A DNA stretch of 64,000 nt from Halostella limicola (GTDB taxonomy: Archaea > Halobacteriota > Halobacteria > Halobacteriales > Natronoarchaeaceae), in contig NZ_RCDI01000001.1 of assembly GCF_003675875.1 (NCBI RefSeq), positions 1,116,001 to 1,180,000 of the forward strand, written 5' to 3'. The position numbers and the translations under genes were made by a program. Below the pieces are notes generated by a model. That model made no database searches. It was not told where the DNA came from and worked only from the letters and a program-made list of their open reading frames with translations. Positions 1 through 64,000 of the stretch are shown here, piece after piece (positions within the stretch are counted from its first letter, which is position 1; each line of letters starts with the position of its first letter).

Positions 1-789
1 TTCCGGCGTCCGCCGCGTCACGACGTCGACGGCCTCGCTCCCGAACAGCCGCTGCTCGATGGCGTCTTCCACGAGGTCGATCGCCGGCTCCTCCTCGAGG
101 ATCGTCACCTCGAACAGCCCGTCCTCCACGTTCGCCTGCGTCCGGCCGCTCTCGTCGGGAGGCCGGCGGCAGTTACCGATCATGACGATCAGCGCCTCCC
201 CGCTCCAGGGGTCGGCGATGTCGTCGCTCGTCTCGACGTGGATCGGGACGCCGTCGAACTCCGCCATCGTCCGGAGCGTGCTCACCGCGTAAGCCGCGAC
301 GCCGATACGCTCTTTCAGGTCCGCCGACGTACTCGCGCTCGCGTCGGCGGTGAGCCCGCCCACGCAGGAGTTGATAAACGGCTCGTCGTTCGCCCGCCCG
401 AGGTCTATCGCGCGCTCCTCGCCCGTCTCGACCGCGTCGAACGCCGCGGCGATACTCCCGACGCCGACGTTGCTCGCGAAGTTGTTCCCCGTCCCGCAGG
501 GGACGGGGCAGAACGTCACGTCCTCGAAGGCGTCGGCGCGGTCGATGCCGCAGACCACCTCGTTCAGCGTGCCGTCGCCGCCGGCCGCTGCGACGACGTC
601 CGCGCCCCCCTTGGCCGCCTCGGCGGCGAGGTCGACGGCGTCGCCGGGCTCCTCCGACACCCGCACGTCGAACCCGTGGTCGGCGGCCCTGTTTCTGACC
701 TCCGGGCCGTGGTCGGCGCTCCCGCTGTTCGGGTTCAACACGAGAACGCGCGCTTCGTCCTCCCGGTCGCCCGCTGGCGTGTCACTCAC
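1..789 (-). CDS. Diacylglycerol kinase family (YegS/LCB5-like) lipid kinase, C-terminus beyond window
   Basis: The product is a predicted ATP-dependent lipid kinase of the DAGK catalytic family, cut by the left window edge; 263 codons are visible. The N-terminal kinase fold shows LVLNPNSGS near residue 17 and the nucleotide-binding GGDGTLNEV near residue 70, followed by CGTGNNFASN, all hallmarks of the DAGK_cat domain. The only sensible start is GTG (protein begins MSDTPAGDRED). The gene is divergent from the PHP gene at 883. The substrate is unknown: in haloarchaea it may act on an archaeal diether lipid or a sphingoid-like base, which cannot be read from sequence. Confidence 0.88.
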   Translation of the reverse strand, partial: MSDTPAGDREDEARVLVLNPNSGSADHGPEVRNRAADHGFDVRVSEEPGDAVDLAAEAAKGGADVVAAAGGDGTLNEVVCGIDRADAFEDVTFCPVPCGTGNNFASNVGVGSIAAAFDAVETGEERAIDLGRANDEPFINSCVGGLTADASASTSADLKERIGVAAYAVSTLRTMAEFDGVPIHVETSDDIADPWSGEALIVMIGNCRRPPDESGRTQANVEDGLFEVTILEEEPAIDLVEDAIEQRLFGSEAVDVVTRRTPE

Positions 790-852
790 TGGGATCCCCT
801 GAACGAACCACGGGTCGGAGCGTGAAAGATTGACGGGTGCCCCGGGACCCGC

Positions 853-860
853 CTATAAGG
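853..860 (+). promoter_or_regulatory. TATA box of the PHP gene
   Basis: CTATAAGG lies 23-30 bases before the GTG at 883. This spacing is typical of leaderless haloarchaeal transcripts and supports the GTG start. Confidence 0.6.
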
Positions 861-882
861 ATCGGGCCGTGGTACGGCTATC

Positions 883-1599
883 GTGTTCGCGATCGACCTT
901 CACTCCCACACGCGGTTCTTCCACGGGCGGCCGCGCCTCGGCGAAGCGTTCGACCCGCTCGGGTTCAGGATGCTGGCGTGGACCGCGAAACGGCGCGGGC
1001 TCCACGGCCTCGCGACGACCAATCACGACTACTACCGGGCGTTCGACGCGCCGGACGACTTCGTCGTGATCCCCGGGATCGAGGTGACGACGACCCGGGG
1101 CCACGTGCTGGTCGTCGGCCCGGACCCGCCGGCGGAGACGAAACCGGAGACGCTCACGCCCGAGGAGACGGTCGAGATGGCCCACGCGCGCGACTGCGCG
1201 GCGATCATCGCGCATCCGTACCGCAACAGCACCGTCCGGGACGTCGACGCCGCCTTCGACGCCATCGAGATAAACGGCAAGCACCCGCGCACCCGGCCCT
1301 GGGTCGAGCACCTCGCGCGGGGTCACGACCTGCCGATGACCGGCGGGAGCGACGCGCACTACCCCTTCGAGGTGGGTCGGGCGTTCACGACCGTCGACGC
1401 GGACGAACTCACGCCGGAGAGCGTCGTCGAGGCCATCCGGGACGGACGGATCGAGGCGCAGGTCGGGTACGGCTTCCCCAACGGCCTCCTTCGCCCGGCC
1501 TACCGGCGGATCCACGAGTGGAAGGGCTACCTCGACAAGCCCGACTGGATCACCCCCGGCGTGGGGACGCCGCCCGGGGAGCGGGAGAACGAACCCTAA
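883..1599 (+). CDS. PHP domain phosphoesterase
   Basis: This 238-residue protein has the PHP metal-dependent phosphoesterase fold. The N-terminal metal motif DLHSHT is at residues 5-10. Further metal ligands are in LATTNHDYY near residue 45, PGIEVTT near 65, AHP near residue 110 and GGSDAHYP near 154. It starts with GTG, which sits about 25-30 bases after a TATA box. Members hydrolyse phosphoesters such as histidinol phosphate or 3',5' nucleotide bisphosphate; the substrate here is not known. Its stop overlaps the convergent Lrp gene stop. Confidence 0.88.
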   Translation: MFAIDLHSHTRFFHGRPRLGEAFDPLGFRMLAWTAKRRGLHGLATTNHDYYRAFDAPDDFVVIPGIEVTTTRGHVLVVGPDPPAETKPETLTPEETVEMAHARDCAAIIAHPYRNSTVRDVDAAFDAIEINGKHPRTRPWVEHLARGHDLPMTGGSDAHYPFEVGRAFTTVDADELTPESVVEAIRDGRIEAQVGYGFPNGLLRPAYRRIHEWKGYLDKPDWITPGVGTPPGERENEP

Positions 1600-2009
1600 C
1601 CCAGCTTCTCGTTCAGTATCAGCCGCGTCTTCGTGCCCACGACCTCGTCGATCTCGCGGGCCTGCGTGATCAGTTCGTTCACCCCCTGCGTGTCGGCGGC
1701 GTCGACGACGAGCACGATGTCCTCCTCCCCGCTCACCTGCCACGCGAAGTCCACCTCCTCCCACTCGGCCATCCGCTCGGAGACGGCGGTCGTGTCCACG
1801 TCGACGGCGACGCTGATCTCGATCATCGCCTTGACGTTGCCCTTCCGGGTCGAGACCGTGAACCGCTCGATGATCCCGTCCTCGGTCATCCGCTCGACGC
1901 GGTTTCGCACGGTACCCTCCGACGTGCCGACCCGCTCCGCGATCTCCGTGTACGGCGTTCGCGCGTCGCGTCGGAGGATGTTCAGTATCTCCTGGTCCAG
2001 ACTGTCCAT
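1596..2009 (-). CDS. Lrp/AsnC family transcriptional regulator
   Basis: This 137-residue regulator has an N-terminal winged helix-turn-helix (residues 1-60, with TPYTEIAERVGTSEGTVRNR) and a C-terminal RAM ligand-binding domain (about 65-137). It is transcribed away from carA across a 105-bp gap that contains the arm-perfect palindrome TTACGAAATTCGTAA. The same core recurs before carB. Position and site suggest an autoregulated controller of carbamoyl-phosphate synthesis that senses an amino acid; this is inference. Family members act as dimers or octamers. Confidence 0.92.
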   Translation of the reverse strand: MDSLDQEILNILRRDARTPYTEIAERVGTSEGTVRNRVERMTEDGIIERFTVSTRKGNVKAMIEISVAVDVDTTAVSERMAEWEEVDFAWQVSGEEDIVLVVDAADTQGVNELITQAREIDEVVGTKTRLILNEKLG

Positions 2010-2045
2010 TGAGATCCGTACCTACCCCTCCCCCGTACTTGATAA

Positions 2046-2060
2046 TTACGAAATTCGTAA
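2046..2060. promoter_or_regulatory. Candidate Lrp operator between lrp and carA
   Basis: TTACGAAATTCGTAA has seven-base arms around one central base. It overlaps the likely TATA region of the leftward lrp gene (ATTATC on the minus strand near 2040-2045) and lies about 20 bp upstream of the carA TATA box (GTTTATGC, 2079-2086). That geometry fits autorepression plus control of carA. The 11-base core TACGAAATTCG is repeated upstream of carB. Confidence 0.55.
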
Positions 2061-2114
2061 CATCGCTTCGAAAGCAAGGTTTATGCACGCGGATGCTATA
2101 CGTATCTCGTAACG

Positions 2115-3197
2115 ATGGACGCCTACGTAGCGCTCGAGGGCGGACGCGTGGTCGAAGCACGCGGCCGTTCTCCGGGGACGACACACGGCGAACTGGTTTT
2201 CACGACAGCGTACACCGGCTACGAGGAGAGCCTCACCGACCCCTCTTACGAGGAGCAGGTGCTCACCTTCTCGTACCCCCTGATCGGGAACTACGGCGTG
2301 CGCGAGGAGCGATTCGAGTCCGACCGCGTCCACCCCCGTGCGGTCGTCGCCCGCGAGCTCACCGAGGACGTCGCCGAGTGGCTCACCGACGAGGGCGTCC
2401 CGGCCGTCGACCACATCGACACGCGCGACCTCGTGACCGACATCCGCGAGGGCGGCGCGATGCAGTGCGGCATCGCCGTCGGCGAGGACGTCACCGAGGA
2501 GGACGCGCTCGCCGAACTGGAGGCCTGCAAGGGCATGAGCGAACACACCGACATCGGCGCGCAGGTAAGCGTCGACGAGGCCGTCGTCCACGAGGGCGAC
2601 GACGGCGGCGCGTACGCCGACGCGGACGTCGCGCTAGTCGACTGCGGCGCGAAGGGTTCGATCGTCGACTCGCTGGTCGCCCGCGGCGCGGACGTCCACG
2701 TGCTCCCCTACGACGCCACCGAGGCCGACGTCGAGGCCGTCGACCCCGACCTCCTGTTCATCTCGAACGGCCCCGGCGACCCCGCGAACTTCGAGGCGGC
2801 CGAGGAGCTGGTCGACACCTACGTCGGCGAGGTGCCCATCGCCGGCATCTGCCTCGGCCAGCAGGTCGTCGCCCGCTCGCTCGGCGGCACCACCGAGAAG
2901 ATGGACTTCGGCCACCGCGGCGTCAACCAGCCGGTCCGCGACCTAGAGACCAACCGCGTGGTCATGACGACCCAGAACCACGGCTACACGGTCGGCGACC
3001 CCGGCGACGTCCTCGAAGTGACACAGGTGAACGTCAACGACGACACGCCCGAGGGCCTCGACAGCGACGAACTCGACGTCCTCACCCGCCAGTACCACCC
3101 CGAGGCCAATCCCGGCCCGAACGACTCGCTCGACTTCTTCGACGACGTGCTCGGGATGACCGAGCAGCGAGTCGAACCCGCGGTCGCCGACGACTGA
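2115..3197 (+). CDS. carA: Carbamoyl-phosphate synthase small (glutaminase) subunit
   Basis: CarA hydrolyses glutamine and passes ammonia to CarB for carbamoyl phosphate, used in arginine and pyrimidine synthesis. The 360 residues hold the CPSase small-chain N-terminal domain (about 1-150, with FTTAYTGYEESLTDPSY) and a class I glutamine amidotransferase domain (about 170-350). The nucleophile Cys is in GICLGQQ and the catalytic His-Glu pair is in QYHPEANPGP. The TATA box at 2079-2086 is 29 bp before ATG, consistent with a leaderless message. Its partner carB is nearby but convergent instead of downstream in the same operon. Confidence 0.97.
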   Translation: MDAYVALEGGRVVEARGRSPGTTHGELVFTTAYTGYEESLTDPSYEEQVLTFSYPLIGNYGVREERFESDRVHPRAVVARELTEDVAEWLTDEGVPAVDHIDTRDLVTDIREGGAMQCGIAVGEDVTEEDALAELEACKGMSEHTDIGAQVSVDEAVVHEGDDGGAYADADVALVDCGAKGSIVDSLVARGADVHVLPYDATEADVEAVDPDLLFISNGPGDPANFEAAEELVDTYVGEVPIAGICLGQQVVARSLGGTTEKMDFGHRGVNQPVRDLETNRVVMTTQNHGYTVGDPGDVLEVTQVNVNDDTPEGLDSDELDVLTRQYHPEANPGPNDSLDFFDDVLGMTEQRVEPAVADD

Positions 3198-3216
3198 CGC
3201 GCCGACCCGCCGTTTC

Positions 3217-3394
3217 GACCGTTTCGGACCGTTTTCTCCGGCCGATCCCCGCGACGTAGCCGCCTCCCCGGCAGCTCCTGTCGGCGACTCGGCCCTTCCA
3301 GCCGCCACACCGACCGCTTTCCGCGCCGTCCGCGCTTCCGGAACCGTTCGCGACCGTACGGTCCGTTTTCGGGCCGTACGACCGTGAAACGGTC
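3217..3394. repeat. Cluster of GACCGT half-sites with a 12-bp palindrome and a hairpin
   Basis: The non-coding stretch after carA carries GACCGT at 3217-3222, 3227-3232, 3352-3357 and 3380-3385, and its complement ACGGTC at 3358-3363 and 3389-3394. The middle pair forms the perfect palindrome GACCGTACGGTC (3352-3363). The last pair forms a hairpin GACCGT-GAA-ACGGTC (3380-3394). It could be a protein-binding cluster or part of the carA 3' end; I see no reading frame in it. Confidence 0.4.
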
Positions 3395-3450
3395 GGAACG
3401 AAACGGAACGATATGGGCGGATTAAGCCCGACGCGCCCGTCCCCTCTGGT

Positions 3451-3591
3451 ATGGCAAAACAGTGTGGGAACTGCGGGATCGTCGTCGACAACAAGCAACT
3501 CGGCGGGGTCGTCCACGAGATGCCGCCGCTTCGCTGCCCCGGGTGCAACGAGTACGTCATCTGGGGGCCGGTCGAGCGCTCGAAGGCGTAA
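3451..3591 (+). CDS. Small double-CxxC zinc-binding protein, 46 aa
   Basis: A 46-residue ORF begins ATG at 3451, with a TATA-like GATTAAG at 3419-3425, about 26-32 bases before it. The protein has two knuckles, CGNC at residues 5-8 and CPGC at 29-32, spaced as in a minimal zinc ribbon, and ends VIWGPVERSKA. Such mini zinc-finger proteins are abundant in haloarchaea and mostly uncharacterised. It lies between carA and a decayed gene on the other strand; no function can be assigned. Confidence 0.75.
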   Translation: MAKQCGNCGIVVDNKQLGGVVHEMPPLRCPGCNEYVIWGPVERSKA

Positions 3592-3650
3592 ATTCCCGCC
3601 CGCGATTCTCGTTTTGCCGGCGACCCGATCGCCGCGCCGCGCTCGCCGCG

Positions 3651-3871
3651 TCACCGAAACGCGGCGAGCGTTCCGTACCCGACCGACGCGTAGACGGTAC
3701 CGTCGGCCACCGCGAGGGCGGCGTTCGACGCGTCCGTTTCGCACTCCCACTCCACGTCGCCCAGGCCGGATCGAAGGCGTAGAGGACGCCGCCGTTGACC
3801 CGCCCCACGTCGGCGTACACCGTCCCGTCGGCGACGGCCCGGACCAGCCGCCTGCGTGTCAGACCGTCCAT
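3651..3871 (-). pseudogene. Remnant of a PQQ-like beta-propeller repeat protein
   Basis: Two reading frames on the minus strand each carry a PQQ/BamB-type blade. The first reads AVADGTVYADVGRVNGGVLY then AFDP. After a frame change near 3762-3775 the second reads LGDVEWECETDASNAA, then LAVADGTVYASVGYGTLAAF and a stop at 3651. The repeated ADGTVYA...L.AF pattern is diagnostic of these blades, but less than two blades remain and they are out of frame. It is best read as the 3' fragment of a once longer secreted propeller gene. Confidence 0.6.
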
Positions 3872-3978
3872 ACGAACGGCTCTCGCGGGGGGTAAAAAAG
3901 CGTGATGAGAGACGGGAAGCGAAGAACCGAGACGAGAAGTGGAGCGAAGCGGAGAGTAGGAGAACCGGAGCTAGCGCC

Positions 3979-6900
3979 TCACTGTCCCCACTGGCGCCGC
4001 TGCTTCGGGCGCGAGTCGACCGAGGCGACGTCGAGCGGGTCGTCCGCGGCGTCGAGCGCCTCCAGCGCGGCGCGGGCGCTCGCCTCCGTCGAGAAGTAGG
4101 TTATCTCCTCCTCGACGGCCACCTCGAGCAGTTCGCGCTTGCGCGAGACGATGACGTCGATCTCGCCGCGCTTGGCGGCCTCGACGAGGTCGACGGCCTC
4201 CGAGAGTTCGAAGTGCTCCGTGTAGCCCTCGACCAGTTCCTCGCCGGCCTCGGTGTCCGGGTCGGGGAACTCGTCGGCCGAGAGGTCGACCACGGCGGTG
4301 CCCTCGCGCGGGATGGGCTTGCCGGTGGAGTCCTGGGCTTTGTCGTAGGCCTTGCCGAAGGAGTCGGCAGTCCCCATGACCTCGCCCGTGGACTTCATCT
4401 CCGGGCCGAGACGGGGGTCGCTCCCCGGCAGGCGGTCGAACGGCAGGACGACCTCCTTCACGCTGGTCTTGTCCGGGATCTGCTCGGCGGCGTCGAGCTC
4501 GTCGAGCGTGGCCCCGGACATCACCTTCGCGGCGAGCTTGGCGATGGGGACGCCGGTCGCCTTCGAGACGAACGGGACGGTGCGCGAGGAGCGCGGGTTG
4601 GCTTCGAGGACGTACACCTCACCGTCGCGCACGGCGAGCTGGACGTTCAGCAGGCCGACGGTGTCGAGCGCGGCCGCGATGTCCTCGGTGACCTCGCGGA
4701 CGCGCGCCATCGTCTCGTCGTCGAGCGAGCGCGGCGGGATCATGCAGGCGGAGTCGCCCGAGTGGACGCCCGCGCTCTCGATGTGCTCCATCACGCCGCC
4801 GATGACGACGTCCTCGCCGTCCGCGACGGCGTCGACGTCGAGTTCGATGGCGCCCGCGAGGAAGTCGTCGACGAGGATGGGCTTGTCCGGGCTGACGCGG
4901 ACGGCCTCCTCGATGTACTCCTCCAGTTCCTCGTCGTCGTAGACGACCTGCATCGCCCGACCGCCGAGGACGTACGACGGGCGGACGAGCACGGGGTAGC
5001 CGATGTCGTGGGCGAGTTCGAGCGCCTCTTCCTCGCTGGTCGCGGAGCCGCCCTCGGGCTGGGCGATGCCGAGGTCGTCCATCAAGCGGTTGAACCGGTC
5101 GCGGTCCTCCGCGAGGTCCATCGCCTCGACGCTCGTGCCCATGACCTCGCAGTCGAGGTCGCGGCGCTCGAGCTCGTCGGCGAGCGGTTCGCCGATGTCG
5201 ACGGACGTCTGCCCGCCGAACTGTACCATCACGCCGTCGGCGCCGGTCGCCTCGACGACGTCCGCCACCTCCTCGGCGGTGATGGGCTCGAAGAACAGGC
5301 CGTCGGAGGTGTCGTAGTCCGTGGAGACGGTCTCCGGGTTGTTGTTGACGACGTGGGCGTCGATCCCCTGCTCACGGAGCGCGCGGACGGCGTGGACCGA
5401 GCAGTAGTCGAACTCGACGCCCTGCCCGATGCGGATGGGACCGCCGCCGACCACGACGACGCTCTCGGCGTCGGTGTCGACCTGCAGCTCGTCGTAGCCG
5501 GTCGAGACGCCGCTTGCGGCGGGCTCGCGGGCGGAGTAGTAGTACGGCGTCGACGCCTCGAACTCGCCGGCGCAGGTGTCGACCTGCTTGAACGAGCGGT
5601 CGGGCGCGGCGGACTCGACGGCGTCGACCTGCCCGCCGTCGGCCTTCGGCAGCTGGGAGGCCTCGCTGGAGTCGATGCCGGCGGCGACCTGCCCGTTCGT
5701 GAAGCCGAGCTCGGTGGCCTCGCCGAACTCGCCGTCCTGCGCCGCGACGGCGGCGTCGGCGACGTTCTTGAACCGCTCGACGTACCACTCGTAGATGCCC
5801 GTCAGGTCGACGACCTCGTCGACGGAGTAGCCGCGCTCGAACGCCTCGAAGACGGCGTACGGGCGGTCCGGTGACGGCCGTTCGAGGTACTGCGCCTCCA
5901 GCGTCTCGTCGTCGACCGCGTCCCAGTCGACGTCGGGCTCGTACTCGGAGGAGCGCAGCGCCTTGAGCAGCGACTCCTCGAAGGTGCGGCCGATGGCCAT
6001 CGCCTCGCCCGTCGACTTCATCGCCGTCGTGAGCTCGAAGTCGACGTCGTCGAACTTGTCGATGGGCCAGCGCGGGACCTTGGTGACGATGTAGTCGATC
6101 GCGGGCTCGAAGGCGGCGGTCGTCTCGCCGGTGATCTCGTTGTCGATCTCGTGGAGGCGCTTGCCGAGCGCGACCTTCGCGGTCACGCGGGCGATGGGGT
6201 AGCCCGTCGCCTTCGAGGCGAGCGCGGACGAGCGGGAGACGCGCGGGTTCACTTCGACGACGCGGTACTCGCCGCCGGGGGTGCCGTCGTCGCGCCACGC
6301 GAACTGGATGTTACAGCCGCCGTGGATCTCGAGGTCGCGGATGACCTTCAGCGCGACGTCGCGCATCTCCTGATGGCCCTCGTCGGGGATGACCTGCGAG
6401 GGCGTGACGACCGTGGACTCCCCGGTGTGGATGCCCATCGGATCGATGTTCTCCATGTTGCAGATGATGATACAGGAGTCGTCGGCGTCCCGCATCACCT
6501 CGTACTCCAGTTCGACCCAGCCCTCGATGGACTCGGTGATGAGGACCGTGTCGTCCCGGGAGAGCCGGAGCCCGTGACGGACGCGCTCGTAGAGCTCGTC
6601 GATGTCGTGGACGACGCCCGATCCGGAGCCGCCCAGCGTGTACGTGGTGCGGGCGATGACGGGGAGACCGCCGACCTCGTCGACCGCCTCGTCGACGCGT
6701 TCCTGAAGGTCTGCCGCCGAGAGCTCGGCGACTGACTCGCCGTCCTCCAGCGAGACGGACGTCGACTTGGGGACCGGCTCGCCGAGCTCGTGCATCCGCT
6801 GGCGGAAGAGGTCGCGGTCCTCCGTCGCGTAGATGGTGTCGAGCGGCGTCCCCATGATCTCGACGTCGTGCTCGTCGAGGACGCCTTCCTCGGCGAGCTC

Positions 6901-7203
6901 GGCCGTGACGTTCAGGCCGGTCTGGCCGCCGAGGCCGGCGATGACGCCGTCCGGCTGCTCCTTCCGGATGATCTCGGCGATGGCCTCGGTCGTGATGGGT
7001 TCGATGTACACCTCGTCGGCCATCTCGGGGTCCGTCATGATGGTCGCCGGATTGGAGTTCACGAGGACGACTCGCGCGCCCTCCTCCTGGAGCGCGCGAC
7101 ACGCCTGCGCGCCGGAATAGTCGAACTCCGCGGCCTGTCCGATCTGGATCGGTCCGCTGCCGATGAGAAGGATAGTTCTGTCTTCTGTCTCTCCGTCGCT
7201 CAT
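3979..7203 (-). CDS. carB: Carbamoyl-phosphate synthase large subunit
   Basis: CarB uses two ATP molecules, bicarbonate and ammonia from CarA to make carbamoyl phosphate. The 1074 residues match the family length and show two homologous ATP-grasp halves. Each half begins with a Rossmann motif (LIGSGPIQIGQAAEFDYSG near residue 13; VVGGGPIRIGQGVEFDY near 550), followed by the oligomerisation region and a C-terminal MGS-like allosteric domain. I chose ATG 7203 (MSDGETEDRTILL) over an upstream in-frame ATG, because a TATA element (TTATTA, 7230-7235 reversed) is about 27-32 bases before it. The gene points towards carA and shares its operator-like motif. Confidence 0.97.
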   Translation of the reverse strand: MSDGETEDRTILLIGSGPIQIGQAAEFDYSGAQACRALQEEGARVVLVNSNPATIMTDPEMADEVYIEPITTEAIAEIIRKEQPDGVIAGLGGQTGLNVTAELAEEGVLDEHDVEIMGTPLDTIYATEDRDLFRQRMHELGEPVPKSTSVSLEDGESVAELSAADLQERVDEAVDEVGGLPVIARTTYTLGGSGSGVVHDIDELYERVRHGLRLSRDDTVLITESIEGWVELEYEVMRDADDSCIIICNMENIDPMGIHTGESTVVTPSQVIPDEGHQEMRDVALKVIRDLEIHGGCNIQFAWRDDGTPGGEYRVVEVNPRVSRSSALASKATGYPIARVTAKVALGKRLHEIDNEITGETTAAFEPAIDYIVTKVPRWPIDKFDDVDFELTTAMKSTGEAMAIGRTFEESLLKALRSSEYEPDVDWDAVDDETLEAQYLERPSPDRPYAVFEAFERGYSVDEVVDLTGIYEWYVERFKNVADAAVAAQDGEFGEATELGFTNGQVAAGIDSSEASQLPKADGGQVDAVESAAPDRSFKQVDTCAGEFEASTPYYYSAREPAASGVSTGYDELQVDTDAESVVVVGGGPIRIGQGVEFDYCSVHAVRALREQGIDAHVVNNNPETVSTDYDTSDGLFFEPITAEEVADVVEATGADGVMVQFGGQTSVDIGEPLADELERRDLDCEVMGTSVEAMDLAEDRDRFNRLMDDLGIAQPEGGSATSEEEALELAHDIGYPVLVRPSYVLGGRAMQVVYDDEELEEYIEEAVRVSPDKPILVDDFLAGAIELDVDAVADGEDVVIGGVMEHIESAGVHSGDSACMIPPRSLDDETMARVREVTEDIAAALDTVGLLNVQLAVRDGEVYVLEANPRSSRTVPFVSKATGVPIAKLAAKVMSGATLDELDAAEQIPDKTSVKEVVLPFDRLPGSDPRLGPEMKSTGEVMGTADSFGKAYDKAQDSTGKPIPREGTAVVDLSADEFPDPDTEAGEELVEGYTEHFELSEAVDLVEAAKRGEIDVIVSRKRELLEVAVEEEITYFSTEASARAALEALDAADDPLDVASVDSRPKQRRQWGQ

Positions 7204-7271
7204 TCTATCACACCGAAGTTCGTACATCGTAATAAGCCCCACGATAGATTACGAGTAGCGAAACAGAATTT

Positions 7272-7282
7272 CGAATTTCGTA
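7272..7282. promoter_or_regulatory. Candidate Lrp-type operator upstream of carB
   Basis: On the minus strand this reads TACGAAATTCG, identical to the core of the lrp/carA palindrome. It sits roughly 40 bp upstream of the carB TATA element. Further TTACGA half-sites are at 7229-7234 (TCGTAA on the plus strand) and 7249-7254. The shared element suggests that one regulator acts on both car genes. Confidence 0.5.
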
Positions 7283-7373
7283 TAGCGGGCCCGACATAGG
7301 CTCCGCCCTCGACGTAGCGCGGACAGCTCGGGAGAAATCGCGGTCGTCGGCCGGTGCCGCCGTTCGGCCGACG

Positions 7374-8699
7374 CTACGGTCGGTCGTCCGGCGACGCGTC
7401 CGGCGTCCCGGCGGCGCTCGCGAGCTCGCCTTCGGTTTCGTCGCCGGCCGCGCCGTCGTCGGTCCCGACTGCCGCCACGTCGGTACCCTCCACGTCGGCG
7501 GGCGAATCGTCGACCACGCCATCCGCTTCGTCGGTCGGGGCGTCGCCTGCCGCCCGGTCGCCTGTCGCCTCGTCGCCCGCTACCGCACCGCTCGGCGCCG
7601 CATCCTCGCCGAACCGCCGGGCGACGACGCCGCCGACCGCGCCGGCGACGCCCGCGAAGAGGCTGGTCCAGAGAACGGCGTCGACGAGCGGCGGCCCGGT
7701 CGACGCGCCGCCCTCCGCGACGGCGAAGAGGCTCGTCCCGACGGCGCCGACGGCGGCGTAGCCGACGAGCACGCTCGCGCCGAGCAGCGCGAAGTCGTTC
7801 CGGCCCCCGTCGAGGGTCGCGTCCCCGTGGGAACGGGCGTACAGCGCGCCGCCGGCGACGATGACGGCGAACGGGACGAGCGTGTACAGTTCGGAGGTCA
7901 CGAGCGGGGGGACGGTGAACTGCGTCCAGTACTCCTCACCGAGTACCGCCACGACCTCGCCGCCCCCGGCCGTGGGCCGCTCGATCGGGACGTTGTGACC
8001 GGCGTAGAACAGCCAGCCGACGAGCTCCCACATCTGCTGGGCGCTGCCCTGCGCCACGTCGGTCAGCGGGAGTAGGTTCGTCGGACCGAGCGAGTGGTCG
8101 CCGCCGTGGACCACCAGCGCGTCGACCAGGAAGGCGATGTAGGTCGCGACGTAGGAGACGACCGCCAGCCCCGCGCCGACCGCGGCGCTTCGCTTCAGCG
8201 GGAGCGCAGTCACTCGGTCGGAAAGCGAGGGCCCGCTGTCGACGACCGGCCTGTCCGGTGCCGCCGGGGCGGGCTCGTGGGAGGCCGCGGGGCTGCGCTC
8301 TTCGGGTCCTCCCTGGGGGCGCTCGTCGGGCGCCGGCGAGTCCTCGTCGCCCCACGCCGGCTGCGACGCGGTGGACGCCTCGCCGCTCCGCCCCCCGGCG
8401 CGGCGGCCGGTGCCGTACTCCCGGCTGCCGCTCGGGGTCGAATCCGACGCCGCGCCCGGCGAACTCGCCGGATCGGTCGGTCGCGGATCGGCTGTGCTGT
8501 CATCGTCCGGGTCGGCGTCGTCAGAGGGCCGCTCGGACGGTTCGTTCGCTCCGGCGTCCGTTCCCGCGTCCGCGGCGTCGTCAGTATCGACGGCCGCCGA
8601 CGCCGCCCAATCGCGGTACTCCCGGAGGTCCTCCCCACACCCGTGGCAGTACGTCACGTCGGGTTGCACCCGGGTTCCGCACTCGGGACAGTATTGCAT
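7374..8699 (-). CDS. Zinc-ribbon membrane protein of unknown function
   Basis: This 441-residue protein starts with a zinc ribbon (CPECGTRV at residue 4 and CHGCGEDL at residue 18). A long acidic, Ser/Pro-rich low-complexity linker follows (about 35-170). The membrane region of about four segments comes next, including AVVSYVATYIAFLVDALVV, LVPFAVIVAGGALYA and ASVLVGYAAVGAVGTSLF. It ends in another acidic tail. The family is common in haloarchaea but has no known function. A TATA-like TTTATTA lies upstream on the minus strand near 8724-8730. Confidence 0.75.
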   Translation of the reverse strand: MQYCPECGTRVQPDVTYCHGCGEDLREYRDWAASAAVDTDDAADAGTDAGANEPSERPSDDADPDDDSTADPRPTDPASSPGAASDSTPSGSREYGTGRRAGGRSGEASTASQPAWGDEDSPAPDERPQGGPEERSPAASHEPAPAAPDRPVVDSGPSLSDRVTALPLKRSAAVGAGLAVVSYVATYIAFLVDALVVHGGDHSLGPTNLLPLTDVAQGSAQQMWELVGWLFYAGHNVPIERPTAGGGEVVAVLGEEYWTQFTVPPLVTSELYTLVPFAVIVAGGALYARSHGDATLDGGRNDFALLGASVLVGYAAVGAVGTSLFAVAEGGASTGPPLVDAVLWTSLFAGVAGAVGGVVARRFGEDAAPSGAVAGDEATGDRAAGDAPTDEADGVVDDSPADVEGTDVAAVGTDDGAAGDETEGELASAAGTPDASPDDRP

Positions 8700-8803
8700 G
8701 CCAATAAGTCGACATAGTCACATAATAAAGGTTAGCACGGTGTCAGTCGCGGCCGGATCGGGCCTCGTCCGGTCGTTCGCCGCCGTCGTGCCGAGCGCCG
8801 TCG

Positions 8804-9031
8804 TCAGGTCTCGTCCCGGAAGCGGTACCGGTAGGGCCGCTCGCGGATCACGTCGACGCCGCCGTCCTCGGCCCAGCGCCCGAGCACGGTCGCGACGCGG
8901 TGGGAACTGTCGACGTCGACGCCGTGTTCGGCGAGGACGTCTCGGATCTCGCTCGCCGTCAGCGGTTCCTCCGGATCGACCTCCGCGAGCACCTCGCGGA
9001 TGTGTTCTCGCTCCCCCCGGTACGAGTGCAT
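8804..9031 (-). CDS. Small winged-helix-like protein, 75 aa
   Basis: The protein begins MHSYRGEREHIREVLAEVD. It has a region that looks like a helix-turn-helix (LTASEIRDVLAEHGVDVDSS followed by HRVATVLGRWAEDG) and ends in a wing-like strand RERPYRYRF. An ATG five codons upstream is possible, but MHSYRG aligns better with where such domains begin. The likely role is DNA binding or a fragment-like regulator; the target is unknown. It is the fifth gene in a leftward run. Confidence 0.65.
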   Translation of the reverse strand: MHSYRGEREHIREVLAEVDPEEPLTASEIRDVLAEHGVDVDSSHRVATVLGRWAEDGGVDVIRERPYRYRFRDET

Positions 9032-9099
9032 GGGAGAGAGTAACACGGCAATTATAATAAAAGATGGTCAGACAGCCGTCTGACAGGACCCGGACGCGG

Positions 9100-9633
9100 C
9101 TACGCCGGGGTGTCGTGTTCGTCGTCGAAATCCCGGCGCGCGCGGTACTGTTCGACGAACTCCGCGACGTCGAAGTCGAGCATCTGCTCCTCGAACTCCG
9201 TCATCGCCGCGTCGTTCTCGGCGTGACTGATCGCGTGTTCCATCAGCTCGACGACGAGTTCGACGGCGACCTCGTGCAGGCGGCGGGAGTCGAAGTCGGT
9301 GACCCACACTAGCGAGTAGCCGACGCTGCCGTTCTCCGAGACGTCCTCGCTGACGACGGCCTCGGGGAACTCCTCCATGACGATGCCCATGAGGTGGGTC
9401 GTCCCGAACTCGCCGAGGTCGTCCTCGGTCTCTATCGTCTGTCGGAGGACGTCCACGAGGAACTCGGGGAAGAAGCGCGACGGGGGGTGGATGTCCATCA
9501 CGACGGCGTGGGTCTCCCCGCACGCGCAGTCGAGCTCCCGCAACCCCATGTCGAGGTCGGCGACGCGGATCGTCTCCTCGCAGGGAAGCGTCAGCTCGCC
9601 CCCCGATTCGCCCGGCACGCGCGGTTCTGCCAT
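9100..9633 (-). CDS. DUF5815 family protein
   Basis: This 177-residue haloarchaeal protein matches the DUF5815 family as I recall it. It has an N-terminal zinc-knuckle-like section (LPCEETIRVADLDMGLRELD then CACGE) followed by AVVMDIHPPSRFFPEFLVD and an acidic helical C-terminus. I start it at MAEPRVPGE (9633), since the upstream extension is Arg-rich shadow sequence that runs into the preceding gene. The function is unknown. Confidence 0.82.
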   Translation of the reverse strand: MAEPRVPGESGGELTLPCEETIRVADLDMGLRELDCACGETHAVVMDIHPPSRFFPEFLVDVLRQTIETEDDLGEFGTTHLMGIVMEEFPEAVVSEDVSENGSVGYSLVWVTDFDSRRLHEVAVELVVELMEHAISHAENDAAMTEFEEQMLDFDVAEFVEQYRARRDFDDEHDTPA

Positions 9634-9676
9634 GCCCGCCGGTTGGGCGTTCAGGGGTAAAAGCGCCCCGACTCGG

Positions 9677-9961
9677 TCACTCGCCGAACCCCTCGGCCTC
9701 GGGGTCCTCGTAGTCCTCGTCTGCGTCGCCTCCGGGCTCGTCCCCGTCGGATCCCTCCGTCGCTTCCTCTTCACCGTCCGACTCGTCCGCCCCGCTCTCG
9801 TCCGGTTCGCCTCCGCGTTCCACTTCGACTTCGACCTCGATCTCCAGCCCGTCGGCCTCCAGTTCGGCCTCGGCCTCTGTCGTCTCGCCGACTTCGATCT
9901 CCAGTTCGTCGCTGTCGACCTCCACCTCTACCTCGACGTCGACCTCCGTTTTCGGTGCCAT
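9677..9961 (-). CDS. Highly acidic low-complexity protein, 94 aa
   Basis: The protein is almost entirely Glu, Asp and Val in its first half (MAPKTEVDVEVEVEVDSDEL) and Glu/Asp/Gly/Ser in its second. The alternating EVEVEV pattern could form an acidic beta strand array. Similar acidic ORFs occur in haloarchaea, but codon bias alone can produce them, so confidence is moderate. Its close spacing within the leftward gene run (44 bp before the next start) supports it. Confidence 0.6.
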   Translation of the reverse strand: MAPKTEVDVEVEVEVDSDELEIEVGETTEAEAELEADGLEIEVEVEVERGGEPDESGADESDGEEEATEGSDGDEPGGDADEDYEDPEAEGFGE

Positions 9962-10007
9962 GACCGATGGAACGACCCCCGGAGTGAAAAACGGACAGGG
10001 GGAGGCG

Positions 10008-10775
10008 TCAGGGAAGCAGTTCGTCGTCGATGTCGGCGAACTCGTCGTCGCGCTCGTCCCCGTTCCGGAGCTGCTCGAACCCGACGGCGAGGACGGCGGC
10101 CGCGTAGACGAATGTCAGGGCGCTGACGGCGACGTTGCCGAGGTACGCGAGCGTCTCGCTCACCTCGAACACGAGCGAGAGCGGCAGGCCGGCGACGACC
10201 GTGAAGAGCACGACGACCAGGAGCAACGCCCCGAGCAGGAGCGCGACGCCGAGCCGCCGGCCGCTCGTGAGCGCCCATGACCGGCGGTACGCGCCCACGA
10301 CCCCCTCGTCCTCCAAGGCGACGAACCCGACGAAGAAGGCGAACGTCACGAGGGCGAACACGCCCGGCACGACGAACAGCGCCAGCCCGACCCCCACCAG
10401 CGCGAGCAGGAGGAGGTAGCCGACGAAGCCGTGCAGGGTCGCGCGGCCGACGTTCCGGGTGACCGTACCCGGCGACGGGACGCCGTCGTCCGAGAGTGCC
10501 CGGAACGCGACGACGAACACGGCGGCCGTCGCCACGGTGGCGGCGAGCGACAGGGCCGTCGCGCCGGCGGCTGACAGCGGGAGCGAGAGCGGCCCGCCCG
10601 GATCGGGCGCGAGTTCGGGGTACTGCTCCCGGATCAGCGCCAGCGCCTCCGGGGGCTGGCTCTGCAACGCGGCGGCGCTCGCGACCTGCACGAGAAAGGC
10701 GACGCCGACGAGCGCGAGGCCCGTGCGCGAGGCCGTCCGTTCGTACCCGGTCCGGAGCGCCTCGGCGACGTTCAT
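10008..10775 (-). CDS. Multi-pass membrane protein of a haloarchaeal DUF family
   Basis: This 255-residue protein has about six membrane segments: TGLALVGVAFLVQVASAAAL, ATALSLAATVATAAVFVVAF, then two around residues 115-150 (YLLLLALVGVGLALFVVPG and FALVTFAFFVGFVAL), one near residue 180 and one near 225. It resembles the haloarchaeal family with an MNVAEALRTGYERT-type start (DUF7847-like, from memory). It begins one base after the stop of the preceding gene, so the two are probably co-transcribed. The role is unknown. Confidence 0.8.
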   Translation of the reverse strand: MNVAEALRTGYERTASRTGLALVGVAFLVQVASAAALQSQPPEALALIREQYPELAPDPGGPLSLPLSAAGATALSLAATVATAAVFVVAFRALSDDGVPSPGTVTRNVGRATLHGFVGYLLLLALVGVGLALFVVPGVFALVTFAFFVGFVALEDEGVVGAYRRSWALTSGRRLGVALLLGALLLVVVLFTVVAGLPLSLVFEVSETLAYLGNVAVSALTFVYAAAVLAVGFEQLRNGDERDDEFADIDDELLP

Positions 10776-10776
10776 C

Positions 10777-11190
10777 TCAGGGCCAGTCGTCGCGCTCGTA
10801 CTCGTCGTCCTCGTCCTCGTCCTCCGCGTCGCCGAGGTCCCACTCGGCGGCCTCCGCGGCCTCCGCTATCGTGAGGAACTCCCAGCCGACCTCCGCGGCG
10901 AGTTCCTCGTCCTCGTCGGTCGTGCCGATGAACACGTGCCGGTCGGTGTCGAACTGCTCTTTCACGCTCTCCAAGCTCTCGGCCTTGCCGCGCGGGCCGG
11001 AGAAGAAGTCCTGTCTGATCCGTTCCTTCCGCGTGAAGTTCGTCACGACGTAGGTCGGCTTGTCCGAGACGACGCCGACGTATTTGCTCCACCGGCGCGC
11101 GCCGTCGAACACGGCCGACGGACTCGCCAGTTCCTGCAGTGCCGCGAGTTCGAACGCGAGGGTCATCTCGCCGTCTCCGCCGCCATCCAT
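10777..11190 (-). CDS. DUF7124-like haloarchaeal protein
   Basis: This 137-residue protein has a globular N-terminal part (MTLAFELAALQELASPSAVF, SDKPTYVVTNFTRKERIRQD) and a strongly acidic C-terminus. I assign DUF7124 from recall of the haloarchaeal family, with moderate certainty. ATG 11190 (MDGGGDGEMTL) is chosen over a longer start because the upstream part is Arg-rich. It leads the 11.2-7.4 kb leftward gene run and abuts the membrane protein gene. Confidence 0.72.
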   Translation of the reverse strand: MDGGGDGEMTLAFELAALQELASPSAVFDGARRWSKYVGVVSDKPTYVVTNFTRKERIRQDFFSGPRGKAESLESVKEQFDTDRHVFIGTTDEDEELAAEVGWEFLTIAEAAEAAEWDLGDAEDEDEDDEYERDDWP

Positions 11191-11569
11191 ACGTGAGCGT
11201 CGTCGCGGGGCGTGCAAAACCGCTTCGGTCTCCGGCAGTGCCGTCCCGTCGGGCCGATACCGGACCGGCCGGCCGGCCGCCGTCGTCTCGCCTGCGTGAC
11301 CTGACCGTCGATACAGGTAACGGAACCGTAGAACTGCCCTCCTGCTTATTACCCATTAGTGCCTTCGTACCCTCACTCAGAGATCTACAGCGTGCCGTTA
11401 CGCTGTCGGATGCCGTATCGCCTACAGAACGTTGCGACTATCGAAAGTCCGGTCCGCGACTCCCCCGCGCAGGCCGGCCGCCGGGCGTCCCCGTTCGCAG
11501 GGAGGGGCGGTCGCCCGCTGCGACGCCCCGCTCCCGCGATCACTCGTCGACACTCCCCTTACCCCCTAA
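11191..11569. other. Intergenic region between divergent genes
   Basis: These 379 bases hold no convincing gene. They must contain the promoters of the leftward run and of the rightward Bat-like gene. The only structure I noted is an inverted repeat, ACAGCGT-gccgtt-ACGCTGT, at 11387-11406. Confidence 0.5.
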
Positions 11570-14500
11570 ATGAGTCAACGTACGATACCCACCGACCGAT
11601 CCGACGTACTGAACCTGGACAGCGGTCTCGAAGCGCTCGACGCGAGCGACGAGTTCCACGGCTCCGTCGAGTGTCTCGACGGCGACCACTGCAACGACCA
11701 CTTCGCGATGATCTACGAGAGCCGCGAGGAGCAGTTCGAGGCCGTCGTCCCGTTCGTTCGACAGGGGCTCGAAGACGGCGAGCGGTGTCTGTTCGTCGTC
11801 GACGAGACCCCCGAGCCCGTGGTGAAAGCGGCGCTGCGTGACGCCGGCGTCGACGTCGACGACGCGGTCGATTCGGGCGCGCTGTCGTTTCACGGCGTCG
11901 GGGAAACCTACCTCCGGAACGGCGAGTTCGACCCCGACGAGATGATCGACTTCTACGACGGGGCGATCGACGACGCCACCGCGGGGTACAACGCGCTCCG
12001 CGTGGTCGCCGACACGGGCTGGATCCTCGACGAGACGACGGACACGGAGAAGTTCATGGCGTACGAGTCCCGGGTGAACGACCTCTTCCGCGGCGAGGAC
12101 TGCATCGCGCTGTGCCAGTACGACCGCGACCTGACGCCGCCGGACGTCCTCCGGGACGTCATCGAGACGCACCCGCATCTCATCTACGACGGCACCGCCT
12201 GCCACAACTTCTACTACACGCCGCCCGAGGAGTTCTTCGGCCCCGACGCGCCGGACAACGAGATCGACCGGATGATGGGGACGCTGGTCGACCGAACCGA
12301 GGCCCGAACGGCGCTCCAACAGCGGGAGCGGGACTTCCGCGAACTGTACGAGACGACGTCGGATCCGGACCTCGACTTCGAGGGCAAGCTCGCACGCCTC
12401 CTCGAACTCGGCCGGGAGCGGTTCGACCTGGGCATCGGCTTCCTCGCGCACGTGGACGGCGACGCGTTCCGGGTGATCGACGCGGTCGGCGACCACGAGC
12501 GGATCCAGCCCGGCGACACAGCCCCGCTCTCGGAGACGTACTGTCGGCAGTTGATCGACTCGGCCGAGCCGATGGGCGTCACCGACGCCCCCGCAGAGGG
12601 GTGGGAGGACGACCCCGCGTACGGGATCTACGGGCTCGACTCCTACGTCGGCACGACCGTCACCGCCGGCGCGGAGACGTACGGGACGCTCTGCTTCGCG
12701 GACCGCTCCCGCCGGAACGAGCCGTTCACCGACGCGGAGTACACGTTCCTCGAACTGATGGGGCAGTGGTTGAGCTACGAACTCGACCGCGAGGAGCGCG
12801 AGCGCTATCTCCGCGAGCAAAACGAGATAACCGCGAGCCCGGACATGGGGTTCGAGGAGAAGTTGCAGCAGCTCTTCGACCTCGGCTGCGAGCGGTTCGG
12901 CCTCGAATTCGGCGGGATGGCGCGCGTCGATCCCGACGCGGACGCCTTCGAGATAGAGCACGTCAGCGGCGACCACGAGCACTTCGAACCGGGCTTCGAA
13001 CTCCCGCTCTCCGAGACGTACTGCACTGCCCCGATAGAGAGCGGGCGGGCGACCGGGGTGGCGGACCCGGAGGGGTACGAGGACGTCACCGTCTACCGGG
13101 AGTTCGGCCTGCAGTCGTACCTCGGGACGCACGTCGAGGTCGACGGCGGGGACGACCGGACGTTCTTCTTCGTCTCCTCCGAGCGCCGCGACGCGCCGTT
13201 CACGGAGGAGGAACTCACGTACCAGCGGCTACTGGGCCAGTGGGTGAAGTACGAACTCGAACGCGAGCGGCGCGAGCGCCGCCTCGCGACGCTCAACGAC
13301 GCGAGCCGCGACCTGATGGCGGCCGAGTCGGCGACCGAAGTGACCGACTGCGTCGTCGATGCCGCTGACGGTCTGCAGATGCCGATCACGGCGGCCGCCC
13401 TCTGGGACGAGCAGGACGGCTCCCTGCGACCGGCGGGGCGCACCGACGCCGCCGAGGCGCTCGACGGCGTCGCGCCCTTCGCTGCGGGCGACGGGATCGG
13501 CTGGCGCGCCTTCGTCGAGAACGAGTCCCTCCGCGAGACGGCCCCGACAGGCGAAGGGGGCGCGATCACGGACGTCGTCGCCCATCCGATCGGGAGCCAG
13601 GGCGTCGTCGTCACCGGGACGACCGAGCCGAACGGGTTCCGATCGGCCGAACTGGAGTTCGCACAGACCGTCGCCGCAAACACGAGCGCGGCGGTCTGTC
13701 GCGCCGAGCGCGAGCGGCAGCTGCACGACCGGGAATCGACGCTCGCCGAGCAGAAGGAGTCGCTGGAGCGGCTCCGCCGGATCAACGACACCATCCGCGA
13801 CATCCAGCAGGCGCTCGTCAGCGCGTCGAGCCGGGCGGAGATAGCCGAGGTCGTCTGCCGGCACCTCGCGGACGTCGGCCCGTACGACCTCGCCTGGATC
13901 GGCGACCACGACCGCGCGAGCGGCGAGGTCCGCCCGAACGAGTGGGCGGGCACCGAGAAGGGGTTTCTGGACGAGGTCGACGTCACGACCGGCGGGGACG
14001 GGGACGACCGGTCCCCGACCGCGGCCGCTGTCGAGTCCCGAGAGACCGTAGTCGTCAACCGCCTGCTCGACGACCCGCCGTTCGACCCCTGGCGACAGGC
14101 GGCGCTCAGTCGCGGGTACCACGCCGCCATCGCCCTGCCGCTCGGCCACGAGGACAGCCGCTTCGGCGTCCTCACGGTCTACGCCTCCGAGTCGGGCGTC
14201 TTCGACGATCTCGAACGCGCGGTCCTGTCGGAGCTTTCAGACACCGTCGCGTACGCGGTCAACGCCGTCGAGAGCAAGAAGGCGCTGGTCAACGACGAGG
14301 TGACGGAGCTGACGTTCGAGATCGCCGAGGAGGAGTTCCCCATCGTCCGGGTCGTCCGGGAGACCGACTGCGAGTTCACCTACGAGAACGTCGTCCTGCG
14401 TGCTGACGGCGGCCTCCGCATGTTCTTCTGCACCCGGGGTGCCGCGGCCGCCGACGTGGAGGCGTTCGCCTCCGAGCTACCGATCACGGGGCTAGAGCTG

Positions 14501-14968
14501 CTCTCCGAACGTGAGGTCGACGGGGAGACGGTCTGCCGGTTCGAGGTCGCCCTGTCCGACGAGAGCGTCACCGCGACCGTGCTCGACCACGGCGGCAGGA
14601 TCGGCGACGTTCGGCTGGACGACGACGCCGCGAGCGTCCGGGTCGACCTCGCCGCCGCCGCCGAAACGCGCGAGTTCGTCGAGATGTTCGCGTCGAAGTT
14701 CCCGTCGTCCGAACTGGTCGCCAAACACACCCGGGAGCGGCCACAGCGAACGCTCGGCCGGTTCCGCGCCGAACTGACCGAGGACCTCACGGATCGGCAA
14801 CTGGAGACGTTGCAGACCGCGTACTGTAGCGGGTACTTCGAGAAGCCTCGACTCCGGACGGGGAGCGAGGTCGCGGCGTCCATGGACATCTCCCAGCCAA
14901 CGTTCAACAACCACCTCCGCGCCGCACAGCGCAAGGTGTGCGACGAACTGTTCGAGGCGGAGAACTAG
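11570..14968 (+). CDS. MEDS/multi-GAF bacterio-opsin-activator-type transcriptional regulator
   Basis: The 1132-residue protein is a soluble sensor-regulator. Residues about 35-205 form a MEDS (DcmR-like) domain (HFAMIYESREEQFEAVVPF). Two similar GAF domains follow (about 255-405 and 420-565), sharing LPLSETYC-type motifs, then further GAF-like domains near 575-720 and 755-905. The bacterioopsin-activator domain is at about 920-1065. A C-terminal HTH_10 is at about 1070-1125 (LTDRQLETLQTAYCSGYFE). Family members such as Bat respond to oxygen or light; the ligand and targets here are unknown. Its stop overlaps the convergent gene by four bases. Confidence 0.92.
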   Translation: MSQRTIPTDRSDVLNLDSGLEALDASDEFHGSVECLDGDHCNDHFAMIYESREEQFEAVVPFVRQGLEDGERCLFVVDETPEPVVKAALRDAGVDVDDAVDSGALSFHGVGETYLRNGEFDPDEMIDFYDGAIDDATAGYNALRVVADTGWILDETTDTEKFMAYESRVNDLFRGEDCIALCQYDRDLTPPDVLRDVIETHPHLIYDGTACHNFYYTPPEEFFGPDAPDNEIDRMMGTLVDRTEARTALQQRERDFRELYETTSDPDLDFEGKLARLLELGRERFDLGIGFLAHVDGDAFRVIDAVGDHERIQPGDTAPLSETYCRQLIDSAEPMGVTDAPAEGWEDDPAYGIYGLDSYVGTTVTAGAETYGTLCFADRSRRNEPFTDAEYTFLELMGQWLSYELDREERERYLREQNEITASPDMGFEEKLQQLFDLGCERFGLEFGGMARVDPDADAFEIEHVSGDHEHFEPGFELPLSETYCTAPIESGRATGVADPEGYEDVTVYREFGLQSYLGTHVEVDGGDDRTFFFVSSERRDAPFTEEELTYQRLLGQWVKYELERERRERRLATLNDASRDLMAAESATEVTDCVVDAADGLQMPITAAALWDEQDGSLRPAGRTDAAEALDGVAPFAAGDGIGWRAFVENESLRETAPTGEGGAITDVVAHPIGSQGVVVTGTTEPNGFRSAELEFAQTVAANTSAAVCRAERERQLHDRESTLAEQKESLERLRRINDTIRDIQQALVSASSRAEIAEVVCRHLADVGPYDLAWIGDHDRASGEVRPNEWAGTEKGFLDEVDVTTGGDGDDRSPTAAAVESRETVVVNRLLDDPPFDPWRQAALSRGYHAAIALPLGHEDSRFGVLTVYASESGVFDDLERAVLSELSDTVAYAVNAVESKKALVNDEVTELTFEIAEEEFPIVRVVRETDCEFTYENVVLRADGGLRMFFCTRGAAAADVEAFASELPITGLELLSEREVDGETVCRFEVALSDESVTATVLDHGGRIGDVRLDDDAASVRVDLAAAAETREFVEMFASKFPSSELVAKHTRERPQRTLGRFRAELTEDLTDRQLETLQTAYCSGYFEKPRLRTGSEVAASMDISQPTFNNHLRAAQRKVCDELFEAEN

Positions 14969-15207
14969 TTGCGGTCGACCTCGTAGTAGCCGGTGAACAC
15001 GACGACCTCGCCGTCAGTGAACTCGTTCGCGGTCCGGTCGTCCAGCGGGACGCCGGTCTCGCCGTCGTCCAGCAGGCCGTACAGCCGCTGCTGCGCTCGC
15101 TCGGACAGCTCGTCGACGTGGCGGACGCGGGCGTCCGCCGGTACAGATTCCGTTCGCCGCAGTCGCAGCGCCCCCGCTGGAGCGTCGCTCGTCGTGCTTC
15201 CGGACAT
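14965..15207 (-). CDS. Small haloarchaeal conserved protein, 80 aa
   Basis: The protein reads MSGSTTSDAPAGALRLRRTE, then DARVRHVDELSERAQQRLY, and ends TDGEVVVFTGYYEVDRN. It looks like a compact alpha/beta protein typical of short haloarchaeal hypothetical proteins. A TATA-like GCATAAG is upstream on the plus strand near 15236-15242, though the orientation is uncertain. Its stop overlaps that of the Bat-like gene. No function is recognised. Confidence 0.7.
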   Translation of the reverse strand: MSGSTTSDAPAGALRLRRTESVPADARVRHVDELSERAQQRLYGLLDDGETGVPLDDRTANEFTDGEVVVFTGYYEVDRN

Positions 15208-15321
15208 GTTCCGTGCAAACGCTTGGCACAGTACGGCATAAGTCTTCGTGTGGCGGAGAATTTCGGAAACGGAGGACCCGTCGAACGGAGAAAACGGCGT
15301 CGCTACGTCGGTGACGGTCGC

Positions 15322-16566
15322 TTACTGCTCCTTCGCGGGGGCGTCGAGCTTGTCGAGGTCGACTTCCTTCTCCAGGAGGACGTCAGTCTGGTCGCCGACG
15401 TCGCGCTCCTCGCGGACGAGCTGCTTGTAAGCGCTCTGGGGCGCGAGGTCGCCGATGAGGACGCCGCCGATGATCTTGCCGTCCTTGAGCGCGAGGCGGC
15501 GCCACTCCGTGTCGCTGTACTTGCGCTCGACGTGTTCGTCGCCGAGGGTCGGGTGGCCGAACGAGAGGAAGGGGAAGTCGAAGTGGGTGATCGAGTACGA
15601 GGAGACCCAGCGGAACGCTTCCTCCTCGCCGTCGGCGACCATGTTCTGCGCTGCGACCTGCCCTTGCTCCTTCGCGCTGCCCCACGAGCCGTTCTGGCCG
15701 TGCTCGTTGAGGATGGTGTCATAGAACCGCGTCAGGTCGCCGGCCGCGTAGATGTCGTCGACGTTCGTCTGCATGTACTCGTCGACGACGACGCCGTCGT
15801 CGGTCTCGACGCCGGTGCCCCGCAGCACCTCCGTGTTGAAGTCGAGACCGATGGCGACGCCGACGAAGTCGCTGTCGTGCTCCTCGCCGTCGGGGGTGAC
15901 CGTCGCGGTGACGCGGCCGTCGTCGTCCGTGACGAAGCGGTCGACGCCGGACTCGAAGACGGGCGTGACGCCCTTCTCGCGCAGGCCCTCGTGGATGATC
16001 TCGGCGCCCTCCTCCGAGAGCGCGTAGCGCCACCAGCGGTTGCCGCGCATGAAGTAGTTGGCGTCGACGTCCTGCGCGCCGCAGATCGCCGCGAGGTCGA
16101 TGCCGAGCAGGCCCGCGCCGACGACGGCGCCCGTCTCGGCCTCCTCCGCGTGCTCGGCGATCTTGCGGGCGTCCTGGAACGTCCAGAAGTGGTGGATCCC
16201 CTCGGCGTCGCTGTTCTCGACCGGGAGCTGCGTCGGCGTGCCGCCCGTGGCGACGAGCAGTTTGTCGTACTCGTGGATGTCGCCCTCGTGGGTGTGGATC
16301 TCGTGGGCGTCGGGGTCGATCTCCGTGACGTGCGTGTTCAGCGCGAGGTCGATGTCGCGCTCGGCGTACCAGTCTTCCTCGTGGATGGAGATGGGGGCTT
16401 CGGGCAGTTTCCCCTTCGCGAACTCCTTGATGAGAATGCGATTGTACAGGGCTTCTCCTTCATCGGTGATGACGGTGATGTCGGCCTCGGGGTCCTCCTC
16501 CCGAAGCGTCTCGGCCGCGGAACTCCCCGCGATCCCGTCACCGATGATTACGTACGACTGGGTCAT
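15322..16566 (-). CDS. FAD/NAD(P)-dependent pyridine nucleotide-disulfide-type oxidoreductase
   Basis: This 414-residue flavoprotein has a two-dinucleotide-binding-domain fold. The FAD motif is IIGDGIAGSSAAETL at residue 7, the NAD(P) motif GAVVGAGLLGIDLAA is near residue 147, and the second FAD contact VDDIYAAGDLTRF is near residue 272. There is no redox CxxC, so it resembles the ferredoxin/rubredoxin reductase or NirB-type group rather than thioredoxin reductases. The electron partner is unknown. It is divergent from the DUF6149 gene. Confidence 0.9.
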   Translation of the reverse strand: MTQSYVIIGDGIAGSSAAETLREEDPEADITVITDEGEALYNRILIKEFAKGKLPEAPISIHEEDWYAERDIDLALNTHVTEIDPDAHEIHTHEGDIHEYDKLLVATGGTPTQLPVENSDAEGIHHFWTFQDARKIAEHAEEAETGAVVGAGLLGIDLAAICGAQDVDANYFMRGNRWWRYALSEEGAEIIHEGLREKGVTPVFESGVDRFVTDDDGRVTATVTPDGEEHDSDFVGVAIGLDFNTEVLRGTGVETDDGVVVDEYMQTNVDDIYAAGDLTRFYDTILNEHGQNGSWGSAKEQGQVAAQNMVADGEEEAFRWVSSYSITHFDFPFLSFGHPTLGDEHVERKYSDTEWRRLALKDGKIIGGVLIGDLAPQSAYKQLVREERDVGDQTDVLLEKEVDLDKLDAPAKEQ

Positions 16567-16652
16567 GTTCGGTGTCTTCGGAACGGGGGTTGAAGTGGAT
16601 TGCTATCTCGAACGTCGTCGGCTTGATTAGGTTCCCGTCCCTAGGTCGCTCC

Positions 16653-17255
16653 ATGAAGATCCGCCAGAACGTTCGCCACTGGGCCGCGAAGAAGTCCCTC
16701 ACCACGCCGGTCGTCGGGAACGTGGTGCGGAGCAAGCTCGTCGACCTCCACACGAGCATCTTCCTCGACAAGGCCGACGAGGCCCGCAAGGCGGAGCGAA
16801 AGGACCACCTCGACGCCTTCTTCGACGCCACCTTCGACGCCTACGTCGCCGCGCTCGAGGCCGGCTTCACGGAGGCGCAGGCCCGGGAGATCACCCACAT
16901 CCAGGCCAACTTCGACTTCTACAACCGCGGCTGGACCGAGATGATGGAGTTCCCGGGCGACGAACTGGAGACCCACTACGAGCGCTACGCCGACTTCTTC
17001 GACCGGCACGGGATCACCATCGACGACCCCCTCGGCGAGTTCCGCCCGCCGGGCGGCGTCCCGGACGCGCCGTCGACGCCCGAGAAACTCGACGACCCCG
17101 AACACCCCCACGCCGAGGGCGGATTCGCCGACGACGTGTACGTGGAGGACGAGGAGGGCAACCTCGTCGTCGGCGGGCAGGACGAGCCCGCGGACGTCGA
17201 TGTCTCCGACGCACCCGGGGTCGACGAGGGCAGCGAGCGCGAGGGCGAAGCCTAA
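16653..17255 (+). CDS. DUF6149 family protein
   Basis: This 200-residue haloarchaeal protein begins MKIRQNVRHWAAKKSLTTP and has a mostly helical body with THIQANFDFYNRGWTEMMEF, then an acidic C-terminal tail. ATG 16653 is preferred over an in-frame start 81 bases upstream because TTGATTAGG at 16623-16631 gives TATA spacing for a leaderless message. DUF6149 is assigned from memory. The function is unknown. Its stop is three bases from the convergent siderophore gene. Confidence 0.82.
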   Translation: MKIRQNVRHWAAKKSLTTPVVGNVVRSKLVDLHTSIFLDKADEARKAERKDHLDAFFDATFDAYVAALEAGFTEAQAREITHIQANFDFYNRGWTEMMEFPGDELETHYERYADFFDRHGITIDDPLGEFRPPGGVPDAPSTPEKLDDPEHPHAEGGFADDVYVEDEEGNLVVGGQDEPADVDVSDAPGVDEGSEREGEA

Positions 17256-17258
17256 CCC

Positions 17259-19340
17259 CTACTCCTCTGCGAGCGGGTTCGACACGTCGCTCGTGACGTA
17301 CTCGTGGCGCTTGCCCCGGAGTCGCATCGCCGTGAGCGCCTTGTGCGTCGCCGGGTCCGCGTACAGCGCCGCCCGGTCGCGCCGGACCCGCTCGGCCGGG
17401 ACGACTGGATCCGCCAGCAGCCGGTCGAACGCGGCGTCGCACGCCGAGCGGACCGCCGCCCAGCAGTCTGCCTCGTCGACCGAGCGCTCGGCCGCCACCG
17501 CCGCCACGAGTTCTGCGAGGTGGTTCTGGAACAGCGCGTAGTACAGCTTCCGGTGGATGTCCCCCTCGCCGTCGGCGTCGAGATCCGACTCCGGATAGGG
17601 GTCCATCGAGAGGCCCCGCTCTGCCAGCCGGCCGCCGTGGACGCGGATGCCGCCGAAGTCCCGCACCAGCGTCGCGACGGGGCGCGCGCCGTCGAACGCC
17701 ACGACGCTGTTCTGGAGGTGGCTCTCCAGCGCGACGCCGTACGCCGAGAGCAGACGCAGTTGCTCGGGGACGACGACGCCGGCGTACTCGCGGACGAAGT
17801 CGACGGCGGCGTCGCCCGCCCTCGTCGTTCCCGTCGCGCCCGCGTACTCGTCTATCAGGTCCGCGACCACGGGGTGGCCGGTGGCCGGGTCGTCCGCGAT
17901 CAGGCTCGACGCGACCACGGGGAGCGCGCCGTCGGGCACCAGCGGATGGGCCTCCGGCGGCCGCCGGTACAGCCCCGAGAGGTGCCGCGCCTCGTCGAAC
18001 GGCTCCCCCTCGACGTGCGTGCCGCCGGGCGGGTAGTAGCAGGTCGCGGCGGGTTCGGCGAGGAAGCCGAGGGTCTCGAACGACTCCCGGTCCGTCACGG
18101 CCGACAACAGGTCGGTCACCTGTGGCCCGTTCGTCACCGCGTGGGGCGACAGCGTCCGCTCGACGTTCGTCGTCTGGACGCCGATAGCGAGCTTGAGCCG
18201 CGGCGGCGCGTCGGCCGCCAGCCGGTCGGTGTCGTGCGGGACGACCGTCCGGAGGTTCAGCTGCGGCGACGCCGGGTGCGAGTAGTCGTCGACGAGCGCT
18301 ACCCGCCCGTCGCGGCGCTGGTCGGCGTACCGGTCGGGGATCTCGTGGTGGTACTGCCACGGGTGAACCGGCACCACGGCGTACTCGTCGGCGTCGCGGC
18401 CGGCCGGTACGGCGCGCTCGACCGCGCCGCGAAGCCCGTCGAACGCGGCGAGGACGCGCTCGGTGAACCGGTCCGCCTCCGCGGCGCTGGTCTCTAGCGC
18501 GCACGCCCGGTCGACGGCGACGAAGCGGAGCGAGATCCGGTCCGCGAACTCGGGCGCGTACGACAGCGCGTCGGTCGCCGTCATCCCCCGCCGGATCTTG
18601 CCGCCGGGGTGGAACGGGTGCCCGCCCGTCGTGACGCGCTCGAACGCGACGGCCGGCGCGGCGGCGGGGACGCCTTCGGCCACCGCGTCGAGCGGCGAGC
18701 CTTCAGCGTCCTCGACCGCGTCGGCGTGGACGCGCTGCGCGAGACGCGCCAGCGCGAGGTTCGCGACGCTCTCTTCGAGTTCGCCGCGGATCCGGTCGGC
18801 CTGCGCGGCGTCCGCGAACGCGCCGGCCCGCTCGACGAGCGGGACGAGGTCGACCGGGTGAGCGACCGTCTCCGCGCCGTCCGCGGGCGACCACCGCCGC
18901 GCCGGCCCGGCGAACCGATACCGGTCGTAGCCGTGGACCGCGGCGACGCCCGCGACGACGACGCTCTCGCCGGCCGGGAAGGGGAGCAGCGCGAGGCGGT
19001 CCACTGTCGCCGGGAGCGGTTCAGCGGCGTCCCGCAGCGCCTCGGCGGAGAGAGCCGTCAGCGGTGAGGGGTCGTCGGGGACGCGCGGCGCGTCCACGGC
19101 GACGATCCGCGCCTCGCACAGTCCCGCGGGCGAGCCCCGTATCAGCCCGCGCACGAGCCGGTGACATATCTCGCGGCGGGCGGCCGGCAGCGCGTCGCGA
19201 TAGGCCGCTTCGGGCGGCGTCGCGAGGGCGTGAACGCGCGCGTAGTGCGCGGCGGCGGCGAACGCTCCTCGTTCGGCGGCCGTCCGCGGGGTGACGGGGT
19301 TCCGGTCGCGTCGGTGGTCGTCTTCGGGCACTGGGGTCAC
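17259..19340 (-). CDS. IucA/IucC family (NIS) siderophore synthetase
   Basis: NIS synthetases condense carboxylates such as citrate with amines using ATP to build siderophores. The 693-residue protein contains the family motifs GGHPFHPGGKIRRGM near residue 228 (ATP-binding loop), HPWQYHHEIPDRY near 323, and the C-terminal kinase-like lobe with DFGGIRVHGG near 569 and KLYYALFQNHL near 610. It is slightly longer than the usual 580-620 because of its N-terminal region. Haloarchaeal siderophore loci usually carry two such genes with diaminobutyrate enzymes and a lysine/diamine monooxygenase; none is nearby here, so its product is uncertain. Confidence 0.93.
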   Translation of the reverse strand: MTPVPEDDHRRDRNPVTPRTAAERGAFAAAAHYARVHALATPPEAAYRDALPAARREICHRLVRGLIRGSPAGLCEARIVAVDAPRVPDDPSPLTALSAEALRDAAEPLPATVDRLALLPFPAGESVVVAGVAAVHGYDRYRFAGPARRWSPADGAETVAHPVDLVPLVERAGAFADAAQADRIRGELEESVANLALARLAQRVHADAVEDAEGSPLDAVAEGVPAAAPAVAFERVTTGGHPFHPGGKIRRGMTATDALSYAPEFADRISLRFVAVDRACALETSAAEADRFTERVLAAFDGLRGAVERAVPAGRDADEYAVVPVHPWQYHHEIPDRYADQRRDGRVALVDDYSHPASPQLNLRTVVPHDTDRLAADAPPRLKLAIGVQTTNVERTLSPHAVTNGPQVTDLLSAVTDRESFETLGFLAEPAATCYYPPGGTHVEGEPFDEARHLSGLYRRPPEAHPLVPDGALPVVASSLIADDPATGHPVVADLIDEYAGATGTTRAGDAAVDFVREYAGVVVPEQLRLLSAYGVALESHLQNSVVAFDGARPVATLVRDFGGIRVHGGRLAERGLSMDPYPESDLDADGEGDIHRKLYYALFQNHLAELVAAVAAERSVDEADCWAAVRSACDAAFDRLLADPVVPAERVRRDRAALYADPATHKALTAMRLRGKRHEYVTSDVSNPLAEE

Positions 19341-19426
19341 CTGCGTACCCGTACCTCCGACGCACTCCGTGAAAATACTCGGCGTCGCGGAACGACGCGG
19401 TCCCTCGTCCAGCGGCGGGACCCGGT

Positions 19427-20767
19427 TCAGCGCTCGGGCGTCGGCGTCGCCCGCGTCCCCGTCTCAGCGATCCGGTCCGCGACCTCGAACCCGGCGACGA
19501 TACCGCCGTTGAGGCTGCGCTCGGGGTACTGCGCCCTGCTGGCCATCCCCGCGTAGTACAGTCCCTCCGCGACTTCGTCGCCGAGGTCGTAGGGGATCAC
19601 CTTCTCCAGGTAGCCCCGCTCGTACACCGGCGCGGTACGGGGGTTCCGGGCGGTCTCGATCCAGTTCACCGAGTCGCGGTCGAAGTCGGGGAAGAGGTCC
19701 TCGATGCCGTCGAGCCACGTCTCCTCGACCGCGTCGTCGTCCATCTGCCAGACGTCCTCCGCGGGGTCCTGCACGTACCGGGCGACGTAGAGCAGGTGTT
19801 CGCCGCCGTAGCGCTCGGGCGGGACGAAGTTGGTGTGCTCGATGAGCGCGCCGAAGGGGGCGTCGTCGGCGACGTTGAGCCAGTAGGTACCGGTCAGCGG
19901 TTCGTCCATCGAGACGACCGAGCAGACCGTCCCCTGGAAGTCGATGGCGCACTCGTAGCCCGCCAGTTCCTCCAGCACGTTCGGCATCGCCGCGACGACC
20001 GCGCCGTCGACCGCGTGGGTCTCTACGCCGTCTGCGGTCTCCACGGTGAGCGAGTCGACCGCCCCGCCTTCGAACCCGAGGTCGGTCACGCGGGCGTTCG
20101 TGACGACGTTCTCGCGGCCGACCGCGTCGACCAAGGCGTCGAGGAAGACGCCGAACCCTCCGTCGACGTACCCCAGTATCTCGCCGCGCAGCAGGTCGCG
20201 CTCGCCGCGGAACTTGATCCGGCCCAGTAACCAGGCGGCGCTGACGTCCTCCTTGCGGGAGCCGAACTTTGCGTCCAGAAGCGGCTCCCAGAACGTCTCG
20301 TACACGTTCTCGGTGGTGTGGTCGATCAGGAAGTCCCGGATCGGCACGTCCTCGTAGTCGGTGATGTCGCCGTAAGCGTCGAACTCGGGGACGCCACCGC
20401 GGACGTCGATCTCCATGGTCAGCATCGTGAGGCGGAACGTGTCGTACACCGAGAGGTGGGGGAACGCGGCGATCTCCCAGGGCTTGTCGAGAGGGTGGAC
20501 CACCCCGTCGACGTAGTAGGCGTTCTCGCCGACGCGCCACTCGACGCGGTCGCCGATCCCCAGTTCCTCGGCCAGATCGACGATAGTCTCCTCGGACTTC
20601 GAGAGGTGGTGGTAGAAGACTTCGAGGGGATCGCCTGCCGTCTCGTAGGTCGCCGCGAGGCCGCCGACGGCGTCCCCCGCCTCGAACACCCGCACCTCGC
20701 GGCCCCGCTGCTGGAGGCGGTAAGCCGCCGCTAGCCCCGCGATCCCGCCGCCGACGATACCGATCAT
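19427..20767 (-). CDS. FAD-dependent amine oxidase/protoporphyrinogen oxidase-like oxidoreductase
   Basis: The 446-residue flavoprotein starts MIGIVGGGIAGLAAAYRLQQ, an N-terminal FAD-binding motif, followed by GREVRVFEAGDAVGGLAAT. Its C-terminal GLYYAGMASRAQYPERSLNG and SLNGGIVAGFEVADRI contact the flavin tail as in amine oxidases. The substrate-binding region has HHLSKSEETI and YVDGVVHPL. It is related to HemG/phytoene desaturase-like proteins and UDP-galactopyranose mutase-like NAD(P)/FAD proteins; the exact substrate is unknown. ATG 20767 fits the Rossmann start. Confidence 0.88.
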   Translation of the reverse strand: MIGIVGGGIAGLAAAYRLQQRGREVRVFEAGDAVGGLAATYETAGDPLEVFYHHLSKSEETIVDLAEELGIGDRVEWRVGENAYYVDGVVHPLDKPWEIAAFPHLSVYDTFRLTMLTMEIDVRGGVPEFDAYGDITDYEDVPIRDFLIDHTTENVYETFWEPLLDAKFGSRKEDVSAAWLLGRIKFRGERDLLRGEILGYVDGGFGVFLDALVDAVGRENVVTNARVTDLGFEGGAVDSLTVETADGVETHAVDGAVVAAMPNVLEELAGYECAIDFQGTVCSVVSMDEPLTGTYWLNVADDAPFGALIEHTNFVPPERYGGEHLLYVARYVQDPAEDVWQMDDDAVEETWLDGIEDLFPDFDRDSVNWIETARNPRTAPVYERGYLEKVIPYDLGDEVAEGLYYAGMASRAQYPERSLNGGIVAGFEVADRIAETGTRATPTPER

Positions 20768-20886
20768 GCCCGTTCGTAGTTCGGGGGGTGGAATGGGTCT
20801 TTTGATGGGCGACAACCGACGCAACCGGGTGAAACGCCGGACTAGCCGTCGTATTACTATGGCCGATATCGGCGAAGCAGCAGCCG

Positions 20887-22173
20887 ATGGTGAACGGTTC
20901 GCGCCGCAGGTTCCTGGGGTTGAGCGCCGCGAGTATGGCCGGCGTCGCGGGATGTTTCAGGTCGAACGCGGAGTCGTCCGGGACGACAGGCACCGCAGCG
21001 ACGGGATCGGCGCCGGCGGACCGCTGCGGTGACGCGGCGTTCGACGGCGACGACCCCCTCGCGGTCGAGTTCGACGCACGGCGGCGGTTCGGCTGCCGCG
21101 GCGAGCTCCTCGACGGGTTCGAGGACCTCTCCGTCTGGGAGACGTACGCCGGCCGTCTCGACGCCGCCGAAGGGAGCGCATACGCCGGGTCGCAGTCCGC
21201 GCGGCTGACCGCCGCGCCCGACGACGGCCGGGCCTGGATCTACCGGAAGTTCGACTCGCCGCTCGACCTGTCGGACCGGGACCTGTCGCTCGCCGTCCGG
21301 CTGGAGGCCCCGGAGTCCGAGAGCGTGGTCGTCCAGCTGCTCGCCCCGGACCGGGAGAACCAGATCGTCCTCTCGAAGGGCGTCTGGCGGGCGGGCTGGA
21401 TGCGGGTCGACCTGGGGCCGTCAGCGGTGCGGGGCGACCCCGACCTGTCCGACGTGCGCGAACTCCGGATCCAGCTGCCGGTCGGAGAGGGCGATGAGGG
21501 CCGGCTACTGGTCGACGCCGTCCGCACGACGCCGAAACCGGACCGCGGCGCGGTGATGCTGACGTTCGACGACAACCACCGCACGCAGTACGAGACCGCC
21601 TTCCCGGTCATGGACCGATACGGGATACCCGGCACCGTCGGCGTGATACACCGGGCCGTCGACTACGACGCGACGATGTCCGTAGACGAGATGCGGGAGC
21701 TTCGCGACGCGGGGTGGGACATGGCGAGCCACCCGCAGCTCGACCGGAGCTTCCGCCAGCTATCGCCCGGGGAGGGGCGGACGGCGTTCCGCGAGTCGAA
21801 GCGGTGGCTCGTCGACGAGGGGTTCGAGGACGGCGCGCGCTTTCTCGTCTGGCCGTTCGGCAAGTACGACGCGGACGCCGTCTCGGCGGCCGCGCGGTAC
21901 CACTACCTCGGCTTCGCCGGCGGCGGCAGTCCGGCCGGCGCCCGCGTCACCGAGCCGCTGGTGGTCGGTCGCGTCACCGGCGACGACCCGGAGCGGACGG
22001 CGGCGATGATCGACCTCGCGGAGCGGTACAACCTACTCACCGTCGTCCGGTGTCACACCGTCGGCGTCGACGACGACAAGTACGTCTCGACCGAGGGGTT
22101 CGAGCGGATCGTCGAGCACCTCGACGCGGCCGACGTGAACGCGGTGACCCCCTCCGACCTCTGGGACGGCTGA
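20887..22173 (+). CDS. Tat-exported lipoprotein with polysaccharide deacetylase-like domain
   Basis: The 428-residue protein begins with a twin-arginine signal (RRRFLGLSAASMAGVAGC) ending in a lipobox Cys near residue 23, so it is probably membrane anchored outside the cell. Residues about 70-195 look like a carbohydrate-binding beta-sandwich. Residues about 205-425 resemble a NodB-type deacetylase, with VMLTFDDNHRTQYETAFPV. The usual HxxxH zinc motif appears as SHPQLDRS, which keeps only the first His, so activity may differ from true deacetylases. A TATA box GTATTACTA lies at 20851-20859. Confidence 0.85.
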   Translation: MVNGSRRRFLGLSAASMAGVAGCFRSNAESSGTTGTAATGSAPADRCGDAAFDGDDPLAVEFDARRRFGCRGELLDGFEDLSVWETYAGRLDAAEGSAYAGSQSARLTAAPDDGRAWIYRKFDSPLDLSDRDLSLAVRLEAPESESVVVQLLAPDRENQIVLSKGVWRAGWMRVDLGPSAVRGDPDLSDVRELRIQLPVGEGDEGRLLVDAVRTTPKPDRGAVMLTFDDNHRTQYETAFPVMDRYGIPGTVGVIHRAVDYDATMSVDEMRELRDAGWDMASHPQLDRSFRQLSPGEGRTAFRESKRWLVDEGFEDGARFLVWPFGKYDADAVSAAARYHYLGFAGGGSPAGARVTEPLVVGRVTGDDPERTAAMIDLAERYNLLTVVRCHTVGVDDDKYVSTEGFERIVEHLDAADVNAVTPSDLWDG

Positions 22174-22236
22174 ACGGGTCACGAACGAGCGGTGCTCTCC
22201 GCTACCTTTTTGCGTTCAGTAAGGTAACTGGCCTGC

Positions 22237-23115
22237 ATGCTTACAGTCCGCGCTCCCGCGACGAGTGCGAACCTCGGGAGCGGGTTCGACGTGTTCGGGG
22301 CGGCGCTCGACCGCCCGGCCGACGTGGTGCGCGTCGAGCGCGCCGCGGAGACGACGATCGAAGTCACGGGCGCCGGCAGCCACTACATCCCGGAGGACCC
22401 GGAGAAAAACACCGCCGGCGCCGTCGCAGAGGCGCTCGACGCCCCCGCCCGCATCAAGATCGACAAAGGGGTCCGTCCGGCGTCCGGCCTCGGCTCCTCC
22501 GCCGCCAGCGCCGCGGGCGCGGCGCTCGCGCTGAACGAACTCTACGACCGCGGCCTCTCCCGGGAGGAACTCGTCCCGGTCGCGGCGGAGGGCGAGGCGC
22601 TCGTCTCCGGCGAGGCCCACGAGGACAACGTCGCCCCCGCCCTGCTCGGCGGGTTCACGATCGCCCGCGGGGACGGCGTCACCCACGTCGACGCCGACAT
22701 CCCCCTCGTCGTCTGCCTCCCCGACATCGTCGTCTCGACCCGCGACGCCCGCCGCGTCGTCCCCGAGTCCGCCGCCGTGGAAGACGTGGTCGACACCGTC
22801 GGCCGCGCCGCCTCGCTCACCGTCGGGATGACCCGCGACGACCCGGACCTGGTCGGCGTGGGAATGGAGGACAACGTCGTCACGCCGGCCCGCGCGGAGC
22901 TCATCGACGGCTACGACGCCGTCCGCGAGGCGGCTCTGGAGGCCGGAGCCACGGGCGTCACCGTCAGCGGCGCGGGCCCCGGCGTCATCGCCGCCTGCTA
23001 CGAGCGCCGCCGGCGCGAGGTCGCGAGCGCGATGCTCGACGCCTTCGACGACGCCGGGATCGAGAGCCGCGCCTACCAGACCCGCATCGCCGACGGCGCC
23101 GAGCTGTACGACTGA
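22237..23115 (+). CDS. thrB: Homoserine kinase (GHMP family)
   Basis: Homoserine kinase phosphorylates L-homoserine for threonine synthesis. The 292-residue protein is the usual length. GHMP motif 1 is near the N-terminus (ATSANLGSGFDVFG). The phosphate-binding loop PASGLGSSAASAAGAALALN is near residue 80. Motif 3 GVTVSGAGPGVIAACY is near residue 240. No other threonine gene is adjacent. It is followed by two small overlapping membrane protein genes. Confidence 0.93.
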   Translation: MLTVRAPATSANLGSGFDVFGAALDRPADVVRVERAAETTIEVTGAGSHYIPEDPEKNTAGAVAEALDAPARIKIDKGVRPASGLGSSAASAAGAALALNELYDRGLSREELVPVAAEGEALVSGEAHEDNVAPALLGGFTIARGDGVTHVDADIPLVVCLPDIVVSTRDARRVVPESAAVEDVVDTVGRAASLTVGMTRDDPDLVGVGMEDNVVTPARAELIDGYDAVREAALEAGATGVTVSGAGPGVIAACYERRRREVASAMLDAFDDAGIESRAYQTRIADGAELYD

Positions 23116-23202
23116 CGCCGTTCGACGGCGCTCCCGCTGGCCCCCCGACCGAACCCGTTCGGTTCCGTGGTTTTATCCGTGTTTGCGAATAACTACCACG
23201 GT

Positions 23203-23505
23203 ATGGCCGGTCGGAGACCCGACTACGGCGAGACCTCCCTCGGCGGCGACTCGCTCCGCCTCGTCGGTCGCCGCGCAGCGGTCGCCGGCGCGGCGGTCTG
23301 CGCGCTCGCGCTCCCCGTCGCGCTGGCGGCGGCCGTCGCCCTGTTCGGCGCCGGTCCCGCGGCTCCGGCGCGAGCGGCGGCGCTGCTCTCCGCGGAGGGG
23401 GCCTTCTCGGGGCTCGAACTCGTCTTCCGCGCCGCCGCGCTGTGTACGCTCGCCGGCGCGTGGCTGCTCGGCGCCGGACTCGTGATCGAGGGGCTGTTCG
23501 AGTGA
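23203..23505 (+). CDS. Small two-helix membrane protein
   Basis: This 100-residue protein has two hydrophobic helices, AAVAGAAVCALALPVALAAA near residue 30 and AAALCTLAGAWLLGAGLVIE near residue 78. A TATA box (GTTTTATCC, 23169-23177) lies about 26-34 bases before ATG 23203, which decides the start. Its stop overlaps the GTG start of the next gene, suggesting translational coupling. Unknown family. Confidence 0.72.
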   Translation: MAGRRPDYGETSLGGDSLRLVGRRAAVAGAAVCALALPVALAAAVALFGAGPAAPARAAALLSAEGAFSGLELVFRAAALCTLAGAWLLGAGLVIEGLFE

Positions 23506-23837
23506 CCCGGGAGGGCGCCGCGGACGCCGCGAGCGCCCTCGCCGTCGGCGCGGCGGCGGCCGCCCTCCTCCGCTGGCGCGGCGTTCCGTTCTCGCCCGGC
23601 GCGGCGACCGCCGGGGCAGTCGGCGCGCTGGCGGTCGAGTGCGCGCTCCTCACTCGCCGAGAGCGCGTCAGGGCGCTCTGGGAGCGGCCCGTCGTCCGGC
23701 GGAGCGCGACCGTCGCCGGCGTCGCCCTGGCCGTCGCTCTCGGTCTCTACGGGCCGGGGTGGACGCTGTGGGCGGCGCTCGGCGGCGTCGGGGCGTACCT
23801 CGCGGTGCTGGCGCTCGTGGCGGTGAGGCGGTACTGA
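23502..23837 (+). CDS. Membrane protein, 111 aa, translationally coupled to the preceding gene
   Basis: It starts with GTG at 23502 in a GTGA overlap with the previous stop, giving MTREGAADAASALAVGAAAA at the N-terminus. About four short Ala/Val/Leu-rich hydrophobic segments cover the rest. Together with the upstream gene it looks like a two-gene membrane unit. No family is recognised. Confidence 0.65.
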   Translation: MTREGAADAASALAVGAAAAALLRWRGVPFSPGAATAGAVGALAVECALLTRRERVRALWERPVVRRSATVAGVALAVALGLYGPGWTLWAALGGVGAYLAVLALVAVRRY

Positions 23838-23880
23838 CGCTCGCGCTCCGTCAAAAACGGGAGAAGAACGGGAATCCGGT

Positions 23881-24789
23881 TCAGACGCCGCGGTCCTGCA
23901 GTTTCTCTTCCTCGGGGAGGTCGGCGTTGGCGTCCCCGCGCATGCCGCTGCCGATGTCCTTGCTGATCTCGGCGAGCGCGTCGGGGTCGTCCCAGTTGTT
24001 CGTCGCCTGCACGATTGCCTCGCCCATCGCCTCGGGGTCCTCCGCGCCGAAGATGCCGCTGCCGACGAAGATGCCGTCGCAGCCGTGGTGAATCATCAGC
24101 GCCGCGTCCGCGGGGGTCGCGATGCCGCCCGCGGCGAAGTTGACGACCGGCAGGCGGCCCTGCTCCGCCGTCTCGTGGACGAGTTCGGCCGGGGCCTCGT
24201 GCTCGCGGGCCCACTTCTCGCGCTCCTCGTGGGTCATCCCCTGCAGCTTCCGGATGGAACCCTTGATGTTGCGCTGGTGGTGGACGGCCTGGTTCACGTC
24301 GCCGGTCCCGGCCTCGCCTTTGGTGCGGATCATCGCCGCGCCCTCGGAGATGCGCCGGAGCGCCTCGCCGAGGTTGCGCGCGCCGCAGACGAACGGCGAG
24401 GTGAAGTCCCGCTTGTCGATGTGGTAGCGGTCGTCCGCGGGCGTCAGCACCTCGCTCTCGTCGATCATGTCGACACCGATCGACTCCAGGATCTGCGCCT
24501 CCTTCGTGTGGCCGATGCGGGACTTGCCCATCACCGGGATCGACACCTCGTCGATGATCGCTTCCACGTCGACGGGGTCGGGCATCCGAGCGACGCCGCC
24601 GCGCTTGCGGATGTCGGCCGGGACGGCCTCGAGCGCCATCACGGCGACCGCGCCGGCATCCTCGGCGATGCGGGCCTGCTCGCGGTTCACGACGTCCATG
24701 ATGACGCCGCCTTTCTGCATGCGGGCGAACCCCCGCTTGACGAGTTCCGTGCCGCGTTTGAGCTCCTCCAGATCGGTCTCTTCCGCCAT
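23881..24789 (-). CDS. pdxS: Pyridoxal 5'-phosphate synthase subunit PdxS
   Basis: PdxS makes PLP from ribose 5-phosphate, glyceraldehyde 3-phosphate and ammonia supplied by PdxT. The 302-residue TIM barrel carries the Schiff-base Lys in VMGKSRIGH near residue 88 and the second Lys in [10 protein letters not shown] near residue 156. The N-terminus is [18 protein letters not shown]. The PdxT glutaminase is not in this window. The gene is divergent from the DUF1405 gene. Confidence 0.97.
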
Positions 24790-24884
24790 GCTCGCCCCTT
24801 CGAACCGCCGGCACTTACAGGTGTCCTTTCCGCGACCGGACGAAACCGCTAGGGTTTTGCGCCCCGTCTCCGTGGTCGGAGTCG

Positions 24885-25631
24885 ATGCGTTCGCTCCCCG
24901 AGTGCCCGTCGCTCCCGTGGTACGTCGCGCCGCTCCCCCGGAAACTGGAGGACGTCGGCCTGCGGTTCGCGTGGCTCATCGTCGCTATCAACCTCCTCGG
25001 GACCGCCTTCGGCTTCTGGTACTACGGCTTTCACCCCCTCCCGCCGTCGGACCCGCTGATCACCGGCCAGTTCGCCATCGAGCCCGTCATCCTGTGGCCG
25101 CTGGTGCCCGACAGCCCCGTCGCGACGCTGTTCATCGCCGGCGCGTTCGCCGCCTGGAAGCTCGGCCGCCCGCAGGAGTGGCTCACCGCGCTCGCCTTCT
25201 TCGGCTGCCTCAAGCTCGGCTTCTGGACGCCGTACACGCTGCTGGTGTTCAAGGCCGACTTCTCATACCTCCACTGGGCGATGTACAACTTCCTGTTCTG
25301 GAGTCACCTCGCGATGGTCGTCCAGGCGTTCGTCCTCTACCGCTTCGCCGACTTCCCGGTGCGGGCCGTCGCCGTCGCCCTCGGCTGGTACGCGCTCAAC
25401 GACGTGGTCGACTACTTCGTCCCCGTCGTCGGCACGCCGCATCACACGCTCATCCCCGCCGAGGAGATAACGTCGAGCGGCGTCGTCCACACCAGCCCCG
25501 CCCACGAGTACGCCGCCGCCGGCGCGGTCGTGCTGACGCTGCTGGCGACGTTTCTGGCGCTCGCGACGCGGGTGAAGAAGCTGGAGCGGCGGCTCGAAGA
25601 GGGTGAAACGACTGCTTCAGCCAACCCCTGA
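24885..25631 (+). CDS. DUF1405 family membrane protein
   Basis: The 248-residue protein has about six membrane segments, including [20 protein letters not shown] and [20 protein letters not shown], and ends with a short charged helix. The segment order and the [10 protein letters not shown] stretch match DUF1405, a membrane family found in archaea and Bacillus with no defined role. It stands alone with its own upstream region. Confidence 0.85.
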
Positions 25632-25663
25632 CTTATGCTCCCGGCGGCCGACGGTTTCGCGTG

Positions 25664-26065
25664 ATGAACCGACGCGAGGCGCTCGCTTCCGTCGCCGCGG
25701 CGCTCGTCCCACCCGGTTGCCTCGGAACGGCGGCGGACGACGGGACGACGACACCTGATCGGAGTATCGACGATATCACGGTGACCAACGAGACACCCGA
25801 GCGGACGACGTTCTCCGTCTCGGCTCGGGACGTCGGGACCGACGCCCTCGCGTTCGAGGACCGCGCGACGCTCGAACCGGACGGCGAGGACGGCGACTAC
25901 CGGGCGTACGCGGACGTTCTGAACGACGGGACGGCGTACGAGATACTCGTCGAGACCGAGGGCACCGAGGCGTCGTTCGAGTGGGGCGGGGAGACGGACG
26001 ACAACCGGGGACTCCGCGTCGATCTGACGGCCGACGCCATCGAGTTCACGCCGATAGTTCACTGA
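25664..26065 (+). CDS. Putative exported lipoprotein, 133 aa
   Basis: The N-terminus MNRREALASVAAALVPPGCL has a twin-Arg start, a hydrophobic stretch and a Cys in a lipobox-like but unusual PPGC context. The mature part is an acidic beta-rich domain (DDITVTNETPERTTFSVSAR). ATTTATG-type TATA is seen as ACTTATGC at 25631-25638. A GTG directly before the ATG could be used instead. Function unknown. Confidence 0.75.
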   Translation: MNRREALASVAAALVPPGCLGTAADDGTTTPDRSIDDITVTNETPERTTFSVSARDVGTDALAFEDRATLEPDGEDGDYRAYADVLNDGTAYEILVETEGTEASFEWGGETDDNRGLRVDLTADAIEFTPIVH

Positions 26066-26134
26066 GTGCGTCGGCACCGCCGACAGTACGTCACTGCTGA
26101 ACCGCAGACACACCGGGAACGCCCGGTGAGCCGA

Positions 26135-28780
26135 CTAGTTCCGTACGACGACGATCGCCGACTCCGTCTCGATCATCTCGCCCTCGCCGGAGTAGGTGCG
26201 CTCGCGTTCGACCTCGAACAGGTCCTCGCCGAGTTCCTCGCCCGCGACGTGCAGGGTGCCGCCCTCGATCTCGAAGTCGCCGCTCTCGATGGCGGCGTCG
26301 ATGTCGCCGACCTTCTCGCCGTACTGCGGGCCGACCGTCGAGTAGTCGAGGTCGACGCTCGTGATCTCGGTGGTGGTCTCGGGGTCCTCGTCGTACGCCT
26401 CCAGCGCGTCGACGTGCATCACCTCGGCGATGGCGTCGGCCATGCCGGCGACGTCGCCGTACACCTCGACCGCGTCGAGTTCGGCGTTGAGCGCGAGCTG
26501 GTGCTCGGTCTTGTACTTGCGGAGCGCCGAAACGACCTCCATCGCCGTCTCGCCGGCCGCGAGGTCGGCCTCGTAGCCGCGCGGCTCGGGCCAGTCAGTC
26601 GTGTGGACGCTGTCGTCGCCGTGCATCGACCGCCACAGCTCCTCGGTGACGTGGGGCAGAAGCGGCGCGAACAGCTTGCAGAACGTCCGGTGGGCCGTCC
26701 GCAGCGCGAACGCCGTCGAGTCGGTGTCGCGGTTCTTCGCGATCTCCAGGTAGTCGTCGCAGAACGTGTTCCAGAAGAACGTCCGGAGGTTGTCCCGGGC
26801 CTTGGCGTACTCGTGCTCGCGGAACTGCTCGGTCGTCTCCGCGACGACGGCGTCGAGTTCGGCCAGCAGCCACTCGTCGATCGGGTCGAGTTCGTCCGGC
26901 TCCTCGACCTCGGCGGGCGTCAGCTGGTCGACGAGCTTCGAGGCGTTCCAGAGCTTGCGAAGCAGCTTCTCGCCGGCGACGATGTCCTTCTCCAGGTACG
27001 GGAAGTCGTCGCCGACAGCCGACGAGGCGGCCCAGTAGCGGATGGCGTCGACGGGGTACTCGCCGACGACGTCGTCAGGGTCGACGACGTTGCCCTTCGA
27101 GGAGGACATCTTCTCGCGGTTCTCGTCGAGCACGTGGCCGTTGATGAGGACGCCGTCGAACGGTACCTCGCCGGTGTGCTCGTAGCACTTGACGACGGTG
27201 TGGAACAGCCAGAAGCTGATGATGTCGTGGCCCTGCGGGCGCAGGTCGAACGGGTAGAGTTCGGGGTTGTCGAGATCGCCCTCGGCGAGTTCGCCGTCGC
27301 CGAGGTTCTCGGGCTCCCAGCCGGCGTTGATGAGCGGCGTCAGCGACGAGGTCGCCCACGTGTCGAGGACGTCGTCCTCCGGTTCGAACTCGTCGTGCCC
27401 GCACTCGGGGCAGGCGTCGGCCGGCGGGTCGTCGGCGAGCGGGTCGACCGGGAGGTCCTCCCGGTCGGCCATGACCTCCTGACCGCAGTCCGCGCAGTAC
27501 CACACCGGGAACGGGATGCCGGAGTCGCGTTGGCGGGAGATGAGCCAGTCCCACTCCAGCCCCTCGATCCAGTGTTCGTACCGCGTGAACATCTTCTCGG
27601 GGAACCAGTCCATCTGCTGCCCGGCTTCGAGGTACTCCTCTTTGTGGTCGAGCACCTCGATGTACCACTGCTCGGAGACGCGGAACTCAACGTCGGTCTC
27701 GCAGCGCTCGTGGACCTGGACGGCGTGGGTGTGTTCCTCGCGGTCGACGAGGTGGCCCGCCTCGTCCAAGTCCTCGGCGATGGCCTCGCGGGCCTCCTTC
27801 GTGCTCATGCCCTCGTAGTCGCCGGCGAGGTCGGTCATCGTCGCGGACTCGTCGATGGCGACCCGCAGCGGCAGGTCGTGGGCCTGGTACCACTCGATGT
27901 CGTTCTGGTCGCCGAAGGTACAGCACATGACGACGCCGGTCCCCGTCTCCAGGTCGACGCGGTCGTCCTCGATGATCGGGACGGTGTGGCCGAACAGCGG
28001 CACCTCGGCCTCCTTCCCGATCAGCTCCTCGTTCTCGTCGTCCTCGGGGTGGACGAAGACGGCGACGCAGGCCGGGAGCAGTTCGGGACGCGTGGTGCCG
28101 ATGACGAAGGAGTCCCGACCGCTCTCTGTCGGTTCAGTCAGGTCGAACCGCACGTCGTTGAAGTGGGTGTGGCGCTCGGCGTCCTCCTGTTCGACCTGCG
28201 AGATTGCCGTCTCGCACTCGGGACACCAGATCGCGGGCGCCTTCTTGCGGTACTCGCGGCCCTGCTCGTACAGATCGAGGAACGAAAGCTGGGAGATCCG
28301 CTGGACCTCGGGACTGATGGTCTTGTAGGTCCGGTCCCAGTCGATCGACATCCCCAGCCCCTGCATCTTTTCCGTGAACTCGGCCTCGTACTCGCGACAG
28401 ACCTCGCGGCACTTCTCCTGGAACTCCCGCCGGGAGAAGTCCTGGTGGCGGATACCGAGTTCCTGCTCGGTGAGGCGCTCGGACGCGATGCCGTTGTCGT
28501 CGTAGCCGAACGGGAACAGCACCTCCTCGTCGGCCATCCGGTGGAAGCGGGCGGCGAAGTCCTGCAGCGTGTGGGCGTACATGTGGCCCATGTGGAGGCT
28601 CCCGGAGACGGTCGGCGGGGGCGTGTCGATGCTGTACACCGTGTTCGGGTCAACACCGGGGTCGCCTTCGTACGCGTACGTCTTGTTCTCCACCCAGTGC
28701 TGCTGCCACTTTTCCTCGACCGTCTCGGCGTCGTACTCGCCGTCGGGGCCGTCGTCTCGTTGTTCCGTTTCTGCGCTCAT
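26135..28780 (-). CDS. valS: Valyl-tRNA synthetase
   Basis: ValRS charges tRNA-Val in the cytoplasm. The 881-residue class I enzyme has the HIGH-type motif LHMGHMYAHT near residue 62, an editing CP1 domain in the middle with zinc-ligand pairs (CPEC, CADC, CPECGHDEF), and the KMSKS motif KMSSSKGN near residue 560. An anticodon-binding domain follows. The short C-terminus is usual for archaeal ValRS. Upstream, the 268-bp gap to the oxidase gene holds its promoter. Confidence 0.97.
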   Translation of the reverse strand: MSAETEQRDDGPDGEYDAETVEEKWQQHWVENKTYAYEGDPGVDPNTVYSIDTPPPTVSGSLHMGHMYAHTLQDFAARFHRMADEEVLFPFGYDDNGIASERLTEQELGIRHQDFSRREFQEKCREVCREYEAEFTEKMQGLGMSIDWDRTYKTISPEVQRISQLSFLDLYEQGREYRKKAPAIWCPECETAISQVEQEDAERHTHFNDVRFDLTEPTESGRDSFVIGTTRPELLPACVAVFVHPEDDENEELIGKEAEVPLFGHTVPIIEDDRVDLETGTGVVMCCTFGDQNDIEWYQAHDLPLRVAIDESATMTDLAGDYEGMSTKEAREAIAEDLDEAGHLVDREEHTHAVQVHERCETDVEFRVSEQWYIEVLDHKEEYLEAGQQMDWFPEKMFTRYEHWIEGLEWDWLISRQRDSGIPFPVWYCADCGQEVMADREDLPVDPLADDPPADACPECGHDEFEPEDDVLDTWATSSLTPLINAGWEPENLGDGELAEGDLDNPELYPFDLRPQGHDIISFWLFHTVVKCYEHTGEVPFDGVLINGHVLDENREKMSSSKGNVVDPDDVVGEYPVDAIRYWAASSAVGDDFPYLEKDIVAGEKLLRKLWNASKLVDQLTPAEVEEPDELDPIDEWLLAELDAVVAETTEQFREHEYAKARDNLRTFFWNTFCDDYLEIAKNRDTDSTAFALRTAHRTFCKLFAPLLPHVTEELWRSMHGDDSVHTTDWPEPRGYEADLAAGETAMEVVSALRKYKTEHQLALNAELDAVEVYGDVAGMADAIAEVMHVDALEAYDEDPETTTEITSVDLDYSTVGPQYGEKVGDIDAAIESGDFEIEGGTLHVAGEELGEDLFEVERERTYSGEGEMIETESAIVVVRN

Positions 28781-29048
28781 GTTATCAGTTTGCGACGTTC
28801 TATTGTCTGGTTGGTTCGGGGCCGTTGCGACCGGACGAGAATGGGAGATGGTGGGGCTAGGGGGCCCCTACACGTACCGGTACGGCGACGGCGCGCTCGG
28901 GCCGCCCGTCCGGGTTCCTCCGGCGCATTATCGTATGAATCCCCTCGTTCGGATTTAACCTTTTTGTCCTGTCGACGCGGGCGGACCGGCGGGCGGCGGT
29001 CCGCCGTCGGCCCACCGTCAGAACCTCGACCGTCGGCCGGCCGCAAAG

Positions 29049-30983
29049 TCACTCGCCCTGCCCTTCGTCGGCCCCGCCGCGGTTGGCGGGGTCGTCCGCG
29101 TGGTCGTCGCCCGCGTCGTGATCGTCGTCCGCGTGGTCGTCACCAGCGTCGCTCGCGTCACCCCCCGACTGGTCGCTCTCGTCGTCCTCGTCCCAGTCCT
29201 CGACCATCGCTTCCGCCTGCCGCGTTTCCGCCTCCGGTTCCGGCGCCTCGCCGACCGCCGCTCCGCCCTGTTTCGCCAGTCGTCGCTCGAACCACCGCCA
29301 CTCGCGGGAGAACTGGTTCGTCTCCTTTAGGTCCCACACGTCGGCGTCGCGGACCGGGATGCCGATCCGGTACGACTGTATCATGTTGATCAGCCAGAGG
29401 ACGACGCTGACGCCGATGAGCAGGGCCCCTATCGAGGCGACGATCTGGTGTGGGTGGTAGATCTCGGGGTACTCCGCGTAGCGCCGCGGCATGCCGTCGT
29501 TGCCCATCACCAGCATCGGCAGGAACGTGAGGAGGACGCCGGGGATCATGGTGAGCGCCTGGGCCCTCGCGAGGCGGCGGTCGTACAGCCGGCCCGTCAG
29601 CAGGGGGAACCAGAAGTAACTCGCCGCGAACATCGAGAACGGGATGATCGCCATGATGATGAGGTGGAAGTGACCGACCACGTACAGCGTGTCGTGCACG
29701 CGCATGTCGTACGGTATCACGGCGGTGAAGACGCCGGTGACGCCGCCGATGGCGAAGATGCCCACCCCCGCCGCGCAGAACAGGAACGGCGCGGAGAGGC
29801 GGAGCCGCCCGTACCACATCGTGGCGATCCAGTTGAACGTCTTCACGGCGCTGGGCACGGCGATGGAGAGCGACGTGACCATGAACGCGGCGCGCAGCTG
29901 GGGGTGCATCCCCAGCACGAACATGTGGTGGGCCCAGACGCCGAACGACAGCACGCCGATGGCCAGCGTCGAGTAGACGACGAAGCGGAAGCCGAACAGG
30001 TGCCGCCCCACCAGCTTCGGCAGCACGTAGCTGATGAGGCTGAACGCCGGCAGGACGAGGATGTACACCTCGGGGTGGCCGAAGAACCAGAACAGGTGCT
30101 GCCACAGCTCCGGCCCGCCGCCCTCGACCGCGAAGAAGGACGTCCCGAAGTTGCGGTCGAGCAGCAGCATGACGAGCGCACTCCCGAGCACCGGGAAGGC
30201 GAACAGGACGATCGCGCTCGTGGTGAGCATCCCCCACGAGAAGATGTCGAGGTTCGCCCAGCCGACGTCCTCGTCGCGCTCGCAAAACACCGTGACGATG
30301 ACGTTGATCGCCGCGATGGTCGTCGCGATGCCGGAGAGGTGGAGGCCGAGCAGGGTCACGTCGATCTGGGGGTTCGCCATCTCCGCGGTCATGGGCGTGT
30401 ACATCGTCCACCCCATCTCGACCGGGCGCATGTCCAGCAGTATGGGGACGGAGACGCCGACGAACTCCAGGCCCTTCCCCAGCACCTCCGTGATGAGGCC
30501 GCCGCGGACGAGCGCGAGCGACGGGGGCAGCAGCCAGAACGCGATGGCGTTGATCCGGGGGAACGCCATGTCGTCGGCCCCGATGAGGATCGGGAGGAAG
30601 TAGTTCGCGATCCCGGTGAAGACCGGGGTGACGAAGAAGAGCAGCATCGTCAGGCCGTGGGTCGTGAACAGCGCGTTGTACGTCTCGACGTCCCAGACGG
30701 TCGTCGTCGGCGTCAGCAGCTCCGTCCGGATCATCATCCCGTCGACGCCGCCCCACAGCGCGGCGACGGTGCCGAGCAGGAGGTAGAGCACGCCGATGTC
30801 GCGGTGGTCGACCGTCGTCAGCCACCGGACGACGAAGTTGGCCGGTTTCTCCGTCCCGACGTCGAGGCCGGTGACGTACCCGCCGTCGCGTCGCGGTCGC
30901 TTCGGACGGCCGCGCCACAGCGCGACGGTTGCGAGCGCGAGCAGTGCTCCCCCCAGCAGGACGATCCCCGGTATGCGGCCCAT
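29049..30983 (-). CDS. Heme-copper oxidase (cytochrome c oxidase) subunit I
   Basis: Subunit I holds the heme a and heme a3-CuB centres of the terminal oxidase. The 644 residues include TTHGLTMLLFF (heme ligand), GADDMAFPRIN (D-channel Asp), FGHPEVYILV (CuB His, channel Glu and the Tyr of the His-Tyr crosslink), WAHHMFVLG (CuB His pair), VKTFNWIATMW (K-channel Lys) and VVGHFHLIIM (heme ligands), so it is a complete A-type subunit. An extra N-terminal helix precedes the core. The C-terminal tail is acidic and His-rich (AGDDHADDDHDAGDDHADD). Subunit II is not adjacent; a small membrane gene lies upstream. Confidence 0.95.
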   Translation of the reverse strand: MGRIPGIVLLGGALLALATVALWRGRPKRPRRDGGYVTGLDVGTEKPANFVVRWLTTVDHRDIGVLYLLLGTVAALWGGVDGMMIRTELLTPTTTVWDVETYNALFTTHGLTMLLFFVTPVFTGIANYFLPILIGADDMAFPRINAIAFWLLPPSLALVRGGLITEVLGKGLEFVGVSVPILLDMRPVEMGWTMYTPMTAEMANPQIDVTLLGLHLSGIATTIAAINVIVTVFCERDEDVGWANLDIFSWGMLTTSAIVLFAFPVLGSALVMLLLDRNFGTSFFAVEGGGPELWQHLFWFFGHPEVYILVLPAFSLISYVLPKLVGRHLFGFRFVVYSTLAIGVLSFGVWAHHMFVLGMHPQLRAAFMVTSLSIAVPSAVKTFNWIATMWYGRLRLSAPFLFCAAGVGIFAIGGVTGVFTAVIPYDMRVHDTLYVVGHFHLIIMAIIPFSMFAASYFWFPLLTGRLYDRRLARAQALTMIPGVLLTFLPMLVMGNDGMPRRYAEYPEIYHPHQIVASIGALLIGVSVVLWLINMIQSYRIGIPVRDADVWDLKETNQFSREWRWFERRLAKQGGAAVGEAPEPEAETRQAEAMVEDWDEDDESDQSGGDASDAGDDHADDDHDAGDDHADDPANRGGADEGQGE

Positions 30984-31121
30984 TGACTACCACCCCCAAA
31001 TGACGTCCGTCCCATCCACGCGCATCCGGAAATACGGGCGGGGCACCCGTCGGCTGGCGGATCATCTCGCGGCGTCGGACGGTTCAGTCGGGAGCGGCGG
31101 CCGCCCCGCGGACTCAGGCCG

Positions 31122-31574
31122 CTACCACGCCGCGGGTTCGCCCCGCGCGGTCGGCGTCTCCCCCGTGAGGTAGCCGTAGACCGCCCCCAGCGTGAACCCG
31201 TACGCCCAGTGGGCGAGCAGCGTGAAGACGAGATACACGACGAGGATCGGCCCGTCGAGGCCGCCGCTGCCGGTGATCACGAACACCACCCACAGCGCGG
31301 TGGCGAACACGGCCCCCTGCGCGGCCGGGTCCGGGCCGCGCGGCAGGTACGGCCGGAGCGCGAGGAAGGCGAGGGGCCACACGACCACGCCGGCGAACGA
31401 GTAGATGACGAACCCGAGGAACCGCTGGCCGGGGAGGCCGACGAAGCGCGCGACGGCGTCGAAGAGGTGCATCGCGTAGCGCATCTGGACCTCCAGCATG
31501 ATCAGCGTCCCCGAGATGACGCCGGTCGCTACCACCCCGGCCGCGATGACGCTCACTACCCGTTGCGTGTCCAT
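31122..31574 (-). CDS. Four-helix membrane protein (DUF6789-like)
   Basis: The 150-residue protein starts MDTQRVVSVIAAGVVATGVI and has about four membrane helices, including FLGFVIYSFAGVVVWPLAFL and LVVYLVFTLLAHWAYGFTLG. The DUF6789 label is from recall of small membrane proteins near haloarchaeal oxidase genes and is tentative. It lies upstream of, and on the same strand as, the oxidase subunit I gene, separated by 138 bp, so it may be an accessory protein. Confidence 0.75.
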   Translation of the reverse strand: MDTQRVVSVIAAGVVATGVISGTLIMLEVQMRYAMHLFDAVARFVGLPGQRFLGFVIYSFAGVVVWPLAFLALRPYLPRGPDPAAQGAVFATALWVVFVITGSGGLDGPILVVYLVFTLLAHWAYGFTLGAVYGYLTGETPTARGEPAAW

Positions 31575-31622
31575 GCGACCCGGTTCCACGCGAGGCGAGT
31601 TAAGGCTACGCGCCCGCGCCGG

Positions 31623-32264
31623 TCACTCGCCGTCCCAGTGAAGCACGGCGAGCGAGTCGTTCGGGTACCGGACCGCGGCGTCGAGGTAGTCGGCGAGGCG
31701 GTCGACGTGTTCGTTCTCCGTCGCGGGTCCGCCGTCGACCCGGAGCGTGATCCTGTCGCGATCGACGAGGTCCGTCTCGCGCTCCATGACGAGCGAGAAC
31801 AGCTCCCCCGGGCTGACGGGCGTCCCGTCAGCGATGCGCTCCTCGATCCCGGACAACGACGAGTTCACGTCGGTCTCGACCTCGAAGGTCACGTCGACCT
31901 CGACGTTCGACGAGAGCTGCTCGACCGCGTATGCCGTCTCGGCCCCCCGAACCGCGGGTTCGAGGACGCGCTCGAAGTCGACGCCCTGCTCTTTCAGGCC
32001 GATGTAGGCGAACGACACCATCGCGGCGAGACCGTCGAGGAACGCCTCGTCCTCCGCGACGGCGTCGAACACCTGCCGCCGGTCCCGTCCGTCGAGGTAG
32101 TGGACCAGCAGGTCGAAATCAAGGATCCCGTTCTCGATCCGGCGCCGGATCCGGGCCGCGGCGTTTCGCTTCGACTGTTCGTGTTCCATCTCGACTTCGC
32201 CCAGCAGGAACTCGCGGTCCGCCTCGGTCAGCAGCCCGCGCTCCCGGTCGGTGTCCGTGTTCAT
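31623..32264 (-). CDS. Haloarchaeal hypothetical protein, 213 aa
   Basis: The protein has an N-terminal helical region (LLTEADREFLLGEVEMEHEQ, then NAAARIRRRIENGILDFDLL and HYLDGRDRRQVFDAV) of a kind seen in many haloarchaeal hypothetical proteins. A second acidic alpha/beta half follows (VEVDVTFEVETDVNSSLSGI). No known domain or active site is recognised. The start codon is immediately preceded by the inverted repeat at 32263-32281, which may be an operator. Confidence 0.78.
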   Translation of the reverse strand: MNTDTDRERGLLTEADREFLLGEVEMEHEQSKRNAAARIRRRIENGILDFDLLVHYLDGRDRRQVFDAVAEDEAFLDGLAAMVSFAYIGLKEQGVDFERVLEPAVRGAETAYAVEQLSSNVEVDVTFEVETDVNSSLSGIEERIADGTPVSPGELFSLVMERETDLVDRDRITLRVDGGPATENEHVDRLADYLDAAVRYPNDSLAVLHWDGE

Positions 32265-32281
32265 AATCGGGATTCGATTAT
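32263..32281. promoter_or_regulatory. Inverted repeat touching the start of the 213-aa gene
   Basis: ATAATC-gggattc-GATTAT forms six-base arms. On the minus strand the repeat runs into the ATG of the gene that starts at 32264. Such a position would block transcription of a leaderless message if bound by a repressor. Its significance is inferred. Confidence 0.4.
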
Positions 32282-32434
32282 ACGATACTCCATTACCGGC
32301 GAACCTATATCAATCCCGGGTCCGCACCACCCCACCATGACGACTCGGGCCTCCCCCACCGCTGCGGGATCGCCGCTCGCTTCGGCGACGGCAGCGAACG
32401 GCCGCAGATGCACCGGCGCTCGCCGCGAGGTGCG

Positions 32435-33976
32435 ATGAGCGTGCCGGACGGACTCGCGGACCGCTACGCGCGGTTTCTCGCGGCCCGGTACCGCCTCGTC
32501 GCCGTCGCCGTCCTCGTGCTCACCTGCGCGGTCGCGGCCGGCGCGGTCGTGGGCGAGTCGGAAGACGGCGGCATCGGCCAGTTCGAGACCGAATCCGCGG
32601 AGCAGGCGGCGCTCGACGAGATCGAGCGGGACTACCCCGCCGACGACGCCGTCGTGGCGCAGGTGGTCGTCCGCGACGGGAACGTCCTCTCCCGGGAGTC
32701 GCTGCTGGAGAGCCTGCGCCTGCAGCGATCGATGCGCGCGAACGACTCGGTGAACGCGACGCTTCGCGACGACCGGGCGCCGGTCGCGGTCGTCGTCGTT
32801 GCCCTCCTGCTGGCGTCCGCCGGGGCCTACGGCGCGACCGGCATCGAAACGGAGTTCAACCGCGCGGACTTCCTGCCGGAGGACGCCCCCGACTGGGCCA
32901 AGTCCCTGCCCGGCCCGCTGGCGGCGGGCGACTTCGCGGTCCGGGAGAACGCCGCGTTCCTCGGCGACAACTTCCGCCAGCGCGGCGGGAACGGGGAGGC
33001 GCAGGTGCTGCTCAGGGGGAACGTGACCGACCCGGCGACGCTCCGGGCGCTCGACGCGGCGACGCGGGACCCCGACCGCGGCGGGACCGTCGTCGTCCGG
33101 GGCGACGGGACCGCCGCGATCGACGGGCCGCACACGCTCGTCCGCGAGGTGGCGGCGGAGAACGAGACGGTCGCGGCCGCCGTCGACGCCCGGGACGCGG
33201 ACGGCGACGGGCTACCCGACGAGGACGTCGCCGCCGTCTACGACCTGACGTACGACGCCGCGCCCGACCGCGCTGCCGCGGTCCTCGCTCGCACCGGCGA
33301 CGGGGAGTACGCCTCGGCGCGGCTCACGGTCGGCGTGCGCGCCGACGCCTCGGCCCAGACCGTCGCCGGGGACGTGCGCGCGGTGGCCGACCGGGTCGAG
33401 GCCGACGCGCCGGTGACTGCCGTGGCGACCGGCGGGCCGGTGATCACCGCCGTCCTGCAGGACGCGCTCCTCGAGACGCTCGTGCAGGCGTTCGCGGTGA
33501 CGCTCGTCGTCATCGGGGTCCTCCTGACGGCCCTGTATGCCCGGCGACACGGCGCTCCCGAACTGGGGGTCGTCACCCTCGCGCCGGTCGTGGTCGCGCT
33601 CGCGTGGCTCCTCGGGACGATGTCCGTCGTCGGGATCCCGTTCAACAGCGAGACGGCCGTCATCACCAGCCTCGCCATCGGGCTCGGGGTCGACTACAGC
33701 ATCCACCTCGGCGAGCGGTTCGTCGACGAGCGAGAGCGGTCGGACGACCTCCGGACGGCGCTGACGGCCGCGACGACGGGGACGGGAGGCGCGCTGCTCG
33801 GGAGCGCGGCCACGACCGCCGCCGGGTTCGGCGTGCTGACGCTCGCGCTCGCGCCGCCGCTCCGGCGCTTCGGCACCGTGACGGGGATCTCCATCGTCTA
33901 CGCCTTCGTCGCCTGCGTCACCGTACTGCCGTGCCTGTTCGTCCTCCGCGAGCGGGTCAGCGAACGCCTCGCCTGA
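32435..33976 (+). CDS. RND/MMPL-type permease with an apparent internal deletion
   Basis: Full RND permeases of this haloarchaeal type have two halves, each a membrane helix, an extracytoplasmic loop domain and five more helices. Here 513 residues start with helix 1 and the first part of loop 1 (to about NDSVNATLRDD, residue 110). They then jump to helix 7 (VAVVVVALLLASAGAYGATG) and the complete second half, including ITSLAIGLGVDYSIHLGERF. The missing part equals the rest of loop 1 plus helices 2-6. The frame is intact, so a seven-helix protein may be made, but transport is doubtful. ATG 32435 (MSVPDGLADRYARFLAAR) is preferred; one lies nine codons upstream. Confidence 0.85.
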   Translation: MSVPDGLADRYARFLAARYRLVAVAVLVLTCAVAAGAVVGESEDGGIGQFETESAEQAALDEIERDYPADDAVVAQVVVRDGNVLSRESLLESLRLQRSMRANDSVNATLRDDRAPVAVVVVALLLASAGAYGATGIETEFNRADFLPEDAPDWAKSLPGPLAAGDFAVRENAAFLGDNFRQRGGNGEAQVLLRGNVTDPATLRALDAATRDPDRGGTVVVRGDGTAAIDGPHTLVREVAAENETVAAAVDARDADGDGLPDEDVAAVYDLTYDAAPDRAAAVLARTGDGEYASARLTVGVRADASAQTVAGDVRAVADRVEADAPVTAVATGGPVITAVLQDALLETLVQAFAVTLVVIGVLLTALYARRHGAPELGVVTLAPVVVALAWLLGTMSVVGIPFNSETAVITSLAIGLGVDYSIHLGERFVDERERSDDLRTALTAATTGTGGALLGSAATTAAGFGVLTLALAPPLRRFGTVTGISIVYAFVACVTVLPCLFVLRERVSERLA

Positions 33977-34009
33977 CGGGTTCGCTCGACCCCGGCGCGG
34001 GCGGTCCGG

Positions 34010-34912
34010 TCACTGCGGGTCGTCGGACTCGTCGGAGTGCGCCCGCACCCACAGCTCGCCGATGCGCGAGAGCCGCGTCCGGTAGGACTTCCCGTGGGAC
34101 TCCTGCTCGATGTACCCCTTTCCGCCCGGCCCCAGCCGGTCGACGTTGTAGATGACCTTCGACCGGAAGCTGTCGGTGTACTCCTCGTTGAGCTCCGCGG
34201 CCAGCGACTCCGCCAGCTCCGAGACGGACTCGAACTCGCCGCGCTCGCCGAGCTTGTAGAGGATGAGCTCCTCGAACGGCTTGACGTTCGAGAACGAGGC
34301 AACGGGGAGCTCGACGATGTGGTCGCCCCCGATCTCCTTCGCACCGATGGTCGTCCCGCGCTCGTCGAACTCCGCGAGCAGGTCGCGGGCGCTGTCGAGG
34401 CGGTCGTCCACGCGCTCGTCGTCCACCCCGTCCTCGCGGAGGTCCTCGAGCAGGTCCATCTGCGCCCGGAGCTCCTCGGCGAGTTCGGTCTCCAGGTACT
34501 TCTCCGGCGCCGTGTAGTAGGTGTGGATCTGGTCGCGGTCGCCCTCGCGCTCGACCATGATCGAGTGGGCGGCCGTCGCGAACGCGAAGCTCACCGTGCG
34601 GGGCATCGCGCTGATGTTGACCCACACCTCGTTGCCGCCGTCGAGCTCCGCGTTGATCAGGTCGTACGCCTGCTTGAACGCGCTGTCGTAGTCGTACACG
34701 TCCGCGACGACGACGCGCTCCGTGCTCGCGCCCAGCAGGTTCCGGAAGTCCTTCTCCAGCTTCTCCGAGAGGTTCTGGGAGTACTCCACGTTCGCCTGGC
34801 TCCCGATGGCCCCCTCCAGCAGGATGACGCGGTCGACGTCCAACTGGTCGCGCACGAGCGGCGCGATCAGCCGGTCGTAGTCGAACCCGACCGGGACGAT
34901 GTGCGTCTGCAT
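34010..34912 (-). CDS. CARF-like/HTH transcriptional regulator, DUF6293 (HFX_2341) family
   Basis: The 300-residue protein has an N-terminal Rossmann-like domain (about 1-140) that begins MQTHIVPVGFDYDRLIAPLV. It carries VNISAMPRTVSFAFATAAH near residue 95, the position of the ligand-binding loop in CARF domains. A coiled helix links it to a C-terminal winged helix (about 205-295, FEELILYKLGERGEFESVSE). CARF proteins often sense cyclic oligonucleotides; whether this one does is inference. ATG 34912 is decided by the TATA box 23-31 bases upstream. The 28-bp repeat array lies directly beyond that promoter. No cas gene is seen in the window. Confidence 0.88.
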   Translation of the reverse strand: MQTHIVPVGFDYDRLIAPLVRDQLDVDRVILLEGAIGSQANVEYSQNLSEKLEKDFRNLLGASTERVVVADVYDYDSAFKQAYDLINAELDGGNEVWVNISAMPRTVSFAFATAAHSIMVEREGDRDQIHTYYTAPEKYLETELAEELRAQMDLLEDLREDGVDDERVDDRLDSARDLLAEFDERGTTIGAKEIGGDHIVELPVASFSNVKPFEELILYKLGERGEFESVSELAESLAAELNEEYTDSFRSKVIYNVDRLGPGGKGYIEQESHGKSYRTRLSRIGELWVRAHSDESDDPQ

Positions 34913-34934
34913 ACGTGGGACGTGGGGTTGGCGC

Positions 34935-34943
34935 TTATATAAA
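34935..34943 (-). promoter_or_regulatory. TATA box of the DUF6293 gene
   Basis: TTATATAAA (TTTATATAA on the coding strand) lies 23-31 bases upstream of ATG 34912. The repeat array begins 11 bases further upstream, next to the position where TFB contacts the promoter. Confidence 0.65.
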
Positions 34944-34953
34944 GCACCAGCAT

Positions 34954-35065
34954 CCCGACCACTCAATTGCACATCGCCAATCCCGACCACTCAATTGCAC
35001 ATCGCCAATCCCGACCACTCAATTGCACATCGCCAATCCCGACCACTCAATTGCACATCGCCAAT
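34954..35065. repeat. Four perfect 28-bp tandem repeats upstream of the DUF6293 promoter
   Basis: Units at 34954-34981, 34982-35009, 35010-35037 and 35038-35065 are identical over all 28 bases, with no spacers. The centre of each unit is CACTCAATTGCACATCG, containing the palindrome CAATTG. Because 28 is not a multiple of three, any reading frame through it rotates, so it is not a coding repeat. The array starts 11 bp upstream of the TATA box of the regulator gene and ends about 145 bp before the next rightward ORF. Confidence 0.95.
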
Positions 35066-35210
35066 GTGCTCCCTCCGCTACGTATAGGGCTTCGTAAGAA
35101 TCGATGCCCGAAGGGGCCTTAGTGGTTCCCCTCAGGATTGCGGGAAATGACGAAGGAATTAAGAGAAATTCTCCTATACGAAGTGAGTCCGAGTTTCGGA
35201 ATCCTCTCTA

Positions 35211-35573
35211 ATGGGTACGATAGTCAGTCTTCTGAAAGAAGCGGAACAACACATCGAGGAGGCGCAAAGACAAAGGAACGGGTTAGTTTGCCGCCTCGAT
35301 GAATTGATCCAGTTCGGAGGACTGGTAGTTGGAACACTCGACAGCGTCCGCGAGCGCACATTTAGTCACCCGCTCTCCGAAATTCCCTATTTTCGAGAGC
35401 ATTTTCAGCGCATCACGCGGGGTACTACAATCTCAGAGTGCTGGGTAGATGGAAGCTCTCAGAAACAAGCGATAACCTCGAACAATCCAGTTCATCGAGG
35501 GCAGGGAGACCCCAAAAAGTTCGTCATCTGGAAGGTGCTACTGAAGAATCAGGTTCACACTGGAATCTATTAG
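35211..35573 (+). CDS. Unrecognised ORF in low-GC segment, 120 aa
   Basis: The ORF begins MGTIVSLLKEAEQHIEEAQR, a helical and possibly coiled-coil start, and continues FGGLVVGTLDSVRERTFSHP. Base composition is clearly lower in GC than the surroundings, in line with neighbouring genes 35.6-36.9 kb. No family is recognised. It may be a small foreign gene or a fragment; the first half looks the most protein-like. Confidence 0.45.
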   Translation: MGTIVSLLKEAEQHIEEAQRQRNGLVCRLDELIQFGGLVVGTLDSVRERTFSHPLSEIPYFREHFQRITRGTTISECWVDGSSQKQAITSNNPVHRGQGDPKKFVIWKVLLKNQVHTGIY

Positions 35574-35594
35574 TCTGGCTCCCGTCGAACTTAT

Positions 35595-36092
35595 ATGGTT
35601 GAACTGGACAACGTGGACCGGGGTATCCTGCACGAACTCCAGCTCGATGCGCGGAATCGGACCGCCAAAGAGATCGCTGACAAGGTTGATACGTCTGCCA
35701 GCACTGTTCGGAATCGAATTGAAGAACTCGAAGCCAATGGGATTATCGAAGGCTATCACCCGAAAATCGACTATGAGAAGGCGCACCTCCCGCTTCAGAT
35801 CCTGTTCGTCTGCTCAGCACCGCCGTCGGAACGGTCAGAGATGGTCGAACAGATACTTGACATTCGTGGTGTGGTGGACGTTCGGGAAACATTAACTGGC
35901 AATCGGAACCTCTACGTCGAGGCAGTCGGGACCGACACAGGCGATACTTCCCGCATTACCGACGCTCTACACGACTCTGGCCTCTTGATCGAGAGTTCTG
36001 AAATCCTTCGCCAGCGCCGGGTGCAACCATTCAATCATTTCTTCTTTACTGATCCGTACGACAACCAGGACGATACTGACGACAACGAGTGA
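35595..36092 (+). CDS. Lrp/AsnC family transcriptional regulator in low-GC segment
   Basis: The 165-residue protein has an N-terminal winged helix (LDNVDRGILHELQLDARNRT, then AKEIADKVDTSASTVRNRIE) and a RAM-like domain with FVCSAPPSERSEMVEQILDI and LTGNRNLYVEAVGTDTGD. It ends in an acidic tail. Its codon usage is less GC-biased than that of the Lrp at 1.6-2.0 kb, and the two proteins are not close copies. It lies 21 bp after the unknown ORF. The targets are unknown. Confidence 0.85.
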   Translation: MVELDNVDRGILHELQLDARNRTAKEIADKVDTSASTVRNRIEELEANGIIEGYHPKIDYEKAHLPLQILFVCSAPPSERSEMVEQILDIRGVVDVRETLTGNRNLYVEAVGTDTGDTSRITDALHDSGLLIESSEILRQRRVQPFNHFFFTDPYDNQDDTDDNE

Positions 36093-36270
36093 ACGCACAC
36101 CGTTTGACCGCTCGACGATTGTGGAAAACACAATTTCACGGATGTATTTTGAGATAATCAACACTGCCCTGTGTGGGAACCTGAAGTAGAGCGACTGAGA
36201 CTGCGGAATACATAAAGTATAATATATTAGCAAAACAATGCTTATCCCGCTCACGGCCTTCCATATAGGT

Positions 36271-36633
36271 ATGACCAAGCCCTCAGAAATGGAACCGACG
36301 GAGTTTGACACGGGCGGCAACCGACAAGACGAACTCTTTGACGTGCTGTCTCATCAACGCCGGCGATTCCTACTTCACGCTTTGCAGACCGCTGAAACAC
36401 CGGTTCAGATCGAGGAGTTAACGACGGAACTCGTGGTGTGGGAGACCCAACAACCTGTTCCCAACCGCTCCGGCGATGACAGGACTGCGATTGAGGTTTC
36501 TCTGGTACACAACCATCTCCCAAAGATGGCCCAGGCGGGACTCATTAGATACGACGAGACTGAACAGACAGTGATGCTTGCTGACCGGACTGATGAGGTC
36601 AAAGCGCACCTCCAGACGATGGCAAGCGACTAA
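36271..36633 (+). CDS. DUF7344-like winged-helix protein
   Basis: The 120-residue protein shows the haloarchaeal HTH pattern QDELFDVLSHQRRRFLLHAL near residue 20, IEELTTELVVWE near residue 47 and VSLVHNHLPKMAQAGLIRYD near residue 80. It is probably a DNA-binding regulator. The DUF7344 assignment is from memory. ATG 36271 (MTKPSEMEPTEF) is preferred to an in-frame ATG 33 bases upstream. An AT-rich stretch with TATAATATATTA near 36217-36228 precedes it. Confidence 0.8.
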   Translation: MTKPSEMEPTEFDTGGNRQDELFDVLSHQRRRFLLHALQTAETPVQIEELTTELVVWETQQPVPNRSGDDRTAIEVSLVHNHLPKMAQAGLIRYDETEQTVMLADRTDEVKAHLQTMASD

Positions 36634-36648
36634 CCACTGATAGCGACT

Positions 36649-36879
36649 ATGAACTTCATTGCCAAGTGGATAGGCTCGGTTGAGAGGAGGTTCCGGAGTA
36701 CTACTGACCAAGAGGACACGGGAAATGACACAGAGACGCCACCGCGAGATGAGTCACGATCATCGTTGTTCTACTGTCCGGATTGCACAACGGTCTATAT
36801 CGATACAGACAAAAACACTTGCTTGACCTGTGACACGCCCGTCGATCAAATTCAATCGACGTTAGCTAAAACGGTATAG
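36649..36879 (+). CDS. Small zinc-ribbon protein, 76 aa
   Basis: The protein begins MNFIAKWIGSVERRFRSTTD and has a C-terminal zinc ribbon, YCPDCTTVYIDTDKNTCLTC, giving CxxC at about residues 43-46 and 59-62. It lies 15 bp after the winged-helix gene, so the two are likely co-transcribed. The pair could act together, the ribbon binding RNA polymerase or another protein; that is inference. Confidence 0.75.
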   Translation: MNFIAKWIGSVERRFRSTTDQEDTGNDTETPPRDESRSSLFYCPDCTTVYIDTDKNTCLTCDTPVDQIQSTLAKTV

Positions 36880-36946
36880 TTCTATACTGAGTGTCAGTCT
36901 TTCATCCTTATCTATCCTGAGTTTCGCTTCATCGAGGAGACGGAAG

Positions 36947-37255
36947 CTACTGGCCTATCAGTGGTGTGCAGATCAAACGGAGTTCACCCCTTGCTTGAGA
37001 CGCCGGAATTGACGGGTCTTGGATACGGGAAAACCGAGAGAATGGAGGGACTGTTCCGAAGCAACTTATACGCGATCTGTCCTTCCAGTCGTCGGCGTTC
37101 GAGACGTCGACCTCGATCTCGATCCCGCAGCCCTCGCAGTAGAACGGGACCGTGCGGTACCCCGGCTGGAACTCCTCCCATTCGCCGTGCTCGTCGCACT
37201 CGACGCGGATCCCCCGCTCCCGGCCGTCGGGAACCTCGACGGTGTACTCTGTCAT
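36947..37255 (-). CDS. Zinc-finger-like small protein with a possibly replaced C-terminus
   Basis: The GC-rich N-terminal part reads MTEYTVEVPDGRERGIRVEC, then FQPGYRTVPFYCEGCGIEIE and VDVSNADDWKD, a typical haloarchaeal mini zinc domain with CEGC. After residue 62 the frame runs into a lower-GC, Ser/Pro/Arg-rich tail (RISCFGTVPPFSRFSRIQDP) ending at 36947. The switch in composition near 37070 suggests that the native stop was lost at the junction with the low-GC segment. Confidence 0.55.
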   Translation of the reverse strand: MTEYTVEVPDGRERGIRVECDEHGEWEEFQPGYRTVPFYCEGCGIEIEVDVSNADDWKDRSRISCFGTVPPFSRFSRIQDPSIPASQARGELRLICTPLIGQ

Positions 37256-37372
37256 GCCTGTCTCACCCCCGTTCCGGCTGTGAGATCGCTTTGTGGAGGG
37301 AGCACGTAAAGGTGGTCGCAGGGGTTCGCGGGGTGCATCCTTATCACGGCTGCCGCGGAACGTACTGGAGTT

Positions 37373-38740
37373 ATGAGATTTCTCGTCTGCTCGCTCGACG
37401 CCGCCCTCGCCGGCGACCTCGCGTGGCAGCTGCACCGGGAGGGACACGACGTGAAGTACTACGTCGAGTCCGAGACGGACCAGGACATCGCCGACGGGTT
37501 CGTCCCGAAGACCGACGACTGGCGCGCGGAGGTCGACTGGGCCGACGTCGTCATCTTCGACGACATCTGGGTCGGGGACGGCGTCGGGTCCGGCGCGATC
37601 GCCGAGGAGCTCCGCGAGGAGGGCCACGCGGTCGTCGGCGGCACCCCGAACACCGACCGTCTGGAGGAGGACCGCGGCTACGCGATGGAGGTGCTGGAGG
37701 AGAACGGCGTGCCCACGATCCCGCACCGGGAGTTCACCGACTTCGACGAGGCGGTCGCGTTCGTCGAGGCGAACCCCGCGCCGTACGTCGTGAAGCCGCT
37801 TGGCGAGGTCCAGAACGTCAAGCGCCTGCTGTACGTGGGACGCGAGGACGACGGGAGCGACGTGGTCGAGGTCCTCCGGGCCTATGAGAAGGCCTGGGGC
37901 CACCGGATGAAGGGGTTCCAGCTACAGCGACGCGTCGAGGGCGTCGAGATCGCGGTCTGCGGCTTCTTCGACGGCGACGAGTTCGTCGAGCCGATCAACT
38001 TCAACTTCGAACACAAGAAGCTCTTCCCGGGTAACGTGGGACCGTCGACCGGCGAGATGGGAACCTCGATGTTCTGGGCGGGCCGCAACGAGCTGTTCTC
38101 GCGGACGCTCGGCCAGTTAGAGAGCTGGCTCGCCGCGGAGGGGTACGTCGGGAGCATCGACGTCAACTGCATCGTCGACGAGTCGGGGGTGTATCCGCTG
38201 GAGTTCACGCCCCGGTTCGGCTACCCCACCATCACGCTGCAGGAGGAGTCGTTCGAGTCCGACACCGGACAGTTCTTCTACGACCTGGCGCACGGGAACG
38301 ACCCGGAGCTAGCGGTTCACAACGGCTACCAGATCGCCGTCCGCGTCGTGCTCCCGCCGTTTCCCTTCGACGACGAGGAGACCTACGACGAGAGTTCGCG
38401 CAACGCCGCCATCGTCTTCGACGCGGTGGACGGACCGGGCGACGCGGGCGACCCGCCCGAGGGCGTCCACATCGAGGACGCGAAGCGGGTGCCCGTCGAC
38501 GGCGCGACCGCGGCAGCGGACGGGACGGTTCCCGACGGGCAGTGGCGCGCCGCGGGCGAGTCCGGGATGCCGCTGGTCGTCACCGGGAAGGGCGAGACCA
38601 TGCGGGCGGCGCGGGAGCAGGCGTACGACCGGGTCGACGACGTGCTCCTGCCGAACTGCTACTACCGCGACGACATCGGCGAGCGGTGGATAGACGGCGA
38701 CGGCGACCGCCTGGGGGCGTGGGGCTACCTCGGCCCCTGA
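37373..38740 (+). CDS. ATP-grasp ligase, phosphoribosylamine-glycine ligase (PurD)-like
   Basis: The 455-residue protein has an N-terminal Rossmann-like domain (MRFLVCSLDAALAGDLAWQL), then an ATP-grasp fold. PYVVKPLGEVQNVKRLLYVG is near residue 138, GVEIAVCGFFDGDEF near residue 190, and YPLEFTPRFGYPTITLQEES near residue 275. It resembles PurD but diverges in the substrate regions, so the acceptor may not be phosphoribosylamine. A TATA box CCTTATCAC is at 37339-37347. Neighbours give no pathway clue. Confidence 0.85.
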   Translation: MRFLVCSLDAALAGDLAWQLHREGHDVKYYVESETDQDIADGFVPKTDDWRAEVDWADVVIFDDIWVGDGVGSGAIAEELREEGHAVVGGTPNTDRLEEDRGYAMEVLEENGVPTIPHREFTDFDEAVAFVEANPAPYVVKPLGEVQNVKRLLYVGREDDGSDVVEVLRAYEKAWGHRMKGFQLQRRVEGVEIAVCGFFDGDEFVEPINFNFEHKKLFPGNVGPSTGEMGTSMFWAGRNELFSRTLGQLESWLAAEGYVGSIDVNCIVDESGVYPLEFTPRFGYPTITLQEESFESDTGQFFYDLAHGNDPELAVHNGYQIAVRVVLPPFPFDDEETYDESSRNAAIVFDAVDGPGDAGDPPEGVHIEDAKRVPVDGATAAADGTVPDGQWRAAGESGMPLVVTGKGETMRAAREQAYDRVDDVLLPNCYYRDDIGERWIDGDGDRLGAWGYLGP

Positions 38741-38767
38741 CGGCTCGAGTCGGCTGCCCCCGACGCG

Positions 38768-40237
38768 TCAGTCCGCGCGCAGGCCGTCGAAGTAGACGCT
38801 CGCGTCCTCCTCGGCCGCCGCGGAGGTGGCCGCCGAGGCTGCGACGGTCAGCACCAGGCCGACCAGCATCCCGACGACGCTCGGGGTCCACCCCCCGTAG
38901 TCCGCGGGGAACGCCCCGACGAACACGTGCGCCGCGTAGAACAGCTGGCTCGCGACGATGCCGACCGTGATCCCCGTCCGGGTGGTCCGGCGCCAGTACA
39001 GCGCGACGGCGACCGGGAGCGCGAGCTGGGCGAACCCGCCGAACGCGGCGTCGCCGATCTGGAACAGCGTCGCCGGCCGGGTGAGGCTGACGAGGAACGT
39101 CGCGACGGCGAAGGCGACGACGCCGACCCGGGCGACCAGGTCCTCCTTGCGCTCGCTGGCGTCCTGCTCGACGTACGGCCGGTAGATGTCGCGGGTGAAG
39201 TAGGAGGAGCCGGACAGCAGCATCGAGTCCGAGGAGCTCATCATGGCGGCCATGGCGCCAGCGATCACCAGCGCGGCGAACCAGCCGGGGGTGTACTCGT
39301 TGAGCAGCGCGGGGAGGATGTTGCCGCTCTCGGGCATCGCGACGCCGAGGCCGGCCGCCCACGCGCCGAGCATGAACGCGGGGACGAAAAGCAGGATCAC
39401 CAGCACGGGCCACAGCGCGAACGAGCGCTTGAGGACGGTCTCGGAGCGCGCGACGAAGAAGCGCTGGTTCACCTGCGGGAACATGGTCACCCCGAAGGCG
39501 ATGCCGATAGCCTGCGAGAGCATCCACTGCGGCGAGTAGACCCCGCCGCCGAGCGCGAGGAACTCGGGGCGGTTCTCGGCGAGCGCCCCCGTCGCCGCGC
39601 CGAGGCCGCCGACCGAGGACAGCACCCACAGGGTCGCGGCCCACACCATGACGAGCATGAACGCGCCCTGGAGCGTGTCGGTCCAGGCGATGCCGCGCAT
39701 CCCCGCGAGGACGACGTAGGCGATCATGAAGGCGGTGATGAGGCCCGCGCCCATCGCGTACGACACCGTCCCGTCGGTCAGCGCCTCCAGCGCGGTGCCC
39801 GCGCCGACCTGCTGGAGCATCACGTACGGGAACAGCCAGAACAGGCTGACGCCCGCGACGAGGCCGCGCAGCGCCGTCGATCCGAACCGGTCGCCGAGCA
39901 TCTCGCCCAGCGTCACGTAGCCCTGTTCGCGGCCGATCAGCCACTGCTTGTACCCGAGCACGTACCAGAGGATCCCGAACAGGACGCCGTCCATCAGCCC
40001 CATCACCAGAATCCACTCGGGGCCGTTCGCGAAGGCGATGTTCGGCCCGGCGAAGAAGGTGAACGCCGACAGCAGGGTGGCGAACGTCGTGAAAAGCAGG
40101 ACGACCGTGCCGAGCGTCCGGCTCGCGAGGTAGTAGTCCTCGGCCGAGCGGTCAGTCAGCCGGTAGGCGACCAGCCCGACTCCGAGCGCCAGCAGGAGGT
40201 ACGCGCCGATGATCGCGAGCTGCGTCGCGGCGCTCAC
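38768..40237 (-). CDS. Sodium:solute symporter (SSS) family permease
   Basis: The 489-residue protein has about 13 membrane helices, with family features such as RTLGTVVLLFTTFATLLSAF near residue 40, YVLAGMRGIAWTDTLQGAFM near 155 and AGAMAAMMSSSDSMLLSGSS near 320, where the Ser-rich sodium site lies. Its start overlaps the stop of the DUF3311 gene by four bases, the usual PanF/YhdT-like pair. The substrate is unknown; divergence from thiC suggests thiamine or a precursor as a candidate. Confidence 0.92.
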   Translation of the reverse strand: MSAATQLAIIGAYLLLALGVGLVAYRLTDRSAEDYYLASRTLGTVVLLFTTFATLLSAFTFFAGPNIAFANGPEWILVMGLMDGVLFGILWYVLGYKQWLIGREQGYVTLGEMLGDRFGSTALRGLVAGVSLFWLFPYVMLQQVGAGTALEALTDGTVSYAMGAGLITAFMIAYVVLAGMRGIAWTDTLQGAFMLVMVWAATLWVLSSVGGLGAATGALAENRPEFLALGGGVYSPQWMLSQAIGIAFGVTMFPQVNQRFFVARSETVLKRSFALWPVLVILLFVPAFMLGAWAAGLGVAMPESGNILPALLNEYTPGWFAALVIAGAMAAMMSSSDSMLLSGSSYFTRDIYRPYVEQDASERKEDLVARVGVVAFAVATFLVSLTRPATLFQIGDAAFGGFAQLALPVAVALYWRRTTRTGITVGIVASQLFYAAHVFVGAFPADYGGWTPSVVGMLVGLVLTVAASAATSAAAEEDASVYFDGLRAD

Positions 40238-40446
40238 GCGCTCTCACCCACCCAGACGCCCCACGCGCGGTCGGCGAAGGCGGCGAAGACGACGGCCGAC
40301 AGCGCCAGCCACCCGACGTGCCACCACACCCACACCGGCAGGCCGGCCCAGACGGTCGCGTCCCGCCAGAGGAACCAGGGGACGGCGAGCACCGCGAGGA
40401 GCGCGAACGCGATTGCCCAGGCGATCGACTCGGTTCTCGATACCAT
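40234..40446 (-). CDS. DUF3311 small membrane partner of the symporter
   Basis: The 70-residue protein has two membrane helices (SIAWAIAFALLAVLAVPWFL and WHVGWLALSAVVFAAFADRA). Such DUF3311 proteins are encoded just before SSS symporters and are thought to be small accessory subunits. The stop overlaps the symporter start (ATGA), so translation is probably coupled. The start codon lies inside the near-palindrome CGATACCATGGTTATCG (40438-40454). Confidence 0.88.
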   Translation of the reverse strand: MVSRTESIAWAIAFALLAVLAVPWFLWRDATVWAGLPVWVWWHVGWLALSAVVFAAFADRAWGVWVGESA

Positions 40447-40548
40447 GGTTATCGTTCGTTCGGAACCCGCGACGGAAAATCGTTACTGTTCGGACCTGGG
40501 TTATGAAGAACAATCGTCTTCAACTCGTCCGGGGTTGGCGCCCCGGGT

Positions 40549-40578
40549 TTTATAACCAAGTAGTATAACCTAGTTATC
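40549..40578 (+). promoter_or_regulatory. thiC core promoter with candidate ThiR operator
   Basis: A TATA element (TTTATAA, 40549-40555) lies 25-31 bases before ATG 40580. TATAACC occurs at 40551-40557 and again at 40564-40570, followed by GTTAT, so that ATAAC-cta-GTTAT (40566-40578) forms an inverted repeat just before the start codon. Elements placed between the TATA box and the start would suit a repressor. ThiR, encoded two genes on, is the obvious candidate. Confidence 0.5.
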
Positions 40579-40579
40579 G

Positions 40580-42019
40580 ATGACGCAGATCAGCAGAGCG
40601 CGAGCCGGAGACGTGACGCCGGCGATGGAGCGCGTCGCCGAGCGAGAGCGAGTCGACCCCGAGTTCGTCCGCGAGCAGGTCGCGGAGGGGCAGGCGGTGA
40701 TCCCCGCGAACCGCAATCACGAGAGCCTCGACCCGATGGTCATCGGCCGCGAGTTCGCGACGAAGGTCAACGCGAACATCGGCAACAGCGAGACGACGAG
40801 CGATATCGAGGGCGAACTGCGGAAGCTGCACACCGCCGTCCACCACGGCGCGGACACGGTGATGGACCTCTCGACCGGGGGCGACCTCGACCGGATCCGG
40901 GAGACGAACGTCACCGCGTCGCCGGTGCCGGTCGGCACGGTGCCGATCTACGAGGCCGTCAAGCGGGTCGACGACATCGCGGACATCACGCACGAACTCC
41001 TGCTCGACGTCATCGAGAAGCAGGCGGAGCAGGGCGTCGACTACATGACGGTCCACGCGGGCGTGCTGATGGAGCACCTGCCGCTGACCGACGGCCGGAA
41101 GACCGGCATCGTCTCCCGGGGCGGGTCGATCCTCGCGCAGTGGATGGAGGAAAACGGGATGCAGAACCCGCTGTACGCGAAGTTCGAGGCGATCTGCGAG
41201 ATATTCGCCGAGCACGACGTGACGTTCAGCCTCGGCGACGGCCTCCGCCCGGGCTGTCTCGCCGACGCGAGCGACGAGGCGCAGTTCGCCGAACTCGACA
41301 CGCTGGGCGAACTCACCCGGACCGCGTGGGACCACGACGTGCAGGTGATGGTCGAGGGGCCGGGCCACGTCCCGCTCGACGAGGTCGCGGACAACGTCGA
41401 GCGGCAGCAGGACGTCTGCGACGGCGCGCCGTTTTACGTCCTCGGACCGCTCGTCACCGACGTCGCACCGGGGTACGACCACATCACCAGCGCCATCGGC
41501 GCGACCGAGGCGGCCCGCGCCGGCGCGGCCATGCTCTGCTACGTCACGCCCAAGGAGCACCTCGGTCTCCCCGAGGAAGAGGACGTGCGCGACGGCCTCG
41601 CCGCCTACCGCATCGCGGCCCACGCCGCGGACGTGGCGAACGGCCGCGAGGGCGCTCGCGACTGGGACGACGCGCTCTCGGAGGCTCGCTACGAGTTCGA
41701 CTGGACCGAGCAGTTCGAGCTGTCGCTGGACCCCGAACGCGCCCGCGAGTACCACGACCAGACGCTCCCCGGCGACAACTACAAGGAGGCCCGCTTCTGC
41801 TCGATGTGCGGCGTCGAGTTCTGCTCGATGCGGATCGACCAAGACGCGCGCGACGCCGACGGGGAGATGGAGACGATCGAGGACGACACCGACGTGGCCG
41901 AATCACCGGCCGCCGAGGTGAACCGCCCGCCGGTCGGGCACCACGACGCCGGGGGCGTCCCGGACGAGATCGAGGGCGTCGACCTCTCGCGGGACTATCC
42001 GAGCGCTGACGACGACTGA
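40580..42019 (+). CDS. thiC: Phosphomethylpyrimidine synthase ThiC
   Basis: ThiC rearranges aminoimidazole ribotide into the thiamine pyrimidine HMP-P by radical SAM chemistry. The 479-residue protein has the family core ([19 protein letters not shown] near residue 94, [11 protein letters not shown] near 178, [18 protein letters not shown] near 257). The C-terminal iron-sulfur cluster motif CSMCGVEFC (CxxCx4C) is near residue 413. It is divergent from the DUF3311/symporter pair and followed by thiR. Confidence 0.97.
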
Positions 42020-42120
42020 GAGCCGTCGCCTCCGACGCGATTCGGTCCCCGCGGTTTCGGTCCTCCACCGCTCCGCGGCCGGCAGGCGGGTTTATCCCGC
42101 GCCCGTCCGAAGGCCCGGCC

Positions 42121-43047
42121 ATGTCGCTGCGGCTACCGAGCGAGATCGTCGTCGAGCAGTTCCTGCCGACCGCGCGGGCGATGCTCGCGGCCGAACTCGA
42201 CGACCACGACCTCACCCAGCAGGAGATCGCGGACTACCTCGGCGTGACCCAGGCCGCCGTTAGCAAGTACGTCGGCGGCGAGGCGCCGGTGAACGACCGC
42301 TTCGCCGACCACCCGCGGATGCGCGAGACGACGGCCGCGATCGCCGACGGCCTCGCGACGGGGGAGATGGACCAGTACGAGGCGCTCGCCGAACTGCTGG
42401 AGCTGGTCCGGGAGTTCGAGGACCGCGGCCCCATCTGCGAGGCCCACGAGGAGGCGATGCCGGCGCTGCGCGGCCTGGGCTGTGACCTCTGCGTCCGCGG
42501 CCCGGACGAGGCCGTGCTCGCCGAACGAGAGGTGCTCTCGACCGTCCGGGAGGCGACCCGCACGCTGCAGGCCGAACCGGCCGTCGTCGAACACGTGCCG
42601 AACGTCGGGACGAACGTCGGCACCGCGCTGCCCGACGCCGTCGACGAGACGGACGTCGCGGCGGTCCCCGGCCGGATCCACGCCATGCGGGGCGGGCTCA
42701 ACGTCCCCGCGAACCCCGAGTTCGGGGCTTCCCAGCACGTCGCCGAGGCGATCCTCGCCGCGCGAGCAGTCGATCCCGCGGTCGGCGGGGCGCTGAACCT
42801 CGCCACCTCGGACGCCCTGCTCTCGGCCGCCCGCGAGGCCGGGATCGAGCCCCTCGAGTTCGACGCCGACTACGAGGACCGCGGGGAACGTCTCCGCGAG
42901 CACTTCGCCGAGCGCGGCGCGGTGCCGCCGGTGATCTACCACCGCGGCGCGTTCGGCGTCGAGCCGATCACCTACGTCCTCGGCGAGACCGCCGCCGAGG
43001 CGGCGGCGCTCGCGGCGGACCTCGCCACGGCGGCGTCCCGAGAGTGA
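42121..43047 (+). CDS. thiR: ThiR: helix-turn-helix/ThiN-domain thiamine regulator
   Basis: The 308-residue protein joins an N-terminal XRE-type HTH (LTQQEIADYLGVTQAAVSKY near residue 36) to a C-terminal ThiN domain (about 130-305, with PNVGTNVGTALPDAVDETDV and VIYHRGAFGVEPITYVLGE). This arrangement is that of the archaeal thiamine repressor ThiR, where the ThiN domain serves as ligand sensor instead of thiamine phosphate synthase. Its position after thiC and the repeats before thiC support that role. A TATA box GTTTATCC lies at 42090-42097. Confidence 0.87.
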   Translation: MSLRLPSEIVVEQFLPTARAMLAAELDDHDLTQQEIADYLGVTQAAVSKYVGGEAPVNDRFADHPRMRETTAAIADGLATGEMDQYEALAELLELVREFEDRGPICEAHEEAMPALRGLGCDLCVRGPDEAVLAEREVLSTVREATRTLQAEPAVVEHVPNVGTNVGTALPDAVDETDVAAVPGRIHAMRGGLNVPANPEFGASQHVAEAILAARAVDPAVGGALNLATSDALLSAAREAGIEPLEFDADYEDRGERLREHFAERGAVPPVIYHRGAFGVEPITYVLGETAAEAAALAADLATAASRE

Positions 43048-43144
43048 CGGGCGAAGCGCCCACCCGCCCCGTCGCGTCCGTCCGGCGTCGGCCCGCCCGA
43101 TCCGGGCGCGTGGTTATTTGCGCGTCGGAGTCGACGCTCCGCCC

Positions 43145-43864
43145 ATGGACACGGCCATCCAGCTGTACACGCTCCGGGACGTCGACGAGACGCCGAGCGA
43201 CCTGCTCTCCCGGGTCGCGGAGACGACGTTCGACGGCGTCGAGTTCGCCGGCGCGCCCGACGCCGCGGCGGTCGACGCGCTGGACGAGACCGGCCTCGAC
43301 GCGGCGGCGGCCCACGTCGGGATCGAGGAACTGGAGGACCGGCGCGGGCGCGTCCTCGACGCCTGCGAAGACGCGGACTGCGACACCGTCGTGGTCCCCG
43401 TCCTCGACGAGTCGAACTTCGAGTCGCGGGCCGCCGTCGAGGCGGCGGCCGACCGCCTCACGGCCGTCGGCGACGCGGTTGCGGACCGGGGCTTCCGGCT
43501 CGCGTACCACAACCACGACCACGAGTTCACCGACCTCGGCGGGACGACCGGGTTCGAACTCCTGGTCGAGTCGGTCGGCGACACCGTCTCCGTCGAACTC
43601 GACACGGGCTGGGCGCTCGCCGCGGGCGAGGACCCCGCCGCGCTGCTCCGGCGTCTCGGCGACGTGCCGCTCGTCCACCTGAAGGACGTAGACGCCGACG
43701 CGGCCCGGCCGGTCGAACTCGGCGAGGGCGACCTCGACGCAGCGGCCTGTGCCGACGCGGCGCGCGAGGTGGGCGCGGAGTGGATCATTTACGAGCACGA
43801 CGAGCCGTCGAACCCGCTGACCTCGCTCCCCCACGGCGCCGCCGCGCTCGACGCGCTCAGGTAG
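43145..43864 (+). CDS. Sugar phosphate isomerase/epimerase-like TIM barrel protein
   Basis: The 239-residue protein belongs to the xylose isomerase-like/AP endonuclease 2 superfamily. It starts MDTAIQLYTLRDVDETPSDL and carries conserved metal-site patterns GVEFAGAP near residue 33, LAYHNHDHEF near 120 and VELDTGWALAAG near 150, then VHLKDVDADA near 178. ATG 43145 follows the TATA-like GGTTATTTGC (43110-43119). The substrate is unknown. Confidence 0.88.
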   Translation: MDTAIQLYTLRDVDETPSDLLSRVAETTFDGVEFAGAPDAAAVDALDETGLDAAAAHVGIEELEDRRGRVLDACEDADCDTVVVPVLDESNFESRAAVEAAADRLTAVGDAVADRGFRLAYHNHDHEFTDLGGTTGFELLVESVGDTVSVELDTGWALAAGEDPAALLRRLGDVPLVHLKDVDADAARPVELGEGDLDAAACADAAREVGAEWIIYEHDEPSNPLTSLPHGAAALDALR

Positions 43865-44083
43865 CCCGGCGTCCCGGAACGACCCCAGCCGTCGAGGCCG
43901 TCCCATCCCCCGGATAGCCCCGGACGGCGACAGGTCGGAGCCGCCCGCTCGCGACCCCGCTGACGTCCGGTTTTCGACTTCATTTCACCGACGACAGGTA
44001 TTTGAGGGATCGCCCGCGATTTATGTACAGTCCATGGATGCTCATGGCATCACAATCCAGCCCGATATCCGGGCAGATCACCA

Positions 44084-45478
44084 ATGGAGGATACATCAAA
44101 ATACCTCATTCACGCCGACATCTCCGCCGACGGGGTGGTAGAGCGGAGTGACGTCGTGGGTGCTATCTACGGCCAGACGGAGGGACTCCTCGGCGACGAG
44201 CTCGACCTGCGGGACCTACAGCAGTCCTCGAAGGTCGGGCGCATCGAAGTCGAGATAGAGAGCAACGGCGGCCAGTCCGTGGGGTCGGTCACCATCGCCA
44301 CCAGCATCGACAAGGTGGCGACGGCGACCCTCGCGGCCGCTCTGGAGACCCTCGACCGCATCGGCCCCTGCCGGGCCCAGCTCGAGGTCAGAGACATCGA
44401 GGACGTCCGCGCGGCGAAGCGCCGCCAGGTCGTCGAGCGCGCGCAGGAGCTCCTGCACGACGCGTTCGACGAGGGCGCGATGACCAGCGAGGAGATCCTC
44501 GACGAGGTGCGCCAGAGCGTTCGCGTCGCCGACATCACCGAGTACGGGGGCCAGCCAGCCGGGCCGCGCGTCGCCGACAGCGACGCCGTCGTCGTCGTCG
44601 AGGGCCGGGCGGACGTGCTCACGCTGCTGGAGTACGGCGTGAAAAACGCCGTCGCCGTCGACGGGACGAACGTCCCCGACGTCGTCGCGGACCTCACCCG
44701 CGACCGGACGGTGACGGCCTTCCTCGACGGCGACCGCGGGGGCCACCTCATCCTCCGCGAGCTCGCGCAGGTCGGGCAGGTCGACTACGTCGCGTTCGCG
44801 CCGGACGGCAAGTCCGTCGAGGACCTCTCCCGCGAGGAGGTGTTCGCGGTGCTGCGCGAGAAGACGCCGTACGAGTCGGTCGCCGACCGGACCGACCCGG
44901 GGGACGCCGACGAGTCGGACGCGGGCGAAGCCGTCGCCACGGACGGGAGCCAGTCGCCCTCGCCGCCGGCCGACGCGGAGACAGAGCCCGCATCGCCCGC
45001 GACGCCCGAGTCGCCGGACGCGCCCGGGGCTGCCGGCGCGGAGGCGGTCGAAGCCGACGGGTCCGAACCGCTCCGACGCGGCGCGGCCGAGGCCGCCGAA
45101 GCGGTCGCCTCGTCGCCGGACGCCGGAACTACCCAGGAGGACCCCGCCTCCGCTGATGAAGACGACGCAGAGGCCGTGCCGTCGGCGCTCCGCGAGCACG
45201 TCTCGGACGTGATCGACGGGGAACGCGGCGTCGCCCGCCTGCTCGACGCCGAGGGGGACGTGCTGTCCGAAGCGCCGGCCGACGAGGCCGTCGACGCCGT
45301 CGACGACGCCGACCCCGCGCCGGCCGCCGTCGTCCTCGACGGGACCGCGGCGCAGCGCCTCGCGGACGTCGCGGCCGACAACGGCGTCGAGCGCGTCGTC
45401 GCCGCCGACCTCGGCGCGTTCACGAAGCGCCCCACGAGCGTGCGCGTCCACGCGGCGGACGACATCACGCTCCAGTAG
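44084..45478 (+). CDS. dnaG: Archaeal DnaG primase-like protein
   Basis: The 464-residue protein has an archaeal DnaG N-terminal domain (about 1-160, YLIHADISADGVVERSDVVG) and a Toprim domain with VVVVEGRADVLTLLEYGVKN near residue 168 and TVTAFLDGDRGGHLILREL near residue 205, giving the acidic metal site. A long acidic, Ala/Pro/Ser-rich linker (about 265-365) leads to a C-terminal domain. Archaeal DnaG works mainly as a subunit of the RNA exosome and can make primers in vitro. The linker is typical of haloarchaea. Confidence 0.95.
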   Translation: MEDTSKYLIHADISADGVVERSDVVGAIYGQTEGLLGDELDLRDLQQSSKVGRIEVEIESNGGQSVGSVTIATSIDKVATATLAAALETLDRIGPCRAQLEVRDIEDVRAAKRRQVVERAQELLHDAFDEGAMTSEEILDEVRQSVRVADITEYGGQPAGPRVADSDAVVVVEGRADVLTLLEYGVKNAVAVDGTNVPDVVADLTRDRTVTAFLDGDRGGHLILRELAQVGQVDYVAFAPDGKSVEDLSREEVFAVLREKTPYESVADRTDPGDADESDAGEAVATDGSQSPSPPADAETEPASPATPESPDAPGAAGAEAVEADGSEPLRRGAAEAAEAVASSPDAGTTQEDPASADEDDAEAVPSALREHVSDVIDGERGVARLLDAEGDVLSEAPADEAVDAVDDADPAPAAVVLDGTAAQRLADVAADNGVERVVAADLGAFTKRPTSVRVHAADDITLQ

Positions 45479-45492
45479 GGCGCACCGACCGG

Positions 45493-45939
45493 TCAGAGCG
45501 GCCGGGACAGCAGCACGGCCGGGCCGCTCTCGTAGTACTCCGCCTCCCGCCGCATCTCCTCGAAGCCGAACGACTCGTACAGCCGCCGAGCCGTGTCGTT
45601 GTCCGGGTTGACGGCCAGTTCGACCCGCGTCGCGTCCGTCGCCCGCAGTCGCGCGAGCGCCGCTGCCAGCAGCCGGCGACCGCGCCCCTCACGCCGACGC
45701 GCCGGCGCGACGACCAGTTCGGCGATGTGGGCCGTCTCCGGTCCGACAGTCGCGAGGACGTACCCGACCGGGAGGCCATGGGCGTCGTCCAGAGGGCCGA
45801 CGGACTCGTCGCCGACAGACACCAGCACGATCCCCGGCCCGTCGATGCTCGCCAGCAGGAGCTCCGGGGCGGTCTCGGGCAGGAGGGACTGCAGGGCGCG
45901 GAGTGCGGGCAGGTCGGCGGGAGTAGCGGCTCGGATCAC
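45493..45939 (-). CDS. GNAT family N-acetyltransferase
   Basis: The 148-residue protein shows the acetyl-CoA binding motif PARRREGRGRRLLAAAL near residue 85 and the C-terminal YESFGFEEMRREAEYYESGP that is typical of RimI-like acetyltransferases. It starts with GTG (MIRAATPADLPALRALQSLL) inside a four-base GTGA overlap with the stop of the DUF92 gene, so it is probably translated after it. The acceptor, possibly a protein N-terminus, is not known. Confidence 0.85.
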   Translation of the reverse strand: MIRAATPADLPALRALQSLLPETAPELLLASIDGPGIVLVSVGDESVGPLDDAHGLPVGYVLATVGPETAHIAELVVAPARRREGRGRRLLAAALARLRATDATRVELAVNPDNDTARRLYESFGFEEMRREAEYYESGPAVLLSRPL

Positions 45940-47279
45940 GCGAGGACGGGGAGACCGACAGCGAGCGCGAGGAGCGCGCCGACGACGGCACCGGAGAGCG
46001 TCGCGAGGAAGTTCACGCTCTGGTTGCCGAGGCGGCCGCCCTCGACGGTCGCGCCGAGCAGGCTGTCGACGGTCATCCCGGCGACGCCGGCGGCGAGGAT
46101 GACGCCGCCGCCCGTCGACCCGACCGTGTCGAACAGGGCGACGGCGATGAGCGCGATGATCGCCGCGCCCGTGACGCCGGCGATCTCGCCCTGCCAGGTG
46201 ACGCCGCCGTCCGTGCCGGGCTCGACCGGCTGGAGCGTCGTGATGAGGCGCGGGCGGTCGAACACGCCGCCGATCTCGCTGGAGAGGGTGTCGCTCATCG
46301 CCGTCGAGATCGACCCCGCGAAGGCGTACAGGAACAGCGCCCCGGAGACGCGGACGCCGTCGCCCGCGGGGAGCCCCATCGGTGCGGCGGCGTAGGCGAG
46401 GACGGCGGCGAGCGCCACCGCCGCGTTGCTGAAGACGTTGGCGCTCCCGCGGGCCCCCTCGTTCTCCTCCGCGACGCCGCGGTCCTCCTTCTCCTCGTAG
46501 CGGAACTTCGTCGAGAGGCCGCCGATGCCGAAGAATGCGATGATCACGGCGAACCAGCCGATGCCGCCGAGCACGATGGTGAGCAGGCCGAGGAACACGC
46601 CCGAGAGCATCCCCGACACGGAGGCCGTGTCGAGGGCGTACGATGCGTAGCCGACCGCCAGCGTCACCGCGAGGGCGACGCCGATCTCCGCCGCCGTCAC
46701 CGGGTCGGTGAGCTCCCAGAGGAACCAGAGCAGGAGGCCGACCGAGAGCAGCACCAGCGGGTCGTCGCGCTCGAACAGCACGGACCGGAGCAAGGCGCCG
46801 AGGAGTGCGCCGCTGACCGAGAGGAAGACGACGAGCGGGAGCGGCGGCGTCGCGTCGCCGGCCAGCGCCGCGGCGCCGAGGATGCCGGCCGCCCCGCCGA
46901 CTGTGCCGCCGACGGTGAAGCCCGCGGCGCCGACGATGGGGTCCGGCCACCGACGGCGGGCCAGTTGCGCCCCGAAGTTGCCGTAGGCCAGCGCCAGCAC
47001 GCCGCCGACGAAAGCGAGGGTGGGCACCGCCTCGACGGCCGTCAGCAGTCCCAGTCCGGTGGCGGCGAGGGCGAAGCCGATAAGGCTGTACAGCCGCCCC
47101 TCTTCCCAGTCGCCCGGCCGGGCGAACAGTTCGAACACCGGCCCGTCGTCGGCGACGAACGCGGCGACGCCCGCGACGACGACGAACGGGAGGGCGGCCG
47201 CCCGCCCGAGGAGGGGGGCGGCCAGCGCGAGGCTGCCGACGCCCGCGAACGCCCCCGCCCGCCGCACAGTCGATGTCAC
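45936..47279 (-). CDS. DUF92 family membrane protein
   Basis: This 447-residue protein has at least 12 hydrophobic segments. The C-terminal half has the DUF92 signature: STKFRYEEKEDRGVAEENEG near residue 255, SISTAMSDTLSSEIGGVF near 325 and MTVDSLLGATVEGG near 410. Plant VTE6 of this family is a phytyl-phosphate kinase, so a polyprenyl-phosphate kinase role is plausible, especially beside two cis-prenyltransferase genes; this is inference. GTG 47279 (MTSTVRRAGAFAG) is chosen, but an in-frame ATG at 47327 is possible. Confidence 0.87.
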   Translation of the reverse strand: MTSTVRRAGAFAGVGSLALAAPLLGRAAALPFVVVAGVAAFVADDGPVFELFARPGDWEEGRLYSLIGFALAATGLGLLTAVEAVPTLAFVGGVLALAYGNFGAQLARRRWPDPIVGAAGFTVGGTVGGAAGILGAAALAGDATPPLPLVVFLSVSGALLGALLRSVLFERDDPLVLLSVGLLLWFLWELTDPVTAAEIGVALAVTLAVGYASYALDTASVSGMLSGVFLGLLTIVLGGIGWFAVIIAFFGIGGLSTKFRYEEKEDRGVAEENEGARGSANVFSNAAVALAAVLAYAAAPMGLPAGDGVRVSGALFLYAFAGSISTAMSDTLSSEIGGVFDRPRLITTLQPVEPGTDGGVTWQGEIAGVTGAAIIALIAVALFDTVGSTGGGVILAAGVAGMTVDSLLGATVEGGRLGNQSVNFLATLSGAVVGALLALAVGLPVLA

Positions 47280-47382
47280 GCTATCGCGTCCGTTTGTAGG
47301 TAGGTCACTTAACCTTCCCGAAGCCAACGGCCGGCGGCGAGAACCCGTGACCTTTAGGCGACGCCGCGGATAACGGGTTCGC

Positions 47383-47991
47383 GTGGGCCTCTACGACCGG
47401 TATCTCGCCGCTCGATTGCGATACGAGGACGACCAGCGACCGGACCACGTCGCCGTCGTCATCACCGAACGGGACCTGCTGGAGCAGGGCGCGTACGACA
47501 CGCTCCGCGACGCGTTCGACTGGGCGTTCGAGTACGGGGCCGAGCGCGTCACGGTCTCGGTCAGCGTCCTCGACGAGGCGGCCGTGCCGACGCTGAAGCG
47601 GGAGTTCGACGACCTCGACGCGCCGCGGCCGGTCGCCGTCCGCACCCCCGCCGACGACCTCCCGGCCGACGCGCCGATCCGGGTGAACATCGGGCTCGGC
47701 GGCAAACACGAGTTCACCGCCGCCGTCCGCAACCTCGCCGCGGAGGTCCGGGACGGCGACCTGGACCCCGACGCTATCGACGCCGACGACATCGAGGAGC
47801 GACTCGTCTTCCCCGAGGAGCCGGATCTGGTCATCAAGACCGGCGCGGAACGCCTCTCCGACTTCATGATCTGGCAGTCGGTCTACTCCGAACTGTACTT
47901 CACCGACGTGAACTGGCGGGACTTCCGGAAGCGCGACTACCTGCGGGCACTCCGGGAGTACGGCCGGCGGAACAGGCGATTTGGGCGCTAG
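47383..47991 (+). CDS. Short cis-prenyltransferase (UppS-like) paralogue lacking the N-terminal catalytic motif
   Basis: The 202-residue protein belongs to the undecaprenyl diphosphate synthase fold but is short and altered. Where active enzymes have HxAxxxDGNRR, it reads HVAVVITERDLLEQ, so the catalytic Asp is missing; the substrate loop and GHxxG are absent too. It keeps NIGLGGKHEF, PDLVIKTGAERLSDFMIWQ, SELYFTD and a C-terminal RRNRRFG (RxG). It starts with GTG after a TATA-like CTTTAGG (47353-47359). It probably acts as the non-catalytic partner of the convergent long UppS. Confidence 0.85.
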   Translation: MGLYDRYLAARLRYEDDQRPDHVAVVITERDLLEQGAYDTLRDAFDWAFEYGAERVTVSVSVLDEAAVPTLKREFDDLDAPRPVAVRTPADDLPADAPIRVNIGLGGKHEFTAAVRNLAAEVRDGDLDPDAIDADDIEERLVFPEEPDLVIKTGAERLSDFMIWQSVYSELYFTDVNWRDFRKRDYLRALREYGRRNRRFGR

Positions 47992-48034
47992 TCCAGATCT
48001 CGTCACGAGCGGAGCGTAGTGACGCCGAGAGGAC

Positions 48035-48982
48035 TCAGTCCGCCGGCTGCGGCTCCTCGTCGGCAGGTGGCAGGTCTTCGGGGGCGACCTCGTCGACGGT
48101 CGAGCGCTCGCCGCTGGGCAGCGAGTCGCGGAACCGGCGGACGACCGCCTTCGCCTCGTCGAGCTCGACGCCGCCGAGCGCGCGCAGCAGCGCGAGGCCG
48201 CGGCGGGCGCGGGTGCGCCGCCACGAGCGCTCGCGGTGTTCGTACGTACGGATCCCCCGCAGGAAGTCCACGCGGGAGAACTCCGGCCAGTAGGGGGCAC
48301 AGAAGAAGACGGCCGCCTCGTTACCGTTGGCGTGCCACGGGAGGAAGTTGCTCGTGCGCTCGTCGCCGCCGGTCCGGATGATCAGGTCCACGTCGCGCAC
48401 GGGACGGTCGTAGAGGCGCTCCTCGACGGTCCCCACGTCGATGTCCCCGGGATCCAGGTCGCCGTCGTCCACGTCGCGGGCGACGCTGCGGGCGGCCGAG
48501 AGCAGTTCGGCGCGGCCGCCGTACGCCAGCGCGATGTTCAGGACGAACTGGTCGTAGCCCCGGGTGCGGTCCTCGGCGTAGTCCACGGCCTCCCGGACGC
48601 GCTCGGGCAGGCGGTCGACGTCGCCCAGCGCGCGGATGCACACCTCGCCGTCGTGGACGCGGTCCGCGTCGGCGAACTCGTACAGTTTCTCCTCCAGGAG
48701 GTCGAACAGGTTCTCGCGCTCCTCCGGCGGGCGGTTGAAGTTCTCCGTGGAGAAGGCGTACAGCGTCAGTTCGTCGATCTCCAGGTCTCGACACCAGTTG
48801 AGTACCTGTTCGGTCGTCTGGGCGCCTTCGCGGTGGCCGTCGTGTTTCTCCGCGCCGCGCTCGCGGGCGTACCGGCGGTTGCCGTCCTGAATGACGGCGA
48901 CGTGACTCGGGGTCCCCGATATCTCGCGTTCGAGGAGTCGCTCGTACGCGGCCCGGGCACGCTCGCGGAGGCTAGACAGCAT
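48035..48982 (-). CDS. uppS: Cis-prenyltransferase (UppS family), catalytic form
   Basis: The 315-residue protein elongates a polyprenyl diphosphate with IPP in cis, making the dolichol-like carrier for glycosylation. The catalytic motif HVAVIQDGNRRYARERG is near residue 27, followed by GHREGAQTTEQ, LYAFSTENFNRP near 94, ALAYGGRAEL and LIIRTGGDERTSNFLPW near 213. The usual WQxAYAE and C-terminal RxG are replaced (PWHANGNEAAVFFCAPYWPE; an Arg-rich end without RxG). These missing parts are what the adjacent short paralogue retains. Confidence 0.92.
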   Translation of the reverse strand: MLSSLRERARAAYERLLEREISGTPSHVAVIQDGNRRYARERGAEKHDGHREGAQTTEQVLNWCRDLEIDELTLYAFSTENFNRPPEERENLFDLLEEKLYEFADADRVHDGEVCIRALGDVDRLPERVREAVDYAEDRTRGYDQFVLNIALAYGGRAELLSAARSVARDVDDGDLDPGDIDVGTVEERLYDRPVRDVDLIIRTGGDERTSNFLPWHANGNEAAVFFCAPYWPEFSRVDFLRGIRTYEHRERSWRRTRARRGLALLRALGGVELDEAKAVVRRFRDSLPSGERSTVDEVAPEDLPPADEEPQPAD

Positions 48983-49076
48983 TCTCGTCTATGGCAACAT
49001 CGGGAACGGATATGTGTCTTTTGTGTGTTGGATTCACACTCCGAACCAGTCGCTCTGACGGGGGCGAGTCGCATCT

Positions 49077-49084
49077 CTTATATG
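49077..49084 (+). promoter_or_regulatory. TATA box of the cold-shock gene
   Basis: CTTATATG lies 26-33 bases before ATG 49110, indicating a leaderless transcript. It rules out the in-frame ATG at 49086. Confidence 0.6.
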
Positions 49085-49109
49085 GGTGGGGCGTTTCTGG
49101 AGAGTTGCA

Positions 49110-49304
49110 ATGGCGAAAGGTACGGTTGACTTCTTCAACGACACGGGCGGTTACGGTTTCATTGACAGCGACGACTCCGAGGAAGACGTGTTCTTCCACA
49201 TGGAGGACGTCGGCGGTCCTGACCTGGAGGAAGGTCAGGAAGTCGAGTTCGACATCGAGCAGGCCGACAAGGGCCCGCGCGCGACGAACCTCGAGCGTCT
49301 GTAA
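49110..49304 (+). CDS. cspA: Cold-shock domain protein
   Basis: The 64-residue OB-fold protein begins MAKGTVDFFNDTGGYGFIDS, containing the RNP1-type motif GGYGFI, and continues EDVFFHMEDV, the RNP2-type motif. The basic surface of bacterial CspA is replaced by acidic residues, as in haloarchaeal homologues. It binds single-stranded RNA or DNA and likely acts as an RNA chaperone. It is a single-gene unit; the following 230 bases hold no gene. Confidence 0.94.
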   Translation: MAKGTVDFFNDTGGYGFIDSDDSEEDVFFHMEDVGGPDLEEGQEVEFDIEQADKGPRATNLERL

Positions 49305-49537
49305 ACCGGGAATACTCGGCTGAACGCCCTACATGGGAGTTCAGTCGGTGTATGTAAGCCCACTCGCATCCGGGCGCTGTCAGGCTGTGCGGTGACGCGC
49401 ATCTCTGGGGGCAACCCCTCTGCAGTCCGCCCGTGCACCGTTTCTCCGTTTTTTCACACCGACCAGCGACGACTCCGCGGGTCGCGGCCGGCGACGAAGC
49501 GAGTACAATAAAGGGACGCGACACGTTGGTCCTGCCA

Positions 49538-49936
49538 ATGAGCGAAACCCTCGACGACGACCTCTACCAGCGGACGAAGCAGTTGCTCGAACCCGGCGAG
49601 ATAGAGCTCAACGGCGCGGTCGTTCACACGGACATCGAGTCCCAGGACGACATCGCGATGACGCAGGCGACCATCGACGTCGGCGAGATCATCGCCGAGC
49701 ACGCGACCGACGAGGACACGTACGTCTACTCCGGGACGGACGACCCCGAGTTCGCGTCGAACCAGCACCAGGGGCTCACCCTCGACGGCGACGAGTTCGT
49801 CTGGGAGTGCCAGCAGCTGCTCCGCGAGGGGACCTACGACGTCGTCTTCTACTACGAGGCGAGCGCCGACCACGAGGCCATCCTCGACGATATCCGCGAG
49901 GAGGGCTTCGACGTGACGGGCGTCCGCGGGGACTGA
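49538..49936 (+). CDS. DUF5778 family protein
   Basis: The 132-residue haloarchaeal protein begins MSETLDDDLYQRTKQLLEPG and continues ELNGAVVHTDIESQDDIAMT, with a compact acidic alpha/beta pattern. ATG 49538 is preferred to a longer ORF start because the upstream extension is not protein-like and ACAATAAAG (49505-49513) gives TATA spacing. DUF5778 is assigned from memory. The function is unknown. Confidence 0.82.
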   Translation: MSETLDDDLYQRTKQLLEPGEIELNGAVVHTDIESQDDIAMTQATIDVGEIIAEHATDEDTYVYSGTDDPEFASNQHQGLTLDGDEFVWECQQLLREGTYDVVFYYEASADHEAILDDIREEGFDVTGVRGD

Positions 49937-50013
49937 ACGGCGCGGTTCGCCGCTGAAGGAGCGGCCGTCGGCGCCCCCAAACGACTTCCATCGCTCCGTG
50001 GACGGTACGGACG

Positions 50014-51024
50014 ATGGATGCTCGAACGGCGTTCGCGTGGGTACTCGTCGCCGCACTGACGGCGGTCCTCTGGCTCCTCGTCCGGCCGTTCCTCTCGTGG
50101 CTCCTCGCGACGGGACTGCTCGCGTTCGTCCTCTACCCCGTCCACCGTCGCCTCGAAGTCCGGGTCGGGCCGCGCCTCTCCGCCGGGCTGCTCGCGCTCC
50201 TCGTCACGCTCCTCGTCGTCGTCCCCCTGACGGTCGGAGCGGCCGCCGCGGTGACGCGGGGGAGCGTGCTGCTCGAAGGGCTCTCTCGGTCCGAGCTCGC
50301 CGACCAGTTGCAGCGGACCGTCCGCCGAACCACCGGGATCACCCTCCCCGTCCGGTCGCTCGGGGAGCGCGCGTCAGAGCGGCTGACGAGCCGCGCCAGC
50401 GACCAGGCGACGGACGTCCTGAGCGCCGGCCTCCACGCGTTCCTCGGCTTCCTGCTGCTGACGTTCGTGCTGTACTACCTGCTCAAGGACGGCCACGTGC
50501 TCGTCGCCTGGGTGCGGCGGATGACGCCGCTGGAGGCCCCGATACGCGACGAGCTGTTCGAATCGGTGCGGTCGATGACGTGGGCCGTGCTCAAGGGACA
50601 CGTCCTCGTCGCGATCGTTCAAGGGGCGGTCGCCGGCGTCAGCCTGTTTCTCACCGGCGTCCCCGAGGCGACGCTGCTCACGGCGGCGATGATGGTGCTC
50701 GCACTGATTCCGGTCGTCGGCGTCGCTCCGGTGCTCGGCGGTGCGGTCGTCTTCCTCGTCTGGAGCGGCCAGCCGCTGTCGGCCGCGTTCGTCACGGTCT
50801 GGGGCCTCACGTCCGTCGCGATCACGGACGACTACCTGCGGGCGATGCTCATCGACCGCGAGTCGGAGATGCACTCGGCGACCGTCTTCGTCGGCGTCCT
50901 CGGGGGGACGTACCTTCTGGGGGCGATGGGGCTGTTCCTCGGCCCGATCATCGTCGGGATCTTCAAGCGGACCGTCGAGGTGGTCGGCGGCTACTACGGG
51001 GTGATCCACGCGCCAGACGGCTGA
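50014..51024 (+). CDS. AI-2E family transporter (PerM/TqsA-like)
   Basis: The 336-residue protein has about seven to eight membrane helices in the family order: FLSWLLATGLLAFVLYPVHR near residue 27, LLVTLLVVVPLTVGAAAAVT near 65, FLGFLLLTFVLYYLLKDGHV near 148 and LAGMGLFLGPI-like GAMGLFLGPIIVGIFKRTVE near 305. These proteins export small molecules or exchange sodium and protons; the substrate here is unknown. It is monocistronic by spacing. Confidence 0.88.
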   Translation: MDARTAFAWVLVAALTAVLWLLVRPFLSWLLATGLLAFVLYPVHRRLEVRVGPRLSAGLLALLVTLLVVVPLTVGAAAAVTRGSVLLEGLSRSELADQLQRTVRRTTGITLPVRSLGERASERLTSRASDQATDVLSAGLHAFLGFLLLTFVLYYLLKDGHVLVAWVRRMTPLEAPIRDELFESVRSMTWAVLKGHVLVAIVQGAVAGVSLFLTGVPEATLLTAAMMVLALIPVVGVAPVLGGAVVFLVWSGQPLSAAFVTVWGLTSVAITDDYLRAMLIDRESEMHSATVFVGVLGGTYLLGAMGLFLGPIIVGIFKRTVEVVGGYYGVIHAPDG

Positions 51025-51121
51025 TCCGGTTCGATGCCCGAACGCTCCGCGCAGTCGAGGTCGATGCGCGTGGCCGCCGCGCCTCGCATCGCTTATACGC
51101 GCCCGGTCCTCAGTTCCGACT

Positions 51122-52186
51122 ATGAGCGAGACGGACCTCGACCTCGACGAGCGGGACCGCGCCATCGTCAACGCGTTCCAGGGCGGGTTCCCGGTCGTCC
51201 GAGATCCCTTCGAACCGGCGGCCGCGGCGCTGCGGGAGCGAGGGGTCGACGTCGGCGCCGACGAACTGCTGGATCGGGTCCGACGACTGGACGACGACGG
51301 CGTGCTGACGCGGTTCGGGCCGCTGATCAACGCGCAGGAGATCGGCGGGTCGGCGACCCTGGTCGCGATGCACGCCCCCGAGGACCGGTTCGACGAGGTC
51401 GCGGAGACCGTCAACGCCCACCGCGAGGTGGCCCACAACTACGAGCGCGAGCACCCGCACCTGAACATGTGGTTCGTCGTGAGCGTGGCCGACGAGGACC
51501 GCGTCGAGGAGGTGCTCGCCGAGATCGAGGACGAGACCGGACAGGAGACCTACAACCTCCCGAAGCGGCGGGAGTTCCGCGTCGAGGCGAAGTTCTACGT
51601 CGACGGGCCGATCCCCGAGGGCGACGTCGACCTCTCGGACCTCGGCCCCGACGTGACGCCCACCGAGTCGGAGACGCTGACGCCGGCCGAGCGGGACCTC
51701 GTGGTCGAGATTCAGGACGGCCTCCCGGTCTCGGCGACGCCGTACCGGGACGTAGCGGACGCGCTGGACGCGGACGTCGACTGGGTGCTGGAGACCATGA
51801 AGCGGTTCGACGCGGAGGGGAAGATCCGGCGGATCGGCGTCATCCCGACCCACTACGCGCTGGGGTACACGGAGAACGGGATGACCGTCTGGAACGTGCC
51901 GGACGACGTCGTCGACGAGGTGGGCCCCGAGATCGCCGCCCTCCCGTTCGTCACGCACTGCTACCGGCGACCGCGTCACGAGGGCGTCTGGCCGTACAAC
52001 TTCTTCGCGATGACCCACGGCCGGAGCGAGGCGGAGAGCGAGCGACGCATCGAGCAGGTGCGCGAGCGAATGACGGAGTTCTGGGACGTGGGCGAGGACG
52101 ACTGGGACACGCTGTTCTCGTCGCGCATCCTGAAGAAGACGGGCATCCGCATCGAGGAACGAGCGAGCGCCAACACCGCGGAGTGA
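51122..52186 (+). CDS. ahbAB: Fused siroheme decarboxylase AhbA-AhbB
   Basis: Siroheme decarboxylase converts siroheme to 12,18-didecarboxysiroheme in the alternative heme pathway. The 354-residue protein contains two AsnC/Lrp-like repeats: residues about 1-165 (LDERDRAIVNAFQGGFPVVR) and 180-345 (LTPAERDLVVEIQDGLPVSA, FVTHCYRRPRHEGVWPYNFF). AhbA and AhbB are often separate subunits; here they are one chain, as in other haloarchaea. A TATA box GCTTATACG is at 51091-51099. It begins a heme operon with cysG-type dehydrogenase and hemA. Confidence 0.92.
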   Translation: MSETDLDLDERDRAIVNAFQGGFPVVRDPFEPAAAALRERGVDVGADELLDRVRRLDDDGVLTRFGPLINAQEIGGSATLVAMHAPEDRFDEVAETVNAHREVAHNYEREHPHLNMWFVVSVADEDRVEEVLAEIEDETGQETYNLPKRREFRVEAKFYVDGPIPEGDVDLSDLGPDVTPTESETLTPAERDLVVEIQDGLPVSATPYRDVADALDADVDWVLETMKRFDAEGKIRRIGVIPTHYALGYTENGMTVWNVPDDVVDEVGPEIAALPFVTHCYRRPRHEGVWPYNFFAMTHGRSEAESERRIEQVRERMTEFWDVGEDDWDTLFSSRILKKTGIRIEERASANTAE

Positions 52187-52190
52187 CAGC

Positions 52191-52844
52191 ATGATCCCGC
52201 TACTCCACGACTTCACGGGCGCGACCGTCCTCGTGTTCGGCGGCGGCCGCGTCGGCGCGCGGAAGGCGCGGCGGTTCGACCGCGAGGCGCGGGTCGTCGT
52301 CGTCAGCCCCGAGTTCGCCGACGCCGACTTCGGCGACAGCGAGCGGGTCCGGGCGGCCCCCGCGCCGGGGGACGCGGACGAGTGGGTCGAGCGGTTCGAC
52401 CCCGCGCTGGTCGTCGCGGCGACCGACGACGAGGCGGTCAACGAGGCGGTCGAGCGGGCGGCCCGCGACGCGGGCACGCTGGTCAACCGCACCGACCGCC
52501 ACGGGAGCCGCGACGCCGACAGCGTCGTCGTCCCCGCGACGGTCAGGGACCCCCCCGTCGTCGCCGCCGTGGCGACCGGCGGGACGAGTCCGGCGCTGAG
52601 CAAGCACCTCCGGCAGACGATCGAGGCGGAGATCGACGGGGCCGGCGAGATGGCGCTGCTGACAGCGGACCTCCGCGAGGAGCTGCAGGAGGAGGGCGTT
52701 CCGCCCGCCGACCGCCACGAGGCCGTCCGCGCCGTCGTACGGTCTCCGCGGGTTTGGAAGGGTTTACGTAGGGGGGACTCGAAAGGCCGGCAAGTGGCCC
52801 GCGACGTGATCAGTAACGCGCTCGACACCGGTGATGCTCGATGA
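52191..52844 (+). CDS. Precorrin-2 dehydrogenase / sirohydrochlorin ferrochelatase
   Basis: The 217-residue protein matches the N-terminal (CysG-B/Met8) part of siroheme synthase. It oxidises precorrin-2 to sirohydrochlorin with NAD and may insert iron. The Rossmann motif TVLVFGGGRVGARKARRFDR is near residue 10, followed by LVVAATDDEAVNEAVERAA and VVAAVATGGTSPALSKHLR near residue 125. It is four bases after ahbAB and overlaps hemA by four bases, so the three genes form one operon. Confidence 0.93.
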   Translation: MIPLLHDFTGATVLVFGGGRVGARKARRFDREARVVVVSPEFADADFGDSERVRAAPAPGDADEWVERFDPALVVAATDDEAVNEAVERAARDAGTLVNRTDRHGSRDADSVVVPATVRDPPVVAAVATGGTSPALSKHLRQTIEAEIDGAGEMALLTADLREELQEEGVPPADRHEAVRAVVRSPRVWKGLRRGDSKGRQVARDVISNALDTGDAR

Positions 52845-54199
52845 TGGGTAGCACCGGCGTTATCTCCGGGGTGAGCGTCTCGTTCGAGTCCGCGACGGTC
52901 GACGTCCTCGCCGACGCCAGCGGCCCCGACCAGCGTACGGTCGTGTCGGGCCTGCTCGCCCGCGAGGGCATCGAAGAGGCGTTCGCGCTCCAGACGTGCA
53001 ACCGCGTCGAGGCCTACGTCGTCAGCGACGACCCGGCGGCGGGCCGGGCCGCACTCGACGAGTTCGTCGCGGGCGTTCCGGACGACGCCGCGGCCGAGAT
53101 GGACCACGAGGAGAGCCTGCGGCACCTCCTCCGTGTCGCCGCCGGCCTCGAATCGCTCGTGCTCGGCGAGGACCAGATCCTCGGCCAGGTGCGGACCGCC
53201 TACGAGGACGCCCGTGGCGTCGGCGGGATCGGCCCCATGCTCGAGGACGCGGTGACGAAGGCCATCCACGTCGGCGAACGGGTCCGCACCGAGACGTCCA
53301 TCAACGAGGGCGCGGTCTCGCTCGGCACCGCCGCCGCGCGCCTCGCCGACCGGGAGACCGACCTCGCCGACGCGACGGTGCTCGTCGTCGGCGCCGGCGA
53401 GATGGGGACGCTCGCGGCCCGGTCGCTCGCCGCCCACGGTGCGGACCGACTCATCGTCGCCAACCGGACCGTTCCCCACGCCGAACACGTCGCCAAGGAA
53501 GTCGACACGGAGGCGCGGGCAGTCGCGCTCCCGGCCGTCCCGTCCGCGGCCGAGCGGGCGGACGTCGTCGTCACGGCGACGGGCAGCGAGGAGTACCTCC
53601 TCGACGCCGCCGACCTCGACGGCGCCGGCGCGACGGTCGTCGTCGACCTCGCACAGCCCAGAGACGTCGCACCGGCCGCCGAGGACCTGCCGACCGCCGC
53701 GGTCTACGACCTCGACGCCCTGGAGTCCGTGACCGACGAGACCCGCGAGCGGCGCCAGGCGGCGGCCGAGCGCGTCGAGGGGATGATAGACGAGGAGTTC
53801 GACCTCCTGCTCGACCAGTACAAGCGCAAGCGCGCCGACGAGGTCATCGCGGCGATGTACGAGAGCGCCGAGGGGATCAAGTCCCGCGAGCTCTCCACCG
53901 CGATGTCGAAGCTGGAGGCCGAAGGGGAGATCACGGACGAGCAGCGCGAGGTCGTCGAGTCGCTCGCCGACGCGCTGGTCAGCCAGCTGCTCGCCGCGCC
54001 GACCAAGAGCCTGCGTGACGCCGCCGCCGAGGACGACTGGACGACGATCCAGACCGCGCTCCGCCTGTTCGACCCCCAGTTCGGCGGCGAGGGGGGCCCG
54101 CCGGACTTCGTCACCGAGGCCGCGCCCGGGGACCTCCCCGGCGAACTGGCCGACGACGTGCCGACCGACGCCCCGATCGGGTCGTTCGACGACGACTGA
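52841..54199 (+). CDS. hemA: Glutamyl-tRNA reductase
   Basis: HemA reduces glutamyl-tRNA to glutamate semialdehyde, the first step of tetrapyrrole synthesis by the C5 pathway. The 452-residue protein has the catalytic Cys in FALQTCNRVEAY near residue 50, SLVLGEDQILGQVRTAYEDA near 108, the NADPH-binding VLVVGAGEMGTLAARSLAA near 184 and a C-terminal dimerisation domain. Its start overlaps the preceding gene by four bases (ATGA). The acidic last 40 residues are a haloarchaeal extension. Confidence 0.96.
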   Translation: MMGSTGVISGVSVSFESATVDVLADASGPDQRTVVSGLLAREGIEEAFALQTCNRVEAYVVSDDPAAGRAALDEFVAGVPDDAAAEMDHEESLRHLLRVAAGLESLVLGEDQILGQVRTAYEDARGVGGIGPMLEDAVTKAIHVGERVRTETSINEGAVSLGTAAARLADRETDLADATVLVVGAGEMGTLAARSLAAHGADRLIVANRTVPHAEHVAKEVDTEARAVALPAVPSAAERADVVVTATGSEEYLLDAADLDGAGATVVVDLAQPRDVAPAAEDLPTAAVYDLDALESVTDETRERRQAAAERVEGMIDEEFDLLLDQYKRKRADEVIAAMYESAEGIKSRELSTAMSKLEAEGEITDEQREVVESLADALVSQLLAAPTKSLRDAAAEDDWTTIQTALRLFDPQFGGEGGPPDFVTEAAPGDLPGELADDVPTDAPIGSFDDD

Positions 54200-54241
54200 T
54201 CGGGCACAATGATTATTTAACTGGCTTGCGACGCTTCGCGC

Positions 54242-54523
54242 ATGGCAGATCTGCTTTCGGACGACGAGATCGAGGAACGGATCCCCGACGAGTGGCACCG
54301 CGAGGGCGACGAGATCGTCCGCACCTACGAGTTCGACGAGTACCTCCACGGCGTCAACTTCGCGCAGCTCATCGGCGAGATCGCCGAGGCCGAGTTCCAC
54401 CACCCCGAGATCGTCATCGGCTACAAGGAGGTCGAGGTGCGCTTCACCACGCACGACGAGGGCGGGATCACGGACAAGGACGTCGAGATGGCGGAGCTCG
54501 TCGAGACCGAAGCCAACGCCTGA
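54242..54523 (+). CDS. Pterin-4a-carbinolamine dehydratase
   Basis: The 93-residue protein dehydrates 4a-hydroxytetrahydropterin. The active-site block FHHPEIVIGYKEVEVRFTTH is near residue 56, followed by GGITDKD, as in PCD proteins; the helical N-terminus is LSDDEIEERIPDEWHREGDE. In organisms without aromatic amino acid hydroxylase it may recycle other pterins. A TATA box ATTATTTA at 54213-54220 is 22-29 bases before ATG. The next gene starts two bases after its stop. Confidence 0.93.
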   Translation: MADLLSDDEIEERIPDEWHREGDEIVRTYEFDEYLHGVNFAQLIGEIAEAEFHHPEIVIGYKEVEVRFTTHDEGGITDKDVEMAELVETEANA

Positions 54524-54524
54524 G

Positions 54525-54905
54525 ATGCACGCCGAGTACGTCTTCCGGGTGCGGGTCAGGATCGACCCGTCCGAGGAGGGCGTGCGCGTCGACCCCGCGA
54601 CGTTCGAGACGACGCTGTACCGGCGGGCGGACCCGCCCGGCGAGGACGGATGGCTGTTCTTCCGCGACAACCTCTGGCGCGGCGAGGTCAACGACGAGGC
54701 ACACCTCCGCGACCTGGCCGAGGACTCGCTCGGCGTCCCGGTCGACTCGGTGGCGTTCAGCGCGCTCCGGACCGACGAGGCGTACTTCGACGCGCTGAAA
54801 GCGGAGATCGGTAACTCGCTCGACCTGTTCAAGGCAGACCGCGTCTCGGAGGTCGTCTCGAAGTACCTCGGCAGCAGCGTCGAGGTACGCGATACCGACG
54901 GGTAG
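54525..54905 (+). CDS. LWR-salt protein
   Basis: The 126-residue protein is named for the conserved LWR motif, seen here in DGWLFFRDNLWRGEVNDE near residue 41. It starts MHAEYVFRVRVRIDPSEEGV. The family is confined to haloarchaea and its function is unknown, though association with high salt gave the name. It follows the pterin dehydratase stop by one base, so they are co-transcribed. Confidence 0.9.
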   Translation: MHAEYVFRVRVRIDPSEEGVRVDPATFETTLYRRADPPGEDGWLFFRDNLWRGEVNDEAHLRDLAEDSLGVPVDSVAFSALRTDEAYFDALKAEIGNSLDLFKADRVSEVVSKYLGSSVEVRDTDG

Positions 54906-54997
54906 GAGGTCCATAATCGCCGGACGTAACGAAGTGTGTGAAAGGTGGGCATAGAGGCCGAATACTTATCCGATCACCCCCCGTATCTAGCTGCCCT

Positions 54998-55621
54998 ATG
55001 GTCCCACAGTACGACTACTGGCTCTTCGACCTCGACGGGACGCTCGTCGACGTCGAGTCCGCGTACCGCCGCGAGGTGGTGACGGGGGTCGAAGACCGGC
55101 TCGGCCTCTCGTTCACCGACGAGCAGCGGTACCTGCTCTGGCACGGGACCGACGAGATCCGCCGGGACCTCCTCCCGGCCGACATGACGGTTCGTGACTT
55201 CTGGGAGGTGTTCGACGAGGTCGACGACCCGATCGAGCGGGCGGAGGCGACGTACCTGTACGACGACGCCGACCGCGTCGGCGAGATCGACGCGCCGGCT
55301 GGCATCGTCACCCACTGCCCCGAACCGGTCGCCGAGGTCGTGTTCGACACGCTCGACATCCGCGACTGGTTCGAGACGATCGTCTGCTGCTCGGAGGATC
55401 TGGGCTGGAAGCCCGACCCCGCCCCGGTCGAACACGCTATGCGCGACATCGACGTCGCGTACAACGGCCACCAGGGCGTGCTCGCCGGCGACAGCGCCTG
55501 CGACGTCGGGGCCGCGGAGAACGCCGGCCTCGACGGCATTCACGTCGACCGGCACGACCCGGACGTCAACGCGCAGAGGTCGATCGGCGACTACCGGATC
55601 GCCTCGTTCGTCGACCTCTGA
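54998..55621 (+). CDS. HAD family hydrolase
   Basis: The 207-residue phosphatase has motif I WLFDLDGTLVDVESAYRR at residue 8 (nucleophile Asp), a helical cap, motif II within IVTHCPEPVAEVVFDTL, motif III Lys in LGWKPDPAPVEHAM near residue 145 and motif IV LAGDSACDVGAAENAGL near residue 166. It is probably a small-metabolite phosphatase of the phosphoglycolate type; the substrate is unknown. ATG 54998 agrees with TATA ATACTTATC at 54962-54970. Confidence 0.9.
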   Translation: MVPQYDYWLFDLDGTLVDVESAYRREVVTGVEDRLGLSFTDEQRYLLWHGTDEIRRDLLPADMTVRDFWEVFDEVDDPIERAEATYLYDDADRVGEIDAPAGIVTHCPEPVAEVVFDTLDIRDWFETIVCCSEDLGWKPDPAPVEHAMRDIDVAYNGHQGVLAGDSACDVGAAENAGLDGIHVDRHDPDVNAQRSIGDYRIASFVDL

Positions 55622-55642
55622 CCCTGCGGTCGTCTCTCCTCG

Positions 55643-57538
55643 CTACGCGTCGTATCCCGGTAAGTCGGCCGTCAGATCGTCGACGTCCTCCAGCGCCGCG
55701 GCGAGCTCCGCGACGCCGTCTTTCCCGACGCGGTCGGGGTTCGCGTGCACTCGCACCCGCTGGTCGCCGAGGGGGACGAACCCGAGACCGAGCTTCGCCG
55801 CGGTGGCACGCAGGCCGAGGCCGGCGTCGGCCTGCCCGCTCAGAACTTTTCGCGCCGGGCTCTCGTGTGCGCGGACCGCGAGGTCGAACCCGTCGATCGC
55901 GTCGACGACCTCGCGGCGGTCGATGCCGCGCTCATCCGCCAGCGCGGCCGCCGCGTTCCCCAGGCTCGTCCGGAGGCCGGAGTCCGTCGTCCGGTTGACG
56001 AAGCGCAGGTCGCGGTCGACGAGGTCTGCGAGGCCGGCGACCTCGTCGGGGTTCCCCTCGGGGACGACCAGCCCCCACTCGCGCCGCCACTCGCCCAGCG
56101 GCTCGGCGTCCACGTCGCGCTCGACCGGTCCCGCCGTCACGGCCACGTCCGGCGTCCCGTCGCGGAGGCGGCGTAGCCCTTGCCGGCTCCCGACCGCCAG
56201 GTACCGCGGGTCGCGCAGGCGGTCGAGCAGGGGCGAGAGCAGCGGGTCGTCCTCGCCGACGCCGAACAGCGACGGCGGGCGGACCTCCGGCGAGAACAGT
56301 TCGACCGTGACGGACTCGCCCTCCGCGAGGTAGTCCGTGTCTGGGTCGACCGCGACGACGCCGTCGGCTTCGACCAGGCTCGTCGTCGCGCCGCTGCCCT
56401 TGTCCACGGGGTAGACGAGCGTCTCGCCGTCTCCGTCGGTCACGAGTCCGACCGGCATGTACCGCAAGCGGCCCTCCGAGTAGCGCTCGCGCCGGGCCAT
56501 CCGCCCCGTCACCGTCGCGGTACGGGGTTCGGGCAGCCCCGCGGCCTCCCTGATCGCCGGCGCGACGAACGTCCGGAAGATGGTGAGCGCGGAGACGGGG
56601 TAGCCGGGGAGGCCGACGTAGGCGGACGCGTCGTCGCCCTCGCCCATCCGCCCGATCAGCATCGGCTTCCCGGGCTTGACCGCGACGCCGTGGAGCAGGA
56701 GTTCGCCGCGCTCCTCGATGACGCGGTAGATGACGTCGACCGCGCTGGCGCTGGTCGACCCCGAGGAGAGAACGAGGTCGCACTCCTCGGCGGCGGTCGT
56801 CAGGATCCGCTCCATCTCGTCGTAGTCGTCGCCGGCGTGGGGGTAGGTGACGGCCTCGCCGCCGGCCTCTTCCACGGCGCTGGCGACGGTGTAGGAGTTC
56901 ACGTCGTAGATCTGGCCGCGCTCGCTGTGCAGGTCGCCCCCGGGCCGGACGAGCTCGTCGCCCGTCGAGATGATGCCGACGCGGGGCGTCCCGCGCACCG
57001 GCACCTCGTCGACGCCCAGCGCCGACAGCAGTCCGATCTCGCGGGGCGTGAGGCGGGTTCCGGGACCGAGCGCGCGCTCCCCTGCCGCCACGTCCGCGCC
57101 CGCGAGCATCACGCTGTCGCCCGGCGCGACGGAGGTGCGAACCAGCACCTCGCCGTCCTCCTCGTCGGTTTTCTCCACCATCACCATTGCGTCCGCGCCG
57201 GCAGGCATCACCGCGCCGGTCGAGATCTCGACGGCCTCGTCCTCGCCGACTTCCACGTCGGGCTCCTCGCCGGCGTGGACCGCGCCGACCAGGTCGAGGC
57301 GGGCGGGGTCGGCCTCGTCCGCGCCGAACGTGTCCCGCGCCCGCAGGGCGTAGCCGTCGAGCGACGCGCGGTCGAAGCCTGGTACGTCGAGTTCGGCGTC
57401 GATCCGTTCCGCGAGGACGCGACCGCTCGCGTCTTCGAGCGGCACCGTCTCCGGGTCGGGCGTCAGGTCCAGCGAGTCGAGCGCCTCGCGGGCGCGCTCC
57501 GGCGGCGCGAGGTCGCGGAACTCCTTACGGTCGGTCAC
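55643..57538 (-). CDS. moeA: Molybdopterin molybdenumtransferase MoeA fused to a periplasmic-binding-like domain
   Basis: MoeA inserts molybdate (or tungstate) into molybdopterin. The 631-residue protein has the MoeA core (residues 1-about 410, RASLDGYALRARDTFGADEA, GAVMPAGADAMVMVE, TPRVGIISTGDELV, LPGYPVSALTIFRTF). The C-terminal domain (about 430-631, with YLAVGSRQGLRRLRDGTPDV and AGLGLRATAAKLGLGFVPLG) resembles the LysR-type/molybdate-binding PBP domain and may bind molybdate or tungstate. GTG 57538 (MTDRKEFRDLAP) is the start. A second moeA lies upstream on the same strand. Confidence 0.93.
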   Translation of the reverse strand: MTDRKEFRDLAPPERAREALDSLDLTPDPETVPLEDASGRVLAERIDAELDVPGFDRASLDGYALRARDTFGADEADPARLDLVGAVHAGEEPDVEVGEDEAVEISTGAVMPAGADAMVMVEKTDEEDGEVLVRTSVAPGDSVMLAGADVAAGERALGPGTRLTPREIGLLSALGVDEVPVRGTPRVGIISTGDELVRPGGDLHSERGQIYDVNSYTVASAVEEAGGEAVTYPHAGDDYDEMERILTTAAEECDLVLSSGSTSASAVDVIYRVIEERGELLLHGVAVKPGKPMLIGRMGEGDDASAYVGLPGYPVSALTIFRTFVAPAIREAAGLPEPRTATVTGRMARRERYSEGRLRYMPVGLVTDGDGETLVYPVDKGSGATTSLVEADGVVAVDPDTDYLAEGESVTVELFSPEVRPPSLFGVGEDDPLLSPLLDRLRDPRYLAVGSRQGLRRLRDGTPDVAVTAGPVERDVDAEPLGEWRREWGLVVPEGNPDEVAGLADLVDRDLRFVNRTTDSGLRTSLGNAAAALADERGIDRREVVDAIDGFDLAVRAHESPARKVLSGQADAGLGLRATAAKLGLGFVPLGDQRVRVHANPDRVGKDGVAELAAALEDVDDLTADLPGYDA

Positions 57539-57605
57539 GCGAACCCCTCCGGGGTGAGCGTGACGTCGTCGGGCCCAGGCACGCCGTGGAAGCGTCCGAC
57601 GGGAG

Positions 57606-58823
57606 TCACGCCGACCACTCCCAGTCCTGCACGGCGACGGTCTCGCCCTCGGCGATTCCCTCACGGTCGTCGGGGACCTCCACCCAGCCGTCGGCCTGCG
57701 CGACGCTCGACAGGACACCCGACCCGCTCGCCCGCGTCGGGACGGCGACGCGCTCGCCGTCCCGGGTTTCGAGTTTCACCCGGGCGAACGTGCGTGTGCC
57801 GGGTTCGCTCGCGATCTTCCGGTCGAGGCGGGCCTCGGTCGTCGGGTGCGCCGGGACCGGCGCGTTCTCGGTCCACTTCATCGCGGGCCGGAGGAACTGC
57901 ACGGCGTTGACGATGCAGGCGACGGGGTAGCCCGGGAGCATGAGGACGGGCGTCTCCTCGACGACGCCGAGCGCGACGGGATGGCCCGGCTTCAACGCCA
58001 CGCCGTGAACCAGCACCTCCCCGATGTCGTCGATCACCTCCGGTATCAGGTCGCGCTCGCCGACGGAGGAGCCGCCGGTCGTGACGACGAGGTCCTTCGT
58101 CAGGTCGCGCTGGACCGCCGCCCGGAGCGCCTCGCGGTCGTCGGTGACGACGTTTCGGTACTCGGCGCGGCCACCCCAGCGCTCGACGTACCGGGAGACG
58201 GTCAGCCCGTTCGTCTCGATCACCTCGCCGGGAGCGGGGTCGCGCTGGACGAGTTCCTCGCCCGTGGGGATCACGCCGACGCTCGGCCGGTCGTACACCT
58301 CGATCTCGTCGACGCCGACGGACTTCAGCATCCCCAGGTCCGACGGCCGCAGGCGGTGCCCCGGCTCGTACAGCGTCATCCCCGCCTCGACGTCCTCGCC
58401 GACCGGGGCGACGTTCTCGCCCTCGGCGACGGCGTCGAACACCTCCAGGTCGCCGCCGACCGCCTCGACGTCTTCGACCATCACCACGGCGTCCGCGCCC
58501 TCCGGGAGTTCGCTCCCGGTGTGGACGCGGACGGCCCGCTCCGGCCCGGGCTCGTCTCCCTCGCGGAGTATCTCGGGCGACCGGTCGCTCGCGCCGAACG
58601 TGTCCGCCGCGCGGACGGCGTAGCCGTCCATCGCCGCCCGGCGGTAATGCGGCACCGGCCGCTCCGCCGTGACGGTCTCGGCGACGACGCGCCCGTCGGC
58701 CGCCGTCAGCGGGACTCGTTCGGTGCGGTCGACGCCCGCGACGGCCTCGCGGAGCGTCTCGCGCGCCGCGTCGACGCGGGTCCGGTCCTTGAACCCGGCC
58801 TCGCTGAGAGTTTCGTCGCTCAT
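57606..58823 (-). CDS. moeA: Molybdopterin molybdenumtransferase MoeA (single-domain-set form)
   Basis: The 405-residue protein has the usual MoeA domains without extension: RRAAMDGYAVRAADTFGASD near residue 65, GSELPEGADAVVMVEDVEA near 105, RPSVGVIPTGEELVQRDP near 180, TTGGSSVGERDLIPEVIDD near 240 and LPGYPVACIVNAVQFL near 290. ATG 58823 begins MSDETLSEAGFKD. It is followed, 67 bp on, by the fused moeA. Paralogues could divide molybdenum and tungsten insertion between them, but this is not shown by the sequence. Confidence 0.94.
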   Translation of the reverse strand: MSDETLSEAGFKDRTRVDAARETLREAVAGVDRTERVPLTAADGRVVAETVTAERPVPHYRRAAMDGYAVRAADTFGASDRSPEILREGDEPGPERAVRVHTGSELPEGADAVVMVEDVEAVGGDLEVFDAVAEGENVAPVGEDVEAGMTLYEPGHRLRPSDLGMLKSVGVDEIEVYDRPSVGVIPTGEELVQRDPAPGEVIETNGLTVSRYVERWGGRAEYRNVVTDDREALRAAVQRDLTKDLVVTTGGSSVGERDLIPEVIDDIGEVLVHGVALKPGHPVALGVVEETPVLMLPGYPVACIVNAVQFLRPAMKWTENAPVPAHPTTEARLDRKIASEPGTRTFARVKLETRDGERVAVPTRASGSGVLSSVAQADGWVEVPDDREGIAEGETVAVQDWEWSA

Positions 58824-59025
58824 GGGCCCACCTTCGGACCGGCGTAGCAAAAAGGGACGACTCTGACTCCGCCGGTGCACCGGCGGCCGCGTCGGGGATC
58901 GACCGAGACGTGGGTGGACGCCGATCGAGCGGTCGGTTCGTGCGGCCGGGGTGTACGCGATCGGGGACCGTCGAAACGGGAGGCCGTTGCCCAATACTAT
59001 CTGCCTCCGGCGCGTTACACCGAGT

Positions 59026-59352
59026 ATGGTCTCGTCTGACTCGTGGAACCGTATCACCGTGTTGCTCGTCGGGCTGCTGGTGCTTTTCGCGCCCGCGCTG
59101 TTCGTCATCATCACGCTCGAATTCTTCATCCTCACCGGGGAGATCGCGCTCAACGAGATCACGCTGCTCGAGTTCCTCGAGCTGTACATCATCGACCTGA
59201 TCCTGCTCGTCGGGTTCGGGTACGGCGTCTATCGGCTGACGCTGTGGGTGTCGGACCGACCGCTCCGCGAATCGGTCAACGAACTGAGGACCGACGACGA
59301 CGGTCCCGTCGACGAGTCCTCCGAAGACGCTCCATTCGACGACCGTCAGTGA
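59026..59352 (+). CDS. Two-helix membrane protein, 108 aa
   Basis: The protein starts MVSSDSWNRITVLLVGLLVL and has two membrane helices (about 10-35 and 55-75), then an acidic tail with RESVNELRTDDDGPVDESSE. A TATA box AATACTATC at 58993-59001 precedes ATG 59026 by 25-33 bases and selects it over an upstream in-frame ATG. Unknown function. Confidence 0.75.
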   Translation: MVSSDSWNRITVLLVGLLVLFAPALFVIITLEFFILTGEIALNEITLLEFLELYIIDLILLVGFGYGVYRLTLWVSDRPLRESVNELRTDDDGPVDESSEDAPFDDRQ

Positions 59353-59453
59353 TCTTCTCGCGACGAGGCGATCCGCGAACGGGATAGCGGCGGCCGTCCG
59401 GTCGGGAACCGGACGTGAGGGTGGAGCATCGAACCGGCCGTCCCCGATAGCGA

Positions 59454-59490
59454 CTCAGTCGCGCCGTCACGGCACGACGACGCCGAGCGC
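59454..59490 (-). pseudogene. Vestige of a C-terminal membrane anchor similar to the FG-GAP gene end
   Basis: This 37-base segment matches 34 of 37 bases at 59968-60004, the 3' end of the FG-GAP surface protein gene. On the minus strand it would read ALGVVVP-stop-RRD-stop where the intact gene reads ALGVVALWRRD-stop: a TGG has become TGA. No long frame leads into it, so it is a fossil of a related gene or a partial duplication. Confidence 0.45.
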
Positions 59491-59581
59491 GGCGGAGCAA
59501 AACAGGGACACCTCTCGCGAAAACCCGCTCTCCGCTCGCCGCGGAGCCACTACGTAAGTGTCCGGACGACGTTGTTCGCCC

Positions 59582-59905
59582 ATGGCCGACGGTGATTCCC
59601 CGAGCACCGACGATATCGAGAGCAGGATACAGCAGGTTGGCCGCTTCTCTCGGTTCGTCAAAGCGGGACTGGGCGTGATCGTAGCGGCGTTCCTCCTCGC
59701 GGTCGTCGGACGATTGCCCGACAACCTCGGGTCGGTTTCGAGCGCGGTCGACGCCGTCCTCCTTCCGATGATATTCGTCGGGATGGGGCTGTTGCTGTAC
59801 GGCATCGGGATGCACCTCCACCTCATGCATCTGAACCTCGTGAAGCAGTTGCGAAAGAGCCGGGAGGCGGATCCGGAGATGTCCGAGGAAGGGTCGGAGT
59901 CGTAG
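59582..59905 (+). CDS. Two-helix membrane protein, 107 aa
   Basis: The protein begins MADGDSPSTDDIESRIQQVG. It has two membrane helices, AGLGVIVAAFLLAVVGRL near residue 30 and VLLPMIFVGMGLLLYGIGMH near residue 62, and a charged C-terminus. ATG 59582 is used instead of the ORF start eight codons upstream, which precedes the hydrophilic domain only. No family is recognised. Confidence 0.72.
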   Translation: MADGDSPSTDDIESRIQQVGRFSRFVKAGLGVIVAAFLLAVVGRLPDNLGSVSSAVDAVLLPMIFVGMGLLLYGIGMHLHLMHLNLVKQLRKSREADPEMSEEGSES

Positions 59906-59968
59906 CGGGAGCGTTTCGAGCGTCGAGAAGACCGGTCGGAGGCGGCGATCAGAGCGACCCCCCGACGC

Positions 59969-61618
59969 TCAGTCGCGCCGCCACAGCGCGACGACGCCGA
60001 GCGCAACCGCGGCAGCACCGACGACGACGCCGACGGGGGCGAGGGTGCTCAGCGGGTCGCCCTCACTCGGCGCTTCGGCCGCCGCGGTCTCGTCGGTCGC
60101 GTCCGTCTCGGTCCCGTCGCTTTCGGTCTCGGTGTCCGTGCCGCCGTCGGACGCGTTCTCCTCGACCGCGTCGGCCGTCGCCGCGCAGCCGCTCTCCAGC
60201 AGGGTCGCGCTCGCCGTGGTGTTGGTCACGTTCTCGTCCGGCGCGCCGACCAGCGCGTCGCGGTTCCCGTCGCCGGTCGCGTCGACGGTCAGCGCGACGC
60301 GGTAGCCGGCGTAGTCGCCCGGGTCCTCGCCGGCGAGGATCTCGACCGGGTCACTCCCGTCGGCGGGTACCATCACTGCCGTGCCGGCCTTGTCGTCGGC
60401 GTACGGGCTCCCGACGAGCAGGTCCGCCCGGCCGTCGCAGGTCACGTCGCCGGCGGTCGCGTCCCAGCCCGCGCGGTCGCCGGCCGTGCCGGCGTAGACC
60501 GGCTCAGCGTCGGCGAGCGACGCGTTCTCGGGCGGGACGACGTACACGGCGCCGGAACTGCTGCCGTTTTCGTCCGCGGTCGGTGCGCCGACAATCACGC
60601 CGGCGCTGTCGTTCCCGCGGTAGACGCCGACGGTGTGGCCCGCCGAGTTGCCGCCCTCGGCGCCCCGGATCACCGCTTCGGCGTCGGCGAGCGACCGCTC
60701 GCCCGCGGCGATCGCCGGAGCGACGTAGGCCGCGCCGGCTCCCGACCCTCCGGCGTCTCGCGCGCCGACGACCAGGTCCGGCGTTCCGTTCCCGGTGAGG
60801 TCGCCGGCCGCGACGTCCCAGCCCGCGCGGTCGCCCGCGGCCTCGCCGCCGAGTCGGAGGTCGGCGTCGGCACTGGTCGCGTCGCCGGAGAGCGAGTCGG
60901 GTGAGAAGTAGTAGGCCGCGCCGGCGTCCTCGCCGCCCTCGCCGTCGGCGCGCGGGTCGCCGACGAGCAGGCCGTCCGCTCCCTCCTGCGGGACCGGCGC
61001 GACGGCGATGCCGAACTGCTCGTCGTCGTCGCCGCCGGCGATCACCGCGTCGGCGTCGGAGGGACGGAGCGTCTCCGACATCGACGGGCCGCCGTGGAAG
61101 ACGTACACGTACCCGTTGTCGCGCAGCGGCGCGCTCACGATCAGGTCGCCGTAGCCGTCGCCGTTCACGTCCGCGACCGCCGTGTCGTACCCCGTCCACT
61201 CGCCGCCGGCAGTCCCCCGGACCGTGACGTTCGCCGCCGAAACGTCGGTCTCACCTGGGTCGACCGGGCCGAAGAACACCGCGGCGGCCCCGGCGTTGTT
61301 GCCGGCGTCGTCGTCGAACGGGATGCCGACGACCACGTCGGCGGTGCCGTCGCCGTTCAGGTCGCCGCCGGCGACCGACTCGCCCGTCGAGGGGCCGCCG
61401 CCGACCGTCGCGTGCGGCGAGAGCGGCGGGCCGTCAGTTCCGTTCCCGTCGTCCGTCTCGCTCGTCTCGTTTTCCTCCTGGCGTTCGACCTCGCGGTCGG
61501 TCGCCGGTGTCGGTTCGTGCTGGGCCCCGTCCGCCGCGACGAGCGCTCCGGTCGCGGCGACCGCACAGACGGCGACCGCGAGCGCCCCGGCGAGCGCGAC
61601 TGCCGAGCGTCGGTTCAT
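59969..61618 (-). CDS. Secreted FG-GAP repeat (integrin alpha-like beta-propeller) surface protein
   Basis: The 549-residue protein has a signal peptide (MNRRSAVALAGALAVAVCAV), an acidic linker, then about seven FG-GAP blades with DxNxDGxxD-type calcium loops: GDLNGDGTADVVVGIPFDDD, ADVNGDGYGDLIVSAPLRD, GDLTGNGTPDLVVGARDAGG, GDVTCDGRADLLVGSPYADD and VDATGDGNRDALVGAPDENV. An acidic Thr-rich linker follows, and a C-terminal helix VGVVVGAAAVALGVVALWRR anchors it. It is probably exposed on the cell surface, where it may bind ligands or calcium. Confidence 0.9.
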   Translation of the reverse strand: MNRRSAVALAGALAVAVCAVAATGALVAADGAQHEPTPATDREVERQEENETSETDDGNGTDGPPLSPHATVGGGPSTGESVAGGDLNGDGTADVVVGIPFDDDAGNNAGAAAVFFGPVDPGETDVSAANVTVRGTAGGEWTGYDTAVADVNGDGYGDLIVSAPLRDNGYVYVFHGGPSMSETLRPSDADAVIAGGDDDEQFGIAVAPVPQEGADGLLVGDPRADGEGGEDAGAAYYFSPDSLSGDATSADADLRLGGEAAGDRAGWDVAAGDLTGNGTPDLVVGARDAGGSGAGAAYVAPAIAAGERSLADAEAVIRGAEGGNSAGHTVGVYRGNDSAGVIVGAPTADENGSSSGAVYVVPPENASLADAEPVYAGTAGDRAGWDATAGDVTCDGRADLLVGSPYADDKAGTAVMVPADGSDPVEILAGEDPGDYAGYRVALTVDATGDGNRDALVGAPDENVTNTTASATLLESGCAATADAVEENASDGGTDTETESDGTETDATDETAAAEAPSEGDPLSTLAPVGVVVGAAAVALGVVALWRRD

Positions 61619-61716
61619 CGGATCGTCAATAGGAGCGGGGCGGCTTTGTTATCCAACGACAAATTCCGTTTCCGCGCGGTAGGTGGTTGTTACTCCTCGC
61701 GGCGCTCCGACGGAAC

Positions 61717-61724
61717 GTTTATTT
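61717..61724 (+). promoter_or_regulatory. TATA box of the GIDE-like gene
   Basis: GTTTATTT lies 24-31 bases before ATG 61748, matching leaderless spacing. It marks that ATG as the original start, even though the frame from it breaks before the conserved domain. Confidence 0.55.
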
Positions 61725-61747
61725 CGCGACGTGAACGAGCGGAAGGC

Positions 61748-62520
61748 ATGCCTTACGGTCTCTCTGTTCCCGTCGTACTGACCGCTCTCGTCGGGCTCGT
61801 CGGAGTGCCTTCCTCGCGGACGGCGTCCGGCACGGCCGCCGCGCGTACCGAGTGTACCGAAACGAGCCCGTCGACGTCGCGTCGGCGGCCAACGCGAGCG
61901 GCGTCGTCGAGGTGGAAGGGACCGTCGAACCCCACGAGGTGACGCTCGTCTCGCCGTTTACCGGCACGGAGTGCGTCGCCTGCCGGTACGAGGTGGAGGA
62001 GTACACCTCGTACGGGAAGTCGAGCCACTGGGACTCGATCTACTCCGGCGGCGCGCGGCGGCCGTTCGTCCTCGCCGACGACACCGGCCGCCTGCTGGTC
62101 GAGCCAACGGGCGCGTCGCTGGCGCTGGACGAGGACGACGTGGTCCGCGTCGACGCCGGCGACCGACCGCCGGAGCGGATCCGCCGCTGGATCGGTGAGA
62201 CGCCGGAGGTGGACTCCGAAGAGGGGTCGTGGGACCTCGGACCGCTCTCGATCGCCACCGGCAACGACCGCAAGTACGTCGAGCGGCGGCTCGATCCCGG
62301 TGAAACCGTCCACGTCTACGGCGTCACCGAGTTCCGGCGCTGGTCGGACGCGGGCGGCACCGTCAACGCCGTCGTCAGAGGGGAGGGCGCGCCCTTCTTC
62401 CGGATCACCGACGGGAGCGAGCGCGAGGCGGTGCGGCGGCTGGCGACGCCGGCGCTCTACCGCTTGGCCGCGGCGGCCGTCTGCGCGGTGGCCGTCACGT
62501 ACGCCGGGATCGCGCTGTGA
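61748..62520 (+). CDS. GIDE-domain-like membrane protein, frameshifted after the N-terminal helix
   Basis: From ATG 61748 the first helix reads MPYGLSVPVVLTALVGLVGV. The conserved rest continues in a different frame (AFLADGVRHGRRAYRVYRNE, then VVEVEGTVEPHEV), so about one base seems lost near 61805-61812. The downstream ORF starts at GTG 61852 if translated alone. It holds the GIDE-like domain (ECVACRYEVEEY, DTGRLLVEPTGASLALDEDD, ETVHVYGVTEF) and a C-terminal helix. The family relates to the MUL1/GIDE membrane-associated domain; its archaeal role is unknown. Confidence 0.65.
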
Positions 62521-62584
62521 CCGCGGGACGCGGACTCGCGCTCCGATCGCGGGCTTTTTCGCCCCGGACTCCCAACGCGTACGT

Positions 62585-62947
62585 ATGTCAGCGCTGCGTG
62601 ACGCCTTGCGCGACCTGCCCGACGCCGTGTTCGCTGACCTCCTGGAGAGCGACGACGCCTACCTGCTCGTCGTCGACCTCCCGGGGGTGACGGCGGACAC
62701 GGTCGACGTCGCCGTCGAAGGCACCCAGCTTCGGATCGAGGCGCGGCGCGAGAAGGACCTCCCGACGGAGTTCCGCTACGTCACCGAGGACCGGTCCCTG
62801 TTTCTCGACGCGGAGCTCCCGCTCCCGCCGGACGCGACCGATGCCGGCGCGGAAGCCACCGTCGACCGCGGCGTGCTCGAACTCCGCCTCCCCAAGCGCG
62901 GAACGGGGGCTACGGGGACGACTATCGAGGTCACCGAGGGCGCGTAG
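62585..62947 (+). CDS. Hsp20/alpha-crystallin family small heat-shock protein
   Basis: The 120-residue chaperone has an alpha-crystallin domain: YLLVVDLPGVTADTVDVAVE near residue 27, then LRIEARREKDLPTEFRYVTE and AEATVDRGVLELRLPKRGTG near residue 88. The last part is the conserved GVLxxxxPK strand. It prevents aggregation of unfolded proteins without ATP. ATG 62585 follows a T-rich element (GCTTTTTC, 62550-62557). The UbiB gene starts seven bases after its stop. Confidence 0.92.
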   Translation: MSALRDALRDLPDAVFADLLESDDAYLLVVDLPGVTADTVDVAVEGTQLRIEARREKDLPTEFRYVTEDRSLFLDAELPLPPDATDAGAEATVDRGVLELRLPKRGTGATGTTIEVTEGA

Positions 62948-62953
62948 CGCGGG

Positions 62954-64000
62954 GTGGTGACGCTGGTCAACCTCCGTGCATACTGGCGGTTTTTCGTCGT
63001 CGCGCGGCAGTTCCTCCCGTTGCTCCTGGCGTACGCGCGGGACCGCCGCCGGTTCGTCCTCGTCGGCGGCCGCCGTCGGGTCGACGCGGAGACGCGTCGC
63101 CGGCGCGCGGACCGCCTGCTCGACTCGCTGCTGACGCTCGGCCCGACGTTCATCAAGCTCGGCCAACTGCTATCGACCCGGCCGGACATCCTGCCGCCGG
63201 AGTACATCGACGTGCTCTCGCAGCTGCAAGACGAGGTGCCGCCCGCGGAGTGGTCGGCCGCACGGGAGGTAATCGAGGCGGAACTGGGACCGGTCGACGA
63301 GGTGTTCGACGACTTCGACCCCGACCCCATCAGCGGGGCCAGCCTCGGACAGGTGTACACCGCGAAGGTCGACGGCGACGAGGTCGCCGTGAAGGTCCGC
63401 CGCCCGAACATCGAGCCGCTCGTGGAGTCCGACCTGCGCGTGATCCGCTGGTCGCTGCCGATCCTGCTGACGTTCATCGACGAGTCCCGGGCGTTCTCGC
63501 TGGAGAACCTCGCCGACGAGTTCGCGAAGACCATCCGCGAGGAGATGGACTACGAGCGCGAGGCCGAGATGCTCCGCGAGATCAGCGAGAACTTCGAGGG
63601 TGACGACGCCGTGGTCATCCCGCCGGTCGTCGAGGACCGGTCCGGCCCGCGGGTGCTGACGATGCGGTACATCCCCGGGACGAAGATCAACGACCTGGAG
63701 GCGCTGAAGTCGAAGGACCTCGACCGCACGCGGATCGCGGAGAACCTCCAGCGGGCCTACCTCCAGATGATCATCGAGGACGGGATCTTCCACGCCGACC
63801 CCCATCCGGGCAACCTCGCGGTCACCGACGAGGGCAGCATCATCTTCTACGACTTCGGGATGAGCGGCCGCGTCGACGACTTCATCCAGGACAAGATCGT
63901 CGACTTCTACGTCGCCGTCGCCAACCAGGACACCGACGCCATCCTCGACGCCCTCATCGAGATGGGGACGCTCTCGCCGGAGGCCGACCGGCAGGTGATG
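62954..64000 (+). CDS. UbiB/ABC1 (AarF) family protein kinase-like, partial
   Basis: The visible 349 codons start with GTG 62954 (or GTG 62957) and run off the window. The KxGQ motif unique to this family appears in TFIKLGQLLSTRPDILPPE near residue 56. The Ala-rich loop follows as PISGASLGQVYTAKV, then the Lys-bearing VAVKVRRPN, the catalytic loop IEDGIFHADPHPGNLAV and the metal-binding YDFGMSG. UbiB-type proteins act as atypical kinases or ATPases supporting isoprenoid quinone synthesis at the membrane; in haloarchaea menaquinone is the likely pathway. Confidence 0.93.
   Translation, partial: MVTLVNLRAYWRFFVVARQFLPLLLAYARDRRRFVLVGGRRRVDAETRRRRADRLLDSLLTLGPTFIKLGQLLSTRPDILPPEYIDVLSQLQDEVPPAEWSAAREVIEAELGPVDEVFDDFDPDPISGASLGQVYTAKVDGDEVAVKVRRPNIEPLVESDLRVIRWSLPILLTFIDESRAFSLENLADEFAKTIREEMDYEREAEMLREISENFEGDDAVVIPPVVEDRSGPRVLTMRYIPGTKINDLEALKSKDLDRTRIAENLQRAYLQMIIEDGIFHADPHPGNLAVTDEGSIIFYDFGMSGRVDDFIQDKIVDFYVAVANQDTDAILDALIEMGTLSPEADRQVM

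What the first reader, a model, noticed from the sequence alone, without database searches (positions are those of the whole stretch)
34954..35065. Four perfect 28-bp tandem repeats abut the promoter of a CARF-like regulator
All four 28-base units are identical, have no spacers and lie 11 bp upstream of the TATA box of the DUF6293 gene. Perfect identity implies recent expansion or selection. The location suggests an iterated binding site controlling the regulator, perhaps by the regulator itself, or a length-variable switch in which copy number tunes expression. Each unit contains CAATTG and lies in an AT-richer stretch. A coding role is unlikely because the frame shifts at each unit.
Basis: partly seen in the sequence, partly recalled or inferred. 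Interest (0 to 1): 0.75.

Follow-up and report, generated by a model that had tools for sequence, protein, structure and literature searches.

The report
Fourfold repeat beside a haloarchaeal repressor promoter
A salt-loving archaeon has copied a 28-letter piece of the control region of a global repressor gene (crr) four times in a row; the piece comes from an old, partly conserved stretch of that control region, but the copying is found in this one species and looks like recent, probably unselected, repeat expansion.

Summary
The array is real: a perfect period-28 run at 34952-35065 (114 bp = four units plus 2 bp). It lies 8 bp upstream of the TATA box of the probably leaderless HFX_2341/crr orthologue (DUF6293; a published repressor). 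It is not a dispersed operator: the unit is absent, at up to 3 mismatches, from the rest of this genome and from 391 other Halobacteriales genomes. Nor is it foreign: undoing three copies restores a sequence that aligns without gaps, in ATG register, with the crr upstream region of several other haloarchaeal genera (leave-out profile score 33 bits; background maximum -3.7 in 3946 windows). The array is therefore a species-specific tandem amplification, with 2-bp AT microhomology, of native promoter-upstream DNA. That DNA belongs to a ~100-bp block which a few genera keep at 84-95% identity, mostly above crr's own coding DNA; in Halostella the block is decaying. A second perfect array of similar size (29 bp x 4.4), also absent from relatives, sits at the 3' end of an unrelated gene on the same replicon, so array formation is not specific to crr. 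Best reading: near-neutral repeat expansion, core promoter untouched. A tuning role is possible but untested.

The parts
34952..35065 (.). Perfect tandem array, period 28, 4.07 copies (four full units from 34954 plus 2-bp AT overlap)
34952..34979 (.). Promoter-proximal copy of the unit; homologous, ungapped, to single-copy crr-upstream DNA of other genera
34935..34951 (-). Core promoter of crr: CTGGTGC (BRE position) + TTTATATAA; conserved in G004 and many orthologues
34010..34912 (-). crr / HFX_2341 orthologue (300 aa; PF19810 + PF24989), probably leaderless
   Evidence: function of the family from PMC11434293
35066..35135 (.). Diverged remainder of the conserved crr-upstream block (native distal flank of the array); outer limit approximate
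   Evidence: alignment

Best explanation
The array is a recent, species-specific tandem amplification of 28 bp of native DNA just upstream of the crr core promoter. Shown: the ancestral single copy can be reconstructed (GCAC-ATTGGCGATGTGCAATTGAGTGGTCGGG-ATGCTGGTGC-TATA on the crr strand) and is homologous to single-copy crr-upstream DNA in other genera; the copies are identical, share a 2-bp AT overlap at the junction, and are absent from relatives. Inferred: a first duplication at the AT microhomology was expanded by slippage or unequal recombination. It probably has little or no selected function, because the core promoter (CTGGTGC + TATA, leaderless start) stays intact downstream of it and the copied block is already decaying in this genus. 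At most it changes crr expression modestly by repeating a fragment of the old upstream block.
For: Perfect run with 2-bp overlap. Ungapped, unshifted match of the proximal unit to L131 19/28, L164 18, H. pelagica 17, L154/L161/L138 16, against a background maximum of 16 (once) in 3013 placements; reconstructed single copy scores 33.1 bits in a leave-out profile, background maximum -3.7 in 3946 windows. Array absent from all congeners and from 391 genomes. Block decaying in Halostella: middle missing in G004, not seen in G001 and G003, diverged here. Second perfect 29-bp x 4.4 array at an unrelated gene's 3' end on the same replicon, also absent from relatives. Unrelated non-coding arrays in other haloarchaea.
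Against: Its position 8 bp from the TATA box is where an activator or repressor site would lie, and the copied DNA stems from a segment conserved in other genera. Such perfect non-coding arrays are rare in this genome (2 in 1.92 Mb), and a second crr orthologue (Halopenitus persicus, L115) also has an upstream array, unrelated in sequence.
Confidence: 0.68

Rival explanations
1. Iterated regulatory site: the unit carries one binding module of the conserved crr-upstream block, and four copies tune crr transcription, by Crr itself or by another factor such as the Lrp/AsnC-type protein encoded on the adjacent insert.
For: Location directly upstream of the BRE/TATA; the unit overlaps the promoter-proximal end of a block kept at 84-95% identity in other genera; the gene encodes a regulator (PMC11434293).
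Against: No single copies before other genes; several positions invariant in the relatives' block are changed in the unit; the short palindrome is intact only at the distal edge; no binding site of this family is reported in PMC11434293.
Confidence: 0.2
2. Contingency switch: copy number changes at high frequency in the population and switches or scales crr expression.
For: Perfect identity allows slippage or recombination; direct repeats of similar length do mediate strain differences in haloarchaea (a 133-bp deletion in the rRNA promoter of Halobacterium salinarum via a 27-bp repeat, cited in PMC3119063).
Against: The array lies outside the core promoter, so TATA-to-start spacing does not change with copy number; no polymorphism data; no conservation of an array at this place in congeners.
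Confidence: 0.06
3. The array lies in the 5' part of a divergent small RNA or short ORF that shares the TATA box with crr and is encoded by the conserved block (a crRNA-like CreA RNA being one version).
For: The near-symmetric TATA could fire both ways. In relatives the opposite strand reads GTTTGCCGCCGCGCCCTCGTGGGCTTTC, with a CCCTCGTGGG hairpin reminiscent of haloarchaeal CRISPR repeats. In one frame nine sequences have no stop over 20 codons and more synonymous changes than in the other frames.
Against: Folds are no more stable than shuffles (z 0.68, -0.77 and -0.59). No Rfam match above chance. The 8-nt repeat-derived handle of CreA is not preserved. This genome has no Csh2/Cas7 of type I-B. 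The short ORF lacks a conserved start and is broken in L131 and L187.
Confidence: 0.03

Closest known systems
Intergenic minisatellite-type tandem repeats (VNTRs) of prokaryotes; in archaea best described for Borg elements (PMC9879509)
   Same: Perfect direct repeats of tens of bp, unit length not a multiple of 3, arising from local sequence, recent, differing between close relatives
   Different: Here on a haloarchaeal chromosome contig, only two such arrays in 1.92 Mb rather than pervasive, and the local source sequence can be traced to a block conserved in other genera
Direct repeats in the rRNA promoter region of Halobacterium salinarum (27-bp repeat, 133-bp strain-specific deletion; cited in PMC3119063)
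   Same: Direct repeats of about 27-28 bp in a haloarchaeal promoter region that can lose DNA
   Different: There a strain difference was observed; here no second strain is available
HFX_2341 / crr, CARF-like (Csa3a-like) repressor of haloarchaea (PMC11434293)
   Same: The downstream gene is an orthologue (PF19810 + PF24989)
   Different: No binding site or autoregulation is described there; the present genome lacks a type I-B csh2 gene

Membership tests
Intergenic tandem repeat / VNTR | Head-to-tail near-identical copies without spacers, outside coding sequence | tested here: met
   Perfect run, no spacers, no long ORF across it
Intergenic tandem repeat / VNTR | Copy number differs between strains | not testable with these tools
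   Only one genome per species is held; congeners have no array
Iterated operator of a regulator | Further copies of the site before other regulated genes | tested here: not met
   No copy at <=3 mismatches in this or 391 other genomes, none at <=8 in 1.26 Mb
Iterated operator of a regulator | Specific binding by a regulator | not testable with these tools
   Needs EMSA, footprinting or ChIP-seq
Iterated operator of a regulator | Site conserved upstream of orthologues | tested here: inconclusive
   A diverged single copy exists upstream of crr in several genera but not in most orthologues
CRISPR array or CreA-like minimal CRISPR | Repeats separated by spacers, or degenerate repeats with the conserved 8-nt 5' handle, plus type I cas effector genes | tested here: not met
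   No spacers; handle not preserved (sequences against the description in PMC8501985); no csh2
HFX_2341 / crr family (downstream gene) | HFX_2341_N domain above the curated cut-off | tested here: met
   PF19810 98.6 bits (cut-off 30), PF24989 122.1 bits (cut-off 27)

The most novel reading that the evidence does not exclude
The ~100-bp block upstream of crr is a conserved control module of this global repressor in several haloarchaeal genera, and in this Halostella species its promoter-proximal 28 bp was amplified fourfold under selection to reset crr dose after the rest of the block decayed.
Probability: 0.12. Interest if true: 0.55.

Novelty: new member of a known kind. Interest (0 to 1): 0.3.

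Why it matters
As an array it is ordinary: species-specific repeat expansion of local DNA, of which a second example lies about 52 kb away on the same replicon. Tracing its origin exposed something more useful: a block upstream of crr that a handful of genera keep at 84-95% identity while crr itself diverges more in most comparisons. No binding site is reported for this widespread haloarchaeal repressor family in the one paper found, so that block, and the natural single-copy/four-copy difference between species, gives a concrete place to look for one.

Tried and rejected
Regulon site: no further copies. Mobile-element or plasmid iteron: unit and flanks are native; no viral hit. CRISPR/CreA-like RNA: suggestive hairpin in the relatives' block, but handle, folding and cas genes fail. 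Rfam: nothing above chance. Conserved short ORF on the opposite strand: mild synonymous bias but no conserved start, a stop in L131 and a frameshift in L187. Operator palindrome around the TATA box (CTGGTG..CACCAG): only slightly above shuffles across 97 promoters (>=8 of 10 pairs in 7/97 against about 2% expected), and those sequences are related, so left as a lead. 11-bp inverted match GTGCTCCCTCC (35066) / GGAGGGAGCAC (about 37294), seen by eye as possible insert ends: not pursued. PDB profile search with the family alignment gave no hit, so the Csa3a likeness rests on the HHpred result in PMC11434293.

Full report
Observation. The window contains a perfect tandem array: four copies of CCCGACCACTCAATTGCACATCGCCAAT at 34954-35065, within a maximal period-28 run 34952-35065. 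It is the strongest tandem repeat in the 64 kb (TRF score 228). On the minus strand lies a 300-aa orthologue of HFX_2341 (PF19810 + PF24989), starting at 34912. Its TATA-like box TTTATATAA is 34943-34935, 8 bp from the run and about 27 nt from the ATG, so the transcript is probably leaderless. HFX_2341 was shown in Haloferax mediterranei to be a mainly negative global regulator that lowers cas transcripts when overexpressed, was proposed as 'crr', and has HHpred similarity to Csa3a (PMC11434293). The present genome has no type I-B csh2 gene.

Where it occurs. The window belongs to a Halostella genome: its congener G002 and locus L099, named Halostella pelagica, match in contig length and coordinates. 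The unit, at up to 3 mismatches, is found only at these four places among 392 Halobacteriales genomes including this one, and not in genome contigs or viral contigs (the window's own genome may be left out there). In 1.26 Mb of the same replicon nothing else comes within 8 mismatches. So it is not a dispersed operator.

What it derives from. Eighty-eight other orthologous crr upstream regions (H. pelagica counted twice) were compared in ATG register. The promoter element CTGGTGC + TTTATATAA is shared by G004 and many others (e.g. ACTGGTGCTTTATATAAACACC). The promoter-proximal 28 bp match, without gaps and without shift, the upstream DNA of L131 (19/28), L164 (18), H. pelagica (17), L154/L161/L138 (16); 3013 background placements gave at most 16, once. 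Collapsing the array to one copy gives GGGAGCACATTGGCGATGTGCAATTGAGTGGTCGGGATGCTGGTGC. This aligns on both sides with e.g. GGCAAACATCGGCGATGTGCGTATCAGCGGTCGGAAGACTGGTG (L131); its leave-out profile score is 33.1 bits against a background maximum of -3.7 in 3946 windows. The distal flank (GCAC before ATTGG) and the proximal flank (ATGCTGGTGC after GGG) are therefore both native, and the inner junctions GGG|ATTGG are new. The 2-bp AT shared by both ends is the microhomology expected of a tandem duplication. The mechanism of expansion (slippage or unequal recombination) is inferred.

The block. In L179-L185 (several genera of two other families) the stretch -118 to -33 from the crr ATG is kept at 84-95% identity pairwise, in most pairs more than the crr coding DNA (64-92% over the N-terminal domain, third positions 49-83%), while DNA further upstream is mostly unrelated. 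Thirteen of 392 genomes gave a match to the 101-bp query, nine of them strong. It is not a stable RNA fold (z between -0.77 and 0.68), has no Rfam match above chance, shows only a weak and broken short-ORF signal, and was not found in plasmids or viral contigs. In Halostella the block is decaying: G000 has a diverged copy plus the array, G004 lacks its middle, G001 and G003 show no block. The array thus sits in a region whose constraint appears relaxed in this genus; this last step is inference.

How unusual. In 1.92 Mb of this genome nearly all TRF arrays (period >=15, score >=70) are multiples of 3 inside long ORFs. Two perfect non-coding arrays of 3 or more copies exist: this one, and 29 bp x 4.4 at C2:1202955-1203081, at the 3' end of an unrelated gene, where alignments to all relatives stop at or before its first unit. 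Among 0.62 Mb around crr in other haloarchaea there are unrelated arrays too: 25 x 4.7 upstream of crr in Halopenitus persicus (L115, different sequence), 25 x 9.7 in G008 (L021), 17 x 3.5 in L172. The capacity to form such arrays is general; PMC9879509 describes the same style in archaeal Borg elements, and PMC3119063 cites a 133-bp strain difference via a 27-bp direct repeat in the rRNA promoter of Halobacterium salinarum.

Surroundings. Beyond the native flank, an insert of about 3.6 kb separates crr from the solute-symporter gene (38768-40237) that adjoins it in several relatives. It carries an Lrp/AsnC-type gene and a DUF7344 gene like those on haloarchaeal plasmids, and an ATP-grasp gene found in genomes of other families. 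G004 carries a different insert of about 7 kb at the same place.

Verdict. The stronger interpretation (iterated binding site or switch) has no positive evidence beyond position and the ancestry of the unit. The best-supported account is a recent species-specific tandem amplification of native crr-upstream DNA with little or no selected function (about 0.68); a regulatory role remains possible (about 0.2) and a contingency switch less likely (about 0.06).

Noticed in passing
L179-L187, L131, L152, L154 (about -118 to -33 from the crr ATG): A ~100-bp block upstream of crr is 84-95% identical between genera of two haloarchaeal families, mostly above crr coding identity, yet matches only 13 of 392 genomes. 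Function unknown; opposite strand has a CCCTCGTGGG hairpin and a weak short-ORF signal.
   Followed up: partly
G000:C2:1202955-1203081 (L096:2955-3081), outside the window: Second perfect non-coding array, 29 bp x 4.4, starting in the last codons of an unrelated minus-strand gene and absent from relatives.
   Followed up: yes
window 35150-38767: Lineage-specific insert between crr and a solute symporter: low-G+C Lrp/AsnC (35595-36092) and DUF7344 (36238-36633) genes resembling haloarchaeal plasmid genes, plus an ATP-grasp gene (37373-38740). G004 has a different ~7-kb insert at the same place, with a YgjP-like gene end next to crr.
   Followed up: partly
window 34930-34950 and orthologue promoters (e.g. 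L182, L181, L154, G004): Inverted repeat CTGGTG...CACCAG flanks the TATA box of crr in many orthologues; could be an autoregulatory operator or a symmetric promoter, but is only slightly above shuffles.
   Followed up: partly
L186 (G300:C2:about 1196221-1196312): The conserved block and promoter are intact but crr breaks off after about 17 codons (MQTHTVPVGFDYRPLTSL, then stop), as if the gene were deleted behind its control region.
   Followed up: no
L115:2327-2444: Halopenitus persicus crr has its own upstream array (25 bp x 4.7, about 92%), unrelated in sequence to the window's.
   Followed up: partly
window 35066-35076 and about 37294-37304: 11-bp inverted match GTGCTCCCTCC / GGAGGGAGCAC near the two ends of the low-G+C part of the insert; may be chance.
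   Followed up: no
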